From: an uncultured Lachnospiraceae bacterium
GTDB taxonomy: Bacteria; Bacillota; Clostridia; Lachnospirales; Lachnospiraceae
Assembly: GCA_902779445.1 (NCBI GenBank)
Contig: CACZBM010000006.1
Location: 1-64,000, forward strand
Direction: 5' to 3'
Length of the DNA: 64,000 nucleotides
The position numbers were made by a program, and so were the translations under genes. The notes beneath the pieces were generated by a model. That model saw only the letters and a list, made by a program, of their open reading frames with translations. It ran no database searches and had not been told where the DNA came from. Of the stretch, positions 1-64,000 are shown piece after piece. Position 1 is the stretch's first letter. Every line of letters begins with the position of its first letter.

Positions 1-88
1 AAGAACCTTGTCCGGGTGTTATAGGAATCCTGTCCGGATAATTCAAGAATCTTGTCCGGATGTTACAGGAATGCTGTCCGGGTGTTAC
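1..88. repeat. Four tandem 22-bp direct repeats (iteron-like)
   Basis: Four head-to-tail copies fill 1-22, 23-44, 45-66 and 67-88. The first six bases of a fifth copy (AAGAAT) start at 89 before the match decays. Each copy carries the core TGTCCGG (9-15, 31-37, 53-59, 75-81), an exact 22-base period. Copies 1 and 3 begin AAGAA and copies 2 and 4 begin AGGAAT, so there is also a 44-bp A/B pattern. The period is not a multiple of three, so the repeat is not a coding repeat. The array may begin left of the window. One isolated TGTCCGG lies at 324-330. About two helical turns per unit fits cooperative protein binding; that role is inferred. Confidence 0.85.
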
Positions 89-349
89 AAGAATCATCAT
101 CCATATAAACACTCACTTTTCAGATGAATTCTGAAATAATGCTGTGAACCTCTTTACTGTAGCCTTATTTTTCCTACTGTTGCTAATAATGCTGATACCC
201 TTGATTTCCCTATGCTGTCCTGAATGTATATCATTTACCCTATGCTAAAGAGCACCCCTGAACTCCACAGAATTTCCAGACCATGCTATCCCCATAATGC
301 CACCTTAAAAATAACCCCTCTGTTGTCCGGTCTGAAAGCCACTGTTAAA
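89..349. other. Non-coding gap without a recognised gene
   Basis: I see no convincing reading frame or ribosome site here. The stretch is A+T-rich, contains the isolated repeat core TGTCCGG at 324-330 and a related GCTGTCC near 214-220, and separates the tandem repeats from the end of the SprT-like gene. Confidence 0.5.
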
Positions 350-985
350 TCATTTCTCCACTTTAACAAAGGTCTCGAAGCAGTCTAAACACATTACATT
401 TATGTCCTTGGTAGCCCTGAAACTGTTGGAGCATTTGGGACAGATGTATTTTCTTGTGCTCGTTTTCTTTTTTGCTGTTGGTGTCCCCCCTGAACCGTTA
501 CCACCACCCATGCCAAAAGGAAAGAATAATTCCCCATCCCTGTTTATATCCATTGGCTTTGTAATGCTGTACTGATTGAGGATTTCTATAAAAGCAGGAG
601 AGGGATCTGTAACGCTCCATCCAATATATTTTCCCTGAGATATGATCAACCCCCTTGCTTCTGCTTCACGTTTGAAATTCTTATTATGATATCTGCCTCC
701 CTGCGAAGTGTCAGATATTCCATTCAGACTGCAATAATAATGTACCATCTCATGATTAAGGGTAGCGCATATATTTTCTATGGGTCTGTCAAGGTGCTCT
801 GCAGAAATATTTATTTCGTGCTTCTGTTCATCACCCTCTTTCCAGACGCACCCCACTGTAAAATGCCCGTTCGTCCTTGGACTGCTCATAATAGTTATCA
901 CAGGATCGGGCAGTTCATTACAATAGTAAACCTCATTAAATACCCTGAACGCATATTCCAGAACATCCTGCATTGACCCCAGCAT
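350..985 (-). CDS. SprT-like zinc metalloprotein
   Basis: This 211-residue protein has a SprT-like domain. The zinc-protease motif HEMVH is at residues 78-82, and a likely third ligand, His100, sits in a GGRYHNKNF segment. A C-terminal zinc ribbon follows a Gly/Ser/Lys linker, with Cys182, Cys185, Cys199 and Cys202. Known SprT/Spartan relatives cleave DNA-protein crosslinks, but many phage and plasmid members are uncharacterised; proteolysis here is inferred from the motif. AGGAGG stands just before the ATG at 985. A terminator at 1068-1102 separates it from the upstream DUF5688-type gene. It lies in the accessory block near the recombinase and is probably cargo of that element. Confidence 0.82.
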   Translation of the reverse strand: MLGSMQDVLEYAFRVFNEVYYCNELPDPVITIMSSPRTNGHFTVGCVWKEGDEQKHEINISAEHLDRPIENICATLNHEMVHYYCSLNGISDTSQGGRYHNKNFKREAEARGLIISQGKYIGWSVTDPSPAFIEILNQYSITKPMDINRDGELFFPFGMGGGNGSGGTPTAKKKTSTRKYICPKCSNSFRATKDINVMCLDCFETFVKVEK

Positions 986-1067
986 AACGCACCTCCTGCA
1001 ATCCCTTTTTTCAGAGGTATATATCTTTCATGGTGATCTTTTGGCAGTGCACTTCCAAAAAACAGAA

Positions 1068-1102
1068 AAGAATAAAGGACATGGAATTTCTCCATGCCCC
1101 TT
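1068..1102 (-). terminator. Rho-independent terminator after the DUF5688-type gene
   Basis: On the minus strand, 1102-1091 pairs with 1085-1074 to give a 12-bp stem with two G-U pairs and a 5-base loop, followed by a T-rich run. It lies 56 bases downstream of the stop of the gene ending at 1158 and before the SprT-like gene. Confidence 0.75.
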
Positions 1103-1157
1103 ATAGAGAATTATTATGTTGTTATTTCAGGAAAATCAGTTATCAGATGAGATACTC

Positions 1158-2057
1158 TCATGCAACTGTTATCACATTACCATCATAACTGTAAACTGTA
1201 TCCGATAAATAGTCCTCCTCTGAAACTGAGGTAGAATTAACCTCAATTACCATTTTATATAGCATGTCCACATCGAATACTTCAGTTGTAGGAACAGCTA
1301 TTATCTCATGTATGCTACTGGGGATTATGTAAAAATCTCCTATTTCACTATGGAGCTTTTTCATAAAGCCTTTGTCAGCCATCACTGATGCACCGTTTAC
1401 CTTTCCTTCATTAGTTGCAACAAACATCCTGATACCTGCATCAAACGGCTCGCCCTTTGTAACCATACCTGATAGTAATTGCTGACCTGAACGCATCCCT
1501 ATGATCAGATCATCTAAGCCTATGTATACTGGTTTCTGTAACATGTTTGTATTCTTTTTGGCATAAGTCCAAAGCATTTCTTCACTTGCTGACCACAAAT
1601 CCATTAAAGAATTATCAATCCTGATACTTGCTGACATATCATCTCCATTATGATCCAGCAGGATTTTATAAGTGACAGCTATATCATCTATTAAGCTCCT
1701 ATGAGGAACTTCTATGAGAAAATCTTTATTCCTATGCTCATTTATGACCTGATAAACAATCCTGTCCTTTATGATGTCAACGTCAATTATGAAGTCAGGA
1801 TTGAACTGGAAAGTATTCTGCTGATAAACCCTTATTATCTCGTCAGCCACCCTATCCATATCTGATGTGTCCCTGAACATCCTGTAATAAGGCTCAAGGT
1901 AGATTATAGGCGCTGATGTATTTGACATACCCCTGACTGTAAGTCCTGTGTAGAGTACTGAGTTATTCTTCCTTACAGTCTGTATGCTGATATCCATCCT
2001 GTCATTCCTCTCTGATATCAGCCTCCTTATTTCCTCTGTAAACTCTGTGAAATCCAT
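1158..2057 (-). CDS. DUF5688-family protein
   Basis: This 299-residue soluble protein matches the general look of DUF5688 proteins, common in Lachnospiraceae mobile regions: an N-terminal FTEF-like helix, an 'IYLEPYYRMF' segment, and a C-terminal 'FYIIPSSIHE' block followed by an acidic tail. Its function is unknown. I start it at ATG 2057 because AAGGAGG is 8 bases upstream. The frame stays open to 2177, but that extension encodes a pseudo-hydrophobic stretch that coincides with the gene's own promoter (TTGACA 2126-2121, TACTAT 2103-2098), so it is not translated. The family name is from memory of motifs. Confidence 0.75.
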   Translation of the reverse strand: MDFTEFTEEIRRLISERNDRMDISIQTVRKNNSVLYTGLTVRGMSNTSAPIIYLEPYYRMFRDTSDMDRVADEIIRVYQQNTFQFNPDFIIDVDIIKDRIVYQVINEHRNKDFLIEVPHRSLIDDIAVTYKILLDHNGDDMSASIRIDNSLMDLWSASEEMLWTYAKKNTNMLQKPVYIGLDDLIIGMRSGQQLLSGMVTKGEPFDAGIRMFVATNEGKVNGASVMADKGFMKKLHSEIGDFYIIPSSIHEIIAVPTTEVFDVDMLYKMVIEVNSTSVSEEDYLSDTVYSYDGNVITVA

Positions 2058-2090
2058 GTGCATATCCTCCTTCCTATCCGTACAATTAAG

Positions 2091-2126
2091 GGTGGGGATA
2101 GTAACGCCTCGGAAAATATATGTCAA
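2091..2126 (-). promoter_or_regulatory. Promoter of the DUF5688-type gene
   Basis: TTGACA (2126-2121), a 17-base spacer and TACTAT (2103-2098) form a near-consensus housekeeping promoter. The -10 box is embedded in GCGTTACTATCCCCACC, which closely resembles the sequence over the -10 box of the recombinase promoter at 4124-4160. Transcription would start near 2091 and give a leader of about 34 bases with AAGGAGG. Confidence 0.8.
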
Positions 2127-2372
2127 CAAAAAGATTATTATTGTAATAAATATGGCAGGGAAAGATGTCCCTGCCAATTCATCTACCCTATGAGGTGTAT
2201 GTTTTATTCTATATGTCTATAAATAATGCAGTAAATTATAATGTAAAGTATTTATTATTCCCGCTTACTTATGTATATATTATTTTGATGCTGAAAATTA
2301 TGTTATAAAAAATACAAACAACCGTAAGATATGGCAAATACCATGTATTTTTTTCCACTATAGCTGCAAATA
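2127..2372. other. A+T-rich intergenic stretch
   Basis: Between the DUF5688 promoter and the small HTH gene I see only A+T-rich DNA with a short ATGG/CCAT inverted repeat near 2320-2350. No gene or strong terminator is evident. Confidence 0.4.
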
Positions 2373-2732
2373 TTAATTATTTTTATATTTCTTTATAACA
2401 TCATAAACGCTGCTTTTACCATAACCTGTCGTCTCGACAATCTGTGACGGCTTCATTCCGGCAGCATACCTTAAAATGATATTGCTTTCTTTGTGCTCAT
2501 ATTTCTTTGCAAGCTGTGATCCTTTTTTAAGGCGTCCATTCTTTTCACGTTTTATTCCTCTTAGTTCTTCGTGGTATTTCTTCTGCTCCTTTATCAGCCA
2601 GTCAGAATCAGTTTCATCATAAACAGGCTCCATATCACTCACCATATCAACGATGTATTGTTTATTCATTGACTCTAACGTATCATCATCTATATCCTCT
2701 TCAAATAATTCTTCATCAAAATCATCTATCAT
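2373..2732 (-). CDS. Small helix-turn-helix protein
   Basis: This is a 119-residue acidic protein I do not recognise by name. The N-terminal half is very rich in Asp and Glu (residues 1-45), the middle is basic (about 50-85), and the last 30 residues read like a resolvase/Hin-type helix-turn-helix: 'GMKPSQIVETTGYGKSSVYDVIKKY'-like spacing with GYGKSSVYDVI as recognition helix. It may be a small DNA-binding regulator or accessory factor of the adjacent element. GAAGGGGG lies just upstream of the ATG at 2732. It sits 84 bases downstream of the recombinase gene in the same direction. Confidence 0.65.
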   Translation of the reverse strand: MIDDFDEELFEEDIDDDTLESMNKQYIVDMVSDMEPVYDETDSDWLIKEQKKYHEELRGIKREKNGRLKKGSQLAKKYEHKESNIILRYAAGMKPSQIVETTGYGKSSVYDVIKKYKNN

Positions 2733-2816
2733 AATACACCCCCTTCCTTATTTAAAATATCGAAACTGTAAATTGTTTTAATTTCTGGTAATCTGGTAAC
2801 AAACCCTGTACCGGGT

Positions 2817-4097
2817 TCAGAAAATACCCCTGAACAGATTTTCTATCATGGGGACTTTCCTTCTTTTCCATGGCATTGATATAGTCAGATAGTTTGCCAG
2901 AAGTGTTTTATATGATTTATCCTCATCATTCTCATGTCCTATCCATAGCAATATTTCTTTTAGATCCCATTCCCCGGTTTCAAAAAGAAGTGTAGTGCAC
3001 GTCTTCCGCATATCGTGGAAATGATAATCATCAGGAATGTTCGGGCACAATTTTATGATCTTCTTGAACAGTTTACTCATATAGTCAGGACTGTATGGCT
3101 TATTATTTTCAGTATCCCAAAATACAATCCCGTCCGGTCTGTGGCATCCCTTTTCTTTCTGAATCCTCTCTAATTCCAGAAGGCTTTTCCTTATAGGTGC
3201 AGTCATAGGATACATTCTGTGCGAGCTTTCTGATTTAGTATTTTCCTTATAATAAGTGGCATTATTTCCCCTAACTACGGTGTTTTTGATTTCCACTGTG
3301 CCATTATCAAAATCAATGGCATCCCACTTAAGCCCCAACACCTCACTTCTCCGGCATCCGTACGTAACACATATCTTGATAATAGGTATAAGCCTCTTAT
3401 CCCTGAAATTCTCGGAAACCGCCATTAACTCCTTTAGTTGCTCCATCTTAAAATAATTCTTTTTCTTTATATTGATTTTTCTAGCTCTTGGAATGCTCAC
3501 CTTGTCACAGATATTCTCAGGTACGGTATCGTTTTCCACCATATCCTTATAGAAACTATGCAGAAGCCCAGAGTATGATAGAACCGTGTCACGACTTAAG
3601 CCCGAAACTTCCCCTGTCTTTTTGTTTACTTTCCCAGAATTTAATTCATGCCTATAAAAATCCAGAATGTCTGATGCCTTTATCTCATCGAGGAATATGG
3701 CATCCACTCCTCTTGCTTCTGTAAGCTTTTCAAAATAACCTATGATGGCTTTTGAGCGTATTACATAACCGTCATAAGTGTTAATCTCCACGGTTTTTTT
3801 CTTTGACTCCAGCCATGACCTGAAACGGTCTATGAATATGATCCTGTTGCCATCATCCCCTGCAGATTTAAGTATGCCGAGTTCCTCTCTCTTTTCTGAA
3901 ATGATCCTCTCCATTTCTTCCTTGGCTTCAGACTTTTTCGTGACCTGTCCGATTGAACGTGTCTCCCTTTTCTCATTGCCGTCATCATCAGTATAAACCA
4001 GCTGTACATAATAGTATGAATACGGCTTTCCCTTTTTGGTGCTTGTCCTCTTTGAAAGATATCCCCTGACCTTTATTTTTTCATCAATATTTGACAT
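2817..4097 (-). CDS. Tyrosine recombinase / integrase
   Basis: This 426-residue protein is a site-specific recombinase of the phage-integrase family. Residues 8-75 look like an AP2-type arm-binding domain, about 85-205 is the SAM-like core-binding domain, and about 215-410 is the catalytic domain. Visible active-site residues are Arg249 (in GCRRSE), Lys288, His361 and Arg364 (HDMR), His388 (WIGH) and the nucleophile Tyr403 (ANYL). The start is ATG 4097 with GAGG upstream; the longer open frame to 4160 runs through its promoter. It probably moved the accessory block into or out of the chromosome. The adjacent tRNA-Gly makes a tRNA target plausible, but no att repeat is visible. Confidence 0.9.
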   Translation of the reverse strand: MSNIDEKIKVRGYLSKRTSTKKGKPYSYYYVQLVYTDDDGNEKRETRSIGQVTKKSEAKEEMERIISEKREELGILKSAGDDGNRIIFIDRFRSWLESKKKTVEINTYDGYVIRSKAIIGYFEKLTEARGVDAIFLDEIKASDILDFYRHELNSGKVNKKTGEVSGLSRDTVLSYSGLLHSFYKDMVENDTVPENICDKVSIPRARKINIKKKNYFKMEQLKELMAVSENFRDKRLIPIIKICVTYGCRRSEVLGLKWDAIDFDNGTVEIKNTVVRGNNATYYKENTKSESSHRMYPMTAPIRKSLLELERIQKEKGCHRPDGIVFWDTENNKPYSPDYMSKLFKKIIKLCPNIPDDYHFHDMRKTCTTLLFETGEWDLKEILLWIGHENDEDKSYKTLLANYLTISMPWKRRKVPMIENLFRGIF

Positions 4098-4123
4098 AAT
4101 CGTTACCTCTTTCTTCTTTACCG

Positions 4124-4160
4124 GGGTGGGATTATAACGCTCCCACTCCGTATTCTTCAA
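4124..4160 (-). promoter_or_regulatory. Integrase promoter with overlapping hairpin motif
   Basis: TTGAAG (4160-4155), 18 bases and TATAAT (4136-4131) precede the recombinase gene. A perfect 6-bp inverted repeat, GTGGGA/TCCCAC (4146-4141 with 4131-4126), brackets the -10 box. The GCGTTATAATCCCACC segment nearly matches the one over the DUF5688 promoter, which suggests a shared repressor site. Confidence 0.65.
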
Positions 4161-4166
4161 CAGTTT

Positions 4167-5105
4167 TCAAGCAGTCTTAACATATTTCAGATAAAGCTCG
4201 ATTTCTCTTCTATCAAGTGCAAAATCTACAGTATTGACACAGTATGAAGCAGTCTGAGGTAAAACATAATTTGTCCAAACAAACTCCTGTGCCTTGTTAT
4301 GCGGATCTCCCTTTTCTGCTCTGTACATTCCGGCAGAGCGTGTAAACTCACCTAATGAATAAGTGTGCCAGCCCGAATCTTTATTTAAATATCCGTCATA
4401 CAGCAACGAACCTCCACGGTAGCCGGAAATGCATATTTTTGCCTTTGCGTCTGTTATCATTTCTAACATTGCTTCTTGTTCTGATGTTTGGAACTTTATA
4501 TTATAAAGATCCTTCCTGTCTCCCATTAGATCATAAACATATGGCGGATCAAGATATAAAAGGGCGTTAGGTTCATCCCTATATTCCTTGACAATATTCA
4601 GTGCATTCTCATTCAATATAGTAGCGTTGGCTGCCCTGATATGCGCATTCCCCACAGTTTCCATCAGCCTTGATTTGGCTGCATTTTCCATATCTTTGTG
4701 CATTTCAGGCTTGTTTCGATAACGCTGGCTTTTCATGTCCCCATTAAATGAGTATACTGTTAAATAATAAATAATCAGCGCTTTCTGAAACTCGTTATTA
4801 TCAGGATATCCACTGTCCTTTTGTAACTTATAATTGTAGAAATGTTTATAATCCAGCGGAATATTACAAAATGTTTTAGTAAATTCTCTGTATCTGTTTC
4901 CGGCAAGTGTTTTCCAGAGGCTGTAAACCCCAGCATCCAAGTCATTTATTACTTCTTTTGCACCCGTAATTTCACGATTTAAGAACAGCCCACCCGAACC
5001 CATGAATGGCTCAACATAAATGTCATGTGTTACATTCAACACGCTGTTAAGTTTATCAGCAAGGCGGTATTTGCTGCCTTGCCAGTGCATCAATAAATTA
5101 CTCAT
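4167..5105 (-). CDS. Dam-type (D12 class) DNA adenine N6-methyltransferase
   Basis: This 312-residue protein fits the D12 class of DNA adenine methylases, which transfer a methyl group from S-adenosylmethionine to adenine N6. The SAM-binding motif is FMGSGG at residues 34-39 (the usual form is FxGxG), and the catalytic motif DPPY is at 186-189. An N-terminal WQGSKYRLAD segment matches the usual 'GGK' region. There is no neighbouring restriction enzyme, so it is best read as an orphan methylase of a mobile element; the target site cannot be told from sequence. The start overlaps the upstream gene by 8 bases, and GGGGGAG lies 7 bases before the ATG, so the two are translationally coupled. Confidence 0.88.
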   Translation of the reverse strand: MSNLLMHWQGSKYRLADKLNSVLNVTHDIYVEPFMGSGGLFLNREITGAKEVINDLDAGVYSLWKTLAGNRYREFTKTFCNIPLDYKHFYNYKLQKDSGYPDNNEFQKALIIYYLTVYSFNGDMKSQRYRNKPEMHKDMENAAKSRLMETVGNAHIRAANATILNENALNIVKEYRDEPNALLYLDPPYVYDLMGDRKDLYNIKFQTSEQEAMLEMITDAKAKICISGYRGGSLLYDGYLNKDSGWHTYSLGEFTRSAGMYRAEKGDPHNKAQEFVWTNYVLPQTASYCVNTVDFALDRREIELYLKYVKTA

Positions 5106-5961
5106 TATCGGCTCCCCCTACTTTCAGAATGTCATCTGAAATTTTAATACAAATCCATCTTCTGGAGTCATTACTGCTGAATTTGTGATCTTTTCTATTT
5201 CCATCTTTTTTAAGAAGCGTGCCACCACCCTCCCAATTATCACATAGTTCCAGGATTTCTCTCTTATTGTATGGAGAATCTATTTCTTTGAGGAGAAGCT
5301 TGAATGTCTCGCTGCCACAGACACAAGCATAGTCAGATAAAACGCCACTCTCATCTTTCATTTTCACTATTTTATATTGCGATGCACCTGTCGGGTCATC
5401 AGGGATCTCCATCTTCTTTACTTTATCGATGATTTTCGCAAGCACTTCTTCTGCAAGTTCCTCCTCGCTTATTGTGACTTCAACCTTTTCAAGTACAGGA
5501 AGCACTTTTTGCAGAGTGTCAGAAATAAATTTGATGACCGCTTCAGTCATACGTGGGTAATCCATCAAATTCTTCCTGACCCATTTCTCTGGATCATTTA
5601 TAGAACCTCGCGGCAAATCTTCTATCACCGGAGCCTTAGTGAAACCAAACCAGAGATAAAATCGAAAAATCTGCTTATTGGAAGGTAGTGTGACATATGA
5701 TGTCAGAGCAATTTTAATTGGCTTTCTATCTCCAAATAGAACCTTCCTTAATTTGTCCGGGTCAAGCGACAGTTCAAAAAAATCTTCAACTCTGTTGCCT
5801 CTGATTTTTGAAACATCAATCCCGGTAGAAGCCTTGATTTTTTCATTTATTTCAGTTATTTTACCAGATGTATCCTTTTTTTCTTTGAGTCCCTTTGATT
5901 CCTTGTCGATTTCATCCCTGTTTATAAAATCCGTTTCTGCTATAGTCTTTTTTTTATCCAT
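5098..5961 (-). CDS. Unrecognised element protein (287 aa)
   Basis: I do not recognise this 287-residue protein. It is soluble, very rich in Lys, Glu and Asp (residues 1-45 are almost all charged), and mostly helical around 120-185. The C-terminus carries a segment 'DNWEGGGTLLKKDGNRKDHKF' type winged-helix-like stretch near 245-275. ATG 5961 is chosen because AAGGAGG is 8-10 bases upstream; the in-frame ATG at 6006 has no such site. It overlaps the methylase gene by 8 bases, so both probably act in the same element function. Phage or conjugative-element replication or regulation is possible but unproven. Confidence 0.7.
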   Translation of the reverse strand: MDKKKTIAETDFINRDEIDKESKGLKEKKDTSGKITEINEKIKASTGIDVSKIRGNRVEDFFELSLDPDKLRKVLFGDRKPIKIALTSYVTLPSNKQIFRFYLWFGFTKAPVIEDLPRGSINDPEKWVRKNLMDYPRMTEAVIKFISDTLQKVLPVLEKVEVTISEEELAEEVLAKIIDKVKKMEIPDDPTGASQYKIVKMKDESGVLSDYACVCGSETFKLLLKEIDSPYNKREILELCDNWEGGGTLLKKDGNRKDHKFSSNDSRRWICIKISDDILKVGGADNE

Positions 5962-6300
5962 GACGTTATCCTCCTTTTCATGGTGAAATAAAGAATGATA
6001 TGTCATCTATACAAAGACGGTCTGAAACCACGTCTGTACATTCTAAGATGAATGCTGTCGCATGGACGCAATGCTTGTGTCAAAATACGGAATGCTATAA
6101 CTGTTTTTCCCTTTTTTCTATGTTTTCCTTTCTTATTGTTAATTTGACGATAATTGAGTGTGAAGGGATGGTCCGATTGTGCGAAATGACCATGATTCAC
6201 CCAGGATTATTACAGAGGAGAAACAGATCCCTTACAAGGATAAGACCATAAGAAACGTTTTTCAGATTTTTTCATCAGTTTTCATCAGATTTTAAATATC
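5962..6300. other. Non-coding junction with a tandem 10-bp repeat
   Basis: No convincing gene lies between the last element gene and the tRNA terminator. At 6269-6278 and 6279-6288 the ten bases TTTTCATCAG occur twice in tandem, preceded by TTTTTCAGATT. Short repeats like these, next to the tRNA and on the integrase side, could be integrase arm sites; this is inference. Short open frames here lack ribosome sites and family features. Confidence 0.5.
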
Positions 6301-6346
6301 AAAAAAGCCCTGATCTACTGGAACCCCAGTAAAATCAAGGCTTTTC
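6301..6346 (-). terminator. Terminator of tRNA-Gly
   Basis: Directly after the tRNA on the minus strand, an imperfect hairpin AAAAGCC...GGCTTTT with an inner TTACTGG/CCAGTA stem is followed by T residues. It would end the tRNA transcript. Confidence 0.8.
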
Positions 6347-6349
6347 TAC

Positions 6350-6422
6350 AGCGACAGACGGGATTCGAACCCGCGGTCTCCACCTTGGCAAGGTGGCGCT
6401 TTACCAGCTAAGCTACTATCGC
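6350..6422 (-). tRNA. tRNA-Gly (GCC)
   Basis: The minus strand folds into a standard 73-base cloverleaf. The acceptor stem pairs GCGATAG with CTGTCGC, the anticodon stem pairs CCACC with GGTGG around the loop TTGCCAA (anticodon GCC), and the T-arm is GCGGG-TTCGAAT-CCCGT. CCA is not encoded. Its 3' end faces the accessory block, the usual geometry for an integrase target, but I found no second copy of the 3' end in the window. Confidence 0.95.
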
Positions 6423-6494
6423 GAACGACAAAAGCTATTTTATACAGTCATTACGCTTTTGTCAATTGTTTTTCGAATAAAAATTACAAATCTG

Positions 6495-7472
6495 TCATTC
6501 AAAGGGAAATACTATTCCGAACTGCTTTCGGATCTCATCCATCTGCTCCATGATGGTTATGGTTTCACTGTGAGGCATTTCCTCACACTCGATCCTGCCC
6601 TCCTCCAGCGCTTTTTTGCAGGCTTCCACCTCATATTCATATCCGGTGATCTGTTCAGGAACCGTGATATCCTTTCTTATTGTGTAGCTGTTTCTGTCAG
6701 GCTCATAGACCGTGATCCTTTGCGGGTTATTGATATTCTGCACGGTGATAAAACCGTCTGTACCGCATATCAGACCTCTCCGGTCAGTGAGGGCGTACAT
6801 TGTTGTAAACATACTGGACATAGTGCCGTCAGCATATTCCAGCATTATAGTATCCTGTCCGTCCACACCGGTATCAGTGGGTACCATAGCGGCCTCTATT
6901 CTTTTAATATCATTTCCAAGCACCATACTTGAAAAATTCAGTGTATAAACCGTGAGATCCAGAAGGCATCCTCCGGCAAGCTCCGGCTTTACCATCCTCT
7001 CATTCATATCGATCCTGTATCCCAGATTGGAGGCGACGGAAACGATCTTTCCTATCCCGCCTTCATTCACGAGTTCATCAATGATCTTTCTGGACGGCAT
7101 GTATCTGGTCCATATAGCTTCCGTGAGCAAAAGCCCCTTCTTTTCGGCAAGGGAGATCATTTCCTCGGCCTGGGCCGTATTTGCTGCAAATGATTTTTCA
7201 CAGAGAACATTCCTGCCTGCATTCAGAGCTTCTATGGTCCACTTATGGTGGTGAGAGTGGGGAACAGCTATATAGACGAGATCGACCTTTTCATCATTCA
7301 GCATATCTTCATAGGACCCGTACGCTTTTTCAACGTTCCAATCCTTTGCAAATGCTGAAGCCTTATCCATACTTCTGGAAGCAACTGCATAGCACTCCAC
7401 ATCCCTCATCCCGGATATGGTCTTCGCCATTATTTCTGCGATCCCTCCTGCTCCAAGTATTCCGACTTTCAT
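6495..7472 (-). CDS. Gfo/Idh/MocA-family oxidoreductase
   Basis: This 325-residue NAD(P)-dependent dehydrogenase has the Rossmann glycine motif GILGAGGIAE at residues 4-13 and the family's EK signature at 92-93 (CEKSFAAN). A C-terminal Gfo/Idh/MocA beta-sheet domain follows from about 125. Family members oxidise or reduce sugars, inositol or trans-dihydrodiols; the substrate cannot be read here. The start at ATG 7472 is set by the Rossmann fold, which should begin at once (MKVGIL), and an AAAGGA upstream; the open frame to 7523 adds no domain. It follows the HAD gene by 40 bases in the same direction, so the two may act on the same sugar metabolite. Confidence 0.88.
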   Translation of the reverse strand: MKVGILGAGGIAEIMAKTISGMRDVECYAVASRSMDKASAFAKDWNVEKAYGSYEDMLNDEKVDLVYIAVPHSHHHKWTIEALNAGRNVLCEKSFAANTAQAEEMISLAEKKGLLLTEAIWTRYMPSRKIIDELVNEGGIGKIVSVASNLGYRIDMNERMVKPELAGGCLLDLTVYTLNFSSMVLGNDIKRIEAAMVPTDTGVDGQDTIMLEYADGTMSSMFTTMYALTDRRGLICGTDGFITVQNINNPQRITVYEPDRNSYTIRKDITVPEQITGYEYEVEACKKALEEGRIECEEMPHSETITIMEQMDEIRKQFGIVFPFE

Positions 7473-7512
7473 ACTATACTGTCCTTTCCCGTGAAACCAA
7501 ATGATCCTGTCT

Positions 7513-8160
7513 TCAAATATCAAAGAGACCTTTCATGTCCCTGAAAGAAGAAATAACCGCAGCTGCATCTTTTTCATCTATGGAGCCAAAGCCGTATGAT
7601 GCAAAGATAAAAGGTACGCCGGCTTGTTCACAAGCTTCAAGGTCGCCGTCCGTATCCCCCACATAGACCGGGTTCACGAGACCGTTCCTTTTAACCAGCT
7701 CGCGGATATTATCAGCCTTACCGTTGCCGGTATTTCCGAAACACTCATAATCCGTGATACAGTTCATTATTCCGGCTTTATCGCATACCAGCTCGATATA
7801 CCCGGTCTGACAGTTACTGACTATAAAGAAAGGTACCCGTTCAGATAGATCCCTTATTGTCTCCACAACACCCGGGAAGAAAATATCGCACGGATCAGCA
7901 GTAAGCTCTTCGTGCTCATATCTGCAGCAATGCTCCATCATCCGATGTTTGCTTTCTTCTGATTCTCCCACGAAGATATTATCTGCTATCACATTCATGG
8001 GTTTACCGAACTGAGTCTTTAAAAGCTCTGAGGAAATAGGTTCCGTCCTGTGAATACCCGAGGACTTCACTGCCCGGTTCCAGGCTCTTGCAACTATTTC
8101 GGTAGAATCCCATATTGTTCCGTCTATATCGAGAATTATCCCGTCTGTTTTAATCTTCAT
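7513..8160 (-). CDS. HAD-superfamily phosphatase (phosphoglycolate-phosphatase-like)
   Basis: This 215-residue enzyme carries the HAD motifs. Motif I is DIDGT, with nucleophile Asp11 and acid/base Asp13. Motif II is Ser115 in IVSN, motif III is Lys148, and motif IV is GDTDGD with Asp169 and Asp173. The helical cap between motifs I and II is typical of Gph/beta-phosphoglucomutase-like members. A small sugar phosphate is the likely substrate; which one is unknown. The start is ATG 8160. A promoter, TTGACC (8196-8191)/TACTAT (8173-8168), ends seven bases before this ATG, so the mRNA may be leaderless. The following oxidoreductase is probably co-transcribed. Confidence 0.87.
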   Translation of the reverse strand: MKIKTDGIILDIDGTIWDSTEIVARAWNRAVKSSGIHRTEPISSELLKTQFGKPMNVIADNIFVGESEESKHRMMEHCCRYEHEELTADPCDIFFPGVVETIRDLSERVPFFIVSNCQTGYIELVCDKAGIMNCITDYECFGNTGNGKADNIRELVKRNGLVNPVYVGDTDGDLEACEQAGVPFIFASYGFGSIDEKDAAAVISSFRDMKGLFDI

Positions 8161-8167
8161 GTGCCCT

Positions 8168-8196
8168 ATAGTAAACGTAATCGTTCCCACGGTCAA
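8168..8196 (-). promoter_or_regulatory. Promoter of the HAD gene, leaderless geometry
   Basis: TTGACC (8196-8191), 17 bases, TACTAT (8173-8168), then seven bases and the ATG at 8160. The predicted +1 falls on or next to the A of the start codon. An AGGG at 8167-8164 is too close to the ATG to be a normal ribosome site. Confidence 0.65.
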
Positions 8197-8240
8197 GAAT
8201 ATGCTGATCAAAGCGCCAAAAGTAAATGTCTCCACACGAA

Positions 8241-8281
8241 ATAAAGAAGGGACATCATCTAGTGTTTCCTCGATGCCCCTT
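8241..8281 (-). terminator. Terminator of the structured RNA
   Basis: On the minus strand, 8281-8272 pairs with 8256-8247 in a 10-bp stem (AAGGGGCATC/GATGTCCCTT, one G-U) with a 15-base loop, followed by CTTTATTT. A competing perfect 7-bp pairing uses GGGACAT at 8308-8302. Confidence 0.75.
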
Positions 8282-8517
8282 CAGCCTATAGATCCTTCTT
8301 CATGTCCCAATGGAAGGTACCTCCTTAATGCATCCGTTCCGCGCTCATCTATTAAATCGGGCCTGTCGTCCTCACCTGGTGTCGGTAAGACTCTTATATG
8401 TTATTCTTGCCCGCTTCCGCTTTAACGATGCCTTTTCTGCAGATCAACGGTTACTTGATTAAATTTTCTCTGACCGATCCTTTCTACGGTCGTTGTGTTC
8501 ACCTCTCTTGTTTTGAT
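8241..8517 (-). ncRNA. Structured non-coding RNA with own promoter and terminator
   Basis: A consensus promoter (TTGACA/TATACT) at 8552-8524 and a strong terminator at 8281-8241 bound about 277 bases without a gene on either strand. The RNA can fold into nested helices: hairpins 8491-8487/8476-8472 and 8459-8455/8447-8443; a long-range helix 8431-8424 with 8338-8330 enclosing 8413-8409/8362-8358 and, inside that, 8391-8384/8376-8368. Near the 3' end, 8308-8302 can pair with 8255-8249, competing with the terminator stem. I do not recognise the class. It has no T-box, tmRNA, RNase P or SRP signature. The Rfam raiA motif and other large Firmicutes RNAs are candidates to test. Confidence 0.7.
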
Positions 8518-8523
8518 GCTGTA

Positions 8524-8552
8524 AGTATATCTCTGTCTTCATTAATTGTCAA
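8524..8552 (-). promoter_or_regulatory. Consensus promoter of the structured RNA
   Basis: A perfect TTGACA (8552-8547), a 17-base spacer and TATACT (8529-8524). It reads away from the DegV gene and into the 277-base non-coding region, with no open frame following. Confidence 0.85.
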
Positions 8553-8671
8553 CACAATTATTGTAATTATATGTATTTGTTTACGTACAAAATGGTATAT
8601 TGCCGTAATTGTTTATACATTTTTCGACTTTCCGGTTTTCGGTACAACCTCACGTAGTCCGCATTACTACG

Positions 8672-8700
8672 TTGTTTGCGGCATTTTTTTATGCTAAAAT
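8672..8700 (+). promoter_or_regulatory. Promoter of the DegV gene, leaderless geometry
   Basis: TTGTTT (8672-8677), a 17-base spacer and TAAAAT (8695-8700) end seven bases before the ATG at 8708. No Shine-Dalgarno sequence is present in that interval. A small hairpin (CCGCA/TGCGG) overlaps the -35 side. Confidence 0.6.
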
Positions 8701-8707
8701 ACACAAC

Positions 8708-9589
8708 ATGAGAGTGGCGGTATTAACAGATACAAACAGTGGAATTACGATAGATGACGGCAGAAAAGACGGGATCTATGTTCTTCCCATGCCTTTTATA
8801 GTTAATGACAAGGAATATCTCGACTGCATTAATCTTTCCCACGAAGAATTCTATACTTTCCTGTCTCAGGGTGCTGCTGTCACAACATCACAGCCCGCTG
8901 CCGGAGACGTGATATCCATGTGGGACCGTATCTTTGATGAGGGATATGATGAGATCGTATATATCCCCATGTCCAGCGGACTCTCAGGATCTTGTGCCAA
9001 CGCGATCATTTATGCTTCCGATTATGACGGGAAGGTTCAGGTGGTCAATAACCAGCGTATTTCCGTTACCCAGCGTCAGTCTGTTCTGGATGCTGCGAAG
9101 CTTGCAGCAAAAGGCCTCTCTGCTTCCGAGATCAAGGGTATACTTGAGCGGGTAAAGTTTGAATCAAGTATATACATCACCGTAGACACCCTTGATTACC
9201 TTAAAAAGGGCGGCCGGGTTACCCCCGCCGGAGCTGCTCTTGCGAAGATACTGAATCTGAAACCTATTCTTTCCATTCAAGGCGAAAAGCTTGATGCTTT
9301 CTCCAAGTGCAGAGGTATCAAACAGGCGAAGACCATCATGCTGAATGCCATAAAAAAAGATATCGATACACGTTTTGGCGGCTATGATCCTGCTTCTCCA
9401 TCTGTATGGCTGGCTGTTGCCCATTCCAATAATCTGGAAGCAGCTAAAGAATTTGCAGATGAAATAATGGCTGCATTTCCCGGCTGTGATATCTATATCG
9501 ATTCACTGCCATTAAGCATTTCCTGCCATATCGGCCCGGGTTCTCTTGCTATTGCATGTTCAAAGATCGTTCCGGAATGTTCAGACTGA
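8708..9589 (+). CDS. DegV-family fatty-acid-binding protein
   Basis: This 293-residue DegV protein has both family signatures: TTSQP at 59-63 and SSGLSGS at 89-95, with a C-terminal lid that includes the CHIGPGSLAIAC segment. DegV (FakB) proteins bind a fatty acid and present it to the kinase FakA for phosphorylation; no fakA gene is in the window. The start is ATG 8708, where the DegV fold begins; a longer frame to 8609 has neither ribosome site nor homology-like sequence. No Shine-Dalgarno precedes the ATG and the -10 box is seven bases away, so the mRNA may be leaderless. It faces the SGNH gene with a 4-base gap. Confidence 0.9.
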   Translation: MRVAVLTDTNSGITIDDGRKDGIYVLPMPFIVNDKEYLDCINLSHEEFYTFLSQGAAVTTSQPAAGDVISMWDRIFDEGYDEIVYIPMSSGLSGSCANAIIYASDYDGKVQVVNNQRISVTQRQSVLDAAKLAAKGLSASEIKGILERVKFESSIYITVDTLDYLKKGGRVTPAGAALAKILNLKPILSIQGEKLDAFSKCRGIKQAKTIMLNAIKKDIDTRFGGYDPASPSVWLAVAHSNNLEAAKEFADEIMAAFPGCDIYIDSLPLSISCHIGPGSLAIACSKIVPECSD

Positions 9590-9593
9590 TAAT

Positions 9594-10907
9594 TTAATTT
9601 ATATCATCTCCGGTTTCCCATCCCCCGGAAGAAGTGCCGGGTGATGTGCCTGTTGAAGTAGAAGGCGCAGGTTGGGAAGGCTGTGCCGGAGTTGCAGAAG
9701 TCTCTGTAGATGACGAAGATTCGGGTTCTTCATCCTCGTCATCTTCATCATCCTCTTCCAGATCTTCCTGATCCTTTAGATCGTCAGACGGTTCATAGGT
9801 GCTCTTTCCCTCGATATAGGCCTCATCTTTGTCTCCGCTGATAACAGCGTGCTTTTTCAGGAAATCCACCCAGATATTCATATAGCCCTGTTTAATATGT
9901 ATTCCGTCAGCTGCATAGTCTGCAGGAAGGCATCCCTCCTCATCGGCAAAAACAGAATTCAGGTCGAGGTACGCCACATGCTCATTTTCAGCCACTTTTT
10001 TCAAGGCTTCGTTTCTCTCGTTTATTTTAGGATTAGTGAAAACACCGGATTCCTCACTTTTCGATTTTGTTACATTGATGATGCTCTGGACATATATGAC
10101 CGCATCCGGCTGATAATACTTGAGCATATCTATAAGCTGATAGTAGGCATTATCAAAAGTATTCTCATCAGCCCATCCCATCTCGTTAAGTCCGAACTTG
10201 ATATAGATCTTCTTAAACTGGCCCTGCCTGGCAGCCATTGCTTCTTCCAGGGTAAGCTTGCCGAATTCGGAATCTATCCATTTCTTTGTAAATACCTGAT
10301 GGACTCCATAGCTCTTCTGGGCATAATTCACCACATTCAGTCCGGAGTACAGTCCAAATCCCTGTTCCCTCGAATCACCGATTATCACGGTATCTCCGCC
10401 GTTAAAATAGTCGTCAGTCACAGTATAGAATCCGTCATAAGTGTCTCCGGGTGTTGAGGAATCATTGGGATCCAGAACGGTCTTCATCGCTTCTCTTATC
10501 ACATCATCGGCTTCGCCGTTCTTCATCCGTTCGCTCCGCTCTTTTCTGCGGGCCTCAGCTTCAGCATCGAGCTCTTCCTGTTTTTTCCTGGCAGCCCTTT
10601 CCTCAGCAGTGAGGTTTTCCCCGTCATCTACTCCAAAAGCCTTGATAATATCTTCATCGGGAACATACTCTGTAGGAGAATAATCAACCGAATAATCCCT
10701 CTCATTGATGCCTTCGATCCAGTTTCCAAGCCTCGTCTTGATATCCTGGACCGCAGTAGCCACCCCGACTGTTTCGGGATCATTACTAAGGTTCACTGTA
10801 TTGGATGCTTTCACAACTCCCGCAATGAGAAGCATCCCATAGATAAATAGGGATACAGAGATAAGTAATATAGTTGTCACAAATGGATATTTCTTGAAGT
10901 AATTCAT
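9594..10907 (-). CDS. Membrane-anchored SGNH-type hydrolase/acyltransferase
   Basis: This 437-residue protein has one N-terminal membrane segment (about residues 8-32), a charged helical linker (about 95-142), then an SGNH fold: GDSR at 177-180, GLNE at 239-242 and the Asp334/His337 pair in DGIHI. The C-terminus (from about 370) is an acidic run followed by a Ser/Thr/Pro-rich tail, suggesting a cell-wall-spanning end. It follows the MBOAT gene by 16 bases. In AlgI/DltB-like systems the MBOAT protein moves acyl groups across the membrane and an SGNH partner transfers them to a surface polymer. The polymer here is unknown. ATG 10907 has GGAG upstream. Confidence 0.85.
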   Translation of the reverse strand: MNYFKKYPFVTTILLISVSLFIYGMLLIAGVVKASNTVNLSNDPETVGVATAVQDIKTRLGNWIEGINERDYSVDYSPTEYVPDEDIIKAFGVDDGENLTAEERAARKKQEELDAEAEARRKERSERMKNGEADDVIREAMKTVLDPNDSSTPGDTYDGFYTVTDDYFNGGDTVIIGDSREQGFGLYSGLNVVNYAQKSYGVHQVFTKKWIDSEFGKLTLEEAMAARQGQFKKIYIKFGLNEMGWADENTFDNAYYQLIDMLKYYQPDAVIYVQSIINVTKSKSEESGVFTNPKINERNEALKKVAENEHVAYLDLNSVFADEEGCLPADYAADGIHIKQGYMNIWVDFLKKHAVISGDKDEAYIEGKSTYEPSDDLKDQEDLEEDDEDDEDEEPESSSSTETSATPAQPSQPAPSTSTGTSPGTSSGGWETGDDIN

Positions 10908-10923
10908 AATATCTCCGGACAAG

Positions 10924-12303
10924 TCAGAATCTGAAATAAAGGAACGGATTATAAACCGAGTCCACAAGCAAGCCAACTGATATCAGGAAAACAGCTATAA
11001 GGAAAAAAAAGCTTACTGCGCTGTGCCTGTTCTTTTTATACCAGACTGCCGGAAGAGGCGATGCAAAAAATGCCCCTGCAGCAAGGAAATACCAATAAGT
11101 ATTGAAGTATTCAATAAAGTCGGTTCCGGGATTGATGGTAAACATCCTGGAAATAAATATAAGTGCATCTCCAAGGGACGGGGAAGCAAACAGAACCCAC
11201 CCCAGCATTACGATAAGGATGGTATACGCCCAACCGAAGAATCCGATCTTATCCAGAAATTTCTTCAGGAACAGCTTCTCTATCAAAAGTATCACAAAGT
11301 AATAAAGCCCCCAGATCACGAAGTTCCAGGCTGCCCCGTGCCATAATCCTGTGATAAGCCAGACTATCAGCATATTTAGAACAGTCCGCAGTATGCCCTT
11401 CCTGTTTCCTCCAAGGGGTATATATATATACTCACGAAACCATGAGGTAAGTGTCATATGCCATTTTTTCCAGAATTCTGTAATGCTTCCTGCAGCATAC
11501 GGATGATCAAAGTTCTTCGGGAACCTGAAACCGAGCATTTCGCCAAGTCCTATGGCCATAAGAGAGTAACCCGAAAAGTCAAAGTATAGCTGAAGGGTAT
11601 ATGCAGTTATCCCAAGCCATGCAAAAAGTGTAGAGATATTTGCAAAGCCCGCCTCCTGACAGGCGCTCCATATATTCCCGAGGCTGTTGGCAAAAATAAC
11701 TTTCGATCCAAGTCCCAGTACAAAAGTCCTGAGTCCGTTATCGATATTTATCGGATGCATCTTTCTTCTTTTCAGTCCTTTTTCAACTCTGGAGTACTTT
11801 ACGATGGGTCCTGCGATAAGCTGTGGAAACATCACGAGATAGGTGCCGAGGTTGAGTATGGACTTCTCAGCCTCCACATTCTCCCTGTATACATCTATGA
11901 CGTACGACAATATCTGGAATGTATAGAAACTGATACCCAGGGGCAGAGGTATCACCGGTTCCGGAATATCTGCCCCGGATACAGAATTGATTATAGATAT
12001 CAAAAAGCCGAGATACTTGAATATAAAAAGCATCCCCACGTTATAGAATACTGCCAGAAACAGTATTATCCGTCTTTCCGTCCGCCGGAATACCGGATTA
12101 AATCTCTCGATACTCGATGCAAAATAATAATTTACCACAATGGAGCAGAGTATGAGAATGGTATACTTCGGTTCACCCCATGCATAAAAGACCATGCTCC
12201 CTAAAAAAAGCACGATATTCTTAAACCTTGAGGGCACAAGGTAATATATTAAGAAGAACACCGGCATGAACCGGAATAAAAACACAAGTGAACTGAAAAC
12301 CAT
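10924..12303 (-). CDS. MBOAT-family O-acyltransferase (AlgI-like)
   Basis: A 459-residue polytopic membrane protein of the MBOAT family. Landmarks are the PLGISFYTFQ segment at 121-130, the WHMTLTSWFR segment at 281-290 and the conserved catalytic His322 in GLWHGAAW. The hydrophobic pattern suggests about ten to eleven membrane spans. Relatives (AlgI, PatA, DltB) take acyl groups from cytoplasmic donors for O-acetylation of surface glycans. It forms a two-gene unit with the SGNH protein downstream. It begins six bases after the glyA stop, so it may be read from the glyA promoter. Confidence 0.92.
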   Translation of the reverse strand: MVFSSLVFLFRFMPVFFLIYYLVPSRFKNIVLFLGSMVFYAWGEPKYTILILCSIVVNYYFASSIERFNPVFRRTERRIILFLAVFYNVGMLFIFKYLGFLISIINSVSGADIPEPVIPLPLGISFYTFQILSYVIDVYRENVEAEKSILNLGTYLVMFPQLIAGPIVKYSRVEKGLKRRKMHPINIDNGLRTFVLGLGSKVIFANSLGNIWSACQEAGFANISTLFAWLGITAYTLQLYFDFSGYSLMAIGLGEMLGFRFPKNFDHPYAAGSITEFWKKWHMTLTSWFREYIYIPLGGNRKGILRTVLNMLIVWLITGLWHGAAWNFVIWGLYYFVILLIEKLFLKKFLDKIGFFGWAYTILIVMLGWVLFASPSLGDALIFISRMFTINPGTDFIEYFNTYWYFLAAGAFFASPLPAVWYKKNRHSAVSFFFLIAVFLISVGLLVDSVYNPFLYFRF

Positions 12304-12308
12304 ATTAT

Positions 12309-13547
12309 TTAAATAAGCGGGTATTTATCCGTAAGACCCTTTACGATCTCCTTTGCCTTGGGAATACTGCTGCTGCCTTCCAGCACTACAAGGGAAATAG
12401 CTTCTGCCACCTTGTCAAGGTCATCCGCATTGAATCCCCTTGTGGTAACAGCAGGTGTTCCGAGCCTTATGCCGCTTGTGACAAAGGGCTTCTGGGGATC
12501 ATTCGGGATAGTATTCTTATTGGCGGTAATGTTCGCTTCATCCAGAAGATTCTCTACAACCTTACCTGTCAGGTCCTGAGGTACCAGATTGAGAAGCATA
12601 AGGTGATTGTCTGTTCCTCCGGATACAAGTGAAAGACCTCTTTCTGTAAGACCTTTTGCCAGCGCCTGGGCGTTTACTACTATATTCTTTGCGTATTCCT
12701 TAAACTCAGGCTGAAGAGCTTCCTTTAAGCACACAGCTTTTGCTGCAATAACATGCATGAGCGGACCGCCCTGTGATCCCGGGAATACTGCCTTATTGAA
12801 CTTGAATTTGTCGGCTGCTTCCTGACTGCTCAAGATCAATCCACCTCTGGGACCTCTCAGCGTCTTGTGGGTAGTAGTGGTCACCACATCGGCAATGCCT
12901 ATGGGAGAAGGATGCTGTCCTCCTGCCACCAGTCCTGCGATGTGCGCCATATCAACCATGAGATACGCGCCAACTTCATCTGCTATCTCTCTGAATTTCT
13001 TAAAATCTATGGTGCGGGCATATGCCGATGCTCCGGCTACTATGAGCTTCGGCTTACATTCCTTTGCGGTCTCAAGGACCTTTTCATAATCAATAAATCC
13101 GTTATCGTCTACTCCGTAAGGCACACAGTTAAAGTACATGCCCGAGAAATTAACCGGTGAGCCATGGGAAAGATGTCCTCCCTGATCGAGATTCATTCCC
13201 ATAAATGTATCCCCCGGCTGCATTATAGCCATGAACACTGCCATATTGGCCTGAGCTCCGGAATGGGGCTGTACATTTGCATACTCACAGTGGAATAATT
13301 CCTTTGCTCTTTCGCGGGCAAGGTCTTCAACCACATCAACACATCCACATCCCCCATAGTACCTGTGTCCCGGATAACCTTCCGCATACTTATTGGTAAG
13401 CGGACTGCCCATTGCTGCCATAACGGCTTTGCTTGTCCAGTTCTCGGAAGCAATAAGCTCTATGTGGCTGTTCTGCCTCTCCTGCTCTGCCACAATAGCC
13501 TCTGCTATCTCGGGATCTACCAGTCTGATCTCATCCAGTGAATACAT
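12309..13547 (-). CDS. glyA: Serine hydroxymethyltransferase
   Basis: A 412-residue PLP enzyme that interconverts serine and glycine with tetrahydrofolate, supplying one-carbon units. The PLP lysine is Lys228 in [14 protein letters not shown]. Other landmarks are NKYAEGYPG (52-60), SGAQAN (96-101) and [12 protein letters not shown] near 197-208. Length and motifs are normal for bacterial GlyA. AAGGAGG precedes the ATG. Its promoter is TTAACA (13620-13615), 17 bases, TAGAAT (13597-13592), divergent from the PAP2-like gene. The MBOAT gene begins six bases downstream, an unusual follower for glyA. Confidence 0.97.
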
Positions 13548-13591
13548 TATGCTCCTCCTTATTATTTGTTTCGTTTACTATACCAGGGGAC

Positions 13592-13620
13592 ATTCTAACA
13601 CAGCTTCATTTTTTTGTTAA
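13592..13620 (-). promoter_or_regulatory. glyA promoter
   Basis: TTAACA (13620-13615), 17-base spacer, TAGAAT (13597-13592). It lies back to back with the promoter of the PAP2-like gene. Confidence 0.7.
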
Positions 13621-13623
13621 CGC

Positions 13624-13652
13624 TTGATGCTCTTAAATTACTGTGCTAGAAT
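13624..13652 (+). promoter_or_regulatory. Promoter of the PAP2-like gene
   Basis: TTGATG (13624-13629), 17-base spacer, TAGAAT (13647-13652), 26 bases before the ATG at 13679, with AAGGAG in between. Confidence 0.7.
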
Positions 13653-13678
13653 TAAACTTCACAAAAAGGAGATACCTT

Positions 13679-14407
13679 ATGATTGCTTTTCTAAAGCGTT
13701 ATTCTCACGGGCTTTGGGCCCTGGCGTATACGTTTTTTATATACTTACCCTGGTTTACATTTCTTGAAAACAGTGTAAACAGGAACTACCACCTTATTCA
13801 TATGGCGGTTGATGATCTTGTGCCCTTTAACGAGCTGTTTGTGATCCCTTATTTATTATGGTTTCCTTACGTTCTTGGAGTGGTGCTCTGGTTTGTGTTC
13901 AATAATAAACACGACTATTGGAAGCTGTTTTCATTTCTGGCGATCGGCATGACCATCTTTCTTGCCATTTCGTCCTTCTACCCTAACGGCTGCCAGCTTC
14001 GCCCCACGGTCTTCCCCAGGGATAACGTATTTACCCAGCTGGTACTGAAGCTTTATCACTCCGATACCAATACCAATATCTTTCCCAGTATCCACGTATA
14101 TAATTCGCTGGGGATCCATTTTGCCATACTCAATTCCAAAGATCTGTCCCGTAAAAAGATAATACGTGCAGGTTCTTTCGTACTCTGCACGCTTATCATA
14201 CTTTCCACCATGTTCTTAAAGCAGCACTCCGTTTTCGATGTTGTGACTGCATTCCTCATGGCGACTGTTATGTATTTTCTTATTTACGTTCTGGAACTGC
14301 ACACCATGATATCAGTTAAATCCCACAAACCAGTGGGCAAGCTTATATCCGGCTACGGAAAGCTTCCTTCCGGATCTTCCGGGAAGATTCATGGCTCTGC
14401 CGAGTAA
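13679..14407 (+). CDS. PAP2-like membrane phosphatase/transferase
   Basis: A 242-residue membrane protein with about five to six hydrophobic segments. It has a recognisable but divergent PAP2 signature: RP at 108-109, PSIH at 136-139 in place of PSGH, and His183-x3-Asp187 (HSVFD). That pattern resembles the inositol-phosphorylceramide-synthase/PAP2_3 branch more than simple lipid phosphatases. It may act on a polyprenyl or phospholipid phosphate; the substrate is unknown. AAGGAG precedes ATG 13679. The last 96 bases overlap the 3' end of the convergent glycosyltransferase gene, and the hydrophilic C-terminal tail lies wholly within that overlap. Confidence 0.75.
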   Translation: MIAFLKRYSHGLWALAYTFFIYLPWFTFLENSVNRNYHLIHMAVDDLVPFNELFVIPYLLWFPYVLGVVLWFVFNNKHDYWKLFSFLAIGMTIFLAISSFYPNGCQLRPTVFPRDNVFTQLVLKLYHSDTNTNIFPSIHVYNSLGIHFAILNSKDLSRKKIIRAGSFVLCTLIILSTMFLKQHSVFDVVTAFLMATVMYFLIYVLELHTMISVKSHKPVGKLISGYGKLPSGSSGKIHGSAE

Positions 14408-15328
14408 ACCGTATCTCAGCTTGACGAATAACAGTGCATCTTTCTCAGCCAGATATTTCCAAAGTTCTTCTTTCTTTTCCAGAGCTTCCTCGGATTCTGC
14501 TCTTATCAGCATTATGGAGGACACTGTCATCATTATCTCCAGATAGCTGACCATATAATTTCTGAGCTTTCTGTTGGGAATGTTTCTTCCTGCCAGATAA
14601 TCTATCATTATCTTATTGACCCTTATCTGCTGGTCAACTCTTCCGATCATCACCTTTTCATTTACTGACTGGTCATCTCTTCCTATAAAGTATCTGTAAA
14701 AATTTACATTAAGATAATAGATGGTCTTTACATAGGGCAGAGGTTGAAATACGAAGATATTGTCACAATAGAACGTATGCTTCGGAAGCTCCATTCCACT
14801 GTCTATTAAGAGCTTGGTCCTGTATATGACAGAATGCATAAGGAGATACTGTCCCTTGTGGAACTTCCTCACTTTATCCCAGGTTATCAGCTCATTCGCA
14901 GGAAGCGCGAACCTGTATGTCATGACCTTTTTATGTCTTGCGCCCTTCTTCTCGTAAACAAAGTTGCATACCATCATATCCAGCATGGTGTCACCGTGAA
15001 GAAGCTCCTTCAAAGTGGAGAGAACTTTTCTGTACGCATCTGCGTCTACCCAATCGTCTGAATCCACACATTTGAAGTATAGTCCGGTTGCTTCCCTCAG
15101 ACCGGAATTTATAGCATCTCCGTGACCGCCGTTTTCTTTATGGATGGCACGGACTATCCCCGGATAATTCTTCTGATATTCATCTGCGATGGCAGCGGTA
15201 TCATCCTTTGATCCGTCATCGACTACAAGTATCTCTACATCTTCTCCGCCGATCAGCAGAGAATCTATGCAATGCTTCATATAATCCTGCGAATTATAGC
15301 AGGGTACGATAAACGATATTAATTTCAT
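14312..15328 (-). CDS. Family 2 glycosyltransferase
   Basis: A 338-residue GT-A fold glycosyltransferase. The nucleotide-binding DDGS is at 37-40, and the metal-binding DSDD at 89-92 is followed by W93. The N-terminus reads SFIVPCYNS. A C-terminal helical region (about 220-338) has no clear membrane span. Family 2 enzymes add sugars to surface polysaccharides or lipids; donor and acceptor cannot be read. It stands alone on the minus strand, 54 bases downstream of the DUF1653 gene. The 3' end overlaps the PAP2-like gene by 96 bases. Confidence 0.9.
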   Translation of the reverse strand: MKLISFIVPCYNSQDYMKHCIDSLLIGGEDVEILVVDDGSKDDTAAIADEYQKNYPGIVRAIHKENGGHGDAINSGLREATGLYFKCVDSDDWVDADAYRKVLSTLKELLHGDTMLDMMVCNFVYEKKGARHKKVMTYRFALPANELITWDKVRKFHKGQYLLMHSVIYRTKLLIDSGMELPKHTFYCDNIFVFQPLPYVKTIYYLNVNFYRYFIGRDDQSVNEKVMIGRVDQQIRVNKIMIDYLAGRNIPNRKLRNYMVSYLEIMMTVSSIMLIRAESEEALEKKEELWKYLAEKDALLFVKLRYGLLGRAMNLPGRSGRKLSVAGYKLAHWFVGFN

Positions 15329-15382
15329 CTGTAAAAAAATCCTTTCAAATAATACTATAATAACCTATCTGTCAAATCCGCT

Positions 15383-15880
15383 TCAGGATCTGAGTCTTGC
15401 GCCCTCATATTTCATCATTGTAAGGATATAATTTCGTATTTCCTCATATCTCTCAGGGATACTGCCCTCTCTGATCTCGGTATCAAGAGACATGGCGATC
15501 GCATTCACGGTTTCATCCGTGAGCCTCGGACGTATCTTATATAAGACGTCCAGTTTTTCTTCATAAGTCACGGCATCGAGGTAGGCCATCAGGTCTTCCG
15601 ACGGTTCACCTTCACTTGCAGCCTCTGCCTTTGCCGGGGAAGTACTCTCCGGCTCTTCCTTTTCAAACCTGTACTTCTGCTTTACATCGGGATATTTCTC
15701 ATGGTCCACTTCACTCATGAACATCTTTAGAGGCCGTACAAACTTTTTTGAAGGATCCTCTTTGTTTCCGTAGACCACCATCTCTTCCATGGTTTCAGAA
15801 TCTCTGGCAATACAGATTATCCTGTATGTATTACCCTTAAAATGTCTGTAAATTTCTCCCTCACAAGGTAGATCACGCAT
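15383..15880 (-). CDS. DUF1653 protein with C-terminal extension
   Basis: A 165-residue protein. Residues 5-65 form a DUF1653 domain (YRHFKGNTYRIICIA, then ARD-SETMEEMVVY, RPLKMFMSEVDHEKYP). The usual stand-alone domain is about 65-80 residues. Here an acidic Ser/Pro/Glu linker (about 75-95) and a helical C-terminal domain follow. The function of DUF1653 is unknown. The start overlaps the holA stop by 8 bases, so it is translationally coupled to holA. Confidence 0.85.
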   Translation of the reverse strand: MRDLPCEGEIYRHFKGNTYRIICIARDSETMEEMVVYGNKEDPSKKFVRPLKMFMSEVDHEKYPDVKQKYRFEKEEPESTSPAKAEAASEGEPSEDLMAYLDAVTYEEKLDVLYKIRPRLTDETVNAIAMSLDTEIREGSIPERYEEIRNYILTMMKYEGARLRS

Positions 15881-16877
15881 TTTGTCTTTCCGCCTTTCTG
15901 CCGGAGTATTTTATTATCAAAAGCTCTACTCCCAGTCTGTCGCTTATCCTGCCTTTTTTAATGTCGTTTTCCGTATTCACACAGTCTTCCACCGCATTTA
16001 TGATCTGCTGCCTCGTGAATCTCCCGGCAGCCCCGTTATATTTGCGCACAGCAAAAGCAGGTACTTTCATTATACCTGCTCTTTCTCCCATTGGTACCTT
16101 TTTCTTTTCCAGCTCTTTTGAAATGAGAAGGATATTGAACTCCCTTGACAGCAAAAATAAGATCCTCATGGGTGCTTCTTTTAATAACAGTAGTTCATAA
16201 TATCTTTCCAGTGCTTTTTTCTGTCTTCCCTCTGCTATATCGTCTATCATGGCAAATATGGAAGAATTGATATTTAAGGAACAGGCTTCCGTCACATCTT
16301 CGACAGTGATCTCCTCCCTGTCTCCGCTAAAAGAGATCAGTTTATCCATCTCGTTACGGAGCATGTTCATGTCAGAGCCCACTCTTTCCAGCAAAAGCTC
16401 CACAGTCTTTCTGCGTATCTTTTTTCCGTTCCTTGACAGATAACCACCGCTCCAGGTCACAAGCTCATCCTCTGAAGGAGTGTCGCATGATATGACTTTC
16501 CCGTATTTCTTAACAGCCTTGAAAAGCTTTTTCCTGCTGTCCACTTCCGACTCGGAAAAGATCATTACCGTTCCTTCCGGTATCTGTCCGATGTATTCCG
16601 TAAATCTGTCATCCACAGCATTCTTAAAAAACATACTGTCTTCTATCAGTATGAGACGCCTGTCTGAAAGGAACGGCAGTGTTTCTGAAAGCTCCATTAT
16701 GGAGTCAGCGCTTACATCCTTTCCCATGAATACCGTTCTGTTCATGGTATCTCCCTGAGGCACTACTGCATCAGAAAGCCTTTTCTTATATGAATTTCTA
16801 AGATAGTCCTCTTCACCGTATAAAAGATATACTCTGCTGAAACTCTTATTCTTTATATCTTCTGACAATGAATCCAT
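15873..16877 (-). CDS. holA: DNA polymerase III delta subunit
   Basis: A 334-residue clamp-loader delta subunit. HolA opens the beta sliding clamp. Visible features are the N-terminal RVYLLYGEEDYLRNSYKKRL-type block (residues 14-33), the ILIEDS stretch near 85 and the C-terminal collar helices ending in DRLGVELLIIKYS. The start ATG 16877 follows GGAGG by five bases and begins with the family-typical short helix; the longer frame to 16997 only reads argD in another frame. The first 25 bases overlap the argD 3' end, and the 3' end overlaps the DUF1653 gene by 8. Confidence 0.9.
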   Translation of the reverse strand: MDSLSEDIKNKSFSRVYLLYGEEDYLRNSYKKRLSDAVVPQGDTMNRTVFMGKDVSADSIMELSETLPFLSDRRLILIEDSMFFKNAVDDRFTEYIGQIPEGTVMIFSESEVDSRKKLFKAVKKYGKVISCDTPSEDELVTWSGGYLSRNGKKIRRKTVELLLERVGSDMNMLRNEMDKLISFSGDREEITVEDVTEACSLNINSSIFAMIDDIAEGRQKKALERYYELLLLKEAPMRILFLLSREFNILLISKELEKKKVPMGERAGIMKVPAFAVRKYNGAAGRFTRQQIINAVEDCVNTENDIKKGRISDRLGVELLIIKYSGRKAERQNA

Positions 16878-18061
16878 ATAGCCTCCGACAGGATCTCGAA
16901 CATCCTGTCTATATGTTCCTTTTCTATTATGAGAGGCGGTACGAAACGGATGATATTGCTTCCGGCGGATATTATCAGCAGGCCGTTTTTCTGGCATTCC
17001 TTAATTATGTCAACCACGGGTACGGTAAATTCCAGTCCCTGCATAAAACCTTTTCCGCGTCTCTCCTTCACTATATCATACTTGCTCACTAACTCATCAA
17101 GTTTTTCTTCCAAATAGGGAGTGAGGGAACGAACATGGGAAACGATCTCATGCTCTTCAAATTCATCCAGCACTGTTGCTACAGCCGCACATACAAGAGG
17201 ATTCCCTCCGTAGGTGGAGCCGTGATCTCCCGGTGAGAGCGACTTTTCCGCAACTCTTTCCGTCATAAGGAATGCTCCCACCGGCACACCACATCCAAGA
17301 GCCTTGGCAACTGTCAATATATCCGGGCGTATTCCATATTCCTCGAAAGCAAACATATTTCCGGACCTGCCCATTCCGCACTGTATCTCATCCAGAATGA
17401 GAAGAATATCCTTTTCATCGCAGATCGCCCTCAGTTCCTTCAGGAATCCGGGATCAGCCGGGTAGATACCGCCTTCACCCTGAATGGTCTCCAGGATCAC
17501 AGCGCAGGTCTTACCGGTGATCTCCTTTTTCACACTTTCAATATCATTGAATTCCGCAAACTTTATATGTCCAAGCCCTGTTCCGAAAGCCTCCCTGTAG
17601 TGGGAATTCCCTGTTACGGAAAGAGCACCCATACTCCGTCCGTGGAAGCTCTTATTCATAGCTATTATCTCATATTCGTTTGACGGCTCTTTGGAATAAG
17701 CAAATTTAAAAGCCGATTTGATTGCGCCCTCTATTGCCTCTGTTCCGCTGTTCGTAAAGAATACCCTGTCCATACCGGTGACTCTGCAGAGCTCCTCCGC
17801 AGCTATCACCGCAGGTCCGTTATAGTAGAGGTTACTGGTATGGATAAGCTTGTCTATCTGGCGTTTTAACGCATTATTATAGATCTCATCACCGTATCCA
17901 AGCGCAAATACTGCAATCCCTGCAGCAAAATCCAGATACTCCTTTCCGTCCGCGTCATAAAGGAATACCCCTTTTCCATGGTCAAGTACTATGGGGAACC
18001 TGTTATAGGTATGAAGGAAATTCTTATCACCCTTCTTTATATATACTTCAGAACTGCTCAT
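16853..18061 (-). CDS. argD: Acetylornithine aminotransferase
   Basis: A 402-residue class-III PLP aminotransferase that converts N-acetylglutamate semialdehyde to N-acetylornithine. PLP contacts are NSGTEA at 104-109, the DEIQ motif at 224-227 and Lys253 in TVAKALGCG. SFHGRS at 138-143 and YGGNP near 292 are typical of ArgD. It sits 13 bases after argB in the arginine operon. Its end overlaps the holA start by 25 bases, tying DNA replication to amino-acid synthesis in one transcript. The related aminotransferase GabT is possible by family but not by context. Confidence 0.95.
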   Translation of the reverse strand: MSSSEVYIKKGDKNFLHTYNRFPIVLDHGKGVFLYDADGKEYLDFAAGIAVFALGYGDEIYNNALKRQIDKLIHTSNLYYNGPAVIAAEELCRVTGMDRVFFTNSGTEAIEGAIKSAFKFAYSKEPSNEYEIIAMNKSFHGRSMGALSVTGNSHYREAFGTGLGHIKFAEFNDIESVKKEITGKTCAVILETIQGEGGIYPADPGFLKELRAICDEKDILLILDEIQCGMGRSGNMFAFEEYGIRPDILTVAKALGCGVPVGAFLMTERVAEKSLSPGDHGSTYGGNPLVCAAVATVLDEFEEHEIVSHVRSLTPYLEEKLDELVSKYDIVKERRGKGFMQGLEFTVPVVDIIKECQKNGLLIISAGSNIIRFVPPLIIEKEHIDRMFEILSEAIWIHCQKI

Positions 18062-18074
18062 TTTTGCCTCTTTC

Positions 18075-18962
18075 TTATAATCCGTCTTCGTCTTTTACGA
18101 TTGCAGTACCGACACCCTTTTTCGTGAATATTTCAAGGAGCAGGCAGTGAAGGATCCTGCCGTCCAGTATGATAACATTGTTAACTCCGCCTTCTATGGC
18201 ATCTATACAGTTTCCGAGCTTCGGTATCATTCCTCCGCCGACAAAACCTTTATCCAGAAGCTCCTTTGCTTCTTTCGCAGTCAGTCTGGAAATAAAGCTT
18301 TCCGGATCATCTATATTTCTGTATAGTCCCTTGATATCGGTAAGGAAAAACAGTTTCTCTGCATTCACCGCTTTTGCTATGGCACAGGCGGCATCATCGG
18401 CATTGATGTTATATGTATTATATTCGCTGTCAAGACCTGTGGGTGCCACTATAGGAAGGAAATCCTTTTCAAGGAGATCAAAAAGGATCTTCGGATCCAC
18501 ATCCTCTATCTCTCCCACAAACCCTATATCATGTCCATCGGAAAGCCTTTTTCTGACCTTTAAGAGTCCTCCGTCCTTTCCGCTCACTCCCACTGCTCTG
18601 ACACCGAGTACTTCCACGTTCCTGACAAGATCCTTATTCACTTTATTCAGGACCATCTCAGCGATCTCCATGGTATCTGCATCTGTAACTCTGAGACCGT
18701 TTATGAACTGCGGTTCCATACCTACTTTTTCAACCCACCGGCTTATCTCTTTTCCTCCGCCATGGACTATTATGGGCTTAAAACCAACCAGTTTAAGAAG
18801 GGTCACGTCTTTAATAACGTTTTCTCTCAGTTCGTCACTGGTCATGGCAGACCCGCCGTACTTCACCACTATTATCTTTCTGTTAAACTGCTGGATATAG
18901 GGAAGTGCTTCTATCAGTACCTCAGCCTTTTCCTGTATTTTCTGCATTTCAATATCGTTCAT
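18075..18962 (-). CDS. argB: Acetylglutamate kinase
   Basis: A 295-residue amino-acid kinase that phosphorylates N-acetylglutamate. Lys34 in VVKYGGSAM and the HGGG motif at 67-70 bind the phosphoryl groups, and the NINADDAA segment near 194-201 is conserved. The N-terminal helix ([17 protein letters not shown]) is the extension found in arginine-inhibited hexameric forms, so feedback inhibition by arginine is likely. It starts 16 bases after argJ. Confidence 0.96.
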
Positions 18963-18978
18963 CTTTTCCTGCCCTTTC

Positions 18979-20211
18979 TCACGTTCTGTAATCTGCGTTT
19001 ATCTTTACATAGTCATAGGTGAGGTCGCATCCCCAGGCAGTTGCCGCTGCTTCTCCCTCATTCATATCTATGAATACTGTCACTTCCTCTTCTTTCATAA
19101 TGCTGACAGCCTTATCCTCATCGAAGTCCAGAGGTATTCCGTGGTCAAAGACTTTTAATCTGCCGCTCCTACTTTCAAAGTAGAGTTCCACATCCTCTTC
19201 ATCAAAGTCAGCTCCGCTGTAACCCATGGCACATAAGAATCTGCCGAAATTGGCATCGCACCCGAAAATAGCTGCCTTTGACAGATTAGATCCCACTACT
19301 GCTCTTGCAAGAGTTTTGGCATCTTTCGTGTTTTTTGCGTTCACGACCTTTGCTTCAAAGAGCTTTGTGGCGCCTTCCCCGTCTCCTGCCATCCTCCTTG
19401 CCAGATATCTGCATACATAGAAAAGTGCTTCTCTGAAGACATCATAATCCTTATCTTCTGATGTTATCTTTTCGTTTCCACAGAGACCGTTTGCCATAAC
19501 CATGCATGTATCATTGGTAGAAGTGTCTCCGTCTACCGTGATCATATTGAAAGTATCGGCAACGGCCTCGCTGATGGCTTTCTGTAAAAGGCTCTTTTCT
19601 ATATTCACATCTGTTGTGAGAAAAGCCAGCATAGTACACATATTGGGATGTATCATTCCGGAGCCCTTACTCATTCCTCCGATAAATGCTTCCTTCCCTC
19701 CAACTGTGAACTGCACAGCTATTTCCTTATTTACAGTGTCCGTGGTCATTATGGCCTTTGATGCTTCTGTTCCTGCTTCTCCGGAATCAGAAAGCTTTTT
19801 ACTCATATCGCTGATACCGCTAACCAGCTTATCTACAGGAAGCTGCATACCTATCACTCCGGTTGAAGCAACTGCCACCGAACCCGCCGGAACATTAAGG
19901 GTATCCGCCACAGCCTCTGCTGTTTTCCTGCAGGCACTGAATCCCTCTTCTCCGGTACACGCATTGGCAATCCCTGAATTTATCACTACTCCGTGAAAAT
20001 GTCTTCCCGATGAGACCAGCTCCATATCCCACTTTACACAGGCGGCCTTTACCTTATTGCTTGTAAAGGTTCCTGCGCATTCACAGGGTTCCTTTGAAAA
20101 GACCATTGCCATATCGGTCCTGTCACGGTATTTTATTCCCGCTGCAGTGGAAGCAGCCTGAAATCCCTTCGGAGAAGTCACTCCGCCGTCTATCTTTTTT
20201 ATCCCACTCAT
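18979..20211 (-). CDS. argJ: Bifunctional glutamate N-acetyltransferase/ornithine acetyltransferase
   Basis: A 410-residue ArgJ that recycles the acetyl group from N-acetylornithine to glutamate and can also use acetyl-CoA in bifunctional forms. ArgJ matures by self-cleavage before a nucleophilic threonine in [10 protein letters not shown]-x-TML. Here the motif is at about 182-195, the nucleophile is Thr193, and the residue before it is Cys192 rather than the usual Ala. The other landmarks (STGVIG near 116-121, DGDTSTND near 217-224) are intact. It starts 11 bases after the GNAT gene in the operon. Confidence 0.95.
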
Positions 20212-20222
20212 TGCCGCCCTCC

Positions 20223-20675
20223 TTAAGCCTCCACAAATCTCTCTATGTTTTCGGAATTCAGTGAAAAATCATAATAGTTAAGATCTGTCCTCTGTTTCCA
20301 GCCTATGCATTTCCAGAAAGCGTTTCCCACGTCATTCCTGGTGAATGCTATAAGTGCCACTTTATTTATCTTTTCTTTTTTTAATGCGTTCATAGCCTTG
20401 ACTACCATGGACTTCCCTATACCCTTCATCCTGTGCTCTTTCTTAACACATACATGATAGAAGGTGCCCCGTCTGCCGTCATGTCCGCAAAGAATCGCTC
20501 CTATTATCTCGCCATCCTGTTCGGCTACGATGGAGGTATCCGGGTTTCTTTCAAGGAATTTTTTCACTCCCTCAAAACTGTCATCCAGACTTCTTATGGA
20601 AAATCCTTTTATAGACATCCACAGATCATGCACTCCCTCATAATCTTCAATAGTCATTATCCTTATATCAGCCAC
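20223..20675 (-). CDS. GNAT acetyltransferase within the arginine operon
   Basis: A 150-residue single-domain GNAT protein. The acetyl-CoA binding loop is RMKGIGKSM, near residues 82-90, preceded by the FYHVCVKKEHR strand. The NDVGNAFWKCIGWKQR segment near 115-130 is typical. It lies between argC (13 bases upstream) and argJ (11 bases downstream). ArgJ can already make N-acetylglutamate, so this could be an auxiliary N-acetylglutamate synthase or could modify something else, such as a ribosomal protein as RimI-like enzymes do. Position supports an arginine link; sequence alone does not prove it. Confidence 0.85.
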   Translation of the reverse strand: MADIRIMTIEDYEGVHDLWMSIKGFSIRSLDDSFEGVKKFLERNPDTSIVAEQDGEIIGAILCGHDGRRGTFYHVCVKKEHRMKGIGKSMVVKAMNALKKEKINKVALIAFTRNDVGNAFWKCIGWKQRTDLNYYDFSLNSENIERFVEA

Positions 20676-20688
20676 TTTCGCTCCTCCC

Positions 20689-21729
20689 TTAAGGCACCAT
20701 TGGAATAGCTGTCAGTCCTTCATTTTCTTCAAAGCCGAACATGATGTTCATATTCTGGACTGCCTGTCCCGCTGCACCTTTTATGAGATTATCAAGGGCT
20801 CCCATCATAACGATCCTGTTGGTCCTCTTGTCTATCCTGAATCCAATGTCCACGAAGTTACTGCCTTCCACAAATCTGGTCTCGGGATTTTCGTCCTCTC
20901 TTAATAACCTTATGAAGAATTCTTCTCCGAAGTATTTCTCATAGGCAGCCCTGATCATATCTTCACTAACTCCTTCAGTCAGGTTCGCCGTTTCAGTTAC
21001 CAGGATACCTCTGTTCATCGGAATCAAGTGCGGAGTGAAATTTACCATTATTTCTTTTCCGTATGCATATCCAAGCTGTTCTTCGATCTCCGGAGTGTGG
21101 CGGTGGTTTGTGACACCGTATGCTTTTGCATTCTCATTTACCTCGCAGAAAAGGTTCGCAGTCTTTGCGCCTCTGCCGGCTCCCGACACACCCGACAGTG
21201 CATTTATGATAAGCGTATCCGGCTCTATGAGATGTTCCTTCATCAGCGGATAGGCTGTGAGTATAGAGCAGGTGGTAAAGCATCCCGGATTGGCGAGAAG
21301 CTTTGTTCCCCGTATCTTCTCCCTGTTTACTTCTGAAAGTCCGTATACAGCTTCCTTAATAAGATCCGGAGATTTATGCTCTATCCTGTACCATTTTTCG
21401 TATGTTTCAATGTCCTTTATACGGTAGTCCGCAGACAGATCTATGAACTTTGCCTTATCGAGCATTTCCTTATTTAATATAGAAGATAAATATCCCTGGG
21501 GTGTGGCAGTAAATACCACGTCGACCCTGTCAAGCAGCGGATCCAGATCGTTCCCGAGGCACTCCATATTGAGTACTTCAAAGAAGTTTCTGTATATAGT
21601 CGAAAAATCCTGTCCCTCAAAACTTTTTGACACCATCCACTCCACAGAAGCATTTCCGTGAGACATTAAGAGACGGACTATTTCATTTCCTGCATATCCT
21701 GTTGCGCCGATTATACCTGCTTTGATCAT
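20689..21729 (-). CDS. argC: N-acetyl-gamma-glutamyl-phosphate reductase
   Basis: A 346-residue NADPH-dependent reductase that turns N-acetylglutamyl phosphate into the semialdehyde. The Rossmann motif GIIGATGYAG is at 5-14, and the catalytic Cys150 is in the motif NPGCFTT. HxxTPEIEEQLG near 222-233 is also typical. It is the first gene of argC-GNAT-argJ-argB-argD. Its promoter TTGCAT/TATATT at 21837-21809 overlaps the palindromic TGTATA-AA-TATACA at 21803-21816, so arginine-responsive repression by an ArgR/AhrC-type protein is likely. Confidence 0.96.
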   Translation of the reverse strand: MIKAGIIGATGYAGNEIVRLLMSHGNASVEWMVSKSFEGQDFSTIYRNFFEVLNMECLGNDLDPLLDRVDVVFTATPQGYLSSILNKEMLDKAKFIDLSADYRIKDIETYEKWYRIEHKSPDLIKEAVYGLSEVNREKIRGTKLLANPGCFTTCSILTAYPLMKEHLIEPDTLIINALSGVSGAGRGAKTANLFCEVNENAKAYGVTNHRHTPEIEEQLGYAYGKEIMVNFTPHLIPMNRGILVTETANLTEGVSEDMIRAAYEKYFGEEFFIRLLREDENPETRFVEGSNFVDIGFRIDKRTNRIVMMGALDNLIKGAAGQAVQNMNIMFGFEENEGLTAIPMVP

Positions 21730-21802
21730 AATAACCCCTTATTTTTCGTGTGTTTGTTATTCTATTCCTGAAAACCGTATATGACAAGCCCAGAAAAAAC
21801 AT

Positions 21803-21816
21803 TGTATAAATATACA
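21803..21816. promoter_or_regulatory. ARG-box-like operator
   Basis: TGTATA and TATACA are perfect 6-bp inverted arms around AA. The site covers the argC -10 box (21814-21809). A partial match (TGTATTATAG, 21867-21876) covers the argG -10 box, and TATACATC follows at 21893-21900. The spacing and A+T content fit known Firmicutes ArgR/AhrC boxes. Confidence 0.6.
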
Positions 21817-21837
21817 CCCTATTAGAATATTATGCAA
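21809..21837 (-). promoter_or_regulatory. argC operon promoter
   Basis: TTGCAT (21837-21832), 17-base spacer, TATATT (21814-21809), reading toward argC. The spacer ends in TAGGGTG, exactly as in the argG promoter. Confidence 0.75.
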
Positions 21838-21845
21838 TAAAAATC

Positions 21846-21874
21846 TTGATTCTTTTAAAATTAGGGTGTATTAT
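21846..21874 (+). promoter_or_regulatory. argG operon promoter
   Basis: TTGATT (21846-21851), 17-base spacer ending TTAGGGTG, TATTAT (21869-21874). AAGGAAA precedes the argG ATG at 21916. Confidence 0.75.
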
Positions 21875-21915
21875 AGCGGAAAATATACATCAAAGTTCAT
21901 GAAAGGAAAAATCAA

Positions 21916-23139
21916 ATGGCTGAAAAAGAAAAGGTAATACTTGCATATTCAGGCGGTCTTGATACAACTGCTATCATCCCCTGGCTCAAAGAAACATATG
22001 ATTACGATGTTGTCTGTGTATGCATAGACTGCGGACAGGAAGAGGAACTTGACGGTCTTGAGGAAAGAGCAAAGTCCTGCGGAGCAGCTAAGCTCTATAT
22101 TGAAGATGTTATCGATGAATTCGCTGATGAATACATCCTTCCCTGCGTGCAGGCTCACGCAGTATATGAGAATCAGTACCTTCTCGGTACTTCCATGGCA
22201 CGCCCTCTGATCGCAAAGAGACTTGTGGAGATCGCCAGAAAAGAGAACGCCGTAGCTATCTGCCACGGTGCTACAGGAAAGGGTAATGACCAGATCAGAT
22301 TCGAACTCGGTATCAAAGCTCTGGCACCTGATCTTAAGATAATAGCTGCATGGCGTGATCCTGCATGGACCCTTGATTCCAGGGAATCCGAAATCGAATA
22401 CTGCAGGAAGCACGGTATCAACCTTCCTTTCAGCGCCGATTCTTCATACAGCCGTGACAGAAATCTCTGGCATATAAGCCACGAAGGACTGGAGCTCGAG
22501 GATCCTTCAGAAGAGCCGAACTATAAGCACCTCCTTGTTTTAGGTGTACGTCCCGAAGACGCCCCCGAGGAAAGCGAATACGTAACCATGACTTTTGAAA
22601 AAGGTGTTCCGGTTTCCGTAAACGGCAAGAAGATGAAGATCTCCGATATCATCCGTACTCTAAATAAGCTTGGCGGAAAGCACGGGATCGGTATAATAGA
22701 TATAGTGGAAAACAGGGTCGTTGGCATGAAGAGCCGCGGAGTATACGAGACCCCCGGCGGAACCATACTCTATGCAGCTCATGAACAGCTGGAAGAGCTG
22801 ATCCTGGATCGTGAATGTGCACGTGTAAAGAAGAGCCTGAGTGATGAGCTTGCACAGCTCGTATATGAAGGAAAGTGGTTCACACCATTACGTGAAGCAT
22901 TATGCGCATTCATAAAGAGCACTCAGGAATACGTGACCGGTGAGGTAAAGTTCAGACTTTATAAGGGTAACATCATTAAATGCGGCGAGACTTCTCCTTA
23001 TTCTCTTTATAATGAAAGCCTTGCTTCATTTAAGACAGGTGATCTCTATGATCATCATGATGCACAGGGATTCATCACCCTTTTCGGTCTTTCCACCAAG
23101 GTCCGTGCGATGAAAATGAACGAAGTAAAAGGAAAATGA
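21916..23139 (+). CDS. argG: Argininosuccinate synthase
   Basis: A 407-residue ATP-dependent ligase that joins citrulline and aspartate. The ATP pyrophosphatase loop AYSGGLDTT is at 10-18, CHGATGKGND near 116-125 contacts ATP/citrulline, and SRESEIEYC near 155-163 is the usual switch region. Length is normal. It is divergent from argC across the shared control region. argH is not next to it: the following genes encode a DUF1294 protein and a LytTR regulator, both in the same direction with gaps of 7 and 16 bases. Confidence 0.97.
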   Translation: MAEKEKVILAYSGGLDTTAIIPWLKETYDYDVVCVCIDCGQEEELDGLEERAKSCGAAKLYIEDVIDEFADEYILPCVQAHAVYENQYLLGTSMARPLIAKRLVEIARKENAVAICHGATGKGNDQIRFELGIKALAPDLKIIAAWRDPAWTLDSRESEIEYCRKHGINLPFSADSSYSRDRNLWHISHEGLELEDPSEEPNYKHLLVLGVRPEDAPEESEYVTMTFEKGVPVSVNGKKMKISDIIRTLNKLGGKHGIGIIDIVENRVVGMKSRGVYETPGGTILYAAHEQLEELILDRECARVKKSLSDELAQLVYEGKWFTPLREALCAFIKSTQEYVTGEVKFRLYKGNIIKCGETSPYSLYNESLASFKTGDLYDHHDAQGFITLFGLSTKVRAMKMNEVKGK

Positions 23140-23146
23140 ACGGTAA

Positions 23147-23446
23147 ATGAAAACTGTTATGACCGCAGCAGGATCTTATCTCCTTATCGTTAATCTCTGG
23201 GGATTTATCCAAATGTTTGTGGACAAAAGAAGAGCCGAAAGAAATCACTGGCGGATAAGTGAATTTTCTTTATTTATTCCGGCATTCCTCGGAGGCGCCC
23301 TCGGGTGCCTCCTTGGCATGCATCTATTTCATCATAAGACCAAACATCTCCAGTTTGTTATCGGCATGCCTCTGATCCTCATCATTCAGATCGCTGCGGC
23401 TGTCGCTTTCATATTATTTTCCCCGTTTAATATAAGCTTCATGTAA
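23147..23446 (+). CDS. DUF1294 membrane protein
   Basis: A 99-residue membrane protein of the DUF1294 family with three to four hydrophobic segments. The family pattern DKRRAERNHWRISE appears at about 27-40, followed by a Gly-rich span (LGGALGCLLGMHLFHHKTKH). The function is unknown. It starts 7 bases after the argG stop and is probably translated from the same message. Confidence 0.88.
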   Translation: MKTVMTAAGSYLLIVNLWGFIQMFVDKRRAERNHWRISEFSLFIPAFLGGALGCLLGMHLFHHKTKHLQFVIGMPLILIIQIAAAVAFILFSPFNISFM

Positions 23447-23462
23447 ATGTAAAGGGTGATAT

Positions 23463-24194
23463 ATGGCTGTTTATCTTGCCCTCCTTGACGAAAACCCTGC
23501 TGACAGAAAGCAGGCAGAAAGACTTCTGTACAGGGAATCATCATATCGTTCGGATATTGGCGAATCCCTTTATTTTGATACTTTTGGAAGTGAGGAGAAA
23601 TTTCTCCCTTTTATGGAAAAATATGATCTCGCCCTTATCGATGTGCATGAGAAGCGTGACGGAATGATGGTTGTCGTCGATATGATGAAAAAGGGCTGTG
23701 ATTTTCCGGTGTGTCTATGTTCAGGAGAGATCGATTATAAGAAGAAGTACGGCTGTGACGAAAGATACGGATTCGATAACCTCTACTACATGAATAAACC
23801 CTTAAAGGCTTCTGATTACAGAGCTATAATAGACATGGCTCTTGATCATAAGAAAAACAAGCCGAGGAAAGTGGAACTGCGTTCAACCGATGAGACCCTG
23901 TATGTCCGGCCGGAAGAAATAGTATACGCGGTCATGAATAAAGATAATCTGTCTGTAGCCCTTACAGAAAATAGGTTCATACATCTCCCCTGCTCAATGG
24001 ACGAATTCATAGATACCATAGGTATCGATACTCCCGGCTTTATAAGCGTATCTGAAAAAGCAGTCATCAACATGGATGAAGTGGTGTCCGTTTCCGGAAA
24101 TTCTTTTAAAATGTCAAACGGCGCCGTGATAAAATTTTCCGTTTTTTCAAGGCACCGTATATTAAAAGCATGGAAGAACCGGGTCAAAAAGTAA
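23463..24194 (+). CDS. LytTR-type response regulator
   Basis: A 243-residue regulator. An N-terminal receiver-like domain (about 1-120) has an acidic pair at Asp9-Glu10, a candidate phosphorylation site Asp60 in LALIDVH, and Lys in MNKPL near 110. A LytTR DNA-binding domain (about 138-240) follows. LytTR proteins bind short direct repeats in promoters and often control surface, competence or virulence genes. No kinase is adjacent; the nearest one, at 25165, lies beyond an opposing gene. The receiver is somewhat divergent. It is the last gene of the argG transcript and overlaps the convergent DegV gene by 11 bases. Confidence 0.85.
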   Translation: MAVYLALLDENPADRKQAERLLYRESSYRSDIGESLYFDTFGSEEKFLPFMEKYDLALIDVHEKRDGMMVVVDMMKKGCDFPVCLCSGEIDYKKKYGCDERYGFDNLYYMNKPLKASDYRAIIDMALDHKKNKPRKVELRSTDETLYVRPEEIVYAVMNKDNLSVALTENRFIHLPCSMDEFIDTIGIDTPGFISVSEKAVINMDEVVSVSGNSFKMSNGAVIKFSVFSRHRILKAWKNRVKK

Positions 24195-25023
24195 CTATTA
24201 TTCCCCCGTCACCGGCGTACAGAGAGCTGATCCCTGCAGTATCCAATATTATCGTTTTGGCAAAAGCTGCTTTTTTAATATATGAAGAAAGCACCTCTTC
24301 TGCCCTTTTCCTGCAGTTGCAGTGAGCGATCAGAAGTATCCTTTCTTCCGTATTCTTAACCTTTTCAAGGGAAATATCTATCATCTTATTCAATGCATTC
24401 TTCATTCCCCTTGCTATTGCGAGCTGTACTATGGTACCTTTGTCGCCGGCGCAGATCGGTTTGATATTAAGGGCTGCCGCCGCAAGTGATTTAAGTCTTG
24501 ACAGTCTCCCGTTCTTTCTTAAGGTCTCCAGGCTTTCCAGAACAAAATATGTACAGAGGTCATTATTTATAAATCTCTCTGTTCTTTCTATGGTCTCTTC
24601 AAAGGAGAGCCCTGCCTCCATATATTCCGCTGCTTTCATCAGAACCTGAAGCTCTCCGCAGGAAGCCGAACACGAATTAAATACATGGATCTTTTTACTT
24701 CCCTTTTCTTCCTCGTAAAGCTTTCTCGCAAGTTCCGCACTGTTATATGAACCGGAAAGCTCTGCAGATAGAGTGGACACAAAAATATAATCCGCATCAC
24801 AGTCATATGCTTCCATAAACATTTCCGGGGAAGGACAGGAGGATCTGGGGCACTTGGGATAGTCCGCCACTCTCTTTAAGAAATCAGCCTGATCGAATGT
24901 ATCGTCATCTACTATGGTATGTTCCCCGATCTCGATCGTTAAGGGAACTCTTACACAGTTATATTTACTCTGAAACTCTTCAGGAAACTCGCAGCAGCTG
25001 TCTCCCACAAATCTTATCTTCAA
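24184..25023 (-). CDS. DegV-family fatty-acid-binding protein (second copy)
   Basis: A 279-residue DegV protein. Typical segments are RSSCPSPEMFMEAY (the TSQPS-loop equivalent, altered to SSCPS) near 58-71, STLSAELSGSYNSA near 82-95 and a NGRLSRLKSLAAAALNIKPI segment in the second half. It likely binds a fatty acid for FakA-type phosphorylation. It is clearly divergent from the DegV protein at 8708-9589 in the ligand loop. It stands alone and overlaps the convergent LytTR gene by 11 bases. Confidence 0.9.
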   Translation of the reverse strand: MKIRFVGDSCCEFPEEFQSKYNCVRVPLTIEIGEHTIVDDDTFDQADFLKRVADYPKCPRSSCPSPEMFMEAYDCDADYIFVSTLSAELSGSYNSAELARKLYEEEKGSKKIHVFNSCSASCGELQVLMKAAEYMEAGLSFEETIERTERFINNDLCTYFVLESLETLRKNGRLSRLKSLAAAALNIKPICAGDKGTIVQLAIARGMKNALNKMIDISLEKVKNTEERILLIAHCNCRKRAEEVLSSYIKKAAFAKTIILDTAGISSLYAGDGGIIVTF

Positions 25024-25096
25024 AACGTCTATTGCCTTTCTGTTTTACGATTAGAAAATTATTTTATCATATTTCAATAAAAATATAAATTTGCTC

Positions 25097-25125
25097 TTGT
25101 GTGAAAATTAGTTTTGTAATATTAT
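25097..25125 (+). promoter_or_regulatory. Promoter of the histidine kinase operon
   Basis: TTGTGT (25097-25102), 17-base spacer, TATTAT (25120-25125). The predicted leader is about 33 bases and has no recognisable ribosome site before ATG 25165. Confidence 0.6.
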
Positions 25126-25164
25126 TGTACCTATCTTTTTAAGACCCCACCAAACTATCCGATC

Positions 25165-26610
25165 ATGAAGACGATTTTCGAAATACTTCTTAATAAGCTG
25201 AAATCGCTTAAAAGTCTCAGATTCTTTATTATTTTACTTCTGTTTCTTGTGGGTCTCATTCCTTCGGTCATTATCTCAAACAGTATTGTTCATAATTATA
25301 AGACCCGTGCTATTTCTGTCCGCACCACAGAGGTCGTGGACCAGAGCCGCATCCTTGCCACCAGACTGGACTCATCGGGCTATCTCCTTAATCCTTTAAA
25401 TGATGAGTTAAACAGCGAAATGAATCTTTTGACCGACATTTATGACGGCAGGATCATGATAACCAATGACCGGTTCCTGGTGATCTATGACAGCTACAAT
25501 ATGTCCACCGGCAAGACTATGATCTCTCAGGAGATAATAAAATGCTTTTCCTCAGGAACAGGTTCAACTGCCTATGACCCGGATAACGGATACATTGAGG
25601 TAACCGTCCCGGTAAATGACAGCCAGACATCCGAAACAGAGGGAGTCCTCTTTGTTTCCGCTTCAACCGACAATATATCCGACAGTGAGATAATCCTTAA
25701 GAGAAATGCCCGTATAGTGGTGGTTACGATGACTATACTCCTTTTCTCGCTGTCTCTGTTCCTGTCCTACCTCCTTGTAAGGCCTTTTAAGCGTATCACT
25801 GCTGCCATAAGCTCTATTCATGAAGGTTTCGGTGATCCTCAGGTGACCATCCCCGATTACAGAGAAACGGAAGCCATAATGGACGCTTTTAACAGTCTGA
25901 TGTCGAGACTTAAAACTCTTGACGAATCCAGAGATGAATTCGTATCAAATGTGTCCCACGAACTGAAAACTCCCCTGGCATCTATGAAGGTACTTGCTGA
26001 TTCCCTTATCGCAGCTGACGAAGTTGATAATGAAACTTACAGGGAATTCATGGTTGATATAGCAGATGAAGTAGACCGGGAAGATAAGATAATCTCCGAC
26101 CTTCTGTCCATGGTGAGAATGGATAAAGCGGAATCTGCCATAAATGCTGAAGAAACTGATATGAATGAACTTATCGAACTCATATTAAAGAGGATCCGTC
26201 CCATCGCCGACACGAAGGGTGTACAGATGATCTTTGAAAGCAAGCGGCAGGTTACTGCCTATGTAGACAGGACCAAGCTATCTCTTGCCATAATGAATCT
26301 CATGGAAAACGGTGTCAAATACAATAAGGATAACGGGTGGCTCAGAGTCGGACTGGATGCGGATCATCAGTTCTTTACCCTGACCATATCCGATTCGGGA
26401 ATAGGTATTCCGGAAGAATCTCTTGACCAGATATTTGAAAGATTTTACCGTGTCGATAAATCCCACTCCCGCGAGATCGGAGGTACCGGTCTGGGACTCG
26501 CCATTACCAGAAGCGCGATCCTTATGCACAGAGGAGCTGTCAAAGTAACGAGTGTTGAAGGCGAAGGCTCCACATTTACAGTGAGAATACCCCTGAAGTA
26601 TTCTGCATGA
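25165..26610 (+). CDS. Sensor histidine kinase (orphan)
   Basis: A 481-residue membrane kinase. The first membrane span is about 19-38, followed by an extracellular sensor domain (about 40-182), a second span at about 183-205, and then HAMP. The HisKA domain has phospho-acceptor His265 in NVSHELKTP. The HATPase domain has the N box (NLMENGVKYN), the G1 box DSGIGIPEE and the G2 box GTGLGLAI. All catalytic parts are present. No response-regulator gene adjoins it, which is unusual for this PhoR/ResE-like class. No Shine-Dalgarno precedes ATG 25165. It heads an operon with a GerMN lipoprotein (18 bases downstream) and comEC. Confidence 0.93.
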   Translation: MKTIFEILLNKLKSLKSLRFFIILLLFLVGLIPSVIISNSIVHNYKTRAISVRTTEVVDQSRILATRLDSSGYLLNPLNDELNSEMNLLTDIYDGRIMITNDRFLVIYDSYNMSTGKTMISQEIIKCFSSGTGSTAYDPDNGYIEVTVPVNDSQTSETEGVLFVSASTDNISDSEIILKRNARIVVVTMTILLFSLSLFLSYLLVRPFKRITAAISSIHEGFGDPQVTIPDYRETEAIMDAFNSLMSRLKTLDESRDEFVSNVSHELKTPLASMKVLADSLIAADEVDNETYREFMVDIADEVDREDKIISDLLSMVRMDKAESAINAEETDMNELIELILKRIRPIADTKGVQMIFESKRQVTAYVDRTKLSLAIMNLMENGVKYNKDNGWLRVGLDADHQFFTLTISDSGIGIPEESLDQIFERFYRVDKSHSREIGGTGLGLAITRSAILMHRGAVKVTSVEGEGSTFTVRIPLKYSA

Positions 26611-26628
26611 ATCATTAGTATCTGAAAT

Positions 26629-27564
26629 ATGAAAAAAAACATTCTTAAAAAACTGAATATCATTTTCCTCATATCTACAGTCCTTATCTTCATGCTCTCA
26701 GGCTGCTCTCAGGAAGCAGGAGAAGAAGCCGGGAAAGATACTTACGGTGTATATTACCTTACCCAGGATGAGGACCAGATAATATTGGAACCGGATACAT
26801 CCATTAATGGAAAAACGGGTATCCCGGAACTTATACTCGCGCTCCAGAACGATCCCGATGATGTACATCTAAAGAAGACCATGGGCAGTGATGTGATGCT
26901 CATAAATTACAGGATGGAGGAAAAAGGCGTAAACCTGAACTTTGAAGACAGATACCGCGACATGTCTAAATCAAAGGAGGTCCTTTTCCGTGCTGCGGTA
27001 GTTCAGACCGTATTACAGAATGATGCTGTAAATTTCGTCACTTTCGAAGTAAACGGCGAACCCTTAACATATGATAACGGCGAGGAAGTGGGCGGTATGA
27101 CCGTCAACACCTTCATAGATGATGCCGGAGACGAAATAAGTTCATATAATAAAAAAACAGTCAAACTTTACTTTGCAAATTCTGCGGGAACCGGTCTCAA
27201 AATGGTAGAGCGGGAGCTCGTATACAGCAGTAATGAATCTCTCGAGAAAAAAGTCATGGAGCAGCTTATCGCAGGGCCTTCACCGAATGAAGGTTACGCT
27301 ACCATATCACCGGATACGAAGATCAATACCATCGTGGTGAAAAACGGCATCTGTTATGTAAGCCTTGATTCCAGTCTTATAGATAAACCCATTGATGTCA
27401 GTGAAGAAACCCTTCTCTACTCAATAGTCAATACTCTTGCCGACCTTCCCGGTGTCAGCAAGGTTCAGATATCCGTTAACGGTGAGACGGACAGAGTTCT
27501 TCGGAGTACTCTGTCTCTCGATGAGATCTATTCTTTCAATAAGGAAATCGTAGACAGTGATTAA
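26629..27564 (+). CDS. GerMN-domain lipoprotein
   Basis: A 311-residue lipoprotein. The signal peptide ends in the lipobox FMLSGC with Cys26 as the lipidated residue. Two GerMN domains follow (about 45-160 and 170-295); the second ends with the typical VSKVQISVNGE motif. Related proteins such as LpqB and GerM work at the cell surface with kinases or in peptidoglycan remodelling. Its place directly after a histidine kinase recalls LpqB next to MtrB, so it may modulate the sensor; this is inference. It overlaps comEC by 8 bases. Confidence 0.88.
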   Translation: MKKNILKKLNIIFLISTVLIFMLSGCSQEAGEEAGKDTYGVYYLTQDEDQIILEPDTSINGKTGIPELILALQNDPDDVHLKKTMGSDVMLINYRMEEKGVNLNFEDRYRDMSKSKEVLFRAAVVQTVLQNDAVNFVTFEVNGEPLTYDNGEEVGGMTVNTFIDDAGDEISSYNKKTVKLYFANSAGTGLKMVERELVYSSNESLEKKVMEQLIAGPSPNEGYATISPDTKINTIVVKNGICYVSLDSSLIDKPIDVSEETLLYSIVNTLADLPGVSKVQISVNGETDRVLRSTLSLDEIYSFNKEIVDSD

Positions 27565-29776
27565 AAGACCTCTTTCATTTATTGCCTGTCTTTTCCTTAT
27601 CGTGATGATCCTTCTGATGAAGCTTCACCCCATCCGGGGTAATCCGCCGGACCTTCCGGAAGGAAGCCTTATCACTGTCACCGGACGGGTGCGTGACAGG
27701 CAATATAAAAACAATTCCTATATTCTGATCCTTTCTGATGCAGTTCCTGAAAACGGAGATTCCGTTAAAACTTCCCTTCTTGTCTATCTTGAAAAAGAAC
27801 CTGTTGCTTTTAATCTGTCACCTCCCATCGGTTCATCCGTGAAAGTCCGCGGAAAGCTGTCACTGTTTCAGGAAGCCACCAATCCCGGGCAGTTTGATAT
27901 GAGGGATTACTATCACATACGAGGGATAGATTACCGGCTCTTCAATGCCTGCATCCTCTCTCACGGAAAAAGATATGACATTATGCGTGAAGAACTGTTC
28001 CGTCTGCGATCAAGGATCGGTAGGGTATATGACAGTCTTCTTCCGGAAGATGACAGTGGCGTCTTAAAGGCCATGATCCTCGGAGACAAAAATTCTCTGG
28101 ATCCTGACATTAAAACTCTCTACAGGAATAGCGGTATTGCCCACGCCCTTGCTATTTCCGGTCTTCATATTTCTATCCTCGGCTACGGTCTCTACCGGCT
28201 TCTAAAAAAAGCAGGTCTGCATCCGCTTCCCGGCTCGCTCTTCTGTATATGCTTTATTTCTCTGTATTCCATTATGGTCGGAGGAAGTACCTCCACTATC
28301 CGGGCAGTGATCATGTTTGCTGCCTGTCTCCTCGCAGATATTACCGGAAGGACCTACGATCTGTTAAGTGCACTTTCTCTTTCTCTTATGATGATCCTGT
28401 TCACGGATCCACTGTATATCTATGACTCGGGTTTTATGCTGTCATTCGGCGCGGTTATGGGTATCGCCCTTATAAGTCCGTTTCTAAAGCACTGCCTTCC
28501 ATTCGGAGATAAGCCCTTTCTATCCGGATTCATAGCCAGCATCTCTGTAACACTTTTCACTCTCCCGGTCACACTTTACTTTTTCTATGAGATCCCTTCA
28601 TACGGGGTCATTCTGAACCTGATGATAATCCCTTTGATGGGGATCCTCGTGGTCTCCGCTGTACTGACTGCCTTTGCAGGCATGATCCTGCCGGCCTTCG
28701 GTATCCCATCAGCATTTATCTGCCATATGATCCTGACTGCCTATGAAAGGGGGTGTTTAATATGCCAGAATCTTCCCGGTTCCATGATAACCCCGGGACG
28801 CCCGGAAATATGGAGAATAATCATTTATTATCCTCTTCTCATCACATTATGTATCTTATTCGGTCATGCCCGACCTTCATCGGGGCATACCCGGAAAAAA
28901 CGAAGATATATACTTTTCCTGCCCTTAATCCTTCTCATGGTCCTCCCGCTGATACTCACCATCCGGGTCCACCGGGGGCTCACCTACACTATGCTGGATA
29001 TCGGGCAGGGTGACTGCAATGTGATAACTGTCGGAACCGGGAAAACCCTGATAATCGACTGCGGCAGTTCCTCGGAGAAAGAGATAGGCAGATATATTGT
29101 GATCCCTTTTCTCAAATATAACGGGATAAATACTGTCGATACAGTCATCCTTACCCATGCAGACAGCGATCATATAAACGGGTTCGAAGAAATGCTAAAT
29201 ATGAATGATCCGGAAGGTATCCGGATCAGGAACCTGATCATTCCCGGCGAAAAAAACATGAACGATAAATTCATCCGGTTAAAAACTCTTGCAGAGAATA
29301 AGGGCATCAGGTGCCTGACCTTTAATAGTGGCGACCGAATAAAAACAGGGATGGCAGAACTTGAATGTCTGAGTCCCAAAAAAGGATTCAGTGCTGAAGA
29401 TGAAAATGAATACTCCATAGTATTAAAACTAACCTTTGGTTCTTTCATCGGACTCTTTACGGGAGATATCCAGGGAAATGCCGAAGAAAAGCTCATATCA
29501 AAAACAGGGGGCGACAGCGGGATCACGCTTCTGAAAGTCGCCCATCACGGATCCAGGTATTCAACGCCATCCAAATTTCTAAATAAAATTAAACCCAGAT
29601 ATTCCCTTATATCCGCAGGCAGACATAACAAGTATCACCATCCTCATAAGGAACTTCTGACACGCCTAAGAGAAGTAGGCACAACTATCCATTCCACTGC
29701 GGAAGAGGGAGCAATAACCGTTAAAACAAACGGAACAAAAATCAAGATAACAGGAGAAAAAAATGAAAAAGATTAA
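27557..29776 (+). CDS. comEC: ComEC/Rec2-type DNA uptake channel
   Basis: A 739-residue protein with the full ComEC layout: an N-terminal OB-like/DUF4131 region (about 30-150), the polytopic competence domain (about 185-475; ALAISGLHISILG near 190-205), and a C-terminal metallo-beta-lactamase domain (about 485-735) with TMLDIGQGDCN, the metal motif HADSDH and KVAHHGS. ComEC passes single-stranded DNA into the cytoplasm during transformation. No comEA is adjacent. It overlaps the lipoprotein gene by 8 bases and the next gene by 14 bases, so the three are coupled. comF lies elsewhere in the window (39065-39775). Confidence 0.93.
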   Translation: MIKRPLSFIACLFLIVMILLMKLHPIRGNPPDLPEGSLITVTGRVRDRQYKNNSYILILSDAVPENGDSVKTSLLVYLEKEPVAFNLSPPIGSSVKVRGKLSLFQEATNPGQFDMRDYYHIRGIDYRLFNACILSHGKRYDIMREELFRLRSRIGRVYDSLLPEDDSGVLKAMILGDKNSLDPDIKTLYRNSGIAHALAISGLHISILGYGLYRLLKKAGLHPLPGSLFCICFISLYSIMVGGSTSTIRAVIMFAACLLADITGRTYDLLSALSLSLMMILFTDPLYIYDSGFMLSFGAVMGIALISPFLKHCLPFGDKPFLSGFIASISVTLFTLPVTLYFFYEIPSYGVILNLMIIPLMGILVVSAVLTAFAGMILPAFGIPSAFICHMILTAYERGCLICQNLPGSMITPGRPEIWRIIIYYPLLITLCILFGHARPSSGHTRKKRRYILFLPLILLMVLPLILTIRVHRGLTYTMLDIGQGDCNVITVGTGKTLIIDCGSSSEKEIGRYIVIPFLKYNGINTVDTVILTHADSDHINGFEEMLNMNDPEGIRIRNLIIPGEKNMNDKFIRLKTLAENKGIRCLTFNSGDRIKTGMAELECLSPKKGFSAEDENEYSIVLKLTFGSFIGLFTGDIQGNAEEKLISKTGGDSGITLLKVAHHGSRYSTPSKFLNKIKPRYSLISAGRHNKYHHPHKELLTRLREVGTTIHSTAEEGAITVKTNGTKIKITGEKNEKD

Positions 29777-31724
29777 CCTATTTTTGATCACATTAATCAT
29801 AGCAACCTTGTCCTTCGGCTTTTTCTGCATCGCCTACGGATCTGAAAGAGTCCAGGGTTCCAAAAGAAATTTCTATGTCGAACTCTCTGAAACCCATAAA
29901 GTTTCAAGATATGTTACCGCCAGCTTGAAGCCGGTCAACTACAATCAACAGTTCAGAGGCGGTCTCACATATTACTGGGACTGTGACTCCGTAGATATCG
30001 ACTTGCAGGGAGGTACCAATTACACCTTTACCACAAACGGGCGGCATACCATCGCGGTCTATAGCGGTGATAACGGCTATCCCAATTATCTGGAGGACCT
30101 GATAACCATTAATCTCAATAATGTGGATAACACTGCTCCGCAAATAGGTAATATAGGAGCGGAACTAAATGACGGAAAGTGGACGATCTCCCTTGAAGGC
30201 TGCACCGATAACCGCACTTCATCTTCTTCTCTTAAGAGTATGTGTATGAGTGCAGATCAAGCTTCCGGATTCAGACTGGCAAGTGGATGGAATGATGACC
30301 GCCTGCGTAGTGAGGGAAGCTGGGGCAATACTATGTCCTACATAAAAGATGAGGGAACCTACTATCTGTTTCTTATGGACGAAGCAGGAAATATAGCCGA
30401 GAGGGATTACTATACCGGACATCAGGATCGAACAGTCCCTGTATTTACCGGGGATCCTGTCATCGAAAATGAGGGAGGTGATAACGGCTACACCCATGCA
30501 GTACTCATCACCGTAAATGCGGAAGATGACGAAAAACTAAATGCCTATCCTTTCTCATTTAACGGCGGACAGACCTGGCAGGAAGGAAATCAGCTGCGTG
30601 TGGTTGAAAACGGTATTATAGAAGTAAAGTGCAGAGACTGGGCCGGAAACGAAAGCGAGACTCTTGAGATCGAGATAAACAATATAGATAATGATCCGCC
30701 TGTTATCTCACTAGCCCAGAATGATGATAACCGGAATGATGGCTCGGTTGAGATAACGGTTAACGCTCATGACAGTCTGTCCGGTGTTTCCGAATTAAGT
30801 TATCAGAATGATACAGTCGGAATCCCGGTGATCATCGCAGGAGGAGACGGATCCTCATCAGAGAGCAGAGGTACTTCCGTTACAATAAACCAGAATGGTA
30901 CCTACACCTTCTTCGCGTTCGACGTTCTTGGAAATATCAGTTCTTCTCAGATCAATGTAGTAAAGGCAGTTAAGACCGAGTACCGCAATGGTGCAGGAAA
31001 TGATCCTTCAGGTTCTGATACAGGAAACGGAAAGAATACAGGAAAGGATAGCAATAAAGATCACAACAAAAAGAATAAGGATAAAAACAGTAAAGATAAG
31101 AACGATAATATCTCACCCGGAGGTACTACTATCATTAATCCGGGAAATGGTGCAAAGGAGACTCCCGACGTTACAACCCCCGGCAGTACAGGTACGAATA
31201 ACAGTATAGTGATAAAAGACAACAAAACTTCAGGCGCTGAAAAAACGAAAAAAAGCTCGTCATCCCGCACTATTACAGTAAGTTCACAGGGAACAAAGGA
31301 CAACAGCAAGTCCGATACCAATACTTATTCCATTTATGACGGGGATATATCCAAACTTGATGAGAGTGACTCGTCAACAGCGAATTCCACAGATGCATCA
31401 GAAGAACCTAATCAGCCGGAGATAAGGGAAGTTACCCTGGATGAATATCTCTCAGGTCCAAACGATGAACTCCATGAAGAAGAGCTGGATCCGGAAATCT
31501 TGGAAGATCAGGCCGATTCCGGTAAAAAAAGTACGGGAGCATCCGGAAAGATCCTGATGACATGCATTATTCTCATAATCCTCGCTGTACTCACTCTCCT
31601 TCTTCTCATCAGTAAAGGGATAATATCCATACCGGAAATAGATGCAGAAGACAGTGATGACGAAGATAATGACACCGGTAACTTGAATATATTCGACCGA
31701 GTAAAAAACGCTATCACAAAGTGA
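29763..31724 (+). CDS. Secreted, membrane-anchored Ig-like repeat protein
   Basis: A 653-residue surface protein I cannot assign. It has a signal peptide (1-30), then beta-rich modules with recurrent linkers VDNTAPQIG (about 120), QDRTVPVF (about 223) and IDNDPPVIS (about 306), like bacterial Ig/cadherin-type repeats. A low-complexity Lys/Asp/Asn/Ser stalk (about 400-540), an acidic stretch, one membrane span (about 598-620) and a short acidic tail follow. It could be an adhesin or a sensor ectodomain. It overlaps comEC by 14 bases, so it is co-translated with the DNA-uptake channel, which hints at a cell-surface role linked to it. The end overlaps the convergent gene by 11 bases. Confidence 0.8.
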   Translation: MKKINLFLITLIIATLSFGFFCIAYGSERVQGSKRNFYVELSETHKVSRYVTASLKPVNYNQQFRGGLTYYWDCDSVDIDLQGGTNYTFTTNGRHTIAVYSGDNGYPNYLEDLITINLNNVDNTAPQIGNIGAELNDGKWTISLEGCTDNRTSSSSLKSMCMSADQASGFRLASGWNDDRLRSEGSWGNTMSYIKDEGTYYLFLMDEAGNIAERDYYTGHQDRTVPVFTGDPVIENEGGDNGYTHAVLITVNAEDDEKLNAYPFSFNGGQTWQEGNQLRVVENGIIEVKCRDWAGNESETLEIEINNIDNDPPVISLAQNDDNRNDGSVEITVNAHDSLSGVSELSYQNDTVGIPVIIAGGDGSSSESRGTSVTINQNGTYTFFAFDVLGNISSSQINVVKAVKTEYRNGAGNDPSGSDTGNGKNTGKDSNKDHNKKNKDKNSKDKNDNISPGGTTIINPGNGAKETPDVTTPGSTGTNNSIVIKDNKTSGAEKTKKSSSSRTITVSSQGTKDNSKSDTNTYSIYDGDISKLDESDSSTANSTDASEEPNQPEIREVTLDEYLSGPNDELHEEELDPEILEDQADSGKKSTGASGKILMTCIILIILAVLTLLLLISKGIISIPEIDAEDSDDEDNDTGNLNIFDRVKNAITK

Positions 31725-33252
31725 CCTTATCATCCACCCTGTTCCTGTTATAAAAAGCAGTTATAAGGAATAGGGTGAGATACAGGTAAACACAAAAATA
31801 TACCGGAAAATAATATTTGAAATATGACGCGGGAGCCAGGACAAAGACAATGATAAAATGGCAGATGAGCCCCGAAGCCGCAAAAAATACATACCACTTC
31901 TTTTTTATGAGGGAAATGATCCACCCTGCAAGCAGCAGTATATGCGGAATATACAGATTATAGAATCCTGCCTTTACTGCACTGAACAGGAGCTTTATAA
32001 TTCCCTTTATCCCCCCGGCATCGGTTCCGATATGATAGGGCAGAGCCGCGTAGTTAAACGCACCGACCCTGGTTCTTATAAACACGTCCGGATTATTCCT
32101 GAAAATATTCATACAGCCTTCAGTATAGGCATTATAGTCCTCGCTCTCCGCGCCTTCTTTTACTCCCACATATCCGGGATAATATAGTATCAGAACATCT
32201 TCATAGTTTATATCCTTAAGGTCATCATTGATCCTTTCGATAGCACTGATATCTAGATACCTTCCGACTTTTTCAATATCGTCGGTATTCTTTTCAAGAT
32301 CAAGACCGTTCCTGAACATATTTGTAATGGTATAGGCATAGAAAGGACCCATTCTGTTATTTGCTTTGTCTCCCATCCTGCCGGGCAAGACCCCGGTCTG
32401 CGGGATAGATACGACATACTGGATCAGGATAAAAAGTACAATAAGGCATACAGCCTTTTTCCTCTCCCTTAATGCAGGGTAAGCTATAAAGATAAGGATT
32501 GGAAGAATGATCAGGAGATAGATCCCCTCTGTCCTCCACTGTGTGAGCACTGCGCCCAGTATAAGGATCCTCACGCAGTCAAAAGTAGAGAGAGACCTGC
32601 CCTCCGCTTTATCTATCAACATCTTAACAAGTAAAAAGGCATATAAAAGAAAGTACACCGGTATCCTGTGCGCTGATGTGGTGTAAGCAAGCACAGGGAA
32701 AAAAATAAAGGGAATATAGGTGAATAGCCCGTATGCTTTGGATGTAAGATCCGTCATCCTCTTTACCACGTAACCGCATACCAAAAGCTGGATCACCACT
32801 TTTACAAAGATAGGTCCGTACTTAAATGGTATCAGCATGAGAGAGAGAATATAATACCAGGTTGTGAGATAACTGAACCAGGTATAGTCAGACAGCCTGA
32901 CTGCCTCTTCAAAGATCAGACTTTCGTCATTGGAAAGATACCCCTGACGCAGCTTTACCGCCATTACAAAGACAAGGGGTATGAGATAGATCCCTGCATA
33001 TTTCAGAATATCCAGGGTTTCTTTTTTATGCTCCAAAACAGCTTTCCATATAAGGAAAAGTAACGGGAGCAGGATCACCTTGCAGGCAGCATAATTAAAG
33101 ACGTTACTTTTATCATCCCAGATGAATACCAGTCTGTCTGTAAAAAAAGTAATACACCAGTGTATGACTGCTGCAATAATGTAGATCTTATTTGAAATGA
33201 AAAAGGCTGCAACCCGGTTGCAGCCTGTCTTACCCTTTAAGATATCGCTCAT
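31714..33252 (-). CDS. Polytopic membrane protein of unknown function
   Basis: A 512-residue integral membrane protein with about twelve hydrophobic segments. It has an extracytoplasmic loop (about 285-385) rich in Asp, Glu and Tyr. The general layout (many spans, one loop, positive ends) resembles GT-C glycosyltransferases or O-antigen-type polymerases, but I see no diagnostic acidic motif, so no function is given. It overlaps the HPr gene by 4 bases and is translationally coupled to it, an unusual pairing. Its 3' end overlaps the surface-protein gene by 11 bases. Confidence 0.75.
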   Translation of the reverse strand: MSDILKGKTGCNRVAAFFISNKIYIIAAVIHWCITFFTDRLVFIWDDKSNVFNYAACKVILLPLLFLIWKAVLEHKKETLDILKYAGIYLIPLVFVMAVKLRQGYLSNDESLIFEEAVRLSDYTWFSYLTTWYYILSLMLIPFKYGPIFVKVVIQLLVCGYVVKRMTDLTSKAYGLFTYIPFIFFPVLAYTTSAHRIPVYFLLYAFLLVKMLIDKAEGRSLSTFDCVRILILGAVLTQWRTEGIYLLIILPILIFIAYPALRERKKAVCLIVLFILIQYVVSIPQTGVLPGRMGDKANNRMGPFYAYTITNMFRNGLDLEKNTDDIEKVGRYLDISAIERINDDLKDINYEDVLILYYPGYVGVKEGAESEDYNAYTEGCMNIFRNNPDVFIRTRVGAFNYAALPYHIGTDAGGIKGIIKLLFSAVKAGFYNLYIPHILLLAGWIISLIKKKWYVFFAASGLICHFIIVFVLAPASYFKYYFPVYFCVYLYLTLFLITAFYNRNRVDDKVTL

Positions 33253-33512
33253 TCGCCCAATCCGTTTTCTATTGCGGTTACAAGAGCCTTCAGAGCATCC
33301 TCTTCGTCTTCTCCTTCACACATAAGCTCTATTTCATCACCGCTCTTAACACATGCACCGAGTACGCTTAATACACTCTTTGCATTTGCTGTATTCTCCC
33401 GGAACCTGAATGTTATCAGTGACTTAAACTCCATTGCTTCTTTACAGAGGATACCTGCCGGACGAAGATGAAGTCCGGTGGGGTTTTTAATAACTATCTT
33501 CTGACTGACCAT
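33249..33512 (-). CDS. HPr-family phosphocarrier protein
   Basis: An 87-residue HPr-like protein. The phospho-accepting histidine is in NPTGLHLRPAG (His15), and the regulatory serine region NAKSVLSVLG (about 45) is kept, so both PTS phosphotransfer and HPr-kinase regulation are possible. Leu replaces the usual Ala after the active histidine (HLRP, not HARP). The start at ATG 33512 follows GGAGG; the frame to 33551 extends beyond the conserved start. It has its own promoter at 33599-33572. No ptsI is adjacent, so it could be the general HPr or a Crh-like paralogue. Confidence 0.88.
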   Translation of the reverse strand: MVSQKIVIKNPTGLHLRPAGILCKEAMEFKSLITFRFRENTANAKSVLSVLGACVKSGDEIELMCEGEDEEDALKALVTAIENGLGE

Positions 33513-33571
33513 GTAATGCCCTCCGGCAATCGACTTTCCGAAAACCTGCACTGCACGTTCCCGTTAGTTAG

Positions 33572-33599
33572 ATTATACCATAAATTTGATTTAATACAA
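33572..33599 (-). promoter_or_regulatory. HPr operon promoter
   Basis: TTGTAT (33599-33594), 16-base spacer and a perfect TATAAT (33577-33572), giving a leader of about 50 bases with GGAGG before ATG 33512. Confidence 0.75.
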
Positions 33600-33622
33600 T
33601 AAAATTTGTATACTTTTCATAA

Positions 33623-34972
33623 TTATAAGACTACCTGTTCGATAAGATCCGCAAGATCTCTGGCATCCTTTTCGATGACCTTCTGATCTTTTCCCTCTAT
33701 CATGACTCTGACAAGAGGCTCTGTTCCTGAAGGTCTGATAAGTACCCTGCCTTCACCTGCGTATTTCTTTTCCAGATCAGCTATGGCATCCTTTATCTCC
33801 GGATATTCCATATATGTTTCTTTCTTATGATTTGGTACCTTTGCGTTAAATAATGCCTGAGGAAGTACCTCCATTATCTTCGAAAGCTCAGAAAGCTTCT
33901 TCCCGCTCAGTTTGATCACTTCCAGAAGGTGAAGTGCTGACAGGAGTCCGTCTCCTGTTGTGTTTTCATTAAGGAAGATGATATGTCCGGACTGCTCTCC
34001 TCCAAGGGAAGCACCTATCTCTCTCATCCGCTCCAGAACATACCTGTCTCCGACCTTAGTCTGTTCTACCTTTATCCCCCTGTCTTTGCCCATCAGGATA
34101 AATCCCAGATTGGTCATGACAGTGACCACTATGGTATCTCCATTTAAGGTACCTTCTTCCTTCATATGGTTTCCGATAATGGCCATTATCTCATCACCGT
34201 TAACGATGTGTCCGTTTTCATCGCAGGCGAGGAGTCTGTCTGCATCCCCGTCAAATGCGAGTCCCAGATCTGCATGTTCCATAACCACTCTTGCACAGAG
34301 CTCTTCCATATGAGTAGAACCACAGTTGGAATTGATATTTGTGCCGTCAGGATTATTATGGATTGCGATCACATCGGCACCAAGCTCCTTCAGTGTCTCT
34401 ACAGAGGTAATATAGGAAGCTCCCTCCGCACAATCCACGATGATCTTAATCCCGTGGAGATCCGTTTTGATCTGACGCATGGAATGATTGATATATTCTT
34501 CAAGAGCATCTCTTCTGTACTTGATCTTCCCGACTCTGGATCCATTGGGCTGCGGAAGACTTTTATTACCCTCTTTTATGTAGGATTCGATCCTGTCTTC
34601 CATTTCATCGGAAAGCTTATATCCGTCCCCGTTGAAAAACTTGATACCGTTGAATTCCACAGGATTATGTGAAGCAGAAATAACTACTCCCGCATCAACC
34701 TTATATTTCCTTGTAAGGTATGCAATAGCCGGAGTTGGCATAACTCCCACATATACGGCATTTGCTCCGACAGAACACACTCCGGCCATCAGCGCATTTG
34801 CCAGCATATCTCCGGATACTCTGGTATCGCACCCAACCATTATGGTGGGTCTGTATGAATGCTCTTCCGTCAGAACGTAGGCACCCGCAGCTCCGAGCTG
34901 CATAGCAAGAAGCGGCGTCAATTCTGTATTTGCTACGCCTCTTACACCGTCTGTTCCAAATAATCTAGCCAT
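33623..34972 (-). CDS. glmM: Phosphoglucosamine mutase
   Basis: A 449-residue enzyme that converts glucosamine-6-phosphate to glucosamine-1-phosphate for peptidoglycan precursors. The catalytic Ser101 is in [11 protein letters not shown], the metal-binding loop is DGDADR near 240-245 and the phosphate-binding [10 protein letters not shown] is near 424-433. It starts 4 bases after cdaR, completing the conserved cdaA-cdaR-glmM unit. In other Firmicutes GlmM binds and inhibits CdaA, linking precursor supply to c-di-AMP. It is the last gene of a twelve-gene run. Confidence 0.97.
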
Positions 34973-34976
34973 TTAT

Positions 34977-36350
34977 TTATGTATCTCCTTCTGCGTTTTC
35001 TGTATCGGAATTATCTCCGCCTTCTCCGGAATTTTCCGTGTCTCCTGCGTTTTCTGTGTCTTCTGTGACACCGTTCACCTGCAGGAGAACATGGGCAACC
35101 GCTGTATCCTGAATGACTCCGTCAGGTAATAATAGAACCACTTTACCTGCATAAGACCCGGGTGTCACATTCCCGTTCTCATCCCTTCCGATATCTGAAA
35201 GATCCAGGGTTCCCGTAAGTGCCGAGCCGTTTATGGCATCCAGGGAAGGCTTTAATCCTCTTATAGTCACTGCCACCATACTGGTAGCCATATCATTTCC
35301 GATCGTCATTCCGTCCGGCAATCCTTCAACCGTCAGGTTGGCATACGGCACCTGAACAACTGCAGACGCAGCTTCGTCGATGTCCGCCGTGATCTTTATA
35401 TTTCCGTCACTCCTGGATGTCTCCAGATATACTCCCGAAGGAAGATAAGCGGAAATATTGACTTCCTTTGTCACATCTCCGGTGGCTCCGGAAATATCCA
35501 GTTCGGTTCCCGGTATGGTCATCGAAGTACACGAATTCAATGCACTGTTGTCACCTGTCACATATACCGTTGCAGGTGATGCCGTAATATTTCCTGTAAA
35601 TACATATCCGCCTGCAGGTGTACCGGTATGGCCTACACTGACAGGGATCTCCACCACCTTCCATATCTCTACGGAGGCAGTAACCTGATCCAGCGATACG
35701 TCAAGTGCAGAAGTATCCACTGTATTCCCGTCCTCATCCAGAAGCGAAATGGGAACTGCGGTATGTATCTCGCTGGTCATGCCGCTGACATTTACCACTG
35801 CCACGGCTTCAGCTATGGAGGATACTACGGACTCAGGCCCGGAAACTCTCACGACGTTATTCTGGAGCGAAGTACTTCCTACGGAATATCCGTCCATAAC
35901 ATTACCCGCAGGTTCAACCTGTATCCTGAACTGAGAATATGCCAGATCCTCTATTATCACATTTGCGAATTCTTTTGAGGGACTGACACTCTGCACCCTG
36001 TCTGAATATCTGGTGACTTTAACATCTATCGGAACCTTATTCCCTTCCAGTTCCGTCATATCTACCGTGGCTTTTATATTGTCCCTTGAAAGCTCGGAAA
36101 GCACTGACCTCTCTGCCTTCACAGTTACAGTTACCGAATGGCTGGAGTCTGCAAGTTCAAATGCCTTTCCCTGTGCTTCCATAACGTCCCCGTTTTCAAT
36201 GGTGATCGGGATCGATGAAAATGACATATTCATTACAGGGTTTTCTATGCTGACAACAAACAGCCACAGCAGGAATGCAAGACCCAATGATATAAGCTTC
36301 AGACCGATATTTTCGGTTGCTTTTTTCCAAAATGCAAAAACCGTCTCCAT
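34977..36350 (-). CDS. cdaR: CdaR (YbbR-domain) regulator of c-di-AMP synthesis
   Basis: A 457-residue extracytoplasmic protein. One N-terminal span (about 15-35, NIGLKLISLGLAFLLWLFVVS-like) precedes about four YbbR beta domains (about 50-420), each starting with a pattern such as 'VTVKAERS' or 'VSVGHTG'. A low-complexity tail of Asn, Glu, Gly, Asp and Thr ends the protein. CdaR binds CdaA in the membrane and adjusts cyclase activity. The start overlaps the last base of cdaA, and glmM follows after 4 bases. Confidence 0.93.
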   Translation of the reverse strand: METVFAFWKKATENIGLKLISLGLAFLLWLFVVSIENPVMNMSFSSIPITIENGDVMEAQGKAFELADSSHSVTVTVKAERSVLSELSRDNIKATVDMTELEGNKVPIDVKVTRYSDRVQSVSPSKEFANVIIEDLAYSQFRIQVEPAGNVMDGYSVGSTSLQNNVVRVSGPESVVSSIAEAVAVVNVSGMTSEIHTAVPISLLDEDGNTVDTSALDVSLDQVTASVEIWKVVEIPVSVGHTGTPAGGYVFTGNITASPATVYVTGDNSALNSCTSMTIPGTELDISGATGDVTKEVNISAYLPSGVYLETSRSDGNIKITADIDEAASAVVQVPYANLTVEGLPDGMTIGNDMATSMVAVTIRGLKPSLDAINGSALTGTLDLSDIGRDENGNVTPGSYAGKVVLLLPDGVIQDTAVAHVLLQVNGVTEDTENAGDTENSGEGGDNSDTENAEGDT

Positions 36351-37240
36351 TATGATCCATCACCGCCTTTTCCCCGCCAGAAGAAAAGACCTTTCCTGTC
36401 ATCCGGAGTCTTTCTGGTCTTATTCTGAAGTCTTACAAGATGTTCTTTGAGTTCCGCTGCCTCAACATTCCTGTATAGTCTGCCCTCGTATGCCACCGAT
36501 ACTCTTCCTGTTTCCTCAGAAACTATAAGAGTAAGGGAATCTGTAACCTCTGAAATTCCCACTCCTGCCCTGTGCCTGGTTCCGAGATCCTTTGACAGTT
36601 CCATATTGTCCGAAAGCGGAAGATAACATGTGGCGCTGGTCACCCTGTTGCCCTTTACTATGACTGCACCGTCATGAAGAGGCGTATTATGCTCAAATAT
36701 GTTTATAAGAAGCTGACTGGATACGATCGAATCCAGCTCTATACCGGTCCTCTCGTATTCGGAAAGGGAGTCATTCCTCTCCATTACTATAAGCGCACCT
36801 GTTCTCGCGCGTCCCATCTCATAGCAGGCTTTGACGATCTCATTTACGGTCTTGTCGGAAAAACGCTCATCCACACTTACAGACATATTGAAAGCCACAA
36901 AATCCGTGAGGATATTCTTTCTTCCGAGAACATCAAGAGCCTTTCTGAGTTCTGGCTGGAAAATGACTACCAGTGCCATGATCGCCACATTCAGAGCGTT
37001 GCGGACGATCCATATTATGGTATTCATCTGGAAAATATAAGCAAGGATGATAAAGACCGCAATAATCACAATACCCCGAAGCAGTGACCACGCCTTTGTA
37101 TTCTTGATCCATGCCATCAGTTCGTATATTAGGAACGTAATGATAATGATCTCTACAAAGTCGGTGCCCACCATCATCGGGATCGAATCAAAAGATATGT
37201 ACTTTTGAATGATTTCCATAAAGGAGGCTGTTCCAGGCAT
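36350..37240 (-). CDS. cdaA: Diadenylate cyclase CdaA
   Basis: A 296-residue membrane diadenylate cyclase making c-di-AMP from two ATP. Three N-terminal spans (about 30-45, 55-70, 75-95) precede the DAC domain. The active-site motifs DGA (190-192) and RHR (222-224) are intact. c-di-AMP controls potassium uptake, osmolyte balance and wall integrity in Firmicutes. It is overlapped by single bases on both sides, so cdaA, cdaR and the upstream membrane-protein gene are tightly coupled. Confidence 0.96.
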   Translation of the reverse strand: MPGTASFMEIIQKYISFDSIPMMVGTDFVEIIIITFLIYELMAWIKNTKAWSLLRGIVIIAVFIILAYIFQMNTIIWIVRNALNVAIMALVVIFQPELRKALDVLGRKNILTDFVAFNMSVSVDERFSDKTVNEIVKACYEMGRARTGALIVMERNDSLSEYERTGIELDSIVSSQLLINIFEHNTPLHDGAVIVKGNRVTSATCYLPLSDNMELSKDLGTRHRAGVGISEVTDSLTLIVSEETGRVSVAYEGRLYRNVEAAELKEHLVRLQNKTRKTPDDRKGLFFWRGKGGDGS

Positions 37241-38217
37241 TATTCAGTCTTTCTTCTGGCTCTGTTTATTTCCTTTTCTGTGTCATCTTTCTCCGTGCCC
37301 GAGATCTTCTTCACTCTCTTCTCGGGAAGGGATACCGTCATCTTGGGTACTGCTTTTACGTAATAATAATACTCGTCATCTTCAAATTGGAGGAACTCCG
37401 TCTTTGTATAATCTACTGACAGTATGAAGAACTGTATCACCACTGCCAGCACAAGAGATAAGATACCTCCGAATAATACTCCTCCTGAAGAGATATCAAG
37501 ATCGTAACGGATGATCCCTATCAGCATAACAGCGATCTCTATAACACCGCCGACTCCGACTGCGATAGTCCAGCTGTATTTGATCGCCAGCCTGTGCAGC
37601 AGACAGACAACGATACATGATAATCCCAAAGCTATGATCATAATCCTCATAGTCTGATTTCCCATTATCCCGTCAATAACTGACTTCAGTTCCCGGGAAA
37701 GAGCTTCGATATCCGTATCCTGAAGGAGAGTACTGTTGGTCTTTATATAAATGATCGTATAGTACACGATCACTCCGCATACTATAGGTATAGCAGAAAA
37801 GACTGACCCTATCAGACCAAAACAGAGCGGGATGATATAGGGAAGTCCTATAGTGCATAAAAGTGGAGTTAAGAGGACTGCGATCCCGTCCTTAGGTGCA
37901 AAATGGAAATATAACAGAAACAGCAGCACAAAAAGGATAAGCACTATCCCCGCACAGATAAGCGAAAGTTTATATAAATGGAGTACTGTAAAAATACCGG
38001 CAAATAAGACTATAGCATTAACCGGAAGAAACGAATTTACAAGAGATGCACCCAGTACGATCACCGGACTGTCAAGCTTCTCATAATATCCGATGCTCCT
38101 GTTTATAACAGTATATGTAATCATTGCCAAGAGAAACCTGAGTAGTGGTGTGATATAAATATCAAACCTTCCGTAAAAATCTTTAAGTCTCTCCCTTAAT
38201 AGTAATAATTCCGTCAT
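37240..38217 (-). CDS. Membrane protein upstream of cdaA, unknown function
   Basis: A 325-residue protein with about eight to nine hydrophobic segments, a soluble central loop (about 165-190) and a charged cytoplasmic tail (about 275-325, rich in Lys, Glu and Asp with an EDDEYYYYVKAVPKM segment). I do not recognise the family. It overlaps the 128-residue membrane protein upstream by 4 bases and cdaA downstream by one, so a role with the c-di-AMP module is an attractive guess from position only. Confidence 0.75.
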   Translation of the reverse strand: MTELLLLRERLKDFYGRFDIYITPLLRFLLAMITYTVINRSIGYYEKLDSPVIVLGASLVNSFLPVNAIVLFAGIFTVLHLYKLSLICAGIVLILFVLLFLLYFHFAPKDGIAVLLTPLLCTIGLPYIIPLCFGLIGSVFSAIPIVCGVIVYYTIIYIKTNSTLLQDTDIEALSRELKSVIDGIMGNQTMRIMIIALGLSCIVVCLLHRLAIKYSWTIAVGVGGVIEIAVMLIGIIRYDLDISSGGVLFGGILSLVLAVVIQFFILSVDYTKTEFLQFEDDEYYYYVKAVPKMTVSLPEKRVKKISGTEKDDTEKEINRARRKTE

Positions 38218-38600
38218 TTTTCATACATCAGACCCAGCCTTTTTAAGGCCTTCTGATAAACCCTAACACTTTTTTTCGCCTTAGTATAGCGATATGAATA
38301 TACGATAAACGAGATAACAACATAAAATCCCGCAAAAACAAGATATCTGTTCAAGATGCCTTTCCCCATGGAAAGAAAATCAGTCTTATAAAAATTTGAA
38401 AGAAATGACTCCATTCCGCAGAACAGATTCATTCCGGTTATAAGCATGAAAGCAACGGTAACATAGGCCACTGTCAGGAGCATGTGAAATCCCACATAGT
38501 CACTCCTGAAAAACTCTGTTACCGGTATTGCTTTCCTACCTTCATTTTCCTCAAATGACGCCATACGTGTCATAAGCTTGAGGCGTTCTTCGTCTATCAT
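38214..38600 (-). CDS. Small two-span membrane protein, unknown function
   Basis: A 128-residue protein with two clear membrane spans (about 35-58 and 85-108) and charged ends; the C-terminus (RYTKAKKSVRVYQKALKRL) is basic. It has no known motif. It forms a tight pair with the 325-residue membrane protein (4-base overlap) and starts 14 bases after the YvyF-like gene, so the two may form one membrane complex. Confidence 0.7.
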   Translation of the reverse strand: MIDEERLKLMTRMASFEENEGRKAIPVTEFFRSDYVGFHMLLTVAYVTVAFMLITGMNLFCGMESFLSNFYKTDFLSMGKGILNRYLVFAGFYVVISFIVYSYRYTKAKKSVRVYQKALKRLGLMYEK

Positions 38601-38614
38601 GATCTAACCTTTTA

Positions 38615-39022
38615 TTACCTGTTGCCCAGGAACCTCATCTTATTTCCGCTGGGTTCGGGCTTAGTGGGCTTGGGAGCCTCAGGCTTCTTAATAGCGTCGG
38701 CAAATCCCCTGCTCACTTCAAGCTTGCAGGCATCACAGAATTTACCGGACATAATGGGCTTTCCACACTTTTCACATGTCAGGTCGGAACCTTCCGCAGA
38801 TGCAAATGTAAGTCTTTCTTCCCTGAGCCACTGGCGGATCTGTGCAACTTCAACCTCGCATGCATCAGCTGTCGCAGCAACGCTGGAATTGGGATTCTCC
38901 GTAATATATTCCTTGACCTTCTGGAAGTCCTCTTCTGACTTTTCCTGGCACTGAGGACAGATAGGAAGTCCACTGACATAATTGAAGATCTTACCGCACT
39001 TCTTACAATTCCTTACATCCAT
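38615..39022 (-). CDS. YvyF/TIGR03826-type flagellar-operon protein
   Basis: A 135-residue protein with an N-terminal zinc ribbon (Cys6, Cys9, Cys22, Cys25), a MerR/HTH-like middle (VAATADACEVEVAQIRQWLREERL, about 49-72) and a second zinc ribbon (CEKCGKPIMSGKFCDAC, about 83-99). The layout matches the small proteins encoded next to comF and flagellar genes in Bacillus (YvyF). Their exact role is unsettled; flagellar regulation is suggested. Here too it sits directly after comF (42-base gap), downstream of flagellar rod genes. Confidence 0.85.
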   Translation of the reverse strand: MDVRNCKKCGKIFNYVSGLPICPQCQEKSEEDFQKVKEYITENPNSSVAATADACEVEVAQIRQWLREERLTFASAEGSDLTCEKCGKPIMSGKFCDACKLEVSRGFADAIKKPEAPKPTKPEPSGNKMRFLGNR

Positions 39023-39064
39023 AGAAATATCTCCTTTTTATAGAATCATCGAACAGCCATATGT

Positions 39065-39775
39065 CTACAATGGCGTACCCGAACACACAGTAGCCACATA
39101 TACGGATCTCACACCTGCCACCCTCAATAAATCTGATATCTCATCAACGGTGCTGCCAGTTGTGTATATGTCGTCTACTATGATCACTTTTGTCAATTTT
39201 ACACCATTTCCCGATAACTTAAAAGCCTTTTTCAGATTTTTCCGTCTTTCTTCACGGGTCAGAGTCTTTTGGGGAGCTGTTGCCCGCACTCTTTTTACAA
39301 GATCTTTTTCTACCCGGATACCCATGATCTTACCCAGTCTTTCCGAGAGGAGAACTGCCTGGTTATATCCTCTTTTCTTCAGCCTGTCCTTATGAAGAGG
39401 AACCGGTATAAGGGCCTCAGCTCCGAATCCCCTTAATTCCCTCCCAAGGTATTTACTCATGCTTTCTGCGAAAAAATCAGCATATTCCTGTCTTCCCTGA
39501 TACTTAAACCTGAAAATGGCATCCTGCATGGCATCGTTATAGACAAAAGCCGATACAGCCCTTTCAAATCCGTGTCTTACATTTTCACAGTCCGGGCAGT
39601 ATTCTTTTCCGGCACCCGTAAGCATCCTTCCGCATTTCCTGCATCTAGGCTCTCTTACATTCCTGAGTTTTTTACTGCAGTCTTCGCAGATCAGATCTCC
39701 ACCAAAAGGAAGAACGCTGTCACAAACCGGACAGCGTCTGGGGAATAACATATCCAGTACTATGTCTTTTATCAT
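39065..39775 (-). CDS. comF: ComF-type phosphoribosyltransferase-like protein
   Basis: A 236-residue protein with an N-terminal pair of zinc ribbons (CPVCDSVLPFGG, CEDC, CRKCGRML, CPDC within the first 65 residues) and a C-terminal phosphoribosyltransferase fold whose PRPP motif is VIIVDDIYTTGST near 204-216. ComF is needed for DNA import and binds single-stranded DNA processing proteins. It overlaps recD2 by 4 bases. With comEC at 27557 it supports a natural-competence machinery in this organism. Confidence 0.93.
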   Translation of the reverse strand: MIKDIVLDMLFPRRCPVCDSVLPFGGDLICEDCSKKLRNVREPRCRKCGRMLTGAGKEYCPDCENVRHGFERAVSAFVYNDAMQDAIFRFKYQGRQEYADFFAESMSKYLGRELRGFGAEALIPVPLHKDRLKKRGYNQAVLLSERLGKIMGIRVEKDLVKRVRATAPQKTLTREERRKNLKKAFKLSGNGVKLTKVIIVDDIYTTGSTVDEISDLLRVAGVRSVYVATVCSGTPL

Positions 39776-41988
39776 ATTCTCTCTATTTCCTGCCTGAGTC
39801 CGCTGAACCTGTCCTGTTCACTGGTATTTGATGCCATTTTATCCACTGTATTCCTGCTCCCGATTATCACCACGCACTTTTTGGCACGGGTTATGCCTGT
39901 GTATAGTAAATTCCTGTTCATCAAAAGCTCAGGACCATTAAGAAGGGGCATGACGACTGCAGGATACTCGCTTCCCTGGGATTTATGTATCGTAACTGCA
40001 TAGGACAGTTCCAGTTCCGAAAGGTTTTTCGGAAGATATTCAGCTATCCGGTTATCCTCAAATCTCACTTTAACCGATCCGGTGACGGGATCTATTCTCT
40101 CTACTACCCCCATGTCACCGTTAAATACTCCGGTGCCGCTTTTCTTAAGAAAATGTCCGGGGATCTCCATCTGCCATTCCGTTTGGTAATTATTCTTATT
40201 CTGCATGACCCGGTCTCCCTCTCTCAAGACATACCCGGGTCTCTCAAGTTCTCTCTTTCCCGGAGAAGGAGGATTAATGGCGTTCTGGAGTACATTATTT
40301 AAGTTCTCCACACCGAGAGGTCCCTTCCTCATAGGAGTAAGAACCTGTATCTCCGATGGTTCTGCCTTCACGTATGGCGGCAGCTTTTTCTTTACGAGAT
40401 AGATTATACCCTCGGTTATCTCCCTTATATCTGTTCTGTTTAAGAAAAAGAAATCCCTGCTCTTATTGTCAAGCTTCATACTGCTCCCTTTTAGGAGTGC
40501 ATGGGCATTCATCACTATATCGCTCTCTTCAGCCTGCCTGAATATCTTTTTTAAGGACTGGCTTCTGAACCTTCCGGATGAAAGAATGTCCTTTAACACA
40601 CTTCCGGGACCCACACTGGGAAGCTGATGCTCATCTCCCACCATTATGAATCTGGTCCCCGCCTGAAGAGCATTCAGCAGGTTTTTCAGTAGAATTATGT
40701 CAACCATTGACATCTCATCCACTATCACCACATCGGTCTCAAGCGGATTGTCGCTGTTTCTGCCAAATCCCATGTCTCCCATTCTGTCTCCTGCTTCTCC
40801 GGGAGCTCCGGACACCTCTAAAAGCCTGTGGATGGTCTTGGCTTCCATCCCCGAAGTTTCGGTAAGCCTCTTGGCAGCCCTTCCGGTGGGAGCCGCAAGG
40901 CTCACATCCAAACCCTTTGACATGAAGTACCTTAAAAGAATACGCACAATGGTGGTCTTTCCGGTTCCGGGTCCTCCCGTCAGAATAAAAACACCGCTTC
41001 TCACCGCTGATATAACAGCCTCACGCTGGTCCTCATCCAGGGTCAGACTGCTCTTTTCCTCTATTTTTCTGATATCCCGGGATATTTCCTCATACCCTAT
41101 GTCGTAGTCCACATTCAGGTCATTCAATATCCTCGCGCATTTTACCTCGGTCTGATAAAGGGACTTAAGATACACTCTCTCTTCTTCATCCCTGACCCTT
41201 ATCTCTATCTTCCGCTCTTCCTGAAGAGTCCGGAGTTCATTCTCCACACTTTCGTTTTCAAGGCTCAGTATCCTGACCGCCCCTTCTACCAGCCTCTCTC
41301 TGGGAAGATAGGTATTCCCCTCTCCCGAACCGTTAAGCAGTTCATACAGTATCCCTGCCTGTATCCTGTGAGGCGAATGTCTCTCTATTCCAACATTCTG
41401 CGCTATCTCATCAGCTGTCTTAAACCCGACTCCCGCGATATCCTCCGAAATCTTATAGGGATTCTCACTTATAATGGAGTAAAGTCCCTCTCCGTATTTT
41501 TCGTATATCTTAACCGCCAGATTATTTCCGATACCATATTGCTGCAGATACATCATTGCACGCCGCATCCCGGCCTTTTCTTCAAAGCTTTCCGAGATAT
41601 CCCTCGCTTTTTTCAGGGATATACCCTTTACTTCAGCCAGTCTCTCAGGTTCCCTTTCCATTATCTCGAAAGTTGCTTCTCCGAATTTCTTTACCACCCT
41701 TTCCGCCAGGGCGGGTCCAATACCTTTTATGGCTCCGGAAGACAGATAGCGGAGAATCTCTTCCTCACTGTCCGGTTCATGTATCTCAACCTTTGTAGCA
41801 CTGAACTGTTCCCCGTAACCGTTCGAATATGTAATATCACCCTCGGCAGTTATCATATCCCCGTCAGAAACCATGCTTAAAAGACCAACGAGGGTAATCT
41901 CCCCATCGTCGGTCATAAGCTTTAATACTGTATAGCCGTTATCTGGATTTCTGAAAATGATGTGATCTATATAACCTTTGATCTGCAT
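39772..41988 (-). CDS. recD2: RecD2-type DNA helicase
   Basis: A 738-residue 5'-3' helicase without RecBC. It has an N-terminal OB domain (1-95), a helix-hairpin-helix region (about 95-210), the Walker A motif GGPGTGKTT near 340, Walker B VIVDEMSMVD near 415 and the C-terminal motif TIHKSQGSEYPAV near 675. RecD2 proteins act in replication-fork stability and repair. It is placed between the FlgJ-type gene (18 bases upstream) and comF (4-base overlap), so it is expressed with flagellar and competence genes. Confidence 0.95.
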   Translation of the reverse strand: MQIKGYIDHIIFRNPDNGYTVLKLMTDDGEITLVGLLSMVSDGDMITAEGDITYSNGYGEQFSATKVEIHEPDSEEEILRYLSSGAIKGIGPALAERVVKKFGEATFEIMEREPERLAEVKGISLKKARDISESFEEKAGMRRAMMYLQQYGIGNNLAVKIYEKYGEGLYSIISENPYKISEDIAGVGFKTADEIAQNVGIERHSPHRIQAGILYELLNGSGEGNTYLPRERLVEGAVRILSLENESVENELRTLQEERKIEIRVRDEEERVYLKSLYQTEVKCARILNDLNVDYDIGYEEISRDIRKIEEKSSLTLDEDQREAVISAVRSGVFILTGGPGTGKTTIVRILLRYFMSKGLDVSLAAPTGRAAKRLTETSGMEAKTIHRLLEVSGAPGEAGDRMGDMGFGRNSDNPLETDVVIVDEMSMVDIILLKNLLNALQAGTRFIMVGDEHQLPSVGPGSVLKDILSSGRFRSQSLKKIFRQAEESDIVMNAHALLKGSSMKLDNKSRDFFFLNRTDIREITEGIIYLVKKKLPPYVKAEPSEIQVLTPMRKGPLGVENLNNVLQNAINPPSPGKRELERPGYVLREGDRVMQNKNNYQTEWQMEIPGHFLKKSGTGVFNGDMGVVERIDPVTGSVKVRFEDNRIAEYLPKNLSELELSYAVTIHKSQGSEYPAVVMPLLNGPELLMNRNLLYTGITRAKKCVVIIGSRNTVDKMASNTSEQDRFSGLRQEIERI

Positions 41989-42006
41989 TTTATCTGATAT
42001 GGTGAA

Positions 42007-42435
42007 TCATACGGAATCTGCAGTATCCTGAACAGATCCGTTTTCTTTTTCCGCAGTCTTTGCAAGAGCTTCCTCCAGCGTAACTCCCTGGGAACGCTTC
42101 ATCTGCTCGAAAAGCTCCCGGGCAAGACCTATCTGTCCGGTTTCTGTGGCCTTTGTCGCTATTTCCTTAGAATACTGATCCTGATAATAATCCTTCATGG
42201 TATTCAGGTATGCGGAAGTATTCTCTTCTTTTTCTGTAAGCATAGTAGTAGATTTCCACGCTGTCTTAAAGATCTGCTCCACAAAATATTCTTCAAACTG
42301 CTTGCAGGCATCCATCAATTCCTCATCATTGGCATTTGACAGATCCTTTTTGGCAAGACTTGAATTCTTGGCACTTGTAAGAGCATTCTGGGCGATCTCA
42401 CTTGCGTAATCAGTTCCGAGACTGGTCAGATCCAT
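42007..42435 (-). CDS. Rod-binding protein (FlgJ N-terminal domain)
   Basis: A 142-residue protein matching only the rod-binding N-terminal domain of FlgJ (LMDACKQFEEYFVEQIFKTAWKS near 40-62; an ISKEIATKATETGQIGLA-like stretch further on). It lacks the muramidase domain of proteobacterial FlgJ, as is usual in Firmicutes. It would cap the growing flagellar rod. It follows flgG by 18 bases. Confidence 0.88.
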   Translation of the reverse strand: MDLTSLGTDYASEIAQNALTSAKNSSLAKKDLSNANDEELMDACKQFEEYFVEQIFKTAWKSTTMLTEKEENTSAYLNTMKDYYQDQYSKEIATKATETGQIGLARELFEQMKRSQGVTLEEALAKTAEKENGSVQDTADSV

Positions 42436-42453
42436 GCTTAAAACCTACCTTTC

Positions 42454-43281
42454 TCAAGATTTCAGCTGGTTCGCGATAGCCATCATATCATCAGATGTGG
42501 TGATGACCTTTGAATTAGATTCGTATGCTCTCTGGGCGATGATAAGATTTACCATCTCCTCTGCTATCTGAACGTTTGATCCTTCCAGATATCCCTGAAC
42601 CACATCTGACTTAACAAGGTTCTGATTTGTATTCTCATTCATAGCAAGTCCTGATGCTGCAGTAACGGAGTAAAGGCTTTCTCCGATCTTATCGAGACCC
42701 TTCGGATTCTGGAACTGCCACACGCCTATGGTGTGGTTCAGGTTCTGAAGCTTTCCGTTGGCATCGGGATACATGAGAGTTCCGTCTGTATCTATCTTCA
42801 CTCTTTCAGCAATATGATCCCCGGTAATGGTGATGGGCTGTCCATTGGTATTTAATACTCTTAAGCCCGAAGTGGTGGTGAGTGAAAGAGAATTATCCGC
42901 ATTGAGAGCAAATACGAAATCACCGTTTCTGGTGTAATAGGTATTTCCGTCGTCACCCTGGATCCCGAAAAATCCCGTTCCCTGAGTGTTACTCAATGCA
43001 ACAGCTGTGGGATTCTGTGACTCCAAAAGTGATCCCTGGGAAAACTCTGACGTGATGGAAGAATTCCGTACACCAAGTCCAACCTGGGAACCAATGGGCT
43101 TATTCACTCCATTGGCGGTTGTAGTCCTGGTCTGTATCGTCTGATAGAGGAGTGATTTGAACTCATTTACCTCCATCTTGTATCCTGTGGTATTAACATT
43201 AGCAAGGTTATTTGCTATGGTATCAACATTATTCTGCTGGGCTATCATTCCCGTAGCCGCTGACCATAAAGAACGTACCAT
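42454..43281 (-). CDS. flgG: Flagellar basal-body rod protein FlgG
   Basis: A 275-residue distal-rod protein. The N-terminal heptad region has MIAQQNNVDTIANNLANVNTTGYK (about 12-35), and the C-terminus has the matching coiled segment (LIIAQRAYESNSKVITTSDDMM) that packs against it. AAGGAGG lies 7 bases before ATG 43281; an in-frame ATG at 43320 overlaps the upstream gene and lacks a ribosome site. Longer than its neighbour FlgF and with a 'GVRNSSITSEFSQGSL' specific loop, it fits FlgG. Confidence 0.92.
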   Translation of the reverse strand: MVRSLWSAATGMIAQQNNVDTIANNLANVNTTGYKMEVNEFKSLLYQTIQTRTTTANGVNKPIGSQVGLGVRNSSITSEFSQGSLLESQNPTAVALSNTQGTGFFGIQGDDGNTYYTRNGDFVFALNADNSLSLTTTSGLRVLNTNGQPITITGDHIAERVKIDTDGTLMYPDANGKLQNLNHTIGVWQFQNPKGLDKIGESLYSVTAASGLAMNENTNQNLVKSDVVQGYLEGSNVQIAEEMVNLIIAQRAYESNSKVITTSDDMMAIANQLKS

Positions 43282-43303
43282 AAATCCTACCTCCTTTGCT
43301 TCA

Positions 43304-44080
43304 TCATGACAGACGTCCAAGATCGTTAGCTGCGATCTGCAGTGTACCGTCTATTGTGGTGATCACTCTCTGATTGGATTCATACTGTCTCTGAATGGCT
43401 ATCATGTTCACCATTTCCTCAACAGTATTGACATTTGACTGTTCCAGATAACCCGAAAGAACCCTTGTATTAGCCGGCTGTTCCGTAGCTCCCTCTACTG
43501 TCTGCCAAAGATTCTCACCATAGTGCTCCAGATAATTGTAATCAGCAAAGTCGGTGGTCGCTATGGTTCCGATCATTGCATTTCCCTGATATATCTGTCC
43601 TGCATTATTGATAGACGCTTCCAAAGTGGGATTCAAGACTATATGAGCCCCCGCCGTATTCAGGACAAAGTCCCCGTCCTTGGTAACGAGCTCACCCTTC
43701 TGATTCAGAGTGAACGAGCCGTCTCTTGTAAATTTAACGGATGTGTTTCCTTCCTTATCCGTAAATTCTATTCTGAAAAAACCGTTTCCTGCCAATGCAA
43801 GATCAAAGGTATTATTGGTCTCATGCAGTGCACCCTCAGACCAGTCGGTGTAATTTTCTCCGATCCTGACTCCGGGGTTGGTGGAACCCATTCTCTTGGT
43901 AAGGTAATACTCAGATTTATCCTTTATCTCATACTTGAGAATGTCACCGAAGGCCTGGCTTGTAGCTCCTTCCTTCTTGAAACCGGTGGTATCTACATTG
44001 GCAAGGTTATTCGCCAGTGTGTCCATCCTGTTCTGCTCATTGATCATTCCCGTATATGCAGTGTATAAACCTTTTACCAT
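43304..44080 (-). CDS. flgF: Flagellar basal-body rod protein FlgF-like
   Basis: A 258-residue rod protein paralogous to flgG downstream. It has the same N-terminal signature (MINEQNRMDTLANNLANVDTTGFK, about 12-35) and C-terminal coil (MIAIQRQYESNQRVITTIDGTLQ). Position before flgG and the shorter middle fit the proximal-rod protein FlgF, though the FlgF/FlgG split is by analogy. It starts 20 bases after mreB, an arrangement known from clostridia. Confidence 0.88.
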   Translation of the reverse strand: MVKGLYTAYTGMINEQNRMDTLANNLANVDTTGFKKEGATSQAFGDILKYEIKDKSEYYLTKRMGSTNPGVRIGENYTDWSEGALHETNNTFDLALAGNGFFRIEFTDKEGNTSVKFTRDGSFTLNQKGELVTKDGDFVLNTAGAHIVLNPTLEASINNAGQIYQGNAMIGTIATTDFADYNYLEHYGENLWQTVEGATEQPANTRVLSGYLEQSNVNTVEEMVNMIAIQRQYESNQRVITTIDGTLQIAANDLGRLS

Positions 44081-44100
44081 TTACCGCTACCTCATAATCC

Positions 44101-45096
44101 TCAGAGCTCGTCCCTGTATCCTGCCAGGAATTCCACATATCTGCCTGTTCCAACAGCTACTGCTGTCATGGGATCTTCGGCTGTCATAGTGGTAATACCT
44201 GTTCTGTCTGCTATGAGCTCTTCCAGTCCTCTTAACAGGCTTCCGCCTCCCGTAAGGACTATTCCTCTGTCCGCAATGTCCGCAGCAAGTTCGGGGGGAG
44301 TCTTTTCAAGTACACCATGGATCGCCTCCACTATCTGGGAAGTTGTTTCCCTGAGTGCCTCCTCCGTTTCCTCGCTGGAAACTTCTACTGTCTTCGGAAG
44401 TCCTGTCACCAGATCACGGCCTCTGACATTCATGCTGTCCGATTCGGGCATCTTGAAAGCCGTTCCGATCTTTATCTTCAGATCTTCCGCTGTCCTTTCA
44501 CCGATAAGAAGCTTATGCTTCTTTCTCATATATCTGACGATAGCTTCGTCAAAGTCATCTCCTGCGATCTTGATGGAGGTGGATACAACCGTTCCTCCGA
44601 GTGAGATAACCGCGATATCTGTTGTACCTCCGCCGATATCCACTATCATATTACCGCAGGGTTTGGAGATATCTATCCCTGCTCCGATAGCTGCAGCTAT
44701 GGGCTCCTCTATGATGGAAACCTCTCTGGCGCCTGCCTGATATGCTGCATCTTCCACAGCTTTCTGTTCCACTTCGGTAACTCCGCTGGGAACACAGACG
44801 CTTATCCTCGGCTTTCTGAAAGTTTTCTTCCCAACTGCCTTCTGGATAAAGTACTTAAGCATCTTTTCCGTAACGGTATAGTCGGAAATAACTCCCTGTC
44901 TTAAGGGCCTTACCGCCACTATGTTTCCGGGTGTACGTCCGAGCATCAGCCTCGCGTCTTCCCCTATTGCCTTTATCTTATTCGTATCCCTGTCAAAAGC
45001 CACCACAGAGGGCTCCTTAAGAACCACTCCCTTGCCTCTTATATAAACAAGGATACTGGCTGTTCCAAGATCAATTCCTATGTCAGTTGCGACCAT
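44101..45096 (-). CDS. mreB: MreB/Mbl actin-like cell-shape protein
   Basis: A 331-residue bacterial actin. The nucleotide-binding motifs are IGIDLGTAS at 5-13, the phosphate-2 loop DIGGGTTDIAVIS near 158-170 and GGGSLLRGL near 286-294. It directs lateral wall synthesis. I take ATG 45096 as start because AAAGGGG lies 7 bases upstream; the ATG two codons earlier is too close to it. As the only mre-type gene beside flagellar rod genes it may be the Mbl paralogue. It heads the twelve-gene run ending with glmM. Confidence 0.94.
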   Translation of the reverse strand: MVATDIGIDLGTASILVYIRGKGVVLKEPSVVAFDRDTNKIKAIGEDARLMLGRTPGNIVAVRPLRQGVISDYTVTEKMLKYFIQKAVGKKTFRKPRISVCVPSGVTEVEQKAVEDAAYQAGAREVSIIEEPIAAAIGAGIDISKPCGNMIVDIGGGTTDIAVISLGGTVVSTSIKIAGDDFDEAIVRYMRKKHKLLIGERTAEDLKIKIGTAFKMPESDSMNVRGRDLVTGLPKTVEVSSEETEEALRETTSQIVEAIHGVLEKTPPELAADIADRGIVLTGGGSLLRGLEELIADRTGITTMTAEDPMTAVAVGTGRYVEFLAGYRDEL

Positions 45097-45154
45097 TTTC
45101 ATTCCCCTTTCGATAACAGTCGGTTAATTCAAAATCTTCCAATCCAACTAACTA

Positions 45155-45182
45155 ATTATACTAGAAAATGGCGCCTTGACAA
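45155..45182 (-). promoter_or_regulatory. Promoter of the mreB-flg-recD2-comF-cda run
   Basis: TTGTCA (45182-45177), 16-base spacer and a perfect TATAAT (45160-45155), about 60 bases upstream of mreB. It is the only strong promoter I can see for the run down to glmM; internal promoters inside coding sequence cannot be excluded. Confidence 0.75.
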
Positions 45183-45223
45183 TAAATAAATCATTAAAAT
45201 ATAAAAAGCCACGCAAAATACCG

Positions 45224-45254
45224 TTTCGTACAATACGAAAATGCATCCTTGCAT
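45224..45254. repeat. Two adjacent hairpins between uvrA and mreB
   Basis: TTTCGTA-CAA-TACGAAA (45224-45240, perfect 7-bp arms) is followed immediately by ATGCA-TCCT-TGCAT (45241-45254, perfect 5-bp arms). On the minus strand the second is followed by TTTTCG, so the pair may act as a weak uvrA terminator. They lie just upstream of the mreB promoter. Confidence 0.6.
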
Positions 45255-45318
45255 GATTTGAAGATAAATCCTTTGATTGTATATCGGCACCATTTTCGTC
45301 AGACTTAACCCCTGACAA

Positions 45319-48174
45319 CTATTTTTTTCTGTTTTTTTCTTTTTCCAGTATTTTTTTGATGTACTGTCCCGTGTATGACTTCTTAGATGCTGCCACTTTT
45401 TCCGGAGTTCCGCTTGCTACTACGGTTCCTCCGCCGTCTCCACCGTCAGGCCCCATATCTATGATATAGTCACCACACTTTATCACGTCCAGATTGTGCT
45501 CTATTACCACAACCGTATTTCCGTTTTCCGAAAGCCTCCTTAAGATCTCGATAAGCTTTCTCACATCCTCAAAATGCAGTCCGGTCGTAGGTTCGTCCAG
45601 GATATAGATGGTCTTTCCCGTTCCCCTGCGGCTGAGCTCGGTGGCGAGCTTCACTCTCTGGGCTTCCCCTCCGGAAAGCTGGGTAGATGGCTGCCCAAGC
45701 TTTATATACCCGAGTCCCACATCATAGAGTGTCTGGATCTTTCTCCTGACAGACTCCACGTTCTCAAAGAATTTAAGCGCTTCTTCCACTGTCATATCAA
45801 GGACTTCGTATATATTTTTTCCCTTATATCTAACATCAAGAGTTTCCCTGTTATACCTCTGTCCGTGACATACTTCGCAGGGAACATACACATCCGGCAG
45901 GAAATGCATCTCTATCTTCACGATGCCGTCCCCGCTGCATGCTTCGCACCGTCCTCCCTTTACATTAAAGGAGAACCTGCCCTTATTATATCCTCTCTCC
46001 TTTGCATCAACCGTGGCTGCAAAAAGATCCCTTATGATATCAAATACTCCGGTATAGGTGGCGGGATTACTCCGAGGTGTACGTCCTATTGGCGACTGGT
46101 CTATATCTATAACTTTATCCAGCTGCTCTATACCCTCTATCCTGTCGTGACGCCCCGGGATTGTGAGAGACCGGTTCAACTTATGGGACAGGCTTTTATT
46201 CATCACTTCATTTATCAGTGAAGACTTCCCGGATCCTGAAACACCGGTTACCACAGTCATTATCCCGAGAGGGATGTCTACAGTCACGTTTTTCAGATTG
46301 TTCTCTCTTGCCCCCACTATCCTGATAAATCCGGTGGGTTTTCTCCTCTTATCCGGCATGGGGATCTTTAATTCACCCGAAAGATATTTTCCGGTAACAG
46401 ATCCTTCTATCTTCTCTATCTCTTCTGCGGTTCCCTGGGCAACAACCTCTCCGCCGTGGGATCCCGCTCCCGGTCCTATATCTATGACCTGATCCGCTTC
46501 CCTCATAGTGTCTTCGTCATGCTCTACCACTATAAGCGTATTTCCCAGGTCTCTGAGTTTTTTCAAAGATGCGATGAGCCGTCCGTTATCCCTTTGGTGA
46601 AGACCGATACTGGGTTCATCCAGGATATATGCCACTCCCACAAGTCCCGATCCTATCTGGGTCGCAAGCCTTATCCTCTGGGCTTCCCCTCCCGAAAGTG
46701 ACGCCGTGGCTCTGGCAAGGGTGAGATAATCAAGTCCCACATCGATAAGGAACTGGACTCTGGATCGTATCTCCTTAACTATCCTTTTACCTATCATCTC
46801 CTGATGGGAAGTAAGCTTCAGTCCATCCATAAATTTAAGAAGATCTATTACGGAAAGGCTGGTTATCTCAAATATATTCTTGTCTCCCACTGTAACAGCA
46901 AGAGATGATGCTTTAAGCCTCTGCCCCTTACATGTATCGCAGGCAGTGACTCTCATATATTTCTCATATTCCGCTTTCTGATTGTCAGAGCCGGTCTCTC
47001 TGTAACGCTGCTCCATGTTTTTAATGAGCCCTTCAAATGGCACATCATATACACCCTCCGATCTCTGACCCTGGTAATGTACTTTTAATACAACGCCGTC
47101 AGTCCCGTAGATGAAGGCATGCCGCACTTTTTCAGTAAGCTTCTCATAGGGTGTATCTAATGAAAAGCCATAATGCTCTGCCATAGCTTCCAGTACCGCA
47201 TGGGAAAAGCTCGAGTCATCTTTGCTGGAAACCCAGCCCATGGCCTGTACACAGCCCTCGTTAAATGAAAGAGACCTGTCAGGGATCATAAGTTCCTCAT
47301 CAAACTCCATATGATACCCGAGGCCCGAGCAATCCGGGCAGGCACCGAAGGGATTATTGAAAGAAAAACTTCTGGGTTCGATCTCCTCTATATTGATGCC
47401 ACAGTCCGGACAGGAAAAACTCTCAGAAAAATTCAGTTGTTTTTCTCCGGGTATATCCACTATCATCAGGCCGTTTGAGAGCGAAAGAACGTTTTCTATG
47501 GAGTCGGTGAGACGCCTCTCTATGCCCTCTTTTATAACAAGCCTGTCCACTACTATCTCGATATTATGCTTGATATTTTTGTCAAGGGTGATCTCTTCAG
47601 AGAGTTCATACATATTTCCGTCCACCATGACTCTCACATATCCACTCTTTTTCGCCCTCTCGAATACTTTCTCATGGCGTCCCTTTCTGCCTCGCACAAC
47701 CGGTGACAGTAGCTGGATCCTGGTCTTTTCCGGCAGGGACATGATCTTATCTGCCATCTGGTCAACAGTCTGTCTCTCTATCACCCTTCCGCAGTTCGGG
47801 CAGTGGGGAGTACCCACTCTGGCATAGAGAAGCCTGAAATAATCATAGATCTCGGTAACAGTTCCCACTGTGGATCTGGGGTTTCTGTTGGTGGACTTCT
47901 GATCTATTGAAATAGCCGGTGGAAGTCCCTCTATGGAATCTACTTCCGGTTTCTCCATCTGTCCCAGGAACTGCCTCGAATATGAAGACAGGGACTCCAT
48001 GTATCTCCTCTGTCCCTCGGCATAAATAGTATCAAAGGCAAGAGAGGACTTTCCGGATCCGGAAAGCCCTGTAAGCACTACCATTTCATTTCTGCGAATA
48101 TCTATATTGATATTCTTTAAGTTATGGGCTTTAGCCCCCCTGATCTTAATGTATTCGCTAAAGAGTTTTTTCAT
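45319..48174 (-). CDS. uvrA: Excinuclease ABC subunit A
   Basis: A 951-residue UvrA, the damage-recognising ATPase of nucleotide excision repair. Two ABC modules carry Walker [10 protein letters not shown] (about 35-43) and GVSGSGKSS (about 640). Zinc-binding CPNCG and CPDCG pairs in the insertion and CEACSGDG near 738 are present, as is the ABC signature LSGGEAQR twice. Length is normal. It overlaps the upstream glycosyltransferase gene by 4 bases. No LexA box is obvious before the cluster. Confidence 0.98.
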
Positions 48175-48935
48175 ACACCTACCTGTTTAGTCTTGTTATC
48201 CGTGTATTCTTTTGACCACCTGATAACGGTTATACCCTTTCTCTTCGTGGCTCTCTTCATAAGCGCAAAGAGCTGTTCTATATACTGAAGGGTAACCTTT
48301 CCGCTGAGCTTTGATTCACCGCTTTCTCTATCCTGAAATACATAGGGGATCTCAATGATGGTACTGTATTCGCTCATGGCGAGGACCTCCACCATTATCT
48401 TCCATCCTACGGGTCTGAGATCCGCATTTTCAATACATTCTTTTCTGAACATAAAGAGTCCGCTGGTAGGATCGCTTACCTTTCTAAGACAGGGAAGTGC
48501 GATCTTTCCCATCCATCTGGCGGTTCCGGACACAAACTTCCTGTATAGGTTCAGTCCGCCGTCGTCGCCTCCCGGTATAAACCTGGAGGGAATACAGAAA
48601 TCAGCTCCGTTAATGACTGCTGCGTACATTGATCTTAAGATCTTCGGAGGATGCTGGAGATCTGCATCCATGCAGGCCAGTATATCACCCTCCGCAATCC
48701 TGAAGCCCCGGATGACCGCTGTGGCAAGGCCGGTCTCATTTACCCTGTGCTCGTATCTTACACCGGGATTCTCTTTTGATAACTTTTCCAGAACTTCCGG
48801 AGTCTCGTCAGTACTGTCATCTATAAAAACGATCTCATGGTCTATTCCCTTAAGGGCATCATCTATCTGGCTGACCAGATTTTCCACGTTTCCCTTTTCA
48901 TTATATGTAGGAACAACTATTGATAACTTTTCCAT
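48171..48935 (-). CDS. Family 2 glycosyltransferase (polyprenyl-phosphate type)
   Basis: A 254-residue GT-A enzyme resembling dolichol-phosphate mannose synthase. The N-terminus is [17 protein letters not shown] at 39-43 binds the nucleotide, and DADLQHPP near 89-96 carries the metal ligands. There is no C-terminal membrane span, as in the single-domain Dpm1/PpgS forms. Such enzymes charge a polyprenyl phosphate with a sugar for later surface glycosylation. It is wedged between uvrB (42 bases upstream) and uvrA (4-base overlap), an odd place for this function. Confidence 0.88.
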
Positions 48936-48977
48936 TTGTTACTTCCTTCCATCACGCCAGTAAAACATTATATAAAT

Positions 48978-50960
48978 TCATGTGAAAGAATTCAAGTTCT
49001 TCCTGAGTTCCAGCATATGATCACGGAGTGTGGCAGCAGTTTCAAAGTCAAGCTCCGCAGCCGCCTGTCTCATCTTCTTTTCCACCTGCTTAATCAGCTT
49101 TTCAAGCTCCGCCTTATCCATGGACTCGGGATCTTTCTTGAATTCATACTCACTCTTTGCCACAGATTTGGTAAGAGATATAAGGTCTCTCACTGCCTTC
49201 TTTATAGTCTGGGGGGTGATACCGTTTTCCTTATTGTATTTTTCCTGTATCTCCCTTCTTCTTTTGGTTTCGTCAATGCAGGTTTTCATGGAGTCCGTCA
49301 TCATGTCGGCGTACATTATGACACGGCCTTCGGAATTTCTCGCGGCCCTTCCCACAGTCTGTATAAGGGATGAAGCAGAACGCAAGAAGCCTTCCTTGTC
49401 TGCATCAAGCACCGCCACAAGTGCGATCTCCGGGATATCCAATCCTTCCCTGAGAAGGTTAATACCCACCAGGACATCAAAGACATCCAGGCGCATATCC
49501 CTTATGATCTCTATACGTTCAAGAGTATCTATATCGGAATGAAGATACCTTACCCTTATCCCCACTTCCCTTAAGTAGTCGGTCAGGTCCTCCGCCATCT
49601 TCTTTGTAAGAGTAGTGATGAGCACCTTATTCTTTGCTTTTATTACCTTGTTTATCTCGCCAACTAGATCATCAATCTGTCCTTTCGTGGGCTTCACCGT
49701 GATCTCCGGATCCAGAAGTCCCGTGGGACGGATGATCTGCTCAGCCCGAAGAAGTTCATGTTCCGATTCATAATCCGCCGGGGTTGCAGATACGAAAAGC
49801 ATCTGGTTTATATGCCCCTCAAATTCATCAAAGGATAAGGGTCTGTTGTCCTTGGCAGAGGGCAGTCTGAAGCCATATTCCACAAGGGTATTCTTCCTTG
49901 ACAGGTTACCGTTAAACATCCCTCCTATCTGGGGTATGGACATATGGGATTCGTCTACGATAATGAGGAAATCATCCGGGAAGAAATCCATAAGAGTGGT
50001 GGGCGGAGTCCCCGGTGCATTTCCCGAAAGCGGTCCCGTATAGTTCTCGATCCCGCTACAGAAACCGGTTTCCCGTAGCATCTCTATGTCGAAATTAGTC
50101 CTCTCTGCGACTCTCTGGGCTTCGATCAGCTTATCATGTTTCTTAAAATATGCTACCTGTTCATCAAGCTCTGCCTGTATGCGTTTGATACCCGCCTCCA
50201 TCTTGTCTTTTGGCATTACGTAATGTGACGCAGGAAAGATGGATATCTGGCGGAGCTCCTCCTTTGGCTCTCCCGTAAGAACATCAATAGTCACTATCCT
50301 GTCTATCTCATCTCCGAAGAATTCCACCCTGACTGCGGTATCGTCTCCCTCGGCAGGAAATATCTCCAGTACGTCACCCCTTACCCTGAAGGTTCCGCGG
50401 TGAAAGTCCGCATCATTTCTCGTATACTGGATATTCACAAGCTCGTGGATCACGTCGTCCCTGTCTTTTTCCTGCCCCGGCCGGAGTGATATTATCATGG
50501 AAAGATAGTCATCCGGGGAACCAAGGCCGTAGATGCAGGAAACCGATGCCACCACCACAACATCCTTCCTCTCGGAAAGAGCGGCGGTAGCCGCAAGCCT
50601 CAGCTTATCGATATCATCGTTGATGGATGAATCCTTCTCGATATAGGTATCAGTAGATGGCACATAGGCCTCGGGCTGATAGTAATCGTAGTAGCTAACG
50701 AAGTACTCAACGGCATTATTGGGGAAGAATTCCTTCATCTCCGAGTATAGCTGACCGGCCAGGGTTTTGTTGTGCGAGATGATCAATGTAGGCTTATTGA
50801 GGGCCGCTATGACATTCGCCATCGTAAATGTTTTTCCCGATCCGGTCACACCAAGCAGGGTCTCAAACTGGTTGCCCGCTTTGAAACCCTCAACTAATTT
50901 CTTTATTGCCTGCGGCTGATCGCCGGTAGGCTTGTAGTCTGAGTGTAATTCGAAGTTCAT
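48978..50960 (-). CDS. uvrB: Excinuclease ABC subunit B
   Basis: A 660-residue UvrB helicase-like repair protein. Walker [10 protein letters not shown] is near 39-47, the beta-hairpin region is [12 protein letters not shown], motif VI is QTVGRAARN near 540, and a C-terminal UVR domain (about 617-655) binds UvrC/UvrA. ATG 50960 starts the standard [19 protein letters not shown]; the frame extends to 51041 only as a reading of the upstream tfoX-like 3' end. Confidence 0.98.
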
Positions 50961-50973
50961 TTGTCTGTCCCGA

Positions 50974-51288
50974 TCATTTCCTTTTCTTTGGAGCCGGTAA
51001 TTCATCATACATCGCTTCGACCAGTTCGCGCAAGAACTCACTGTTATCTATGTCATCTACCAGTATCATCTCTTTTGCTCCTTCATAAGGAAGCTCCATA
51101 GTTGCATCCGGCATCAACTTCACAGCCACCGGGACAGGTTTGACCAGAAGCCTATCATCATAGATACCGCCGAATACTCTGCCGCGATAATATAGGATAT
51201 ATTCACCCATCATCGCTCTGTGACTTATTTCATCAAGTCCGGATAACTGCTCCAACACAAATTCCAGATACTCTTTTGTTGATGCCAT
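50974..51288 (-). CDS. TfoX N-terminal-domain protein
   Basis: A 104-residue stand-alone TfoX_N domain. Landmarks are the [26 protein letters not shown] stretch (about 26-50) and the basic end APKKRK. In gammaproteobacteria TfoX helps regulate competence; in Firmicutes these small proteins have no proven role. AGGAGG precedes the ATG. It begins 13 bases upstream of uvrB and about 12 bases after the remnant of a YoaP-type gene. Confidence 0.88.
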
Positions 51289-51300
51289 GCCGCTTTCCTC

Positions 51301-51415
51301 CTATCCGTTGACAAGCTTCAAGAACTTCTTATCATTCATTTGCTCATTTGTAACGTACTCACCGTCATGGAACAAGGCATAATTCGTGATCGGAATCGGA
51401 GCATTCTGCGCTTCT
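51301..51415 (-). pseudogene. Remnant of a YoaP-type acetyltransferase C-terminus
   Basis: On the minus strand from about 51415 to the TAG at 51301-51303 an open frame reads REEAQNAPIPITNYALFHDG then EYVTNEQMNDKKFLKLVNG. This matches the C-terminal YoaP-like domain of GNAT acetyltransferases, which typically read 'AQNAP...YALFYDGKFVT...KKFxKL'. No start codon, ribosome site or upstream acetyltransferase domain exists: upstream in this frame the DNA belongs to the WYL regulator gene. The first half overlaps the WYL 3' end in another frame, so the regulator's last residues are an out-of-frame reading of this remnant. A deletion that fused the two genes explains it. Confidence 0.75.
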
Positions 51416-52321
51416 TCCCTCATATCTCTTTGCAATTTCGGAGGTGATCATAAAGAGTTTTTCCCTGATATGCTCAGGCTCCAGGACAGTCACCTTGTTT
51501 CTGCAGGAAAGCAGCCATGCAAGCAGTCCCTCGTCATCAGCATACTCATGTTCAAACAGCAGACTTCCGTCATCCCTTTCTGTGAAGGAATCTACGCCAT
51601 ACTCTTCCACAAGCTGCCATTTCATCGAAGGATCAAACAGTGCCTTCACCCTGTCTTTAGGAGGAAACACGTTCTCACTTGAAAGATCCGGCATCGGAAC
51701 CTCGCGATCTCCTTCATAAAATGCAACATGCGTGATGCCATCCATACGGTCCAGCTTAAACAGCCTGAAATCGTTTCTTAAATAGCAGTAGCCGTATATG
51801 TACCAGCTTGTCCACCTGAAGATCAGATAATACGGTTCGATCTCCCTTTCTGTATCCCCGCCCGGTGAATAATAGTTAAATCTGATGGTCTTCTTTAATC
51901 CAATAGCATCCTGTATGGTTTCTATCTTCGGCGCCAGTGATTCACGATGCCATGACGAAAGATCGATCAGTATGGAATCCCTTCCATGAATAAATTTAGA
52001 GGATCCTGACTGGATCTTCTCCATAAGCTGCCCGTAATAGCTGCTTCCGCTCACACTGTCCAGGCTCCTTAAGCCCGCAAGGATCATCTGCATATCTTTT
52101 GATGTCAGGATAGTCCTGTCCATCCGGTATCCGTCCATAATACTTATACCACCACCGGTTCCCTGCATTGTCTGTATGGGAATTCCCGCCCTGCACAGAT
52201 CTTCAATATCCCGATTGATCGTCCTTCTCGAAACCTCGAACCGCTCTGCCAGCTCCGGCGCTGTTGTCCTTTCCTCATGCAGCAGCACGGACAGTATTCC
52301 GATCAGCCTGTCTATCTTCAT
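51365..52321 (-). CDS. HTH-WYL transcriptional regulator
   Basis: A 318-residue DeoR/HTH_11-type winged helix (1-60: DRLIGILSVLLHEERTTAPELAERFEVSRRTINRDI) joined to a WYL ligand domain (about 140-220: YYLIFRWTSWYIYGYCYLRNDFRLFKLDRM) and a C-terminal WCX region. WYL domains bind nucleotides or other small ligands. The last about 17 residues (GRSAECSDSDHELCLVP) are not family-like; they come from an out-of-frame YoaP remnant, so the natural end was replaced. ATG 52321 is the start. A long inverted repeat at 52347-52383, between it and the divergent symporter gene, is a likely operator. Confidence 0.9.
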   Translation of the reverse strand: MKIDRLIGILSVLLHEERTTAPELAERFEVSRRTINRDIEDLCRAGIPIQTMQGTGGGISIMDGYRMDRTILTSKDMQMILAGLRSLDSVSGSSYYGQLMEKIQSGSSKFIHGRDSILIDLSSWHRESLAPKIETIQDAIGLKKTIRFNYYSPGGDTEREIEPYYLIFRWTSWYIYGYCYLRNDFRLFKLDRMDGITHVAFYEGDREVPMPDLSSENVFPPKDRVKALFDPSMKWQLVEEYGVDSFTERDDGSLLFEHEYADDEGLLAWLLSCRNKVTVLEPEHIREKLFMITSEIAKRYEGRSAECSDSDHELCLVP

Positions 52322-52346
52322 CACTCTCACGCTCCATAACGATCAT

Positions 52347-52383
52347 ACCAAACCTAACACGTCAATAGTATGTCATGTTTGGT
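52347..52383. promoter_or_regulatory. Inverted-repeat operator candidate between WYL regulator and symporter
   Basis: ACCAAAC (52347-52353) and GTTTGGT (52377-52383) are perfect 7-bp arms 23 bases apart. A further ACA/TGT match extends the symmetry to 10 of 13 positions. It sits between two divergent genes, one encoding a DNA-binding regulator. Confidence 0.6.
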
Positions 52384-52396
52384 CTGATAATTCAAA

Positions 52397-52426
52397 TTGC
52401 CATAATAAAAGTATAAATCGTATAAT
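52397..52426 (+). promoter_or_regulatory. Symporter promoter
   Basis: TTGCCA (52397-52402), 18-base spacer, perfect TATAAT (52421-52426). GAGG precedes ATG 52459. The inverted repeat lies 14 bases upstream of the -35 box. Confidence 0.75.
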
Positions 52427-52458
52427 ACTGCAAATAAGATATTAATGAGGAAAACCGA

Positions 52459-53925
52459 ATGAACATTTCTGTTTTAACCATAATAATAATATTTGCAGTT
52501 TATTTCTGTCTGATCCTTGCGGTTTCCGGACTCGTTTCACGGAACAGCGATTCCAATGTCTCATATTTCACCGGTGACCGTAAGTCGCCCTGGATAGTGG
52601 TAGCATACGGAATGATCGGAACAATGCTTTCGGGAGTGACATTTATGTCAGTGCCGGGTTATGTGCGAGAGTCCGGATTCACGTATCTCGGTGTCGTCCT
52701 CGGCAACTTTGTTGGGATTTTTGTGATCTCATATATACTGCTTCCGCTGTATTATAAAATGAATCTGACTTCGATCTATACATACTTAAGAGAAAGGTTT
52801 GGACAAAGATCTGAGAAGACCGGAGCAGTACTTTTTATTATTTCCCGTGCCATGGGATCCGCTCTTAGAATGTATATTGTGGTGTTTACTCTGTATGAGT
52901 TTTCATTTAAGAAAGCAAATATTCCCTTTTGGCTGCTTTCGGCAATACTTATCACCATGATCCTTTTATATACTTTCAAAGGCGGGATCAAAACCGTGGT
53001 GTGGACAGACGTGCTTCAGACCACATGTATGTTTCTGGCGCTGGGAGGAACGATCTGGCTCCTGAAAAACGGCCTAACGGATTCCTTTTTTTATATCATG
53101 AAAGAAGCCGGCGAAAGCGGGATAACGAAAGTATATGATACTGACTGGAAGTCATCTACTTTCTTTTGGAAACAGTTCGCCAGCGGGGTTGCCGTGTCGA
53201 TAGCAATGACCGGTCTTGACCAGGATATGATGCAGAAGAACCTGTCCTGTTCAAGCCTTAAGGATTCACAGAAAAACATGTCACTGTCAGCGGTACTGTT
53301 TCTTCTGGTCAATATTGTTTTCCTGATCCTGGGAGTATTGCTGATCTCTTATGCCGCTGCAAATAATATCCCTCTTCCGGCACAATCTGATGCTATTTTT
53401 TCAACGATCGCGTTATCTGCAAATAATGTCTGTGCAGTTCTTTTTCTGCTTGGTCTCATCGCAGCAGGATTTTCCAGTGCAGATGGCACTCTCGCCTCTC
53501 TGACTACGGCTTTCTGCGTTAATGTTCTGGATTTTGAAAATGATGATAAAAGAAGCGAAGATCAGAAGATGCGTATCAGGAAGATCATCCATATCTTCTT
53601 CGCAGGACTGTTTTTTATAATTATAGTCGTATTCAGACCCTTCCATTCAGAGTCACTTATTGCGACTATTTTTAAGATCGCCGGATATACTTACGGTCCG
53701 CTGTTAGGAATGTTCGGTTTTGGAATGCTGTTAAAAAACCGCAGAGCTTATGACTCAGCGGTTCCTTTTATTGCCGTACTGTCTCCGGTAATAAGTCTTA
53801 TTGTTGACAGATACTCTGCAGAATTGTTTTTTGGATATAAATTTGGATTTGAGATATTGCTTTTTAACGCTCTGCTTACCTTTGTAGCGTTGTTTGTCTT
53901 CAGTAAGAAGACCGATAAAGAATAG
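52459..53925 (+). CDS. Sodium:solute symporter family transporter
   Basis: A 488-residue SSS-family transporter with about thirteen membrane spans. Family markers are SYFTGDRKSPW near 34-44, GTMLSGVTFMSVPG near 54-67 and the AAGFSSADGTLASLTTAF segment near 336-353 (sodium-site region). Substrates of this family range from sialic acid to amino acids and sugars; none is indicated. The divergent WYL regulator probably controls it. It is convergent with mnmA, with a 12-base gap. Confidence 0.92.
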   Translation: MNISVLTIIIIFAVYFCLILAVSGLVSRNSDSNVSYFTGDRKSPWIVVAYGMIGTMLSGVTFMSVPGYVRESGFTYLGVVLGNFVGIFVISYILLPLYYKMNLTSIYTYLRERFGQRSEKTGAVLFIISRAMGSALRMYIVVFTLYEFSFKKANIPFWLLSAILITMILLYTFKGGIKTVVWTDVLQTTCMFLALGGTIWLLKNGLTDSFFYIMKEAGESGITKVYDTDWKSSTFFWKQFASGVAVSIAMTGLDQDMMQKNLSCSSLKDSQKNMSLSAVLFLLVNIVFLILGVLLISYAAANNIPLPAQSDAIFSTIALSANNVCAVLFLLGLIAAGFSSADGTLASLTTAFCVNVLDFENDDKRSEDQKMRIRKIIHIFFAGLFFIIIVVFRPFHSESLIATIFKIAGYTYGPLLGMFGFGMLLKNRRAYDSAVPFIAVLSPVISLIVDRYSAELFFGYKFGFEILLFNALLTFVALFVFSKKTDKE

Positions 53926-53937
53926 CAGGCCGGAGCT

Positions 53938-54999
53938 TTAACATATGATCCCTCCTCCGATCACATAGCCGTCTTCATCATAGAACACTGCTGACTGACC
54001 GGGAGCTGCGGCTTTCACAGGTTCATCAAAAACTATCCGTACCCTGCCTTCGTCTGCGTTTTCGATGACGGCTGTCTTTCCCGGATGATGATACCGGATC
54101 TTCACCGCACACCTTATTTTATCTCCTTCGGGAATATCTTCAATACTTAGATAATTCACATCCCTCAGGAAGATCTCGTCCTTATAAAGGGAATCCTCTT
54201 TACCGATGACCACTTCATTTTCACCGGCCCGTATCTCTTTTACGTATGCGGGATATCCCAGCGGAAGACCCAGACCTTTTCTCTGGCCTACCGTATAGTG
54301 GATGATCCCCTTATGCTTTCCGAGAGGTTTTCCGTCCTCATCCACGAACAACCCTTCTCCACGAACCCGTGTACCGGCGTTCTCTTCAATAAAGCACGCA
54401 TAGTCATCATCAGGGACAAAGCATATCTCCTGTGAGTCCGGTTTCTCTGCAACCGGAATACCCGCCTCTGAAGCGATCTTTCTCACCTCATCCTTTGAAT
54501 ATTTACCGAGGGGCATTAGTGTAGAGGAAAGCTGCTCCTGAGAAAGCCTGTAGAGCATATAGGTCTGATCCTTCCCCGGATGAAGTGCTTTTTTCACACT
54601 GTATCTTCCGTTTTCCAGCCTGTGCACAAAGGCATAATGGCCGGTGGCCACATACTTTGCATCCATCACTTTTGAGAGATACAGCATCTTATCCCATTTC
54701 ACGTACCTGTTGCATCCGATACAGGGATTTGGCGTCAGCCCGTTTATATAGTCATTTATGAAAGGGTCTGTAACATATTCCCTGAATTCCGAAGTACAGT
54801 TATGTACATGATAGGAAATACCAAGGGAATCGGCGATCTTTCTGGCATCATCTATCTCGCAGCAGCGGCTCTCTTCTCCGGTCGAAGACTCCCAGGTGCG
54901 GAGCGTAACCCCTATCACCTCGTATCCCTCCTCTTTAAGGAGATATGCTGCTACAGCGCTGTCGACACCGCCTGACATTCCTACCAGTACCTTTTCCAC
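53938..54999 (-). CDS. mnmA: tRNA-specific 2-thiouridylase
   Basis: A 353-residue enzyme that thiolates U34 of Lys, Glu and Gln tRNAs. The ATP pyrophosphatase loop GMSGGVDSA is at 7-15, the catalytic cysteines are Cys96 (NPCIGCNRYVKW) and Cys193 (ICFVPDDDY), and the GQRKGLGLP segment begins the tRNA-binding barrel. The sulfur donor gene is not adjacent. It starts 16 bases after the NCS2 permease gene, in a three-gene unit with the EAL gene. Confidence 0.97.
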   Translation of the reverse strand: MEKVLVGMSGGVDSAVAAYLLKEEGYEVIGVTLRTWESSTGEESRCCEIDDARKIADSLGISYHVHNCTSEFREYVTDPFINDYINGLTPNPCIGCNRYVKWDKMLYLSKVMDAKYVATGHYAFVHRLENGRYSVKKALHPGKDQTYMLYRLSQEQLSSTLMPLGKYSKDEVRKIASEAGIPVAEKPDSQEICFVPDDDYACFIEENAGTRVRGEGLFVDEDGKPLGKHKGIIHYTVGQRKGLGLPLGYPAYVKEIRAGENEVVIGKEDSLYKDEIFLRDVNYLSIEDIPEGDKIRCAVKIRYHHPGKTAVIENADEGRVRIVFDEPVKAAAPGQSAVFYDEDGYVIGGGIIC

Positions 55000-55015
55000 T
55001 TATCTGTCTCCGATA

Positions 55016-56404
55016 CTATGATTCCGTCTCGCTCAGGCTCTTTCCCTGAACTATCTCAAATTCCACGCCGGTTGAATTCGGCTCGTCATCTTTAACATTA
55101 TAATCCTTACCCGGAAGCAGGGCGTTCAGTACTATACCCACAAAAGATCCCACTGCAAGTCCTGAAAATGCTATATTCATATTCCCGACTGGAAAGCTTA
55201 TGGATCCTGTTGCGGAATAATTTATACCGATAGAGAGAACCATGATAAGCGCTGCTATTATTACATTTCTGCTCTTACTGAAATCAACCTTTGTTTCTAC
55301 TATGTTTCTTACACCAACTGCAGATATCATACCATAAAGGACAAGGGAAATTCCTCCCATTGTGGCTGCCGGCATAACTTCGATTATAGCAGCGAATTTG
55401 GGACAGAATGAAAAGATGATGGCAAGTACCGCTGCTATACGGATCACCTTTGGATCGTATACCTCTGTAAGTGTGAGAACTCCCGTATTTTCCCCGTATG
55501 TTGTGTTGGCAGGTGCCCCGAAGAGGGAAGCAAGGGTGGTTGCCAGTCCGTCTCCGGTCAAAGTCCTGTGAAGTCCCGGATCCTTTATATAATTCTTACC
55601 AACGGTTGACGAGATGGCAGAAATATCACCGATATGTTCCATCATTGTTGCAAAGGAAATAGGAACAATAGTAAACACAGCGGTAATGAGAAGTGCGGTA
55701 CTGGCCTTTCCTCCGGTGAAGACAGCAAATACCGTCCTGCTATAGTTAACGGGAAGACCTATCCACGCCGCTTCCTTAACAGGCGTGAAATCAATAATCC
55801 CCGCCACCGCCGCAGCAATATAGGATCCTACAACACCGCAGATAATGGGAATGATCTTTACCATGCCCTTTCCCCAGATATTGCATATCACAATGATGAC
55901 TATCGCTACAAGTGCGACCCACCAGTGGGTAGCACAGTTATCAATAGCTGAGCGGCTCAGGTTCAGACCGATGGCTATTATTATGGGACCCGTTACCACC
56001 GGAGGGAAATATTTCATGACCTTATTAGCTCCATAGATCTCAAACAGAGTAGCCAGAATGAGATACAGAAGTCCCGCCACAGCTACTCCGAAACATGCGT
56101 AAGGGAGCAGCTCTTTTTCCCCATTTGGAGCTATAGCTGCGTATCCTGCCAGAAATGCAAATGATGAACCTAAAAATGCGGGAACTTTTTTCTTTGAAAT
56201 AAGATGAAAAAGAAGTGTGCCTATACCTGCAAACAGTAATGTGGTCGATACCGAAAGACCTGTCAGAACGGGTACCAGAACGGTAGCTCCGAACATTGCA
56301 AACATGTGCTGAATTCCCAGTGCGAGCATCGTTGGCATGCCTAAAACCGAAGCATCATATATCGGCTGCTCGTCTATCTCTGCTATTTTTGAGTGTTCCT
56401 CCAT
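55016..56404 (-). CDS. NCS2-family nucleobase permease
   Basis: A 462-residue membrane transporter of the nucleobase:cation symporter-2 (uracil-xanthine permease) family with about fourteen spans. Landmarks are GIQHMFAMFGATVLVPVLTG (about 30-49), the GLNLSRSA segment and the TTYGENTGVLTLTEVYDP segment (about 296-313) that carries the substrate-binding Glu of UraA-type proteins. Uracil is likely, xanthine possible. I start at ATG 56404 because AGGAG is 9 bases upstream; ATG 56410 overlaps the EAL stop and is also open. No PyrR-type leader is seen, since the gene lies inside an operon. Confidence 0.92.
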   Translation of the reverse strand: MEEHSKIAEIDEQPIYDASVLGMPTMLALGIQHMFAMFGATVLVPVLTGLSVSTTLLFAGIGTLLFHLISKKKVPAFLGSSFAFLAGYAAIAPNGEKELLPYACFGVAVAGLLYLILATLFEIYGANKVMKYFPPVVTGPIIIAIGLNLSRSAIDNCATHWWVALVAIVIIVICNIWGKGMVKIIPIICGVVGSYIAAAVAGIIDFTPVKEAAWIGLPVNYSRTVFAVFTGGKASTALLITAVFTIVPISFATMMEHIGDISAISSTVGKNYIKDPGLHRTLTGDGLATTLASLFGAPANTTYGENTGVLTLTEVYDPKVIRIAAVLAIIFSFCPKFAAIIEVMPAATMGGISLVLYGMISAVGVRNIVETKVDFSKSRNVIIAALIMVLSIGINYSATGSISFPVGNMNIAFSGLAVGSFVGIVLNALLPGKDYNVKDDEPNSTGVEFEIVQGKSLSETES

Positions 56405-56406
56405 CG

Positions 56407-58392
56407 TCATACTCTCCTGTTCTTGGCTTTAACATATTCGATAAAGTCATCTGCGGGTATAGGCTTGGAGAAGAAGAATCCCTGCATATAGTCGCATCCC
56501 ATCTCTTCAAGCACCCTTACCATTTCATGAGTTTCTACTCCCTCACATACCACCTTAAGTCCTCTTGCCTGGAACATGGGAATAAGATCCTCCAGAATAT
56601 TATTATCCCGTCCGGTCCCGTTAATCGTCGTAGCTGTCGTATTACCCACAGCCGCATTAAGCGCAAATGACTGATCAAAGAAGGACCATACAATAGACTT
56701 ATCTATTTTGATAATACTTAAAGGTAGTGAGAGCATATTCATCAGATTGGAGAATCCGGTGCCGTAATCATCCAGGGAAAAAGCAAAACCGTCTCTTGAA
56801 AGCTTCACCATGTTTTCCATTACAATGGTTGAATCAGAGGCTGCTGTTTCCGTGATCTCCAGATTTATAAGTCCCGGATCTATACCATAGGACTTTCTGA
56901 TCTCTATAAATTCGCCTGCCAGATGGTCATCCAGGCACTGAATAGGCGAAAGATTAACTTCCAGATAATCTATTCCCATCTTCCTGATATCATGTGTACT
57001 GATAAATTCACATATCTTTCTGAATACCTGACGTCCGAGATTTACTATGCTTCCGTTTGCCTCGGCAACCCTTATGAACTCATCAGGATATATGGTCCCG
57101 AGCTCTTCGTCTTCAATTCGCACAAGGGCTTCAGCAGAACTGATCTTGTCTGCTCCGGGACACCATATAGGCTGGAACCAAACTTCCAGTTCGTCATTTT
57201 CAATGGCGCGGTCAAGCGCTTTTTTGATCTTATCCTCGTGCTTGATCTCAAAGAGCATCTCTTCATCCACAGATATAAATGAAAATGACCCGCTTCTAAC
57301 GGCATCCTTCAGGGCACTGTCTATAAGAGAGCCCGCTTCCTGTACATCCGAGATCTTAATATCCGAGGAAATATATGCATAAGTGGGAGAAAACTGAAAA
57401 CTGTTCCCGCCGATCTTCCAAGGATTCAGGAAAGAATTGTCGATGGCAGCCTTTTCATTGGAAAAATCATAGAACCCCTTTTTCAGCAGGACAAAACGCC
57501 CCATATGTATGTAAAAGGGAATTACATCCTTCCTGCAGACTTCCCTGGAAAGAAAGCTGGAAATATCCCTGAGGAAGGGTTTCATTATCTCGTCACCGTA
57601 TGAATTACGGACAAGCTTGTAATCTGTAAACGTAAGGCAGAGAAGTGAATAGCTGGCTCCTTCACTGATAAATTCCTTCTGAATTTCATTTAACCCCTCT
57701 ACCGCAAAGATACCGGTCTTCTGATCTCTGAATGAATCATGGGTCTGCACAGAGATGAACAATATCAATACCGAAAATGCAAATCCGGAGCATATGATCG
57801 GATAGTATGAAAATCTGACGACCTGAAGAATGCATGTGAGAAATGTAGCAACTGTATAAATATAAATCGAGCTTCTCTGAATAAGAGTAGTGACAGCTCT
57901 GTTTATATAAATATAAATACTGCTTAAAAGCACAATGACTGCTTCGATCCCGTTTATGATATGGAATCCGAAGTTCATCAGATAACCCTGTTCATCACTG
58001 TATGAGAAAACGAATCCCGTAAAGGGGGATGTGATAATGCAGAGCTCGGTAAATATAAAACATGCGGCAATAAAAATCCTGGTATTTTTCTCGATCTTAC
58101 CCAGCCGCCCCGTTAGACTTACCACCATAAGTCCGAATAAAACCGGAATCGTCACAACCACCATATAAAATACCATGACCGACAGGTATAAAAAAGAAAC
58201 CGGGAAAATATCCAGATGGACTTCCACGAGTGACGAAAATATATCAATAAGATCCGCAACAGTAACTGCGATCAGAAGATAACTGAAAACCTTATTTCTT
58301 CTAAGAGGAAGGTCTTTCCGTATATTGTTGTAGAAAAGAAGTACGCCAAGCACCAGTAACGATGCCATACCGTAATCCGTATTCCAATTCAT
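56407..58392 (-). CDS. Seven-span EAL phosphodiesterase with degenerate GGDEF domain
   Basis: A 661-residue membrane protein. About seven spans (10-216) form a sensor region. A degenerate GGDEF domain (about 225-378) lacks the catalytic GG(D/E)EF. A complete EAL domain (about 390-655) follows, with EAL at 421-423, Asn480, EITET at 512-516, DDYGTGFSN at 541-549, KIDKS at 562-566 and EGVET. It probably hydrolyses c-di-GMP and so promotes motility; the GGDEF remnant may be regulatory. It overlaps or abuts the permease gene downstream. Confidence 0.93.
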   Translation of the reverse strand: MNWNTDYGMASLLVLGVLLFYNNIRKDLPLRRNKVFSYLLIAVTVADLIDIFSSLVEVHLDIFPVSFLYLSVMVFYMVVVTIPVLFGLMVVSLTGRLGKIEKNTRIFIAACFIFTELCIITSPFTGFVFSYSDEQGYLMNFGFHIINGIEAVIVLLSSIYIYINRAVTTLIQRSSIYIYTVATFLTCILQVVRFSYYPIICSGFAFSVLILFISVQTHDSFRDQKTGIFAVEGLNEIQKEFISEGASYSLLCLTFTDYKLVRNSYGDEIMKPFLRDISSFLSREVCRKDVIPFYIHMGRFVLLKKGFYDFSNEKAAIDNSFLNPWKIGGNSFQFSPTYAYISSDIKISDVQEAGSLIDSALKDAVRSGSFSFISVDEEMLFEIKHEDKIKKALDRAIENDELEVWFQPIWCPGADKISSAEALVRIEDEELGTIYPDEFIRVAEANGSIVNLGRQVFRKICEFISTHDIRKMGIDYLEVNLSPIQCLDDHLAGEFIEIRKSYGIDPGLINLEITETAASDSTIVMENMVKLSRDGFAFSLDDYGTGFSNLMNMLSLPLSIIKIDKSIVWSFFDQSFALNAAVGNTTATTINGTGRDNNILEDLIPMFQARGLKVVCEGVETHEMVRVLEEMGCDYMQGFFFSKPIPADDFIEYVKAKNRRV

Positions 58393-58545
58393 TAAATATC
58401 CTCAGATTATCTCTACTCTCAAATAAACATAAGCGTTAAAATTGTAATACATAAGTCAAGACTTGAAAACAGACATATTATACAAACAATTTTGCATACT
58501 TTCATATTTTCTATCCTGTTTATATATATGATACAAACATTTGAA
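58393..58545. other. Control region upstream of the EAL gene
   Basis: A+T-rich DNA upstream of the EAL gene. It holds a TATAAT at 58475-58480 (minus strand) and the perfect short palindrome AAGTC-AA-GACTT at 58454-58465, a possible operator. No -35 box of good quality is seen. Confidence 0.4.
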
Positions 58546-58547
58546 CG

Positions 58548-58577
58548 CAAAAGCCGGCCTCCTTACGGAGACCGGCT
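58548..58577 (-). terminator. Terminator of the sugar operon
   Basis: On the minus strand AGCCGGTCTCC (58577-58567) pairs with GGAGGCCGGCT (58562-58552) around a GTAA loop: an 11-bp stem with one G-U pair, followed by TTTTG. It lies 36 bases after the isomerase stop. Confidence 0.9.
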
Positions 58578-58612
58578 CTGTAATACCCCCTTAGGTCAAA
58601 AACCGTTGTTCA

Positions 58613-60088
58613 TCAATCCCAGGGATTCTCTCCCTCGTATCTCACTCCTTCAGGATGATTGTACTCAATCTCCTTAGGATCTACTCCAATGTATTTCAGT
58701 GCATCATAGAGCGATTTTCCGTAATGTCCGAACATAACGGCTCCGTGATGAGGGAAGTTCTTTCCGATGAGCTCGTATCTGTAGAATCTGCCCATCTCCT
58801 TGATCGCGAATACGCCTATTCCTCCGAAGGACTGTGTAGCTACAGGAAGCACTTCTCCCTCAGCTGCATAAGCCCTAAGCACAGAATCAGCTGTTGACTG
58901 GAGGCGGTAGAACGTGATATCTCCGGGATTGATATCTCCCTCGATAGTTCCTTCGCACCATTCAGCCGGATGGGTATTAGCCATGATCTTCTGGTAGTCA
59001 AGATGAGCTCCGTGAATCTTTGAAGAACAGGTATTTCCGCAATGGAATCCCATGAATGTATCTGAGTGTTTATAATCAAATTTACCCTTGATGCTCTTCT
59101 CATACATGTCCTTAGGTACGGAATTATTGATATCAAGAAGGGTAACAGGCTCGCCTGTGATGCAGATACCGATGTACTCGGAAAGTGTTCCGTAGATATC
59201 AACCTCACATGAAACAGGTATTCCTCTTCCGGTCAGGCGGCTGTTTACATAGCAGGGTACGAATCTGAACATATCCTGGAATGCAGGCCAGCACTTAGTG
59301 GTAAGTGCCACATATTTTCTGTATCCCTTATGCTCCTCGACCCAGTCAAGAAGAGTAAGCTCGTACTGTGCAAGCTTGGGAAGCATCTTATTGTCTCCAA
59401 GCTCTTTTGTCATATCAGCTACAACGTCTGGTATCCTCTTATCTCCTTCATGTTTCTGATATGACTCGAAAAGATCCAGCTCGGATTCTTCCTCGATCTC
59501 TACACCCAGATTGTAAAGCTGTTTAATGGGCGCGTTGCAGGCAAGGAAGTTTGCAGGACGGGGACCGAAAGATATGATCTTCAGGTTTGAAAGTCCTACG
59601 GAAACCCTTGCTATAGGCAGGAATTCATGGATCATATCTGCACAGTCTTCCGCATCACCTACGGGATATGAAGGGATCCATGCCTTTGTATTACGAAGTG
59701 CCAGATTGTAGCTGGCATTCAGCATTCCGCAGTAAGCGTCTCCTCTTCCGGTGATCCCGAGGGTACTTTCGGATTCCTCTGCAGCAGCACAGAACATCTT
59801 AGGTCCGTCAAAGTGCTTTGCAAGGAGGGTCTCTGAAATCTCGGGTCCGAAGTTACCAAGATATACGCAGAGAGCATTACATTCGTTCTTCTTAATATCT
59901 TCAAGGGCATTGACCATGTCGATCTCACTCTCTACTATTGTTACGGGGCACTCATAGATATCGTCTTTACCATACTTTTTCTCATAAGCCTCTACGAGAG
60001 CTTTTCTCCTGTTCACAGCAAGAGGTGCAGGGAAACAGTCTCTTGATACTGCAACGATACCCACTTTGATCTTTGGAATGTTATTCAT
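58613..60088 (-). CDS. L-fucose/L-arabinose isomerase-family enzyme
   Basis: A 491-residue sugar isomerase-like protein of the fucose/arabinose isomerase superfamily. The N-terminal half is a Rossmann-like domain (KVGIVAVSRDCFPAP). The C-terminal half has the family's metal-site segments FHCGNTCSS near 351-359 and FPHHGAVMFGH near 445-455. It lies 21 bases after xylulokinase, so it probably converts an aldose to the ketose that the kinase phosphorylates. The sugar (D-xylose by an atypical route, D-arabinose, L-fucose, L-arabinose or another pentose) cannot be decided. AAGGAG precedes the ATG. Confidence 0.88.
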   Translation of the reverse strand: MNNIPKIKVGIVAVSRDCFPAPLAVNRRKALVEAYEKKYGKDDIYECPVTIVESEIDMVNALEDIKKNECNALCVYLGNFGPEISETLLAKHFDGPKMFCAAAEESESTLGITGRGDAYCGMLNASYNLALRNTKAWIPSYPVGDAEDCADMIHEFLPIARVSVGLSNLKIISFGPRPANFLACNAPIKQLYNLGVEIEEESELDLFESYQKHEGDKRIPDVVADMTKELGDNKMLPKLAQYELTLLDWVEEHKGYRKYVALTTKCWPAFQDMFRFVPCYVNSRLTGRGIPVSCEVDIYGTLSEYIGICITGEPVTLLDINNSVPKDMYEKSIKGKFDYKHSDTFMGFHCGNTCSSKIHGAHLDYQKIMANTHPAEWCEGTIEGDINPGDITFYRLQSTADSVLRAYAAEGEVLPVATQSFGGIGVFAIKEMGRFYRYELIGKNFPHHGAVMFGHYGKSLYDALKYIGVDPKEIEYNHPEGVRYEGENPWD

Positions 60089-60109
60089 TGTGATTTCTCC
60101 TTTTACTTT

Positions 60110-61582
60110 TTAGACAATCTTCGGAAATACCGGCTTCATCGCAGGGTATAACTGCTTAAACTGCTGATATCTCTCCTCGTACTTTTTAACAAGTTCAGGT
60201 TCGGGCTCTATGGTCTCCTTTACCTTTACTATTGCTGCAGCCGCTTCCTCAACAGTAGCATATTCACCGCAAGCTACCATGGCAAGCATAGCTCCTCCCA
60301 TTCCGGGACCCTCCTCAGACACCGGTACATCTACGGTAATGTTCAGGATGTTGGCTATCATCCTTCTCTCCAGAGGACTCTTTCCGCCGCCGCCACAGAT
60401 CTTTGTGCGTTTCGGGCAGACTCCTATTGACTTAGCCACCTCATACATATCCCTGGTGGCAAATGCCATTCCTTCCATGACAGCCTGAAGCATGTCATAT
60501 CTGGTCGTATCCATTGTGATCCCTGTAAAAGTTCCCCTTGCGTTGGGGTCATTCCACGGAGATCTCTCTCCCATGAGGTAAGGCAGGAAGAATACATGAT
60601 TCTCTCCAAGCTCCTTATTTATCTTATCCTCTTCTTCAAAGTATTCCTTTGAATTCAGGATGTCCTCCATCCACCACTTCTTTGTACTTGCCGCACTCAG
60701 CATACATCCCATGAGATGATATGTCCCGTCGGCATGGTCAAACGAATGAAGAGCATTATTGGGATCCACTCCGAACTTCTTTGAAGAAATGAAGATGGTC
60801 CCGCTGGTTCCAAGGGAAATATTGCACATGCCGTCTCCGACTGTACCTGTCCCCACCGCTGCAGCCGCATTATCTCCGGCTCCTGCAGCGATCACGATAT
60901 CGGTTGAAAGACCTGTCTCTTCGGCTATTTCTTTTTTAAGTGTGCCCACCTTTTCATAGCTCTCATAGAGCTTCGGCAGCTGCTCCTCTGTGATGCCGCA
61001 GATCTCCATCATCTCTTTAGACCATTTCCGGTTCTTTACATCGAGAAGGAGCATTCCGGAAGCATCGGAATAGTCTGTGCAGAAGGTGCCTGAAAGCTTA
61101 TATGCCAGATAGTCTTTCGGCAGCATGATCTTTTTTATCTTCTTAAAGTTCTCCGGCTCGTTTTTCTGCATCCAGAGGATCTTCGGAGCAGTAAAGCCGG
61201 CAAATGCGATATTAGCAGTATATTCGGAGAGCTTATCCTTTCCGATCTTATTGTTGAGATAGTCCACTTCCTCAGTAGTTCTGTTGTCATTCCAGAGGAT
61301 AGCAGGACGTATAACCTTATCATTCTCGTCGAGAGCCACCAGGCCGTGCATCTGTCCCCCAAAGCTGATGCCCTTTATGTCAGCCTTATTGACCCCTTCC
61401 GTTATCTCCTTAAGCGCTTCCATGGTCTTATCAAACCACTCATCCGGATCCTGTTCAGACCAGCCCGGATGCGGGAACATCAAAGGATAATCCTTTGATA
61501 CGGACTTCTTAATACCACCCTTTTCATCTGTGAGTAAGAGTTTTACCGAAGATGTCCCCAGATCGATCCCTATATATAACAT
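60110..61582 (-). CDS. xylB: Xylulokinase (FGGY family)
   Basis: A 490-residue FGGY carbohydrate kinase. The phosphate-binding motif IGIDLGTSSVK is at 4-14, ISFGGQMHGLV near 72-82 is typical of xylulokinase, and GGGGKSPLERR near 397-407 is the adenosine loop. Motifs favour D-xylulose, but the related kinases for L-ribulose or L-fuculose cannot be excluded. It follows the second permease after 75 bases, across a hairpin at 61606-61627. Confidence 0.93.
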   Translation of the reverse strand: MLYIGIDLGTSSVKLLLTDEKGGIKKSVSKDYPLMFPHPGWSEQDPDEWFDKTMEALKEITEGVNKADIKGISFGGQMHGLVALDENDKVIRPAILWNDNRTTEEVDYLNNKIGKDKLSEYTANIAFAGFTAPKILWMQKNEPENFKKIKKIMLPKDYLAYKLSGTFCTDYSDASGMLLLDVKNRKWSKEMMEICGITEEQLPKLYESYEKVGTLKKEIAEETGLSTDIVIAAGAGDNAAAAVGTGTVGDGMCNISLGTSGTIFISSKKFGVDPNNALHSFDHADGTYHLMGCMLSAASTKKWWMEDILNSKEYFEEEDKINKELGENHVFFLPYLMGERSPWNDPNARGTFTGITMDTTRYDMLQAVMEGMAFATRDMYEVAKSIGVCPKRTKICGGGGKSPLERRMIANILNITVDVPVSEEGPGMGGAMLAMVACGEYATVEEAAAAIVKVKETIEPEPELVKKYEERYQQFKQLYPAMKPVFPKIV

Positions 61583-61605
61583 ACCGTCCTCCTTAATTAT
61601 AAAAT

Positions 61606-61627
61606 TGGCTCCGAATAAACGGAGCCA
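61606..61627 (-). promoter_or_regulatory. Intercistronic hairpin between permease and xylB
   Basis: TGGCTCCG (61627-61620) and CGGAGCCA (61613-61606) form a perfect 8-bp stem around a 6-base loop, followed by ATTTTAT rather than a clean T run. It may stabilise the upstream permease message or terminate partially. AAGGAGG for xylB follows. Confidence 0.75.
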
Positions 61628-61657
61628 TATATTACCTCATCAGTCATCCATGACGGA

Positions 61658-62836
61658 TTACTTTGTTGCGTTCTTCTTATCAGCAAGAATATCAAATACA
61701 ACTGCTGCAAGGAGAACCACGCCCTTTACGACTTTCTGCCAGTCAGCGTCAACGCCCATAAGAGACATTCCAAGGTTTATAACACCTATAAGGGTAGCTC
61801 CTACAACCATTCCAAACACATTTCCGGCTCCACCGTATGCGGAAACACCACCAACAACGCAGGCTGCGATAGCATCCATCTCGTAATATGTACCGGCCTG
61901 GGAATTGGCGGCCTGGAACCTTGCGGTAACGATGAATGTGGTTATCGCTGTGAGTACTGCCATGTTCAGGTAAGCAAGGAACATGATCATTCTGGTATCC
62001 ACGCCCGAAAGCCTTGTAGCTTCGGCATTACCACCGATGGTGTAGAAATATCTTCCGAGTGTTGTCCTGGAAGTGATGAAATTATAGATAAGAACTATAA
62101 CAACCACCCAGACAAGAACCGTAGGAATACCTCCTGCCAGTGAAAGCTTATATGCTGTGAGCATTATTGCGGCTACAGAGAGAACACACTTTGCGAGAAG
62201 AGCTGCCATTGACTCCACTTCATAACCCTTCTTCACCTTATTGGCTCTGCTCATAAGTGAGGTTACGACAACGATGACACATGCTATCACACCAACTATG
62301 ATACATACCATGTTCATCTTGTTCACGGCAGTGGGCAGGATCTTTCCTGAGAAGATACCGAGGAAGTCCTTCTTTGCTGCAAGAGAAATACTGCCTGTCG
62401 TACTGTTGGCACTGAGTAATGCAGTTCCCCATCCTCTGAATGCAAGGTATCCTGCCAGTGTTGCGATCCACGGGGGGATATTGACATAGGCTATGAGATA
62501 ACCCAGAGCGCATCCGTAGATAATTCCTATAAGAAGCATGAGCACGATGGAAACCGCAGGATTCATTGACTTGACCGTCATCAGTATCCCGCCGATCGCT
62601 CCCAGGAAACATACAAAGGAACCGCAGGAAAGATCGATATTACCACCTGTTAACATACACATCAGCATTCCTGCCGCAAGAACGAATACGTAGGCATTCT
62701 GCGTTATCAACGCATTGAAGTTCATGGGCTGGAACATCTGTCCGCTTGTCATTACAGTGAAAAAGATATACACCAGGACAAGGACTATCAGCATCGCATT
62801 TTTCTTTAATACACTTGCAATATTATTATTTGCCAT
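61658..62836 (-). CDS. Monosaccharide ABC transporter permease
   Basis: A 392-residue permease of the ribose/xylose/multiple-monosaccharide (RbsC/XylH/MmsB) type with about ten to eleven spans. Landmarks are AAGMLMCMLTGGNIDLSCGS near 55-74, IATLAGYLAFRGWG near 118-131 and the EAA-like TRFQAANSQAGTYYEMDAIAACVVGG region near 315-335. It is a clear paralogue of the upstream permease along its whole length. The ATPase and binding protein are not in the window and presumably lie to the right. It starts 18 bases after the first permease. Confidence 0.93.
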   Translation of the reverse strand: MANNNIASVLKKNAMLIVLVLVYIFFTVMTSGQMFQPMNFNALITQNAYVFVLAAGMLMCMLTGGNIDLSCGSFVCFLGAIGGILMTVKSMNPAVSIVLMLLIGIIYGCALGYLIAYVNIPPWIATLAGYLAFRGWGTALLSANSTTGSISLAAKKDFLGIFSGKILPTAVNKMNMVCIIVGVIACVIVVVTSLMSRANKVKKGYEVESMAALLAKCVLSVAAIMLTAYKLSLAGGIPTVLVWVVVIVLIYNFITSRTTLGRYFYTIGGNAEATRLSGVDTRMIMFLAYLNMAVLTAITTFIVTARFQAANSQAGTYYEMDAIAACVVGGVSAYGGAGNVFGMVVGATLIGVINLGMSLMGVDADWQKVVKGVVLLAAVVFDILADKKNATK

Positions 62837-62854
62837 GACTCTTTCCTCCTCCCT

Positions 62855-64000
62855 TTACTTTTTCTTCTTATTTGACAAAACGTCAAAGACAATAGCAACT
62901 AACACAACGATACCTTTTACTACCTTCTGGTAGTTGGCTTCCACACCCATGATACTCATACCCATGTTGATAACACCCATGAGAAGAGCACCGATAACGA
63001 TACCGAATACATTTCCTTCTCCGCCGTATGCGCTCGCTCCGCCAATGAAGCAGGCTGCGATGGCATCCATTTCATAGCCCTGTCCGAATGTGGGCTGTGC
63101 CTGGGTTGCTCTGGCAACAGTGAGGATTCCTCCGAGACCGGACATGAGACCCATGTTTACATAGGCAAAGAAGTATACTTTTCTGGAATCGATACCGGAA
63201 AGGTTTGTAGCTTTTTCATTTCCACCTACGGCATAGAGATAACGGCCCATGGTGGTATTCGAAGTGATATAGGCATATGCTAAGAGCACTACCCCGATCC
63301 AGATTAAGGATGTGGGTATTCCCTTGTACTGAGCCAGCTTAAAGAAGAACCATATAACCGCCGCACCAATGATGACTATCTTTACAACATCGGATGAAAG
63401 AGGTCCTACGCTGTATCCGGCTGCTTTTGCGCTTATCCTTCTCTTGAATACGAGCGCAATGTAAATAGCAACGAGGACAACACCGGCAAGAACACAGGTG
63501 ATGTTCAGGCTGCCGCCGCCGAGGAAATCGGGAATGTAGCAGTCGGCTCCGCCGCCGAAGACATTCAGGAATGCAGTGTTATCAATACCTACCGTATATC
63601 CCTGAAGTACTATATTTGAAAATCCTCTGAATGCATACATGCCGGCAAGTGTGGCGATAAAGGGCGGTACCTTTACATAGGCGATCCAGTAGCCCTGCCA
63701 TGCTCCGACCAGCATTCCGCCGATGAGCATTACGATAACTGCAAATACCCAGTTGATATCCTTATCCATCATAACGGCACCGATGCCACCCACAAAGCAG
63801 ACAACCGAACCGCAGGCAAGGTCGATATTACCACCGGTCAGAATACAGAGGAGCATACCTGCCGCAAGGACAAATACGTATGCGTTCTGTGATATAAGGT
63901 TATTGATGTTCTGCGGGAGAAGCATCTTTCCGCCCGTCATTACATGGAAGAAAATGATAATAACTATAAGGGCGATCACCATCGTATATTTTTTAAGTAC
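62855..64000 (-). CDS. Monosaccharide ABC transporter permease, 5' end beyond window
   Basis: At least 381 residues of a permease like its downstream neighbour; the frame runs open to the last base. The first in-frame ATG is at 63982, but six codons before it (VLKKYT) align with VLKKNA at residues 9-14 of the paralogue, so the true start lies about 8 codons beyond the window. It shares the same landmarks (AAGMLLCILTGGNIDLACGS, IATLAGMYAFRGFS, GYEMDAIAACFIGG). Together the pair could form a heterodimeric channel for a pentose or related sugar. Confidence 0.92.
   Translation of the reverse strand, partial: VLKKYTMVIALIVIIIFFHVMTGGKMLLPQNINNLISQNAYVFVLAAGMLLCILTGGNIDLACGSVVCFVGGIGAVMMDKDINWVFAVIVMLIGGMLVGAWQGYWIAYVKVPPFIATLAGMYAFRGFSNIVLQGYTVGIDNTAFLNVFGGGADCYIPDFLGGGSLNITCVLAGVVLVAIYIALVFKRRISAKAAGYSVGPLSSDVVKIVIIGAAVIWFFFKLAQYKGIPTSLIWIGVVLLAYAYITSNTTMGRYLYAVGGNEKATNLSGIDSRKVYFFAYVNMGLMSGLGGILTVARATQAQPTFGQGYEMDAIAACFIGGASAYGGEGNVFGIVIGALLMGVINMGMSIMGVEANYQKVVKGIVVLVAIVFDVLSNKKKK

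Follow-up and report, generated by a model that had tools for sequence, protein, structure and literature searches.

A conserved structured RNA gene with a terminator-abutting mini-ORF in a genus of Lachnospiraceae

Several described bacterial RNAs bear comparison with the locus presented here. The raiA motif RNA or ModT (RF03072) is likewise a standalone structured RNA of Bacillota, ~200 nt or more in length, with a promoter and a terminator of its own, and ModT functions in trans (PMC11706538). Dual-function sRNAs such as SR1/SR1P of B. subtilis are similar as regulatory-type RNAs that also carry a small ORF (PMC8501984), and leader-peptide attenuators of the trp and vmlR type (see PMC9226507) in placing a short ORF beside an intrinsic terminator. 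Sponge RNAs of the CsrB/RsmZ type share a GGAGG-bearing motif, which is repeated in some relatives of our RNA. The window (the whole 64,000-nucleotide stretch of Lachnospiraceae DNA that was analysed) encodes on its minus strand an independent structured RNA gene with its own promoter and terminator and with covarying helices (Table 1).

Table 1. The RNA unit, its elements and its neighbouring genes in the window
Feature	Position	Strand	Basis
RNA, ~277 nt	8241-8517	(-)	Promoter-to-terminator span and homologs in the genus
Promoter TTGACA-17-TATACT	8524-8552	(-)	11/12 consensus matches, best of the region
5' hairpin GACCG/CGGTC, 8491-8487/8476-8472	8472-8491	(-)	Read from sequence; counterpart hairpins in relatives
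P1, 8431-8424/8338-8330, with GCG/CGC extension 8420-8418/8343-8341	8330-8431	(-)	Strand-swap energy test
P2 CGGGC/GCCCG, 8413-8409/8362-8358	8358-8413	(-)	Compensatory change across clades
Internal loop AAGAAUAACAUAUAAGA, P2-P3 junction	8392-8408	(-)	Near-invariant in 25 aligned homologs
P3 hairpin GUCUUACC/GGUGAGGAC, 8391-8384/8376-8368	8368-8391	(-)	4/8 pairs with two-sided change in some homolog
Shine-Dalgarno AAGGAGGU	8319-8326	(-)	GAGGUA invariant in 26 homologs
Mini-ORF UUG GGA CAU GAA GAA GGA UCU AUA GGC UGA (MGHEEGSIG*)	8281-8310	(-)	Start, length and stop kept in 26/26 homologs
Terminator GAAGGGGCATCG/TGATGTCCCTTC, T-rich tract on to 8241	8246-8282	(-)	Homologs keep pairing, stem sequence varies
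DegV family (PF02645), divergent upstream neighbour	8609-9589	(+)	Pfam; adjoins the RNA in many genus genomes
HAD hydrolase, downstream neighbour	7513-8235	(-)	Pfam; orthologue downstream in only part of the genus

A sequence-only reading had described a region with no gene, driven by a perfect promoter and ending in a 10-bp terminator. The promoter is present and unsurpassed in the region, but with one deviation from the consensus it is near-perfect. The same promoter type is found in 23 of 26 homologs, and in the other three the contig begins too late for judging. The terminator is also real, but its stem counts 12 bp, followed after a 13-nt loop by TTTAT; it was missed by a simple terminator scan because of the loop length. 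No long gene overlaps the RNA on the minus strand (ORF check of 8552-8241), but the region does hold a conserved 9-codon mini-ORF.

The assignment to an unrecognised class of structured RNA stands: homologs show structure-preserving change, and the proposed comparison with Rfam, raiA included, matched no known family. Rfam 15 gave no gathering-score match for the window RNA and no relevant family even at E<=10, and its search with the homologs gave no family match either. The suggestion of a divergent raiA is not supported: at E<=10 the raiA model (RF03072) has no match to the RNA's region of the window, and it has none over the cut-off in 48 genus genomes and 60 family genomes (strict filters). 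No description of the RNA was found in the main texts of the open-access literature.

Queried with the window RNA, BLAST picked up six close relatives within the genus (80-87% across the 3' two thirds) and, weakly, longer relatives; with a long relative as additional query, 26 of 48 genus genomes were reached. For the 140-nt core, a covariance model from 26 sequences matched 42 of the 48 at E<=0.1; at E<=1.4e-4 it still matched 39, of which 13 lay outside the model-building set. Strains KH1P17 and AD3010 belong to the genus, and a near-identical unit is found in NK4A144 and MC2017. The RNA is single-copy in the window genome. The flank formed by MBOAT, SGNH hydrolase and DegV (Pfam names, gene order) is kept in many genus members, so that the RNA gene was inherited in place; the MBOAT-SGNH-DegV flank is common to strain KH1P17 and DegV/HAD to NK4A144. 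Judged by this comparison of sequences, the RNA is real, conserved and free-standing.

Most relatives of the long type carry a second 10-codon ORF (ORF1) towards the 5' end, closing on a further SD-like motif, for example MYRLVNLIIN*. It was detected automatically in seven genomes (G034, G017, G024, G021, G025, G020, G041) and is also present in G005, while G036 reads with the same 5' ORF in the alignment. In G008, G016 and G004, too, there is a 10-codon ORF1 (MIIIISDRKI*, MREFISDRKI*), followed by a motif copy that has no AUG. In the alignment, the window copy is without a stretch of ~75 nt, having lost the second 5' mini-ORF and the AUG-less motif copy, and is therefore a shortened family member; with its UUG start and the lost 5' ORF and motif it could be degenerating. 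In the long type, the AUG-less 5' motif copy is predicted to pair with the live 3' copy. This pairing is unsupported by compensatory changes and is without its 5' partner in the window; it is treated as conjecture. The G036 match L014/L047 was discarded as a chance match inside a coding gene. Note that a cysteine-rich (zinc-ribbon-like) protein of ~145 aa with no Pfam match is encoded convergently downstream of long-type loci in six genomes (L096, L091, L094 and others), and that a Clostridiales-1 RNA (RF01699; L015:1779-1914, minus strand) directly follows the G021 long-type homolog in convergent orientation.

Folded on its own, the sequence does only mildly better than its shuffles (z -2.1, 5/200), so the structure claim is borne by comparative evidence. 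The three nested helices of the sequence-only reading are all found where they had been placed; the 5' hairpin is present and has its counterpart in relatives, and the comparative check for compensatory changes supports P1, P2 and P3. Six pairs of P2 and P3 have changes on both sides in the 26 aligned homologs, CGGGC:GCCCG of P2 being swapped with AUGGC:GCCAU between clades. Such two-sided changes occur in 26 cells, where shuffles give 7.8 and slid controls 0-10. P2, P3 and a 3-bp start-codon hairpin together have 97.8% of cells paired in the 26 homologs versus 32-59% with a slid partner. P1 varies too much to be aligned by columns and was thus tested by the duplex energies of own versus swapped strands: own duplexes have a mean of -13.7 kcal/mol, swapped partners of -9.3 kcal/mol, and 0/5000 permutations were as good. 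The 3' strand of P3, GGUGAGGAC, is almost invariant among homologs. The large and near-invariant internal loop between P2 and P3 carries RUAUAAGA; it is altered in G042, the most divergent aligned homolog.

The most informative part of the RNA is the Shine-Dalgarno/mini-ORF/terminator unit, which the earlier reading did not notice. The best-conserved string of the 3' region, GAGGUA..GUCCAAUGGGA, reads as Shine-Dalgarno, spacer and start codon, and opens an ORF of 9-16 codons in 26/26 homologs (9-11 codons in all but one). G044 has a 15-nt in-frame insertion. A start codon, ATG or TTG, is always kept, and the stop is TAA, TGA or TAG. From this stop to the terminator foot there are 0 to 5 nt in 25 of the 26 homologs; G007, whose stem is lengthened by extra pairs, has 9 nt. 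The conserved translatable small ORF expected of a dual-function sRNA is thus found here, with the geometry of Shine-Dalgarno, start and stop conserved and translation predicted. Terminators a few nt past stop codons are general among B. subtilis genes and possibly in many other bacteria (PMC7858274), so that the abutting stop mainly argues for an ordinary real ORF and does not on its own point to a special mechanism. The peptides of this ORF2 diverge by clade (MGHEEGSIG, MGQEVMDESSR, MGTEEAISNS, MGCAVDSFR). Its codon-position bias is weak, third positions being the most variable only in the long type; this variation is not clearly protein-like, and peptide selection is therefore not claimed. 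Clades differ in the peptide but keep the start, the length and the place of the stop; translation as such therefore probably counts for more than the peptide, and is probably what selection bears on.

An exact-motif scan of 84,980 named genomes yielded 52 stretches, mostly from Lachnospiraceae (including Roseburia faecis, Agathobacter ruminis, Blautia and many rumen MAGs) together with two from Clostridium. Outside the genus, too, tiny ORFs begin at the motif, in many cases preceded by a promoter; the exceptions are some chance matches and a small number of normal gene starts. Of 24 other-genus motif RNAs with a recognisable terminator, 19 have a Shine-Dalgarno-preceded ORF of 5-9 codons abutting it, where shuffles expect 1.56; this count uses a wider stop window than a first run, which gave 14/28 versus 1.35 expected. 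Some of their peptides are recurrent (MKLLEIH*, MNTEVK*/MNTEFK*), and certain related RNAs have nothing but MG* or MGR* after the motif. As the P1-P3 body cannot be clearly made out beyond the genus, these RNAs may be true homologs of the window RNA or may share a module with it. Many weak matches of the family-wide model search fit the SD/AUG motif only; in the family sample 27 genomes match at E<=0.01, ~4 of which may be chance since E-values are per genome. The G472/L143 match was rejected as the real start of an SDR gene. No match was found in viral contigs that would point to phage origin.

Four further observations were made. G463 (L152:1170-1760) carries a tandem array of about nine SD/UCCAAUGGGA motif copies spaced by ~60-75 nt, several with tiny ORFs. 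A separate set of RNAs (L169, L170, L187, L156, L179, L150, L154, L155) has the same opening motif and a 15-19 aa peptide MG.....QYESG.A*. An RNA common to two Clostridium species (L202 and L162, minus strand) combines the motif with the near-terminator ORF MKIQI.S..FT.ELES.L*. Two tandem skipping-rope RNAs (RF02924; L190:896-1099, minus strand) share a contig with a mini-ORF RNA.

The best and most likely reading is that of a standalone structured RNA that would also recruit ribosomes. Its fuller form, held at about even confidence, takes the RNA as a separately transcribed member of a structured family that Rfam lacks, usually single-copy, that acts in trans or is engaged by ribosomes and is not the leader of the next gene. 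In this reading the conserved P1-P2-P3 body with its large internal loop may bind a protein or RNA partner. Ribosomes would be expected to load on the 3' unit of Shine-Dalgarno, start and an ORF of 9-16 codons ending on the terminator foot, and to translate this mini-ORF; part of the RNA's job may lie in the loaded ribosomes, for protection, sensing or sequestration, or in the tiny peptide. Were the RNA instead a riboswitch-like attenuator, as the sequence-only reading had considered, its 3' end would switch through a 7-bp pairing of 8308-8302 with 8255-8249. This pairing exists in the window sequence, but 7/7 pairs are possible in only 4/26 homologs, and it is a by-product of two G-rich/C-rich strings. 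No conserved mutually exclusive terminator/antiterminator pairing was found in the 26 homologs, nor a constant downstream gene in the same orientation; among relatives the downstream genes vary, and in at least six long-type genomes one conserved gene lies there in convergent orientation. A cis attenuator is therefore unlikely, and the switchable 3' end is not supported, whereas an RNA separate from its neighbours and acting in trans, as the same reading had also proposed, fits these variable and often convergent genes. A cis-acting leader in general, where mini-ORF translation or a ligand governs terminator read-through into the downstream gene (here HAD hydrolase), would suit the overlap of the mini-ORF stop with the terminator foot and the HAD hydrolase found downstream in G000, G008, G016, G004, KH1P17 and NK4A144. 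Unrelated or convergent genes in other relatives, the lack of conservation of the competing pairing and a promoter-like site ahead of the HAD start make it quite unlikely.

It is doubtful that the RNA is the mRNA of a conserved micro-peptide whose translation is controlled by a long structured 5' UTR: the strong Shine-Dalgarno, the kept start, ORF length and stop, the ORF1 of long-type relatives and the recurrent peptides of other genera would agree with the peptide being the product, but ORF2 peptides differ strongly by clade, helices and internal loop are better kept, and the motif of some related RNAs opens only MG* or MGR*. A decoy titrating 30S subunits or initiation through start-stop mini-ORFs is suggested by the Shine-Dalgarno, AUG and minimal ORFs (MG*, MGR*, MGK*) of related RNAs, sometimes several per RNA; the window copy has a single live motif, so that stoichiometry would need very high expression, and this explanation is given little credence. 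Sequestration of CsrA through GGAGG motifs, in the manner of CsrB, could draw on the presence of CsrA in 39/48 genus genomes and on the array of G463/L152. However, CsrA occurs in 16/27 (59%) of the family-sample genomes with a model match at E<=0.01 and is absent from 11, compared to 208/397 (52%) overall; the GGA of the Shine-Dalgarno is not invariant (GAGAGGU in many), and the window's genus has essentially one motif per genome. As csrA presence does not track the motif and GGA is not invariant, CsrA titration is unlikely, in our estimate extremely so; neither multiple invariant GGA sites nor csrA dependence was found. A wider version of the ribosome-recruiting RNA is tentative and on balance improbable: a family-wide Lachnospiraceae class, possibly reaching Clostridium, of structured bodies with a terminator-abutting mini-ORF, whose function would be to engage ribosomes, e.g., to sense the translation state or to hold 30S subunits. 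If true, this would be an RNA of a functionally new kind and not an sRNA that incidentally encodes a peptide.

An RNA absent from Rfam and conserved in gut and rumen Lachnospiraceae adds to the short list of bacterial structured RNAs, and its strict Shine-Dalgarno/mini-ORF/terminator layout offers a sharp handle on function as well as a search pattern for relatives across many genera. It also differs from the systems it resembles. In contrast to CsrB/RsmZ, the window RNA has a single motif, with a GGA that varies and a distribution independent of CsrA. Unlike leader-peptide attenuators, it has neither a constant downstream gene nor a conserved alternative pairing. It differs from raiA/ModT in its conserved motifs and in escaping the raiA model, and the main text of the ModT paper (PMC11706538) does not use the terms "open reading frame" or "peptide". 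Compared to SR1/SR1P, for which the comparison concerns the ORF, the ORF of the window RNA family is just 9-16 codons long and abuts the terminator.
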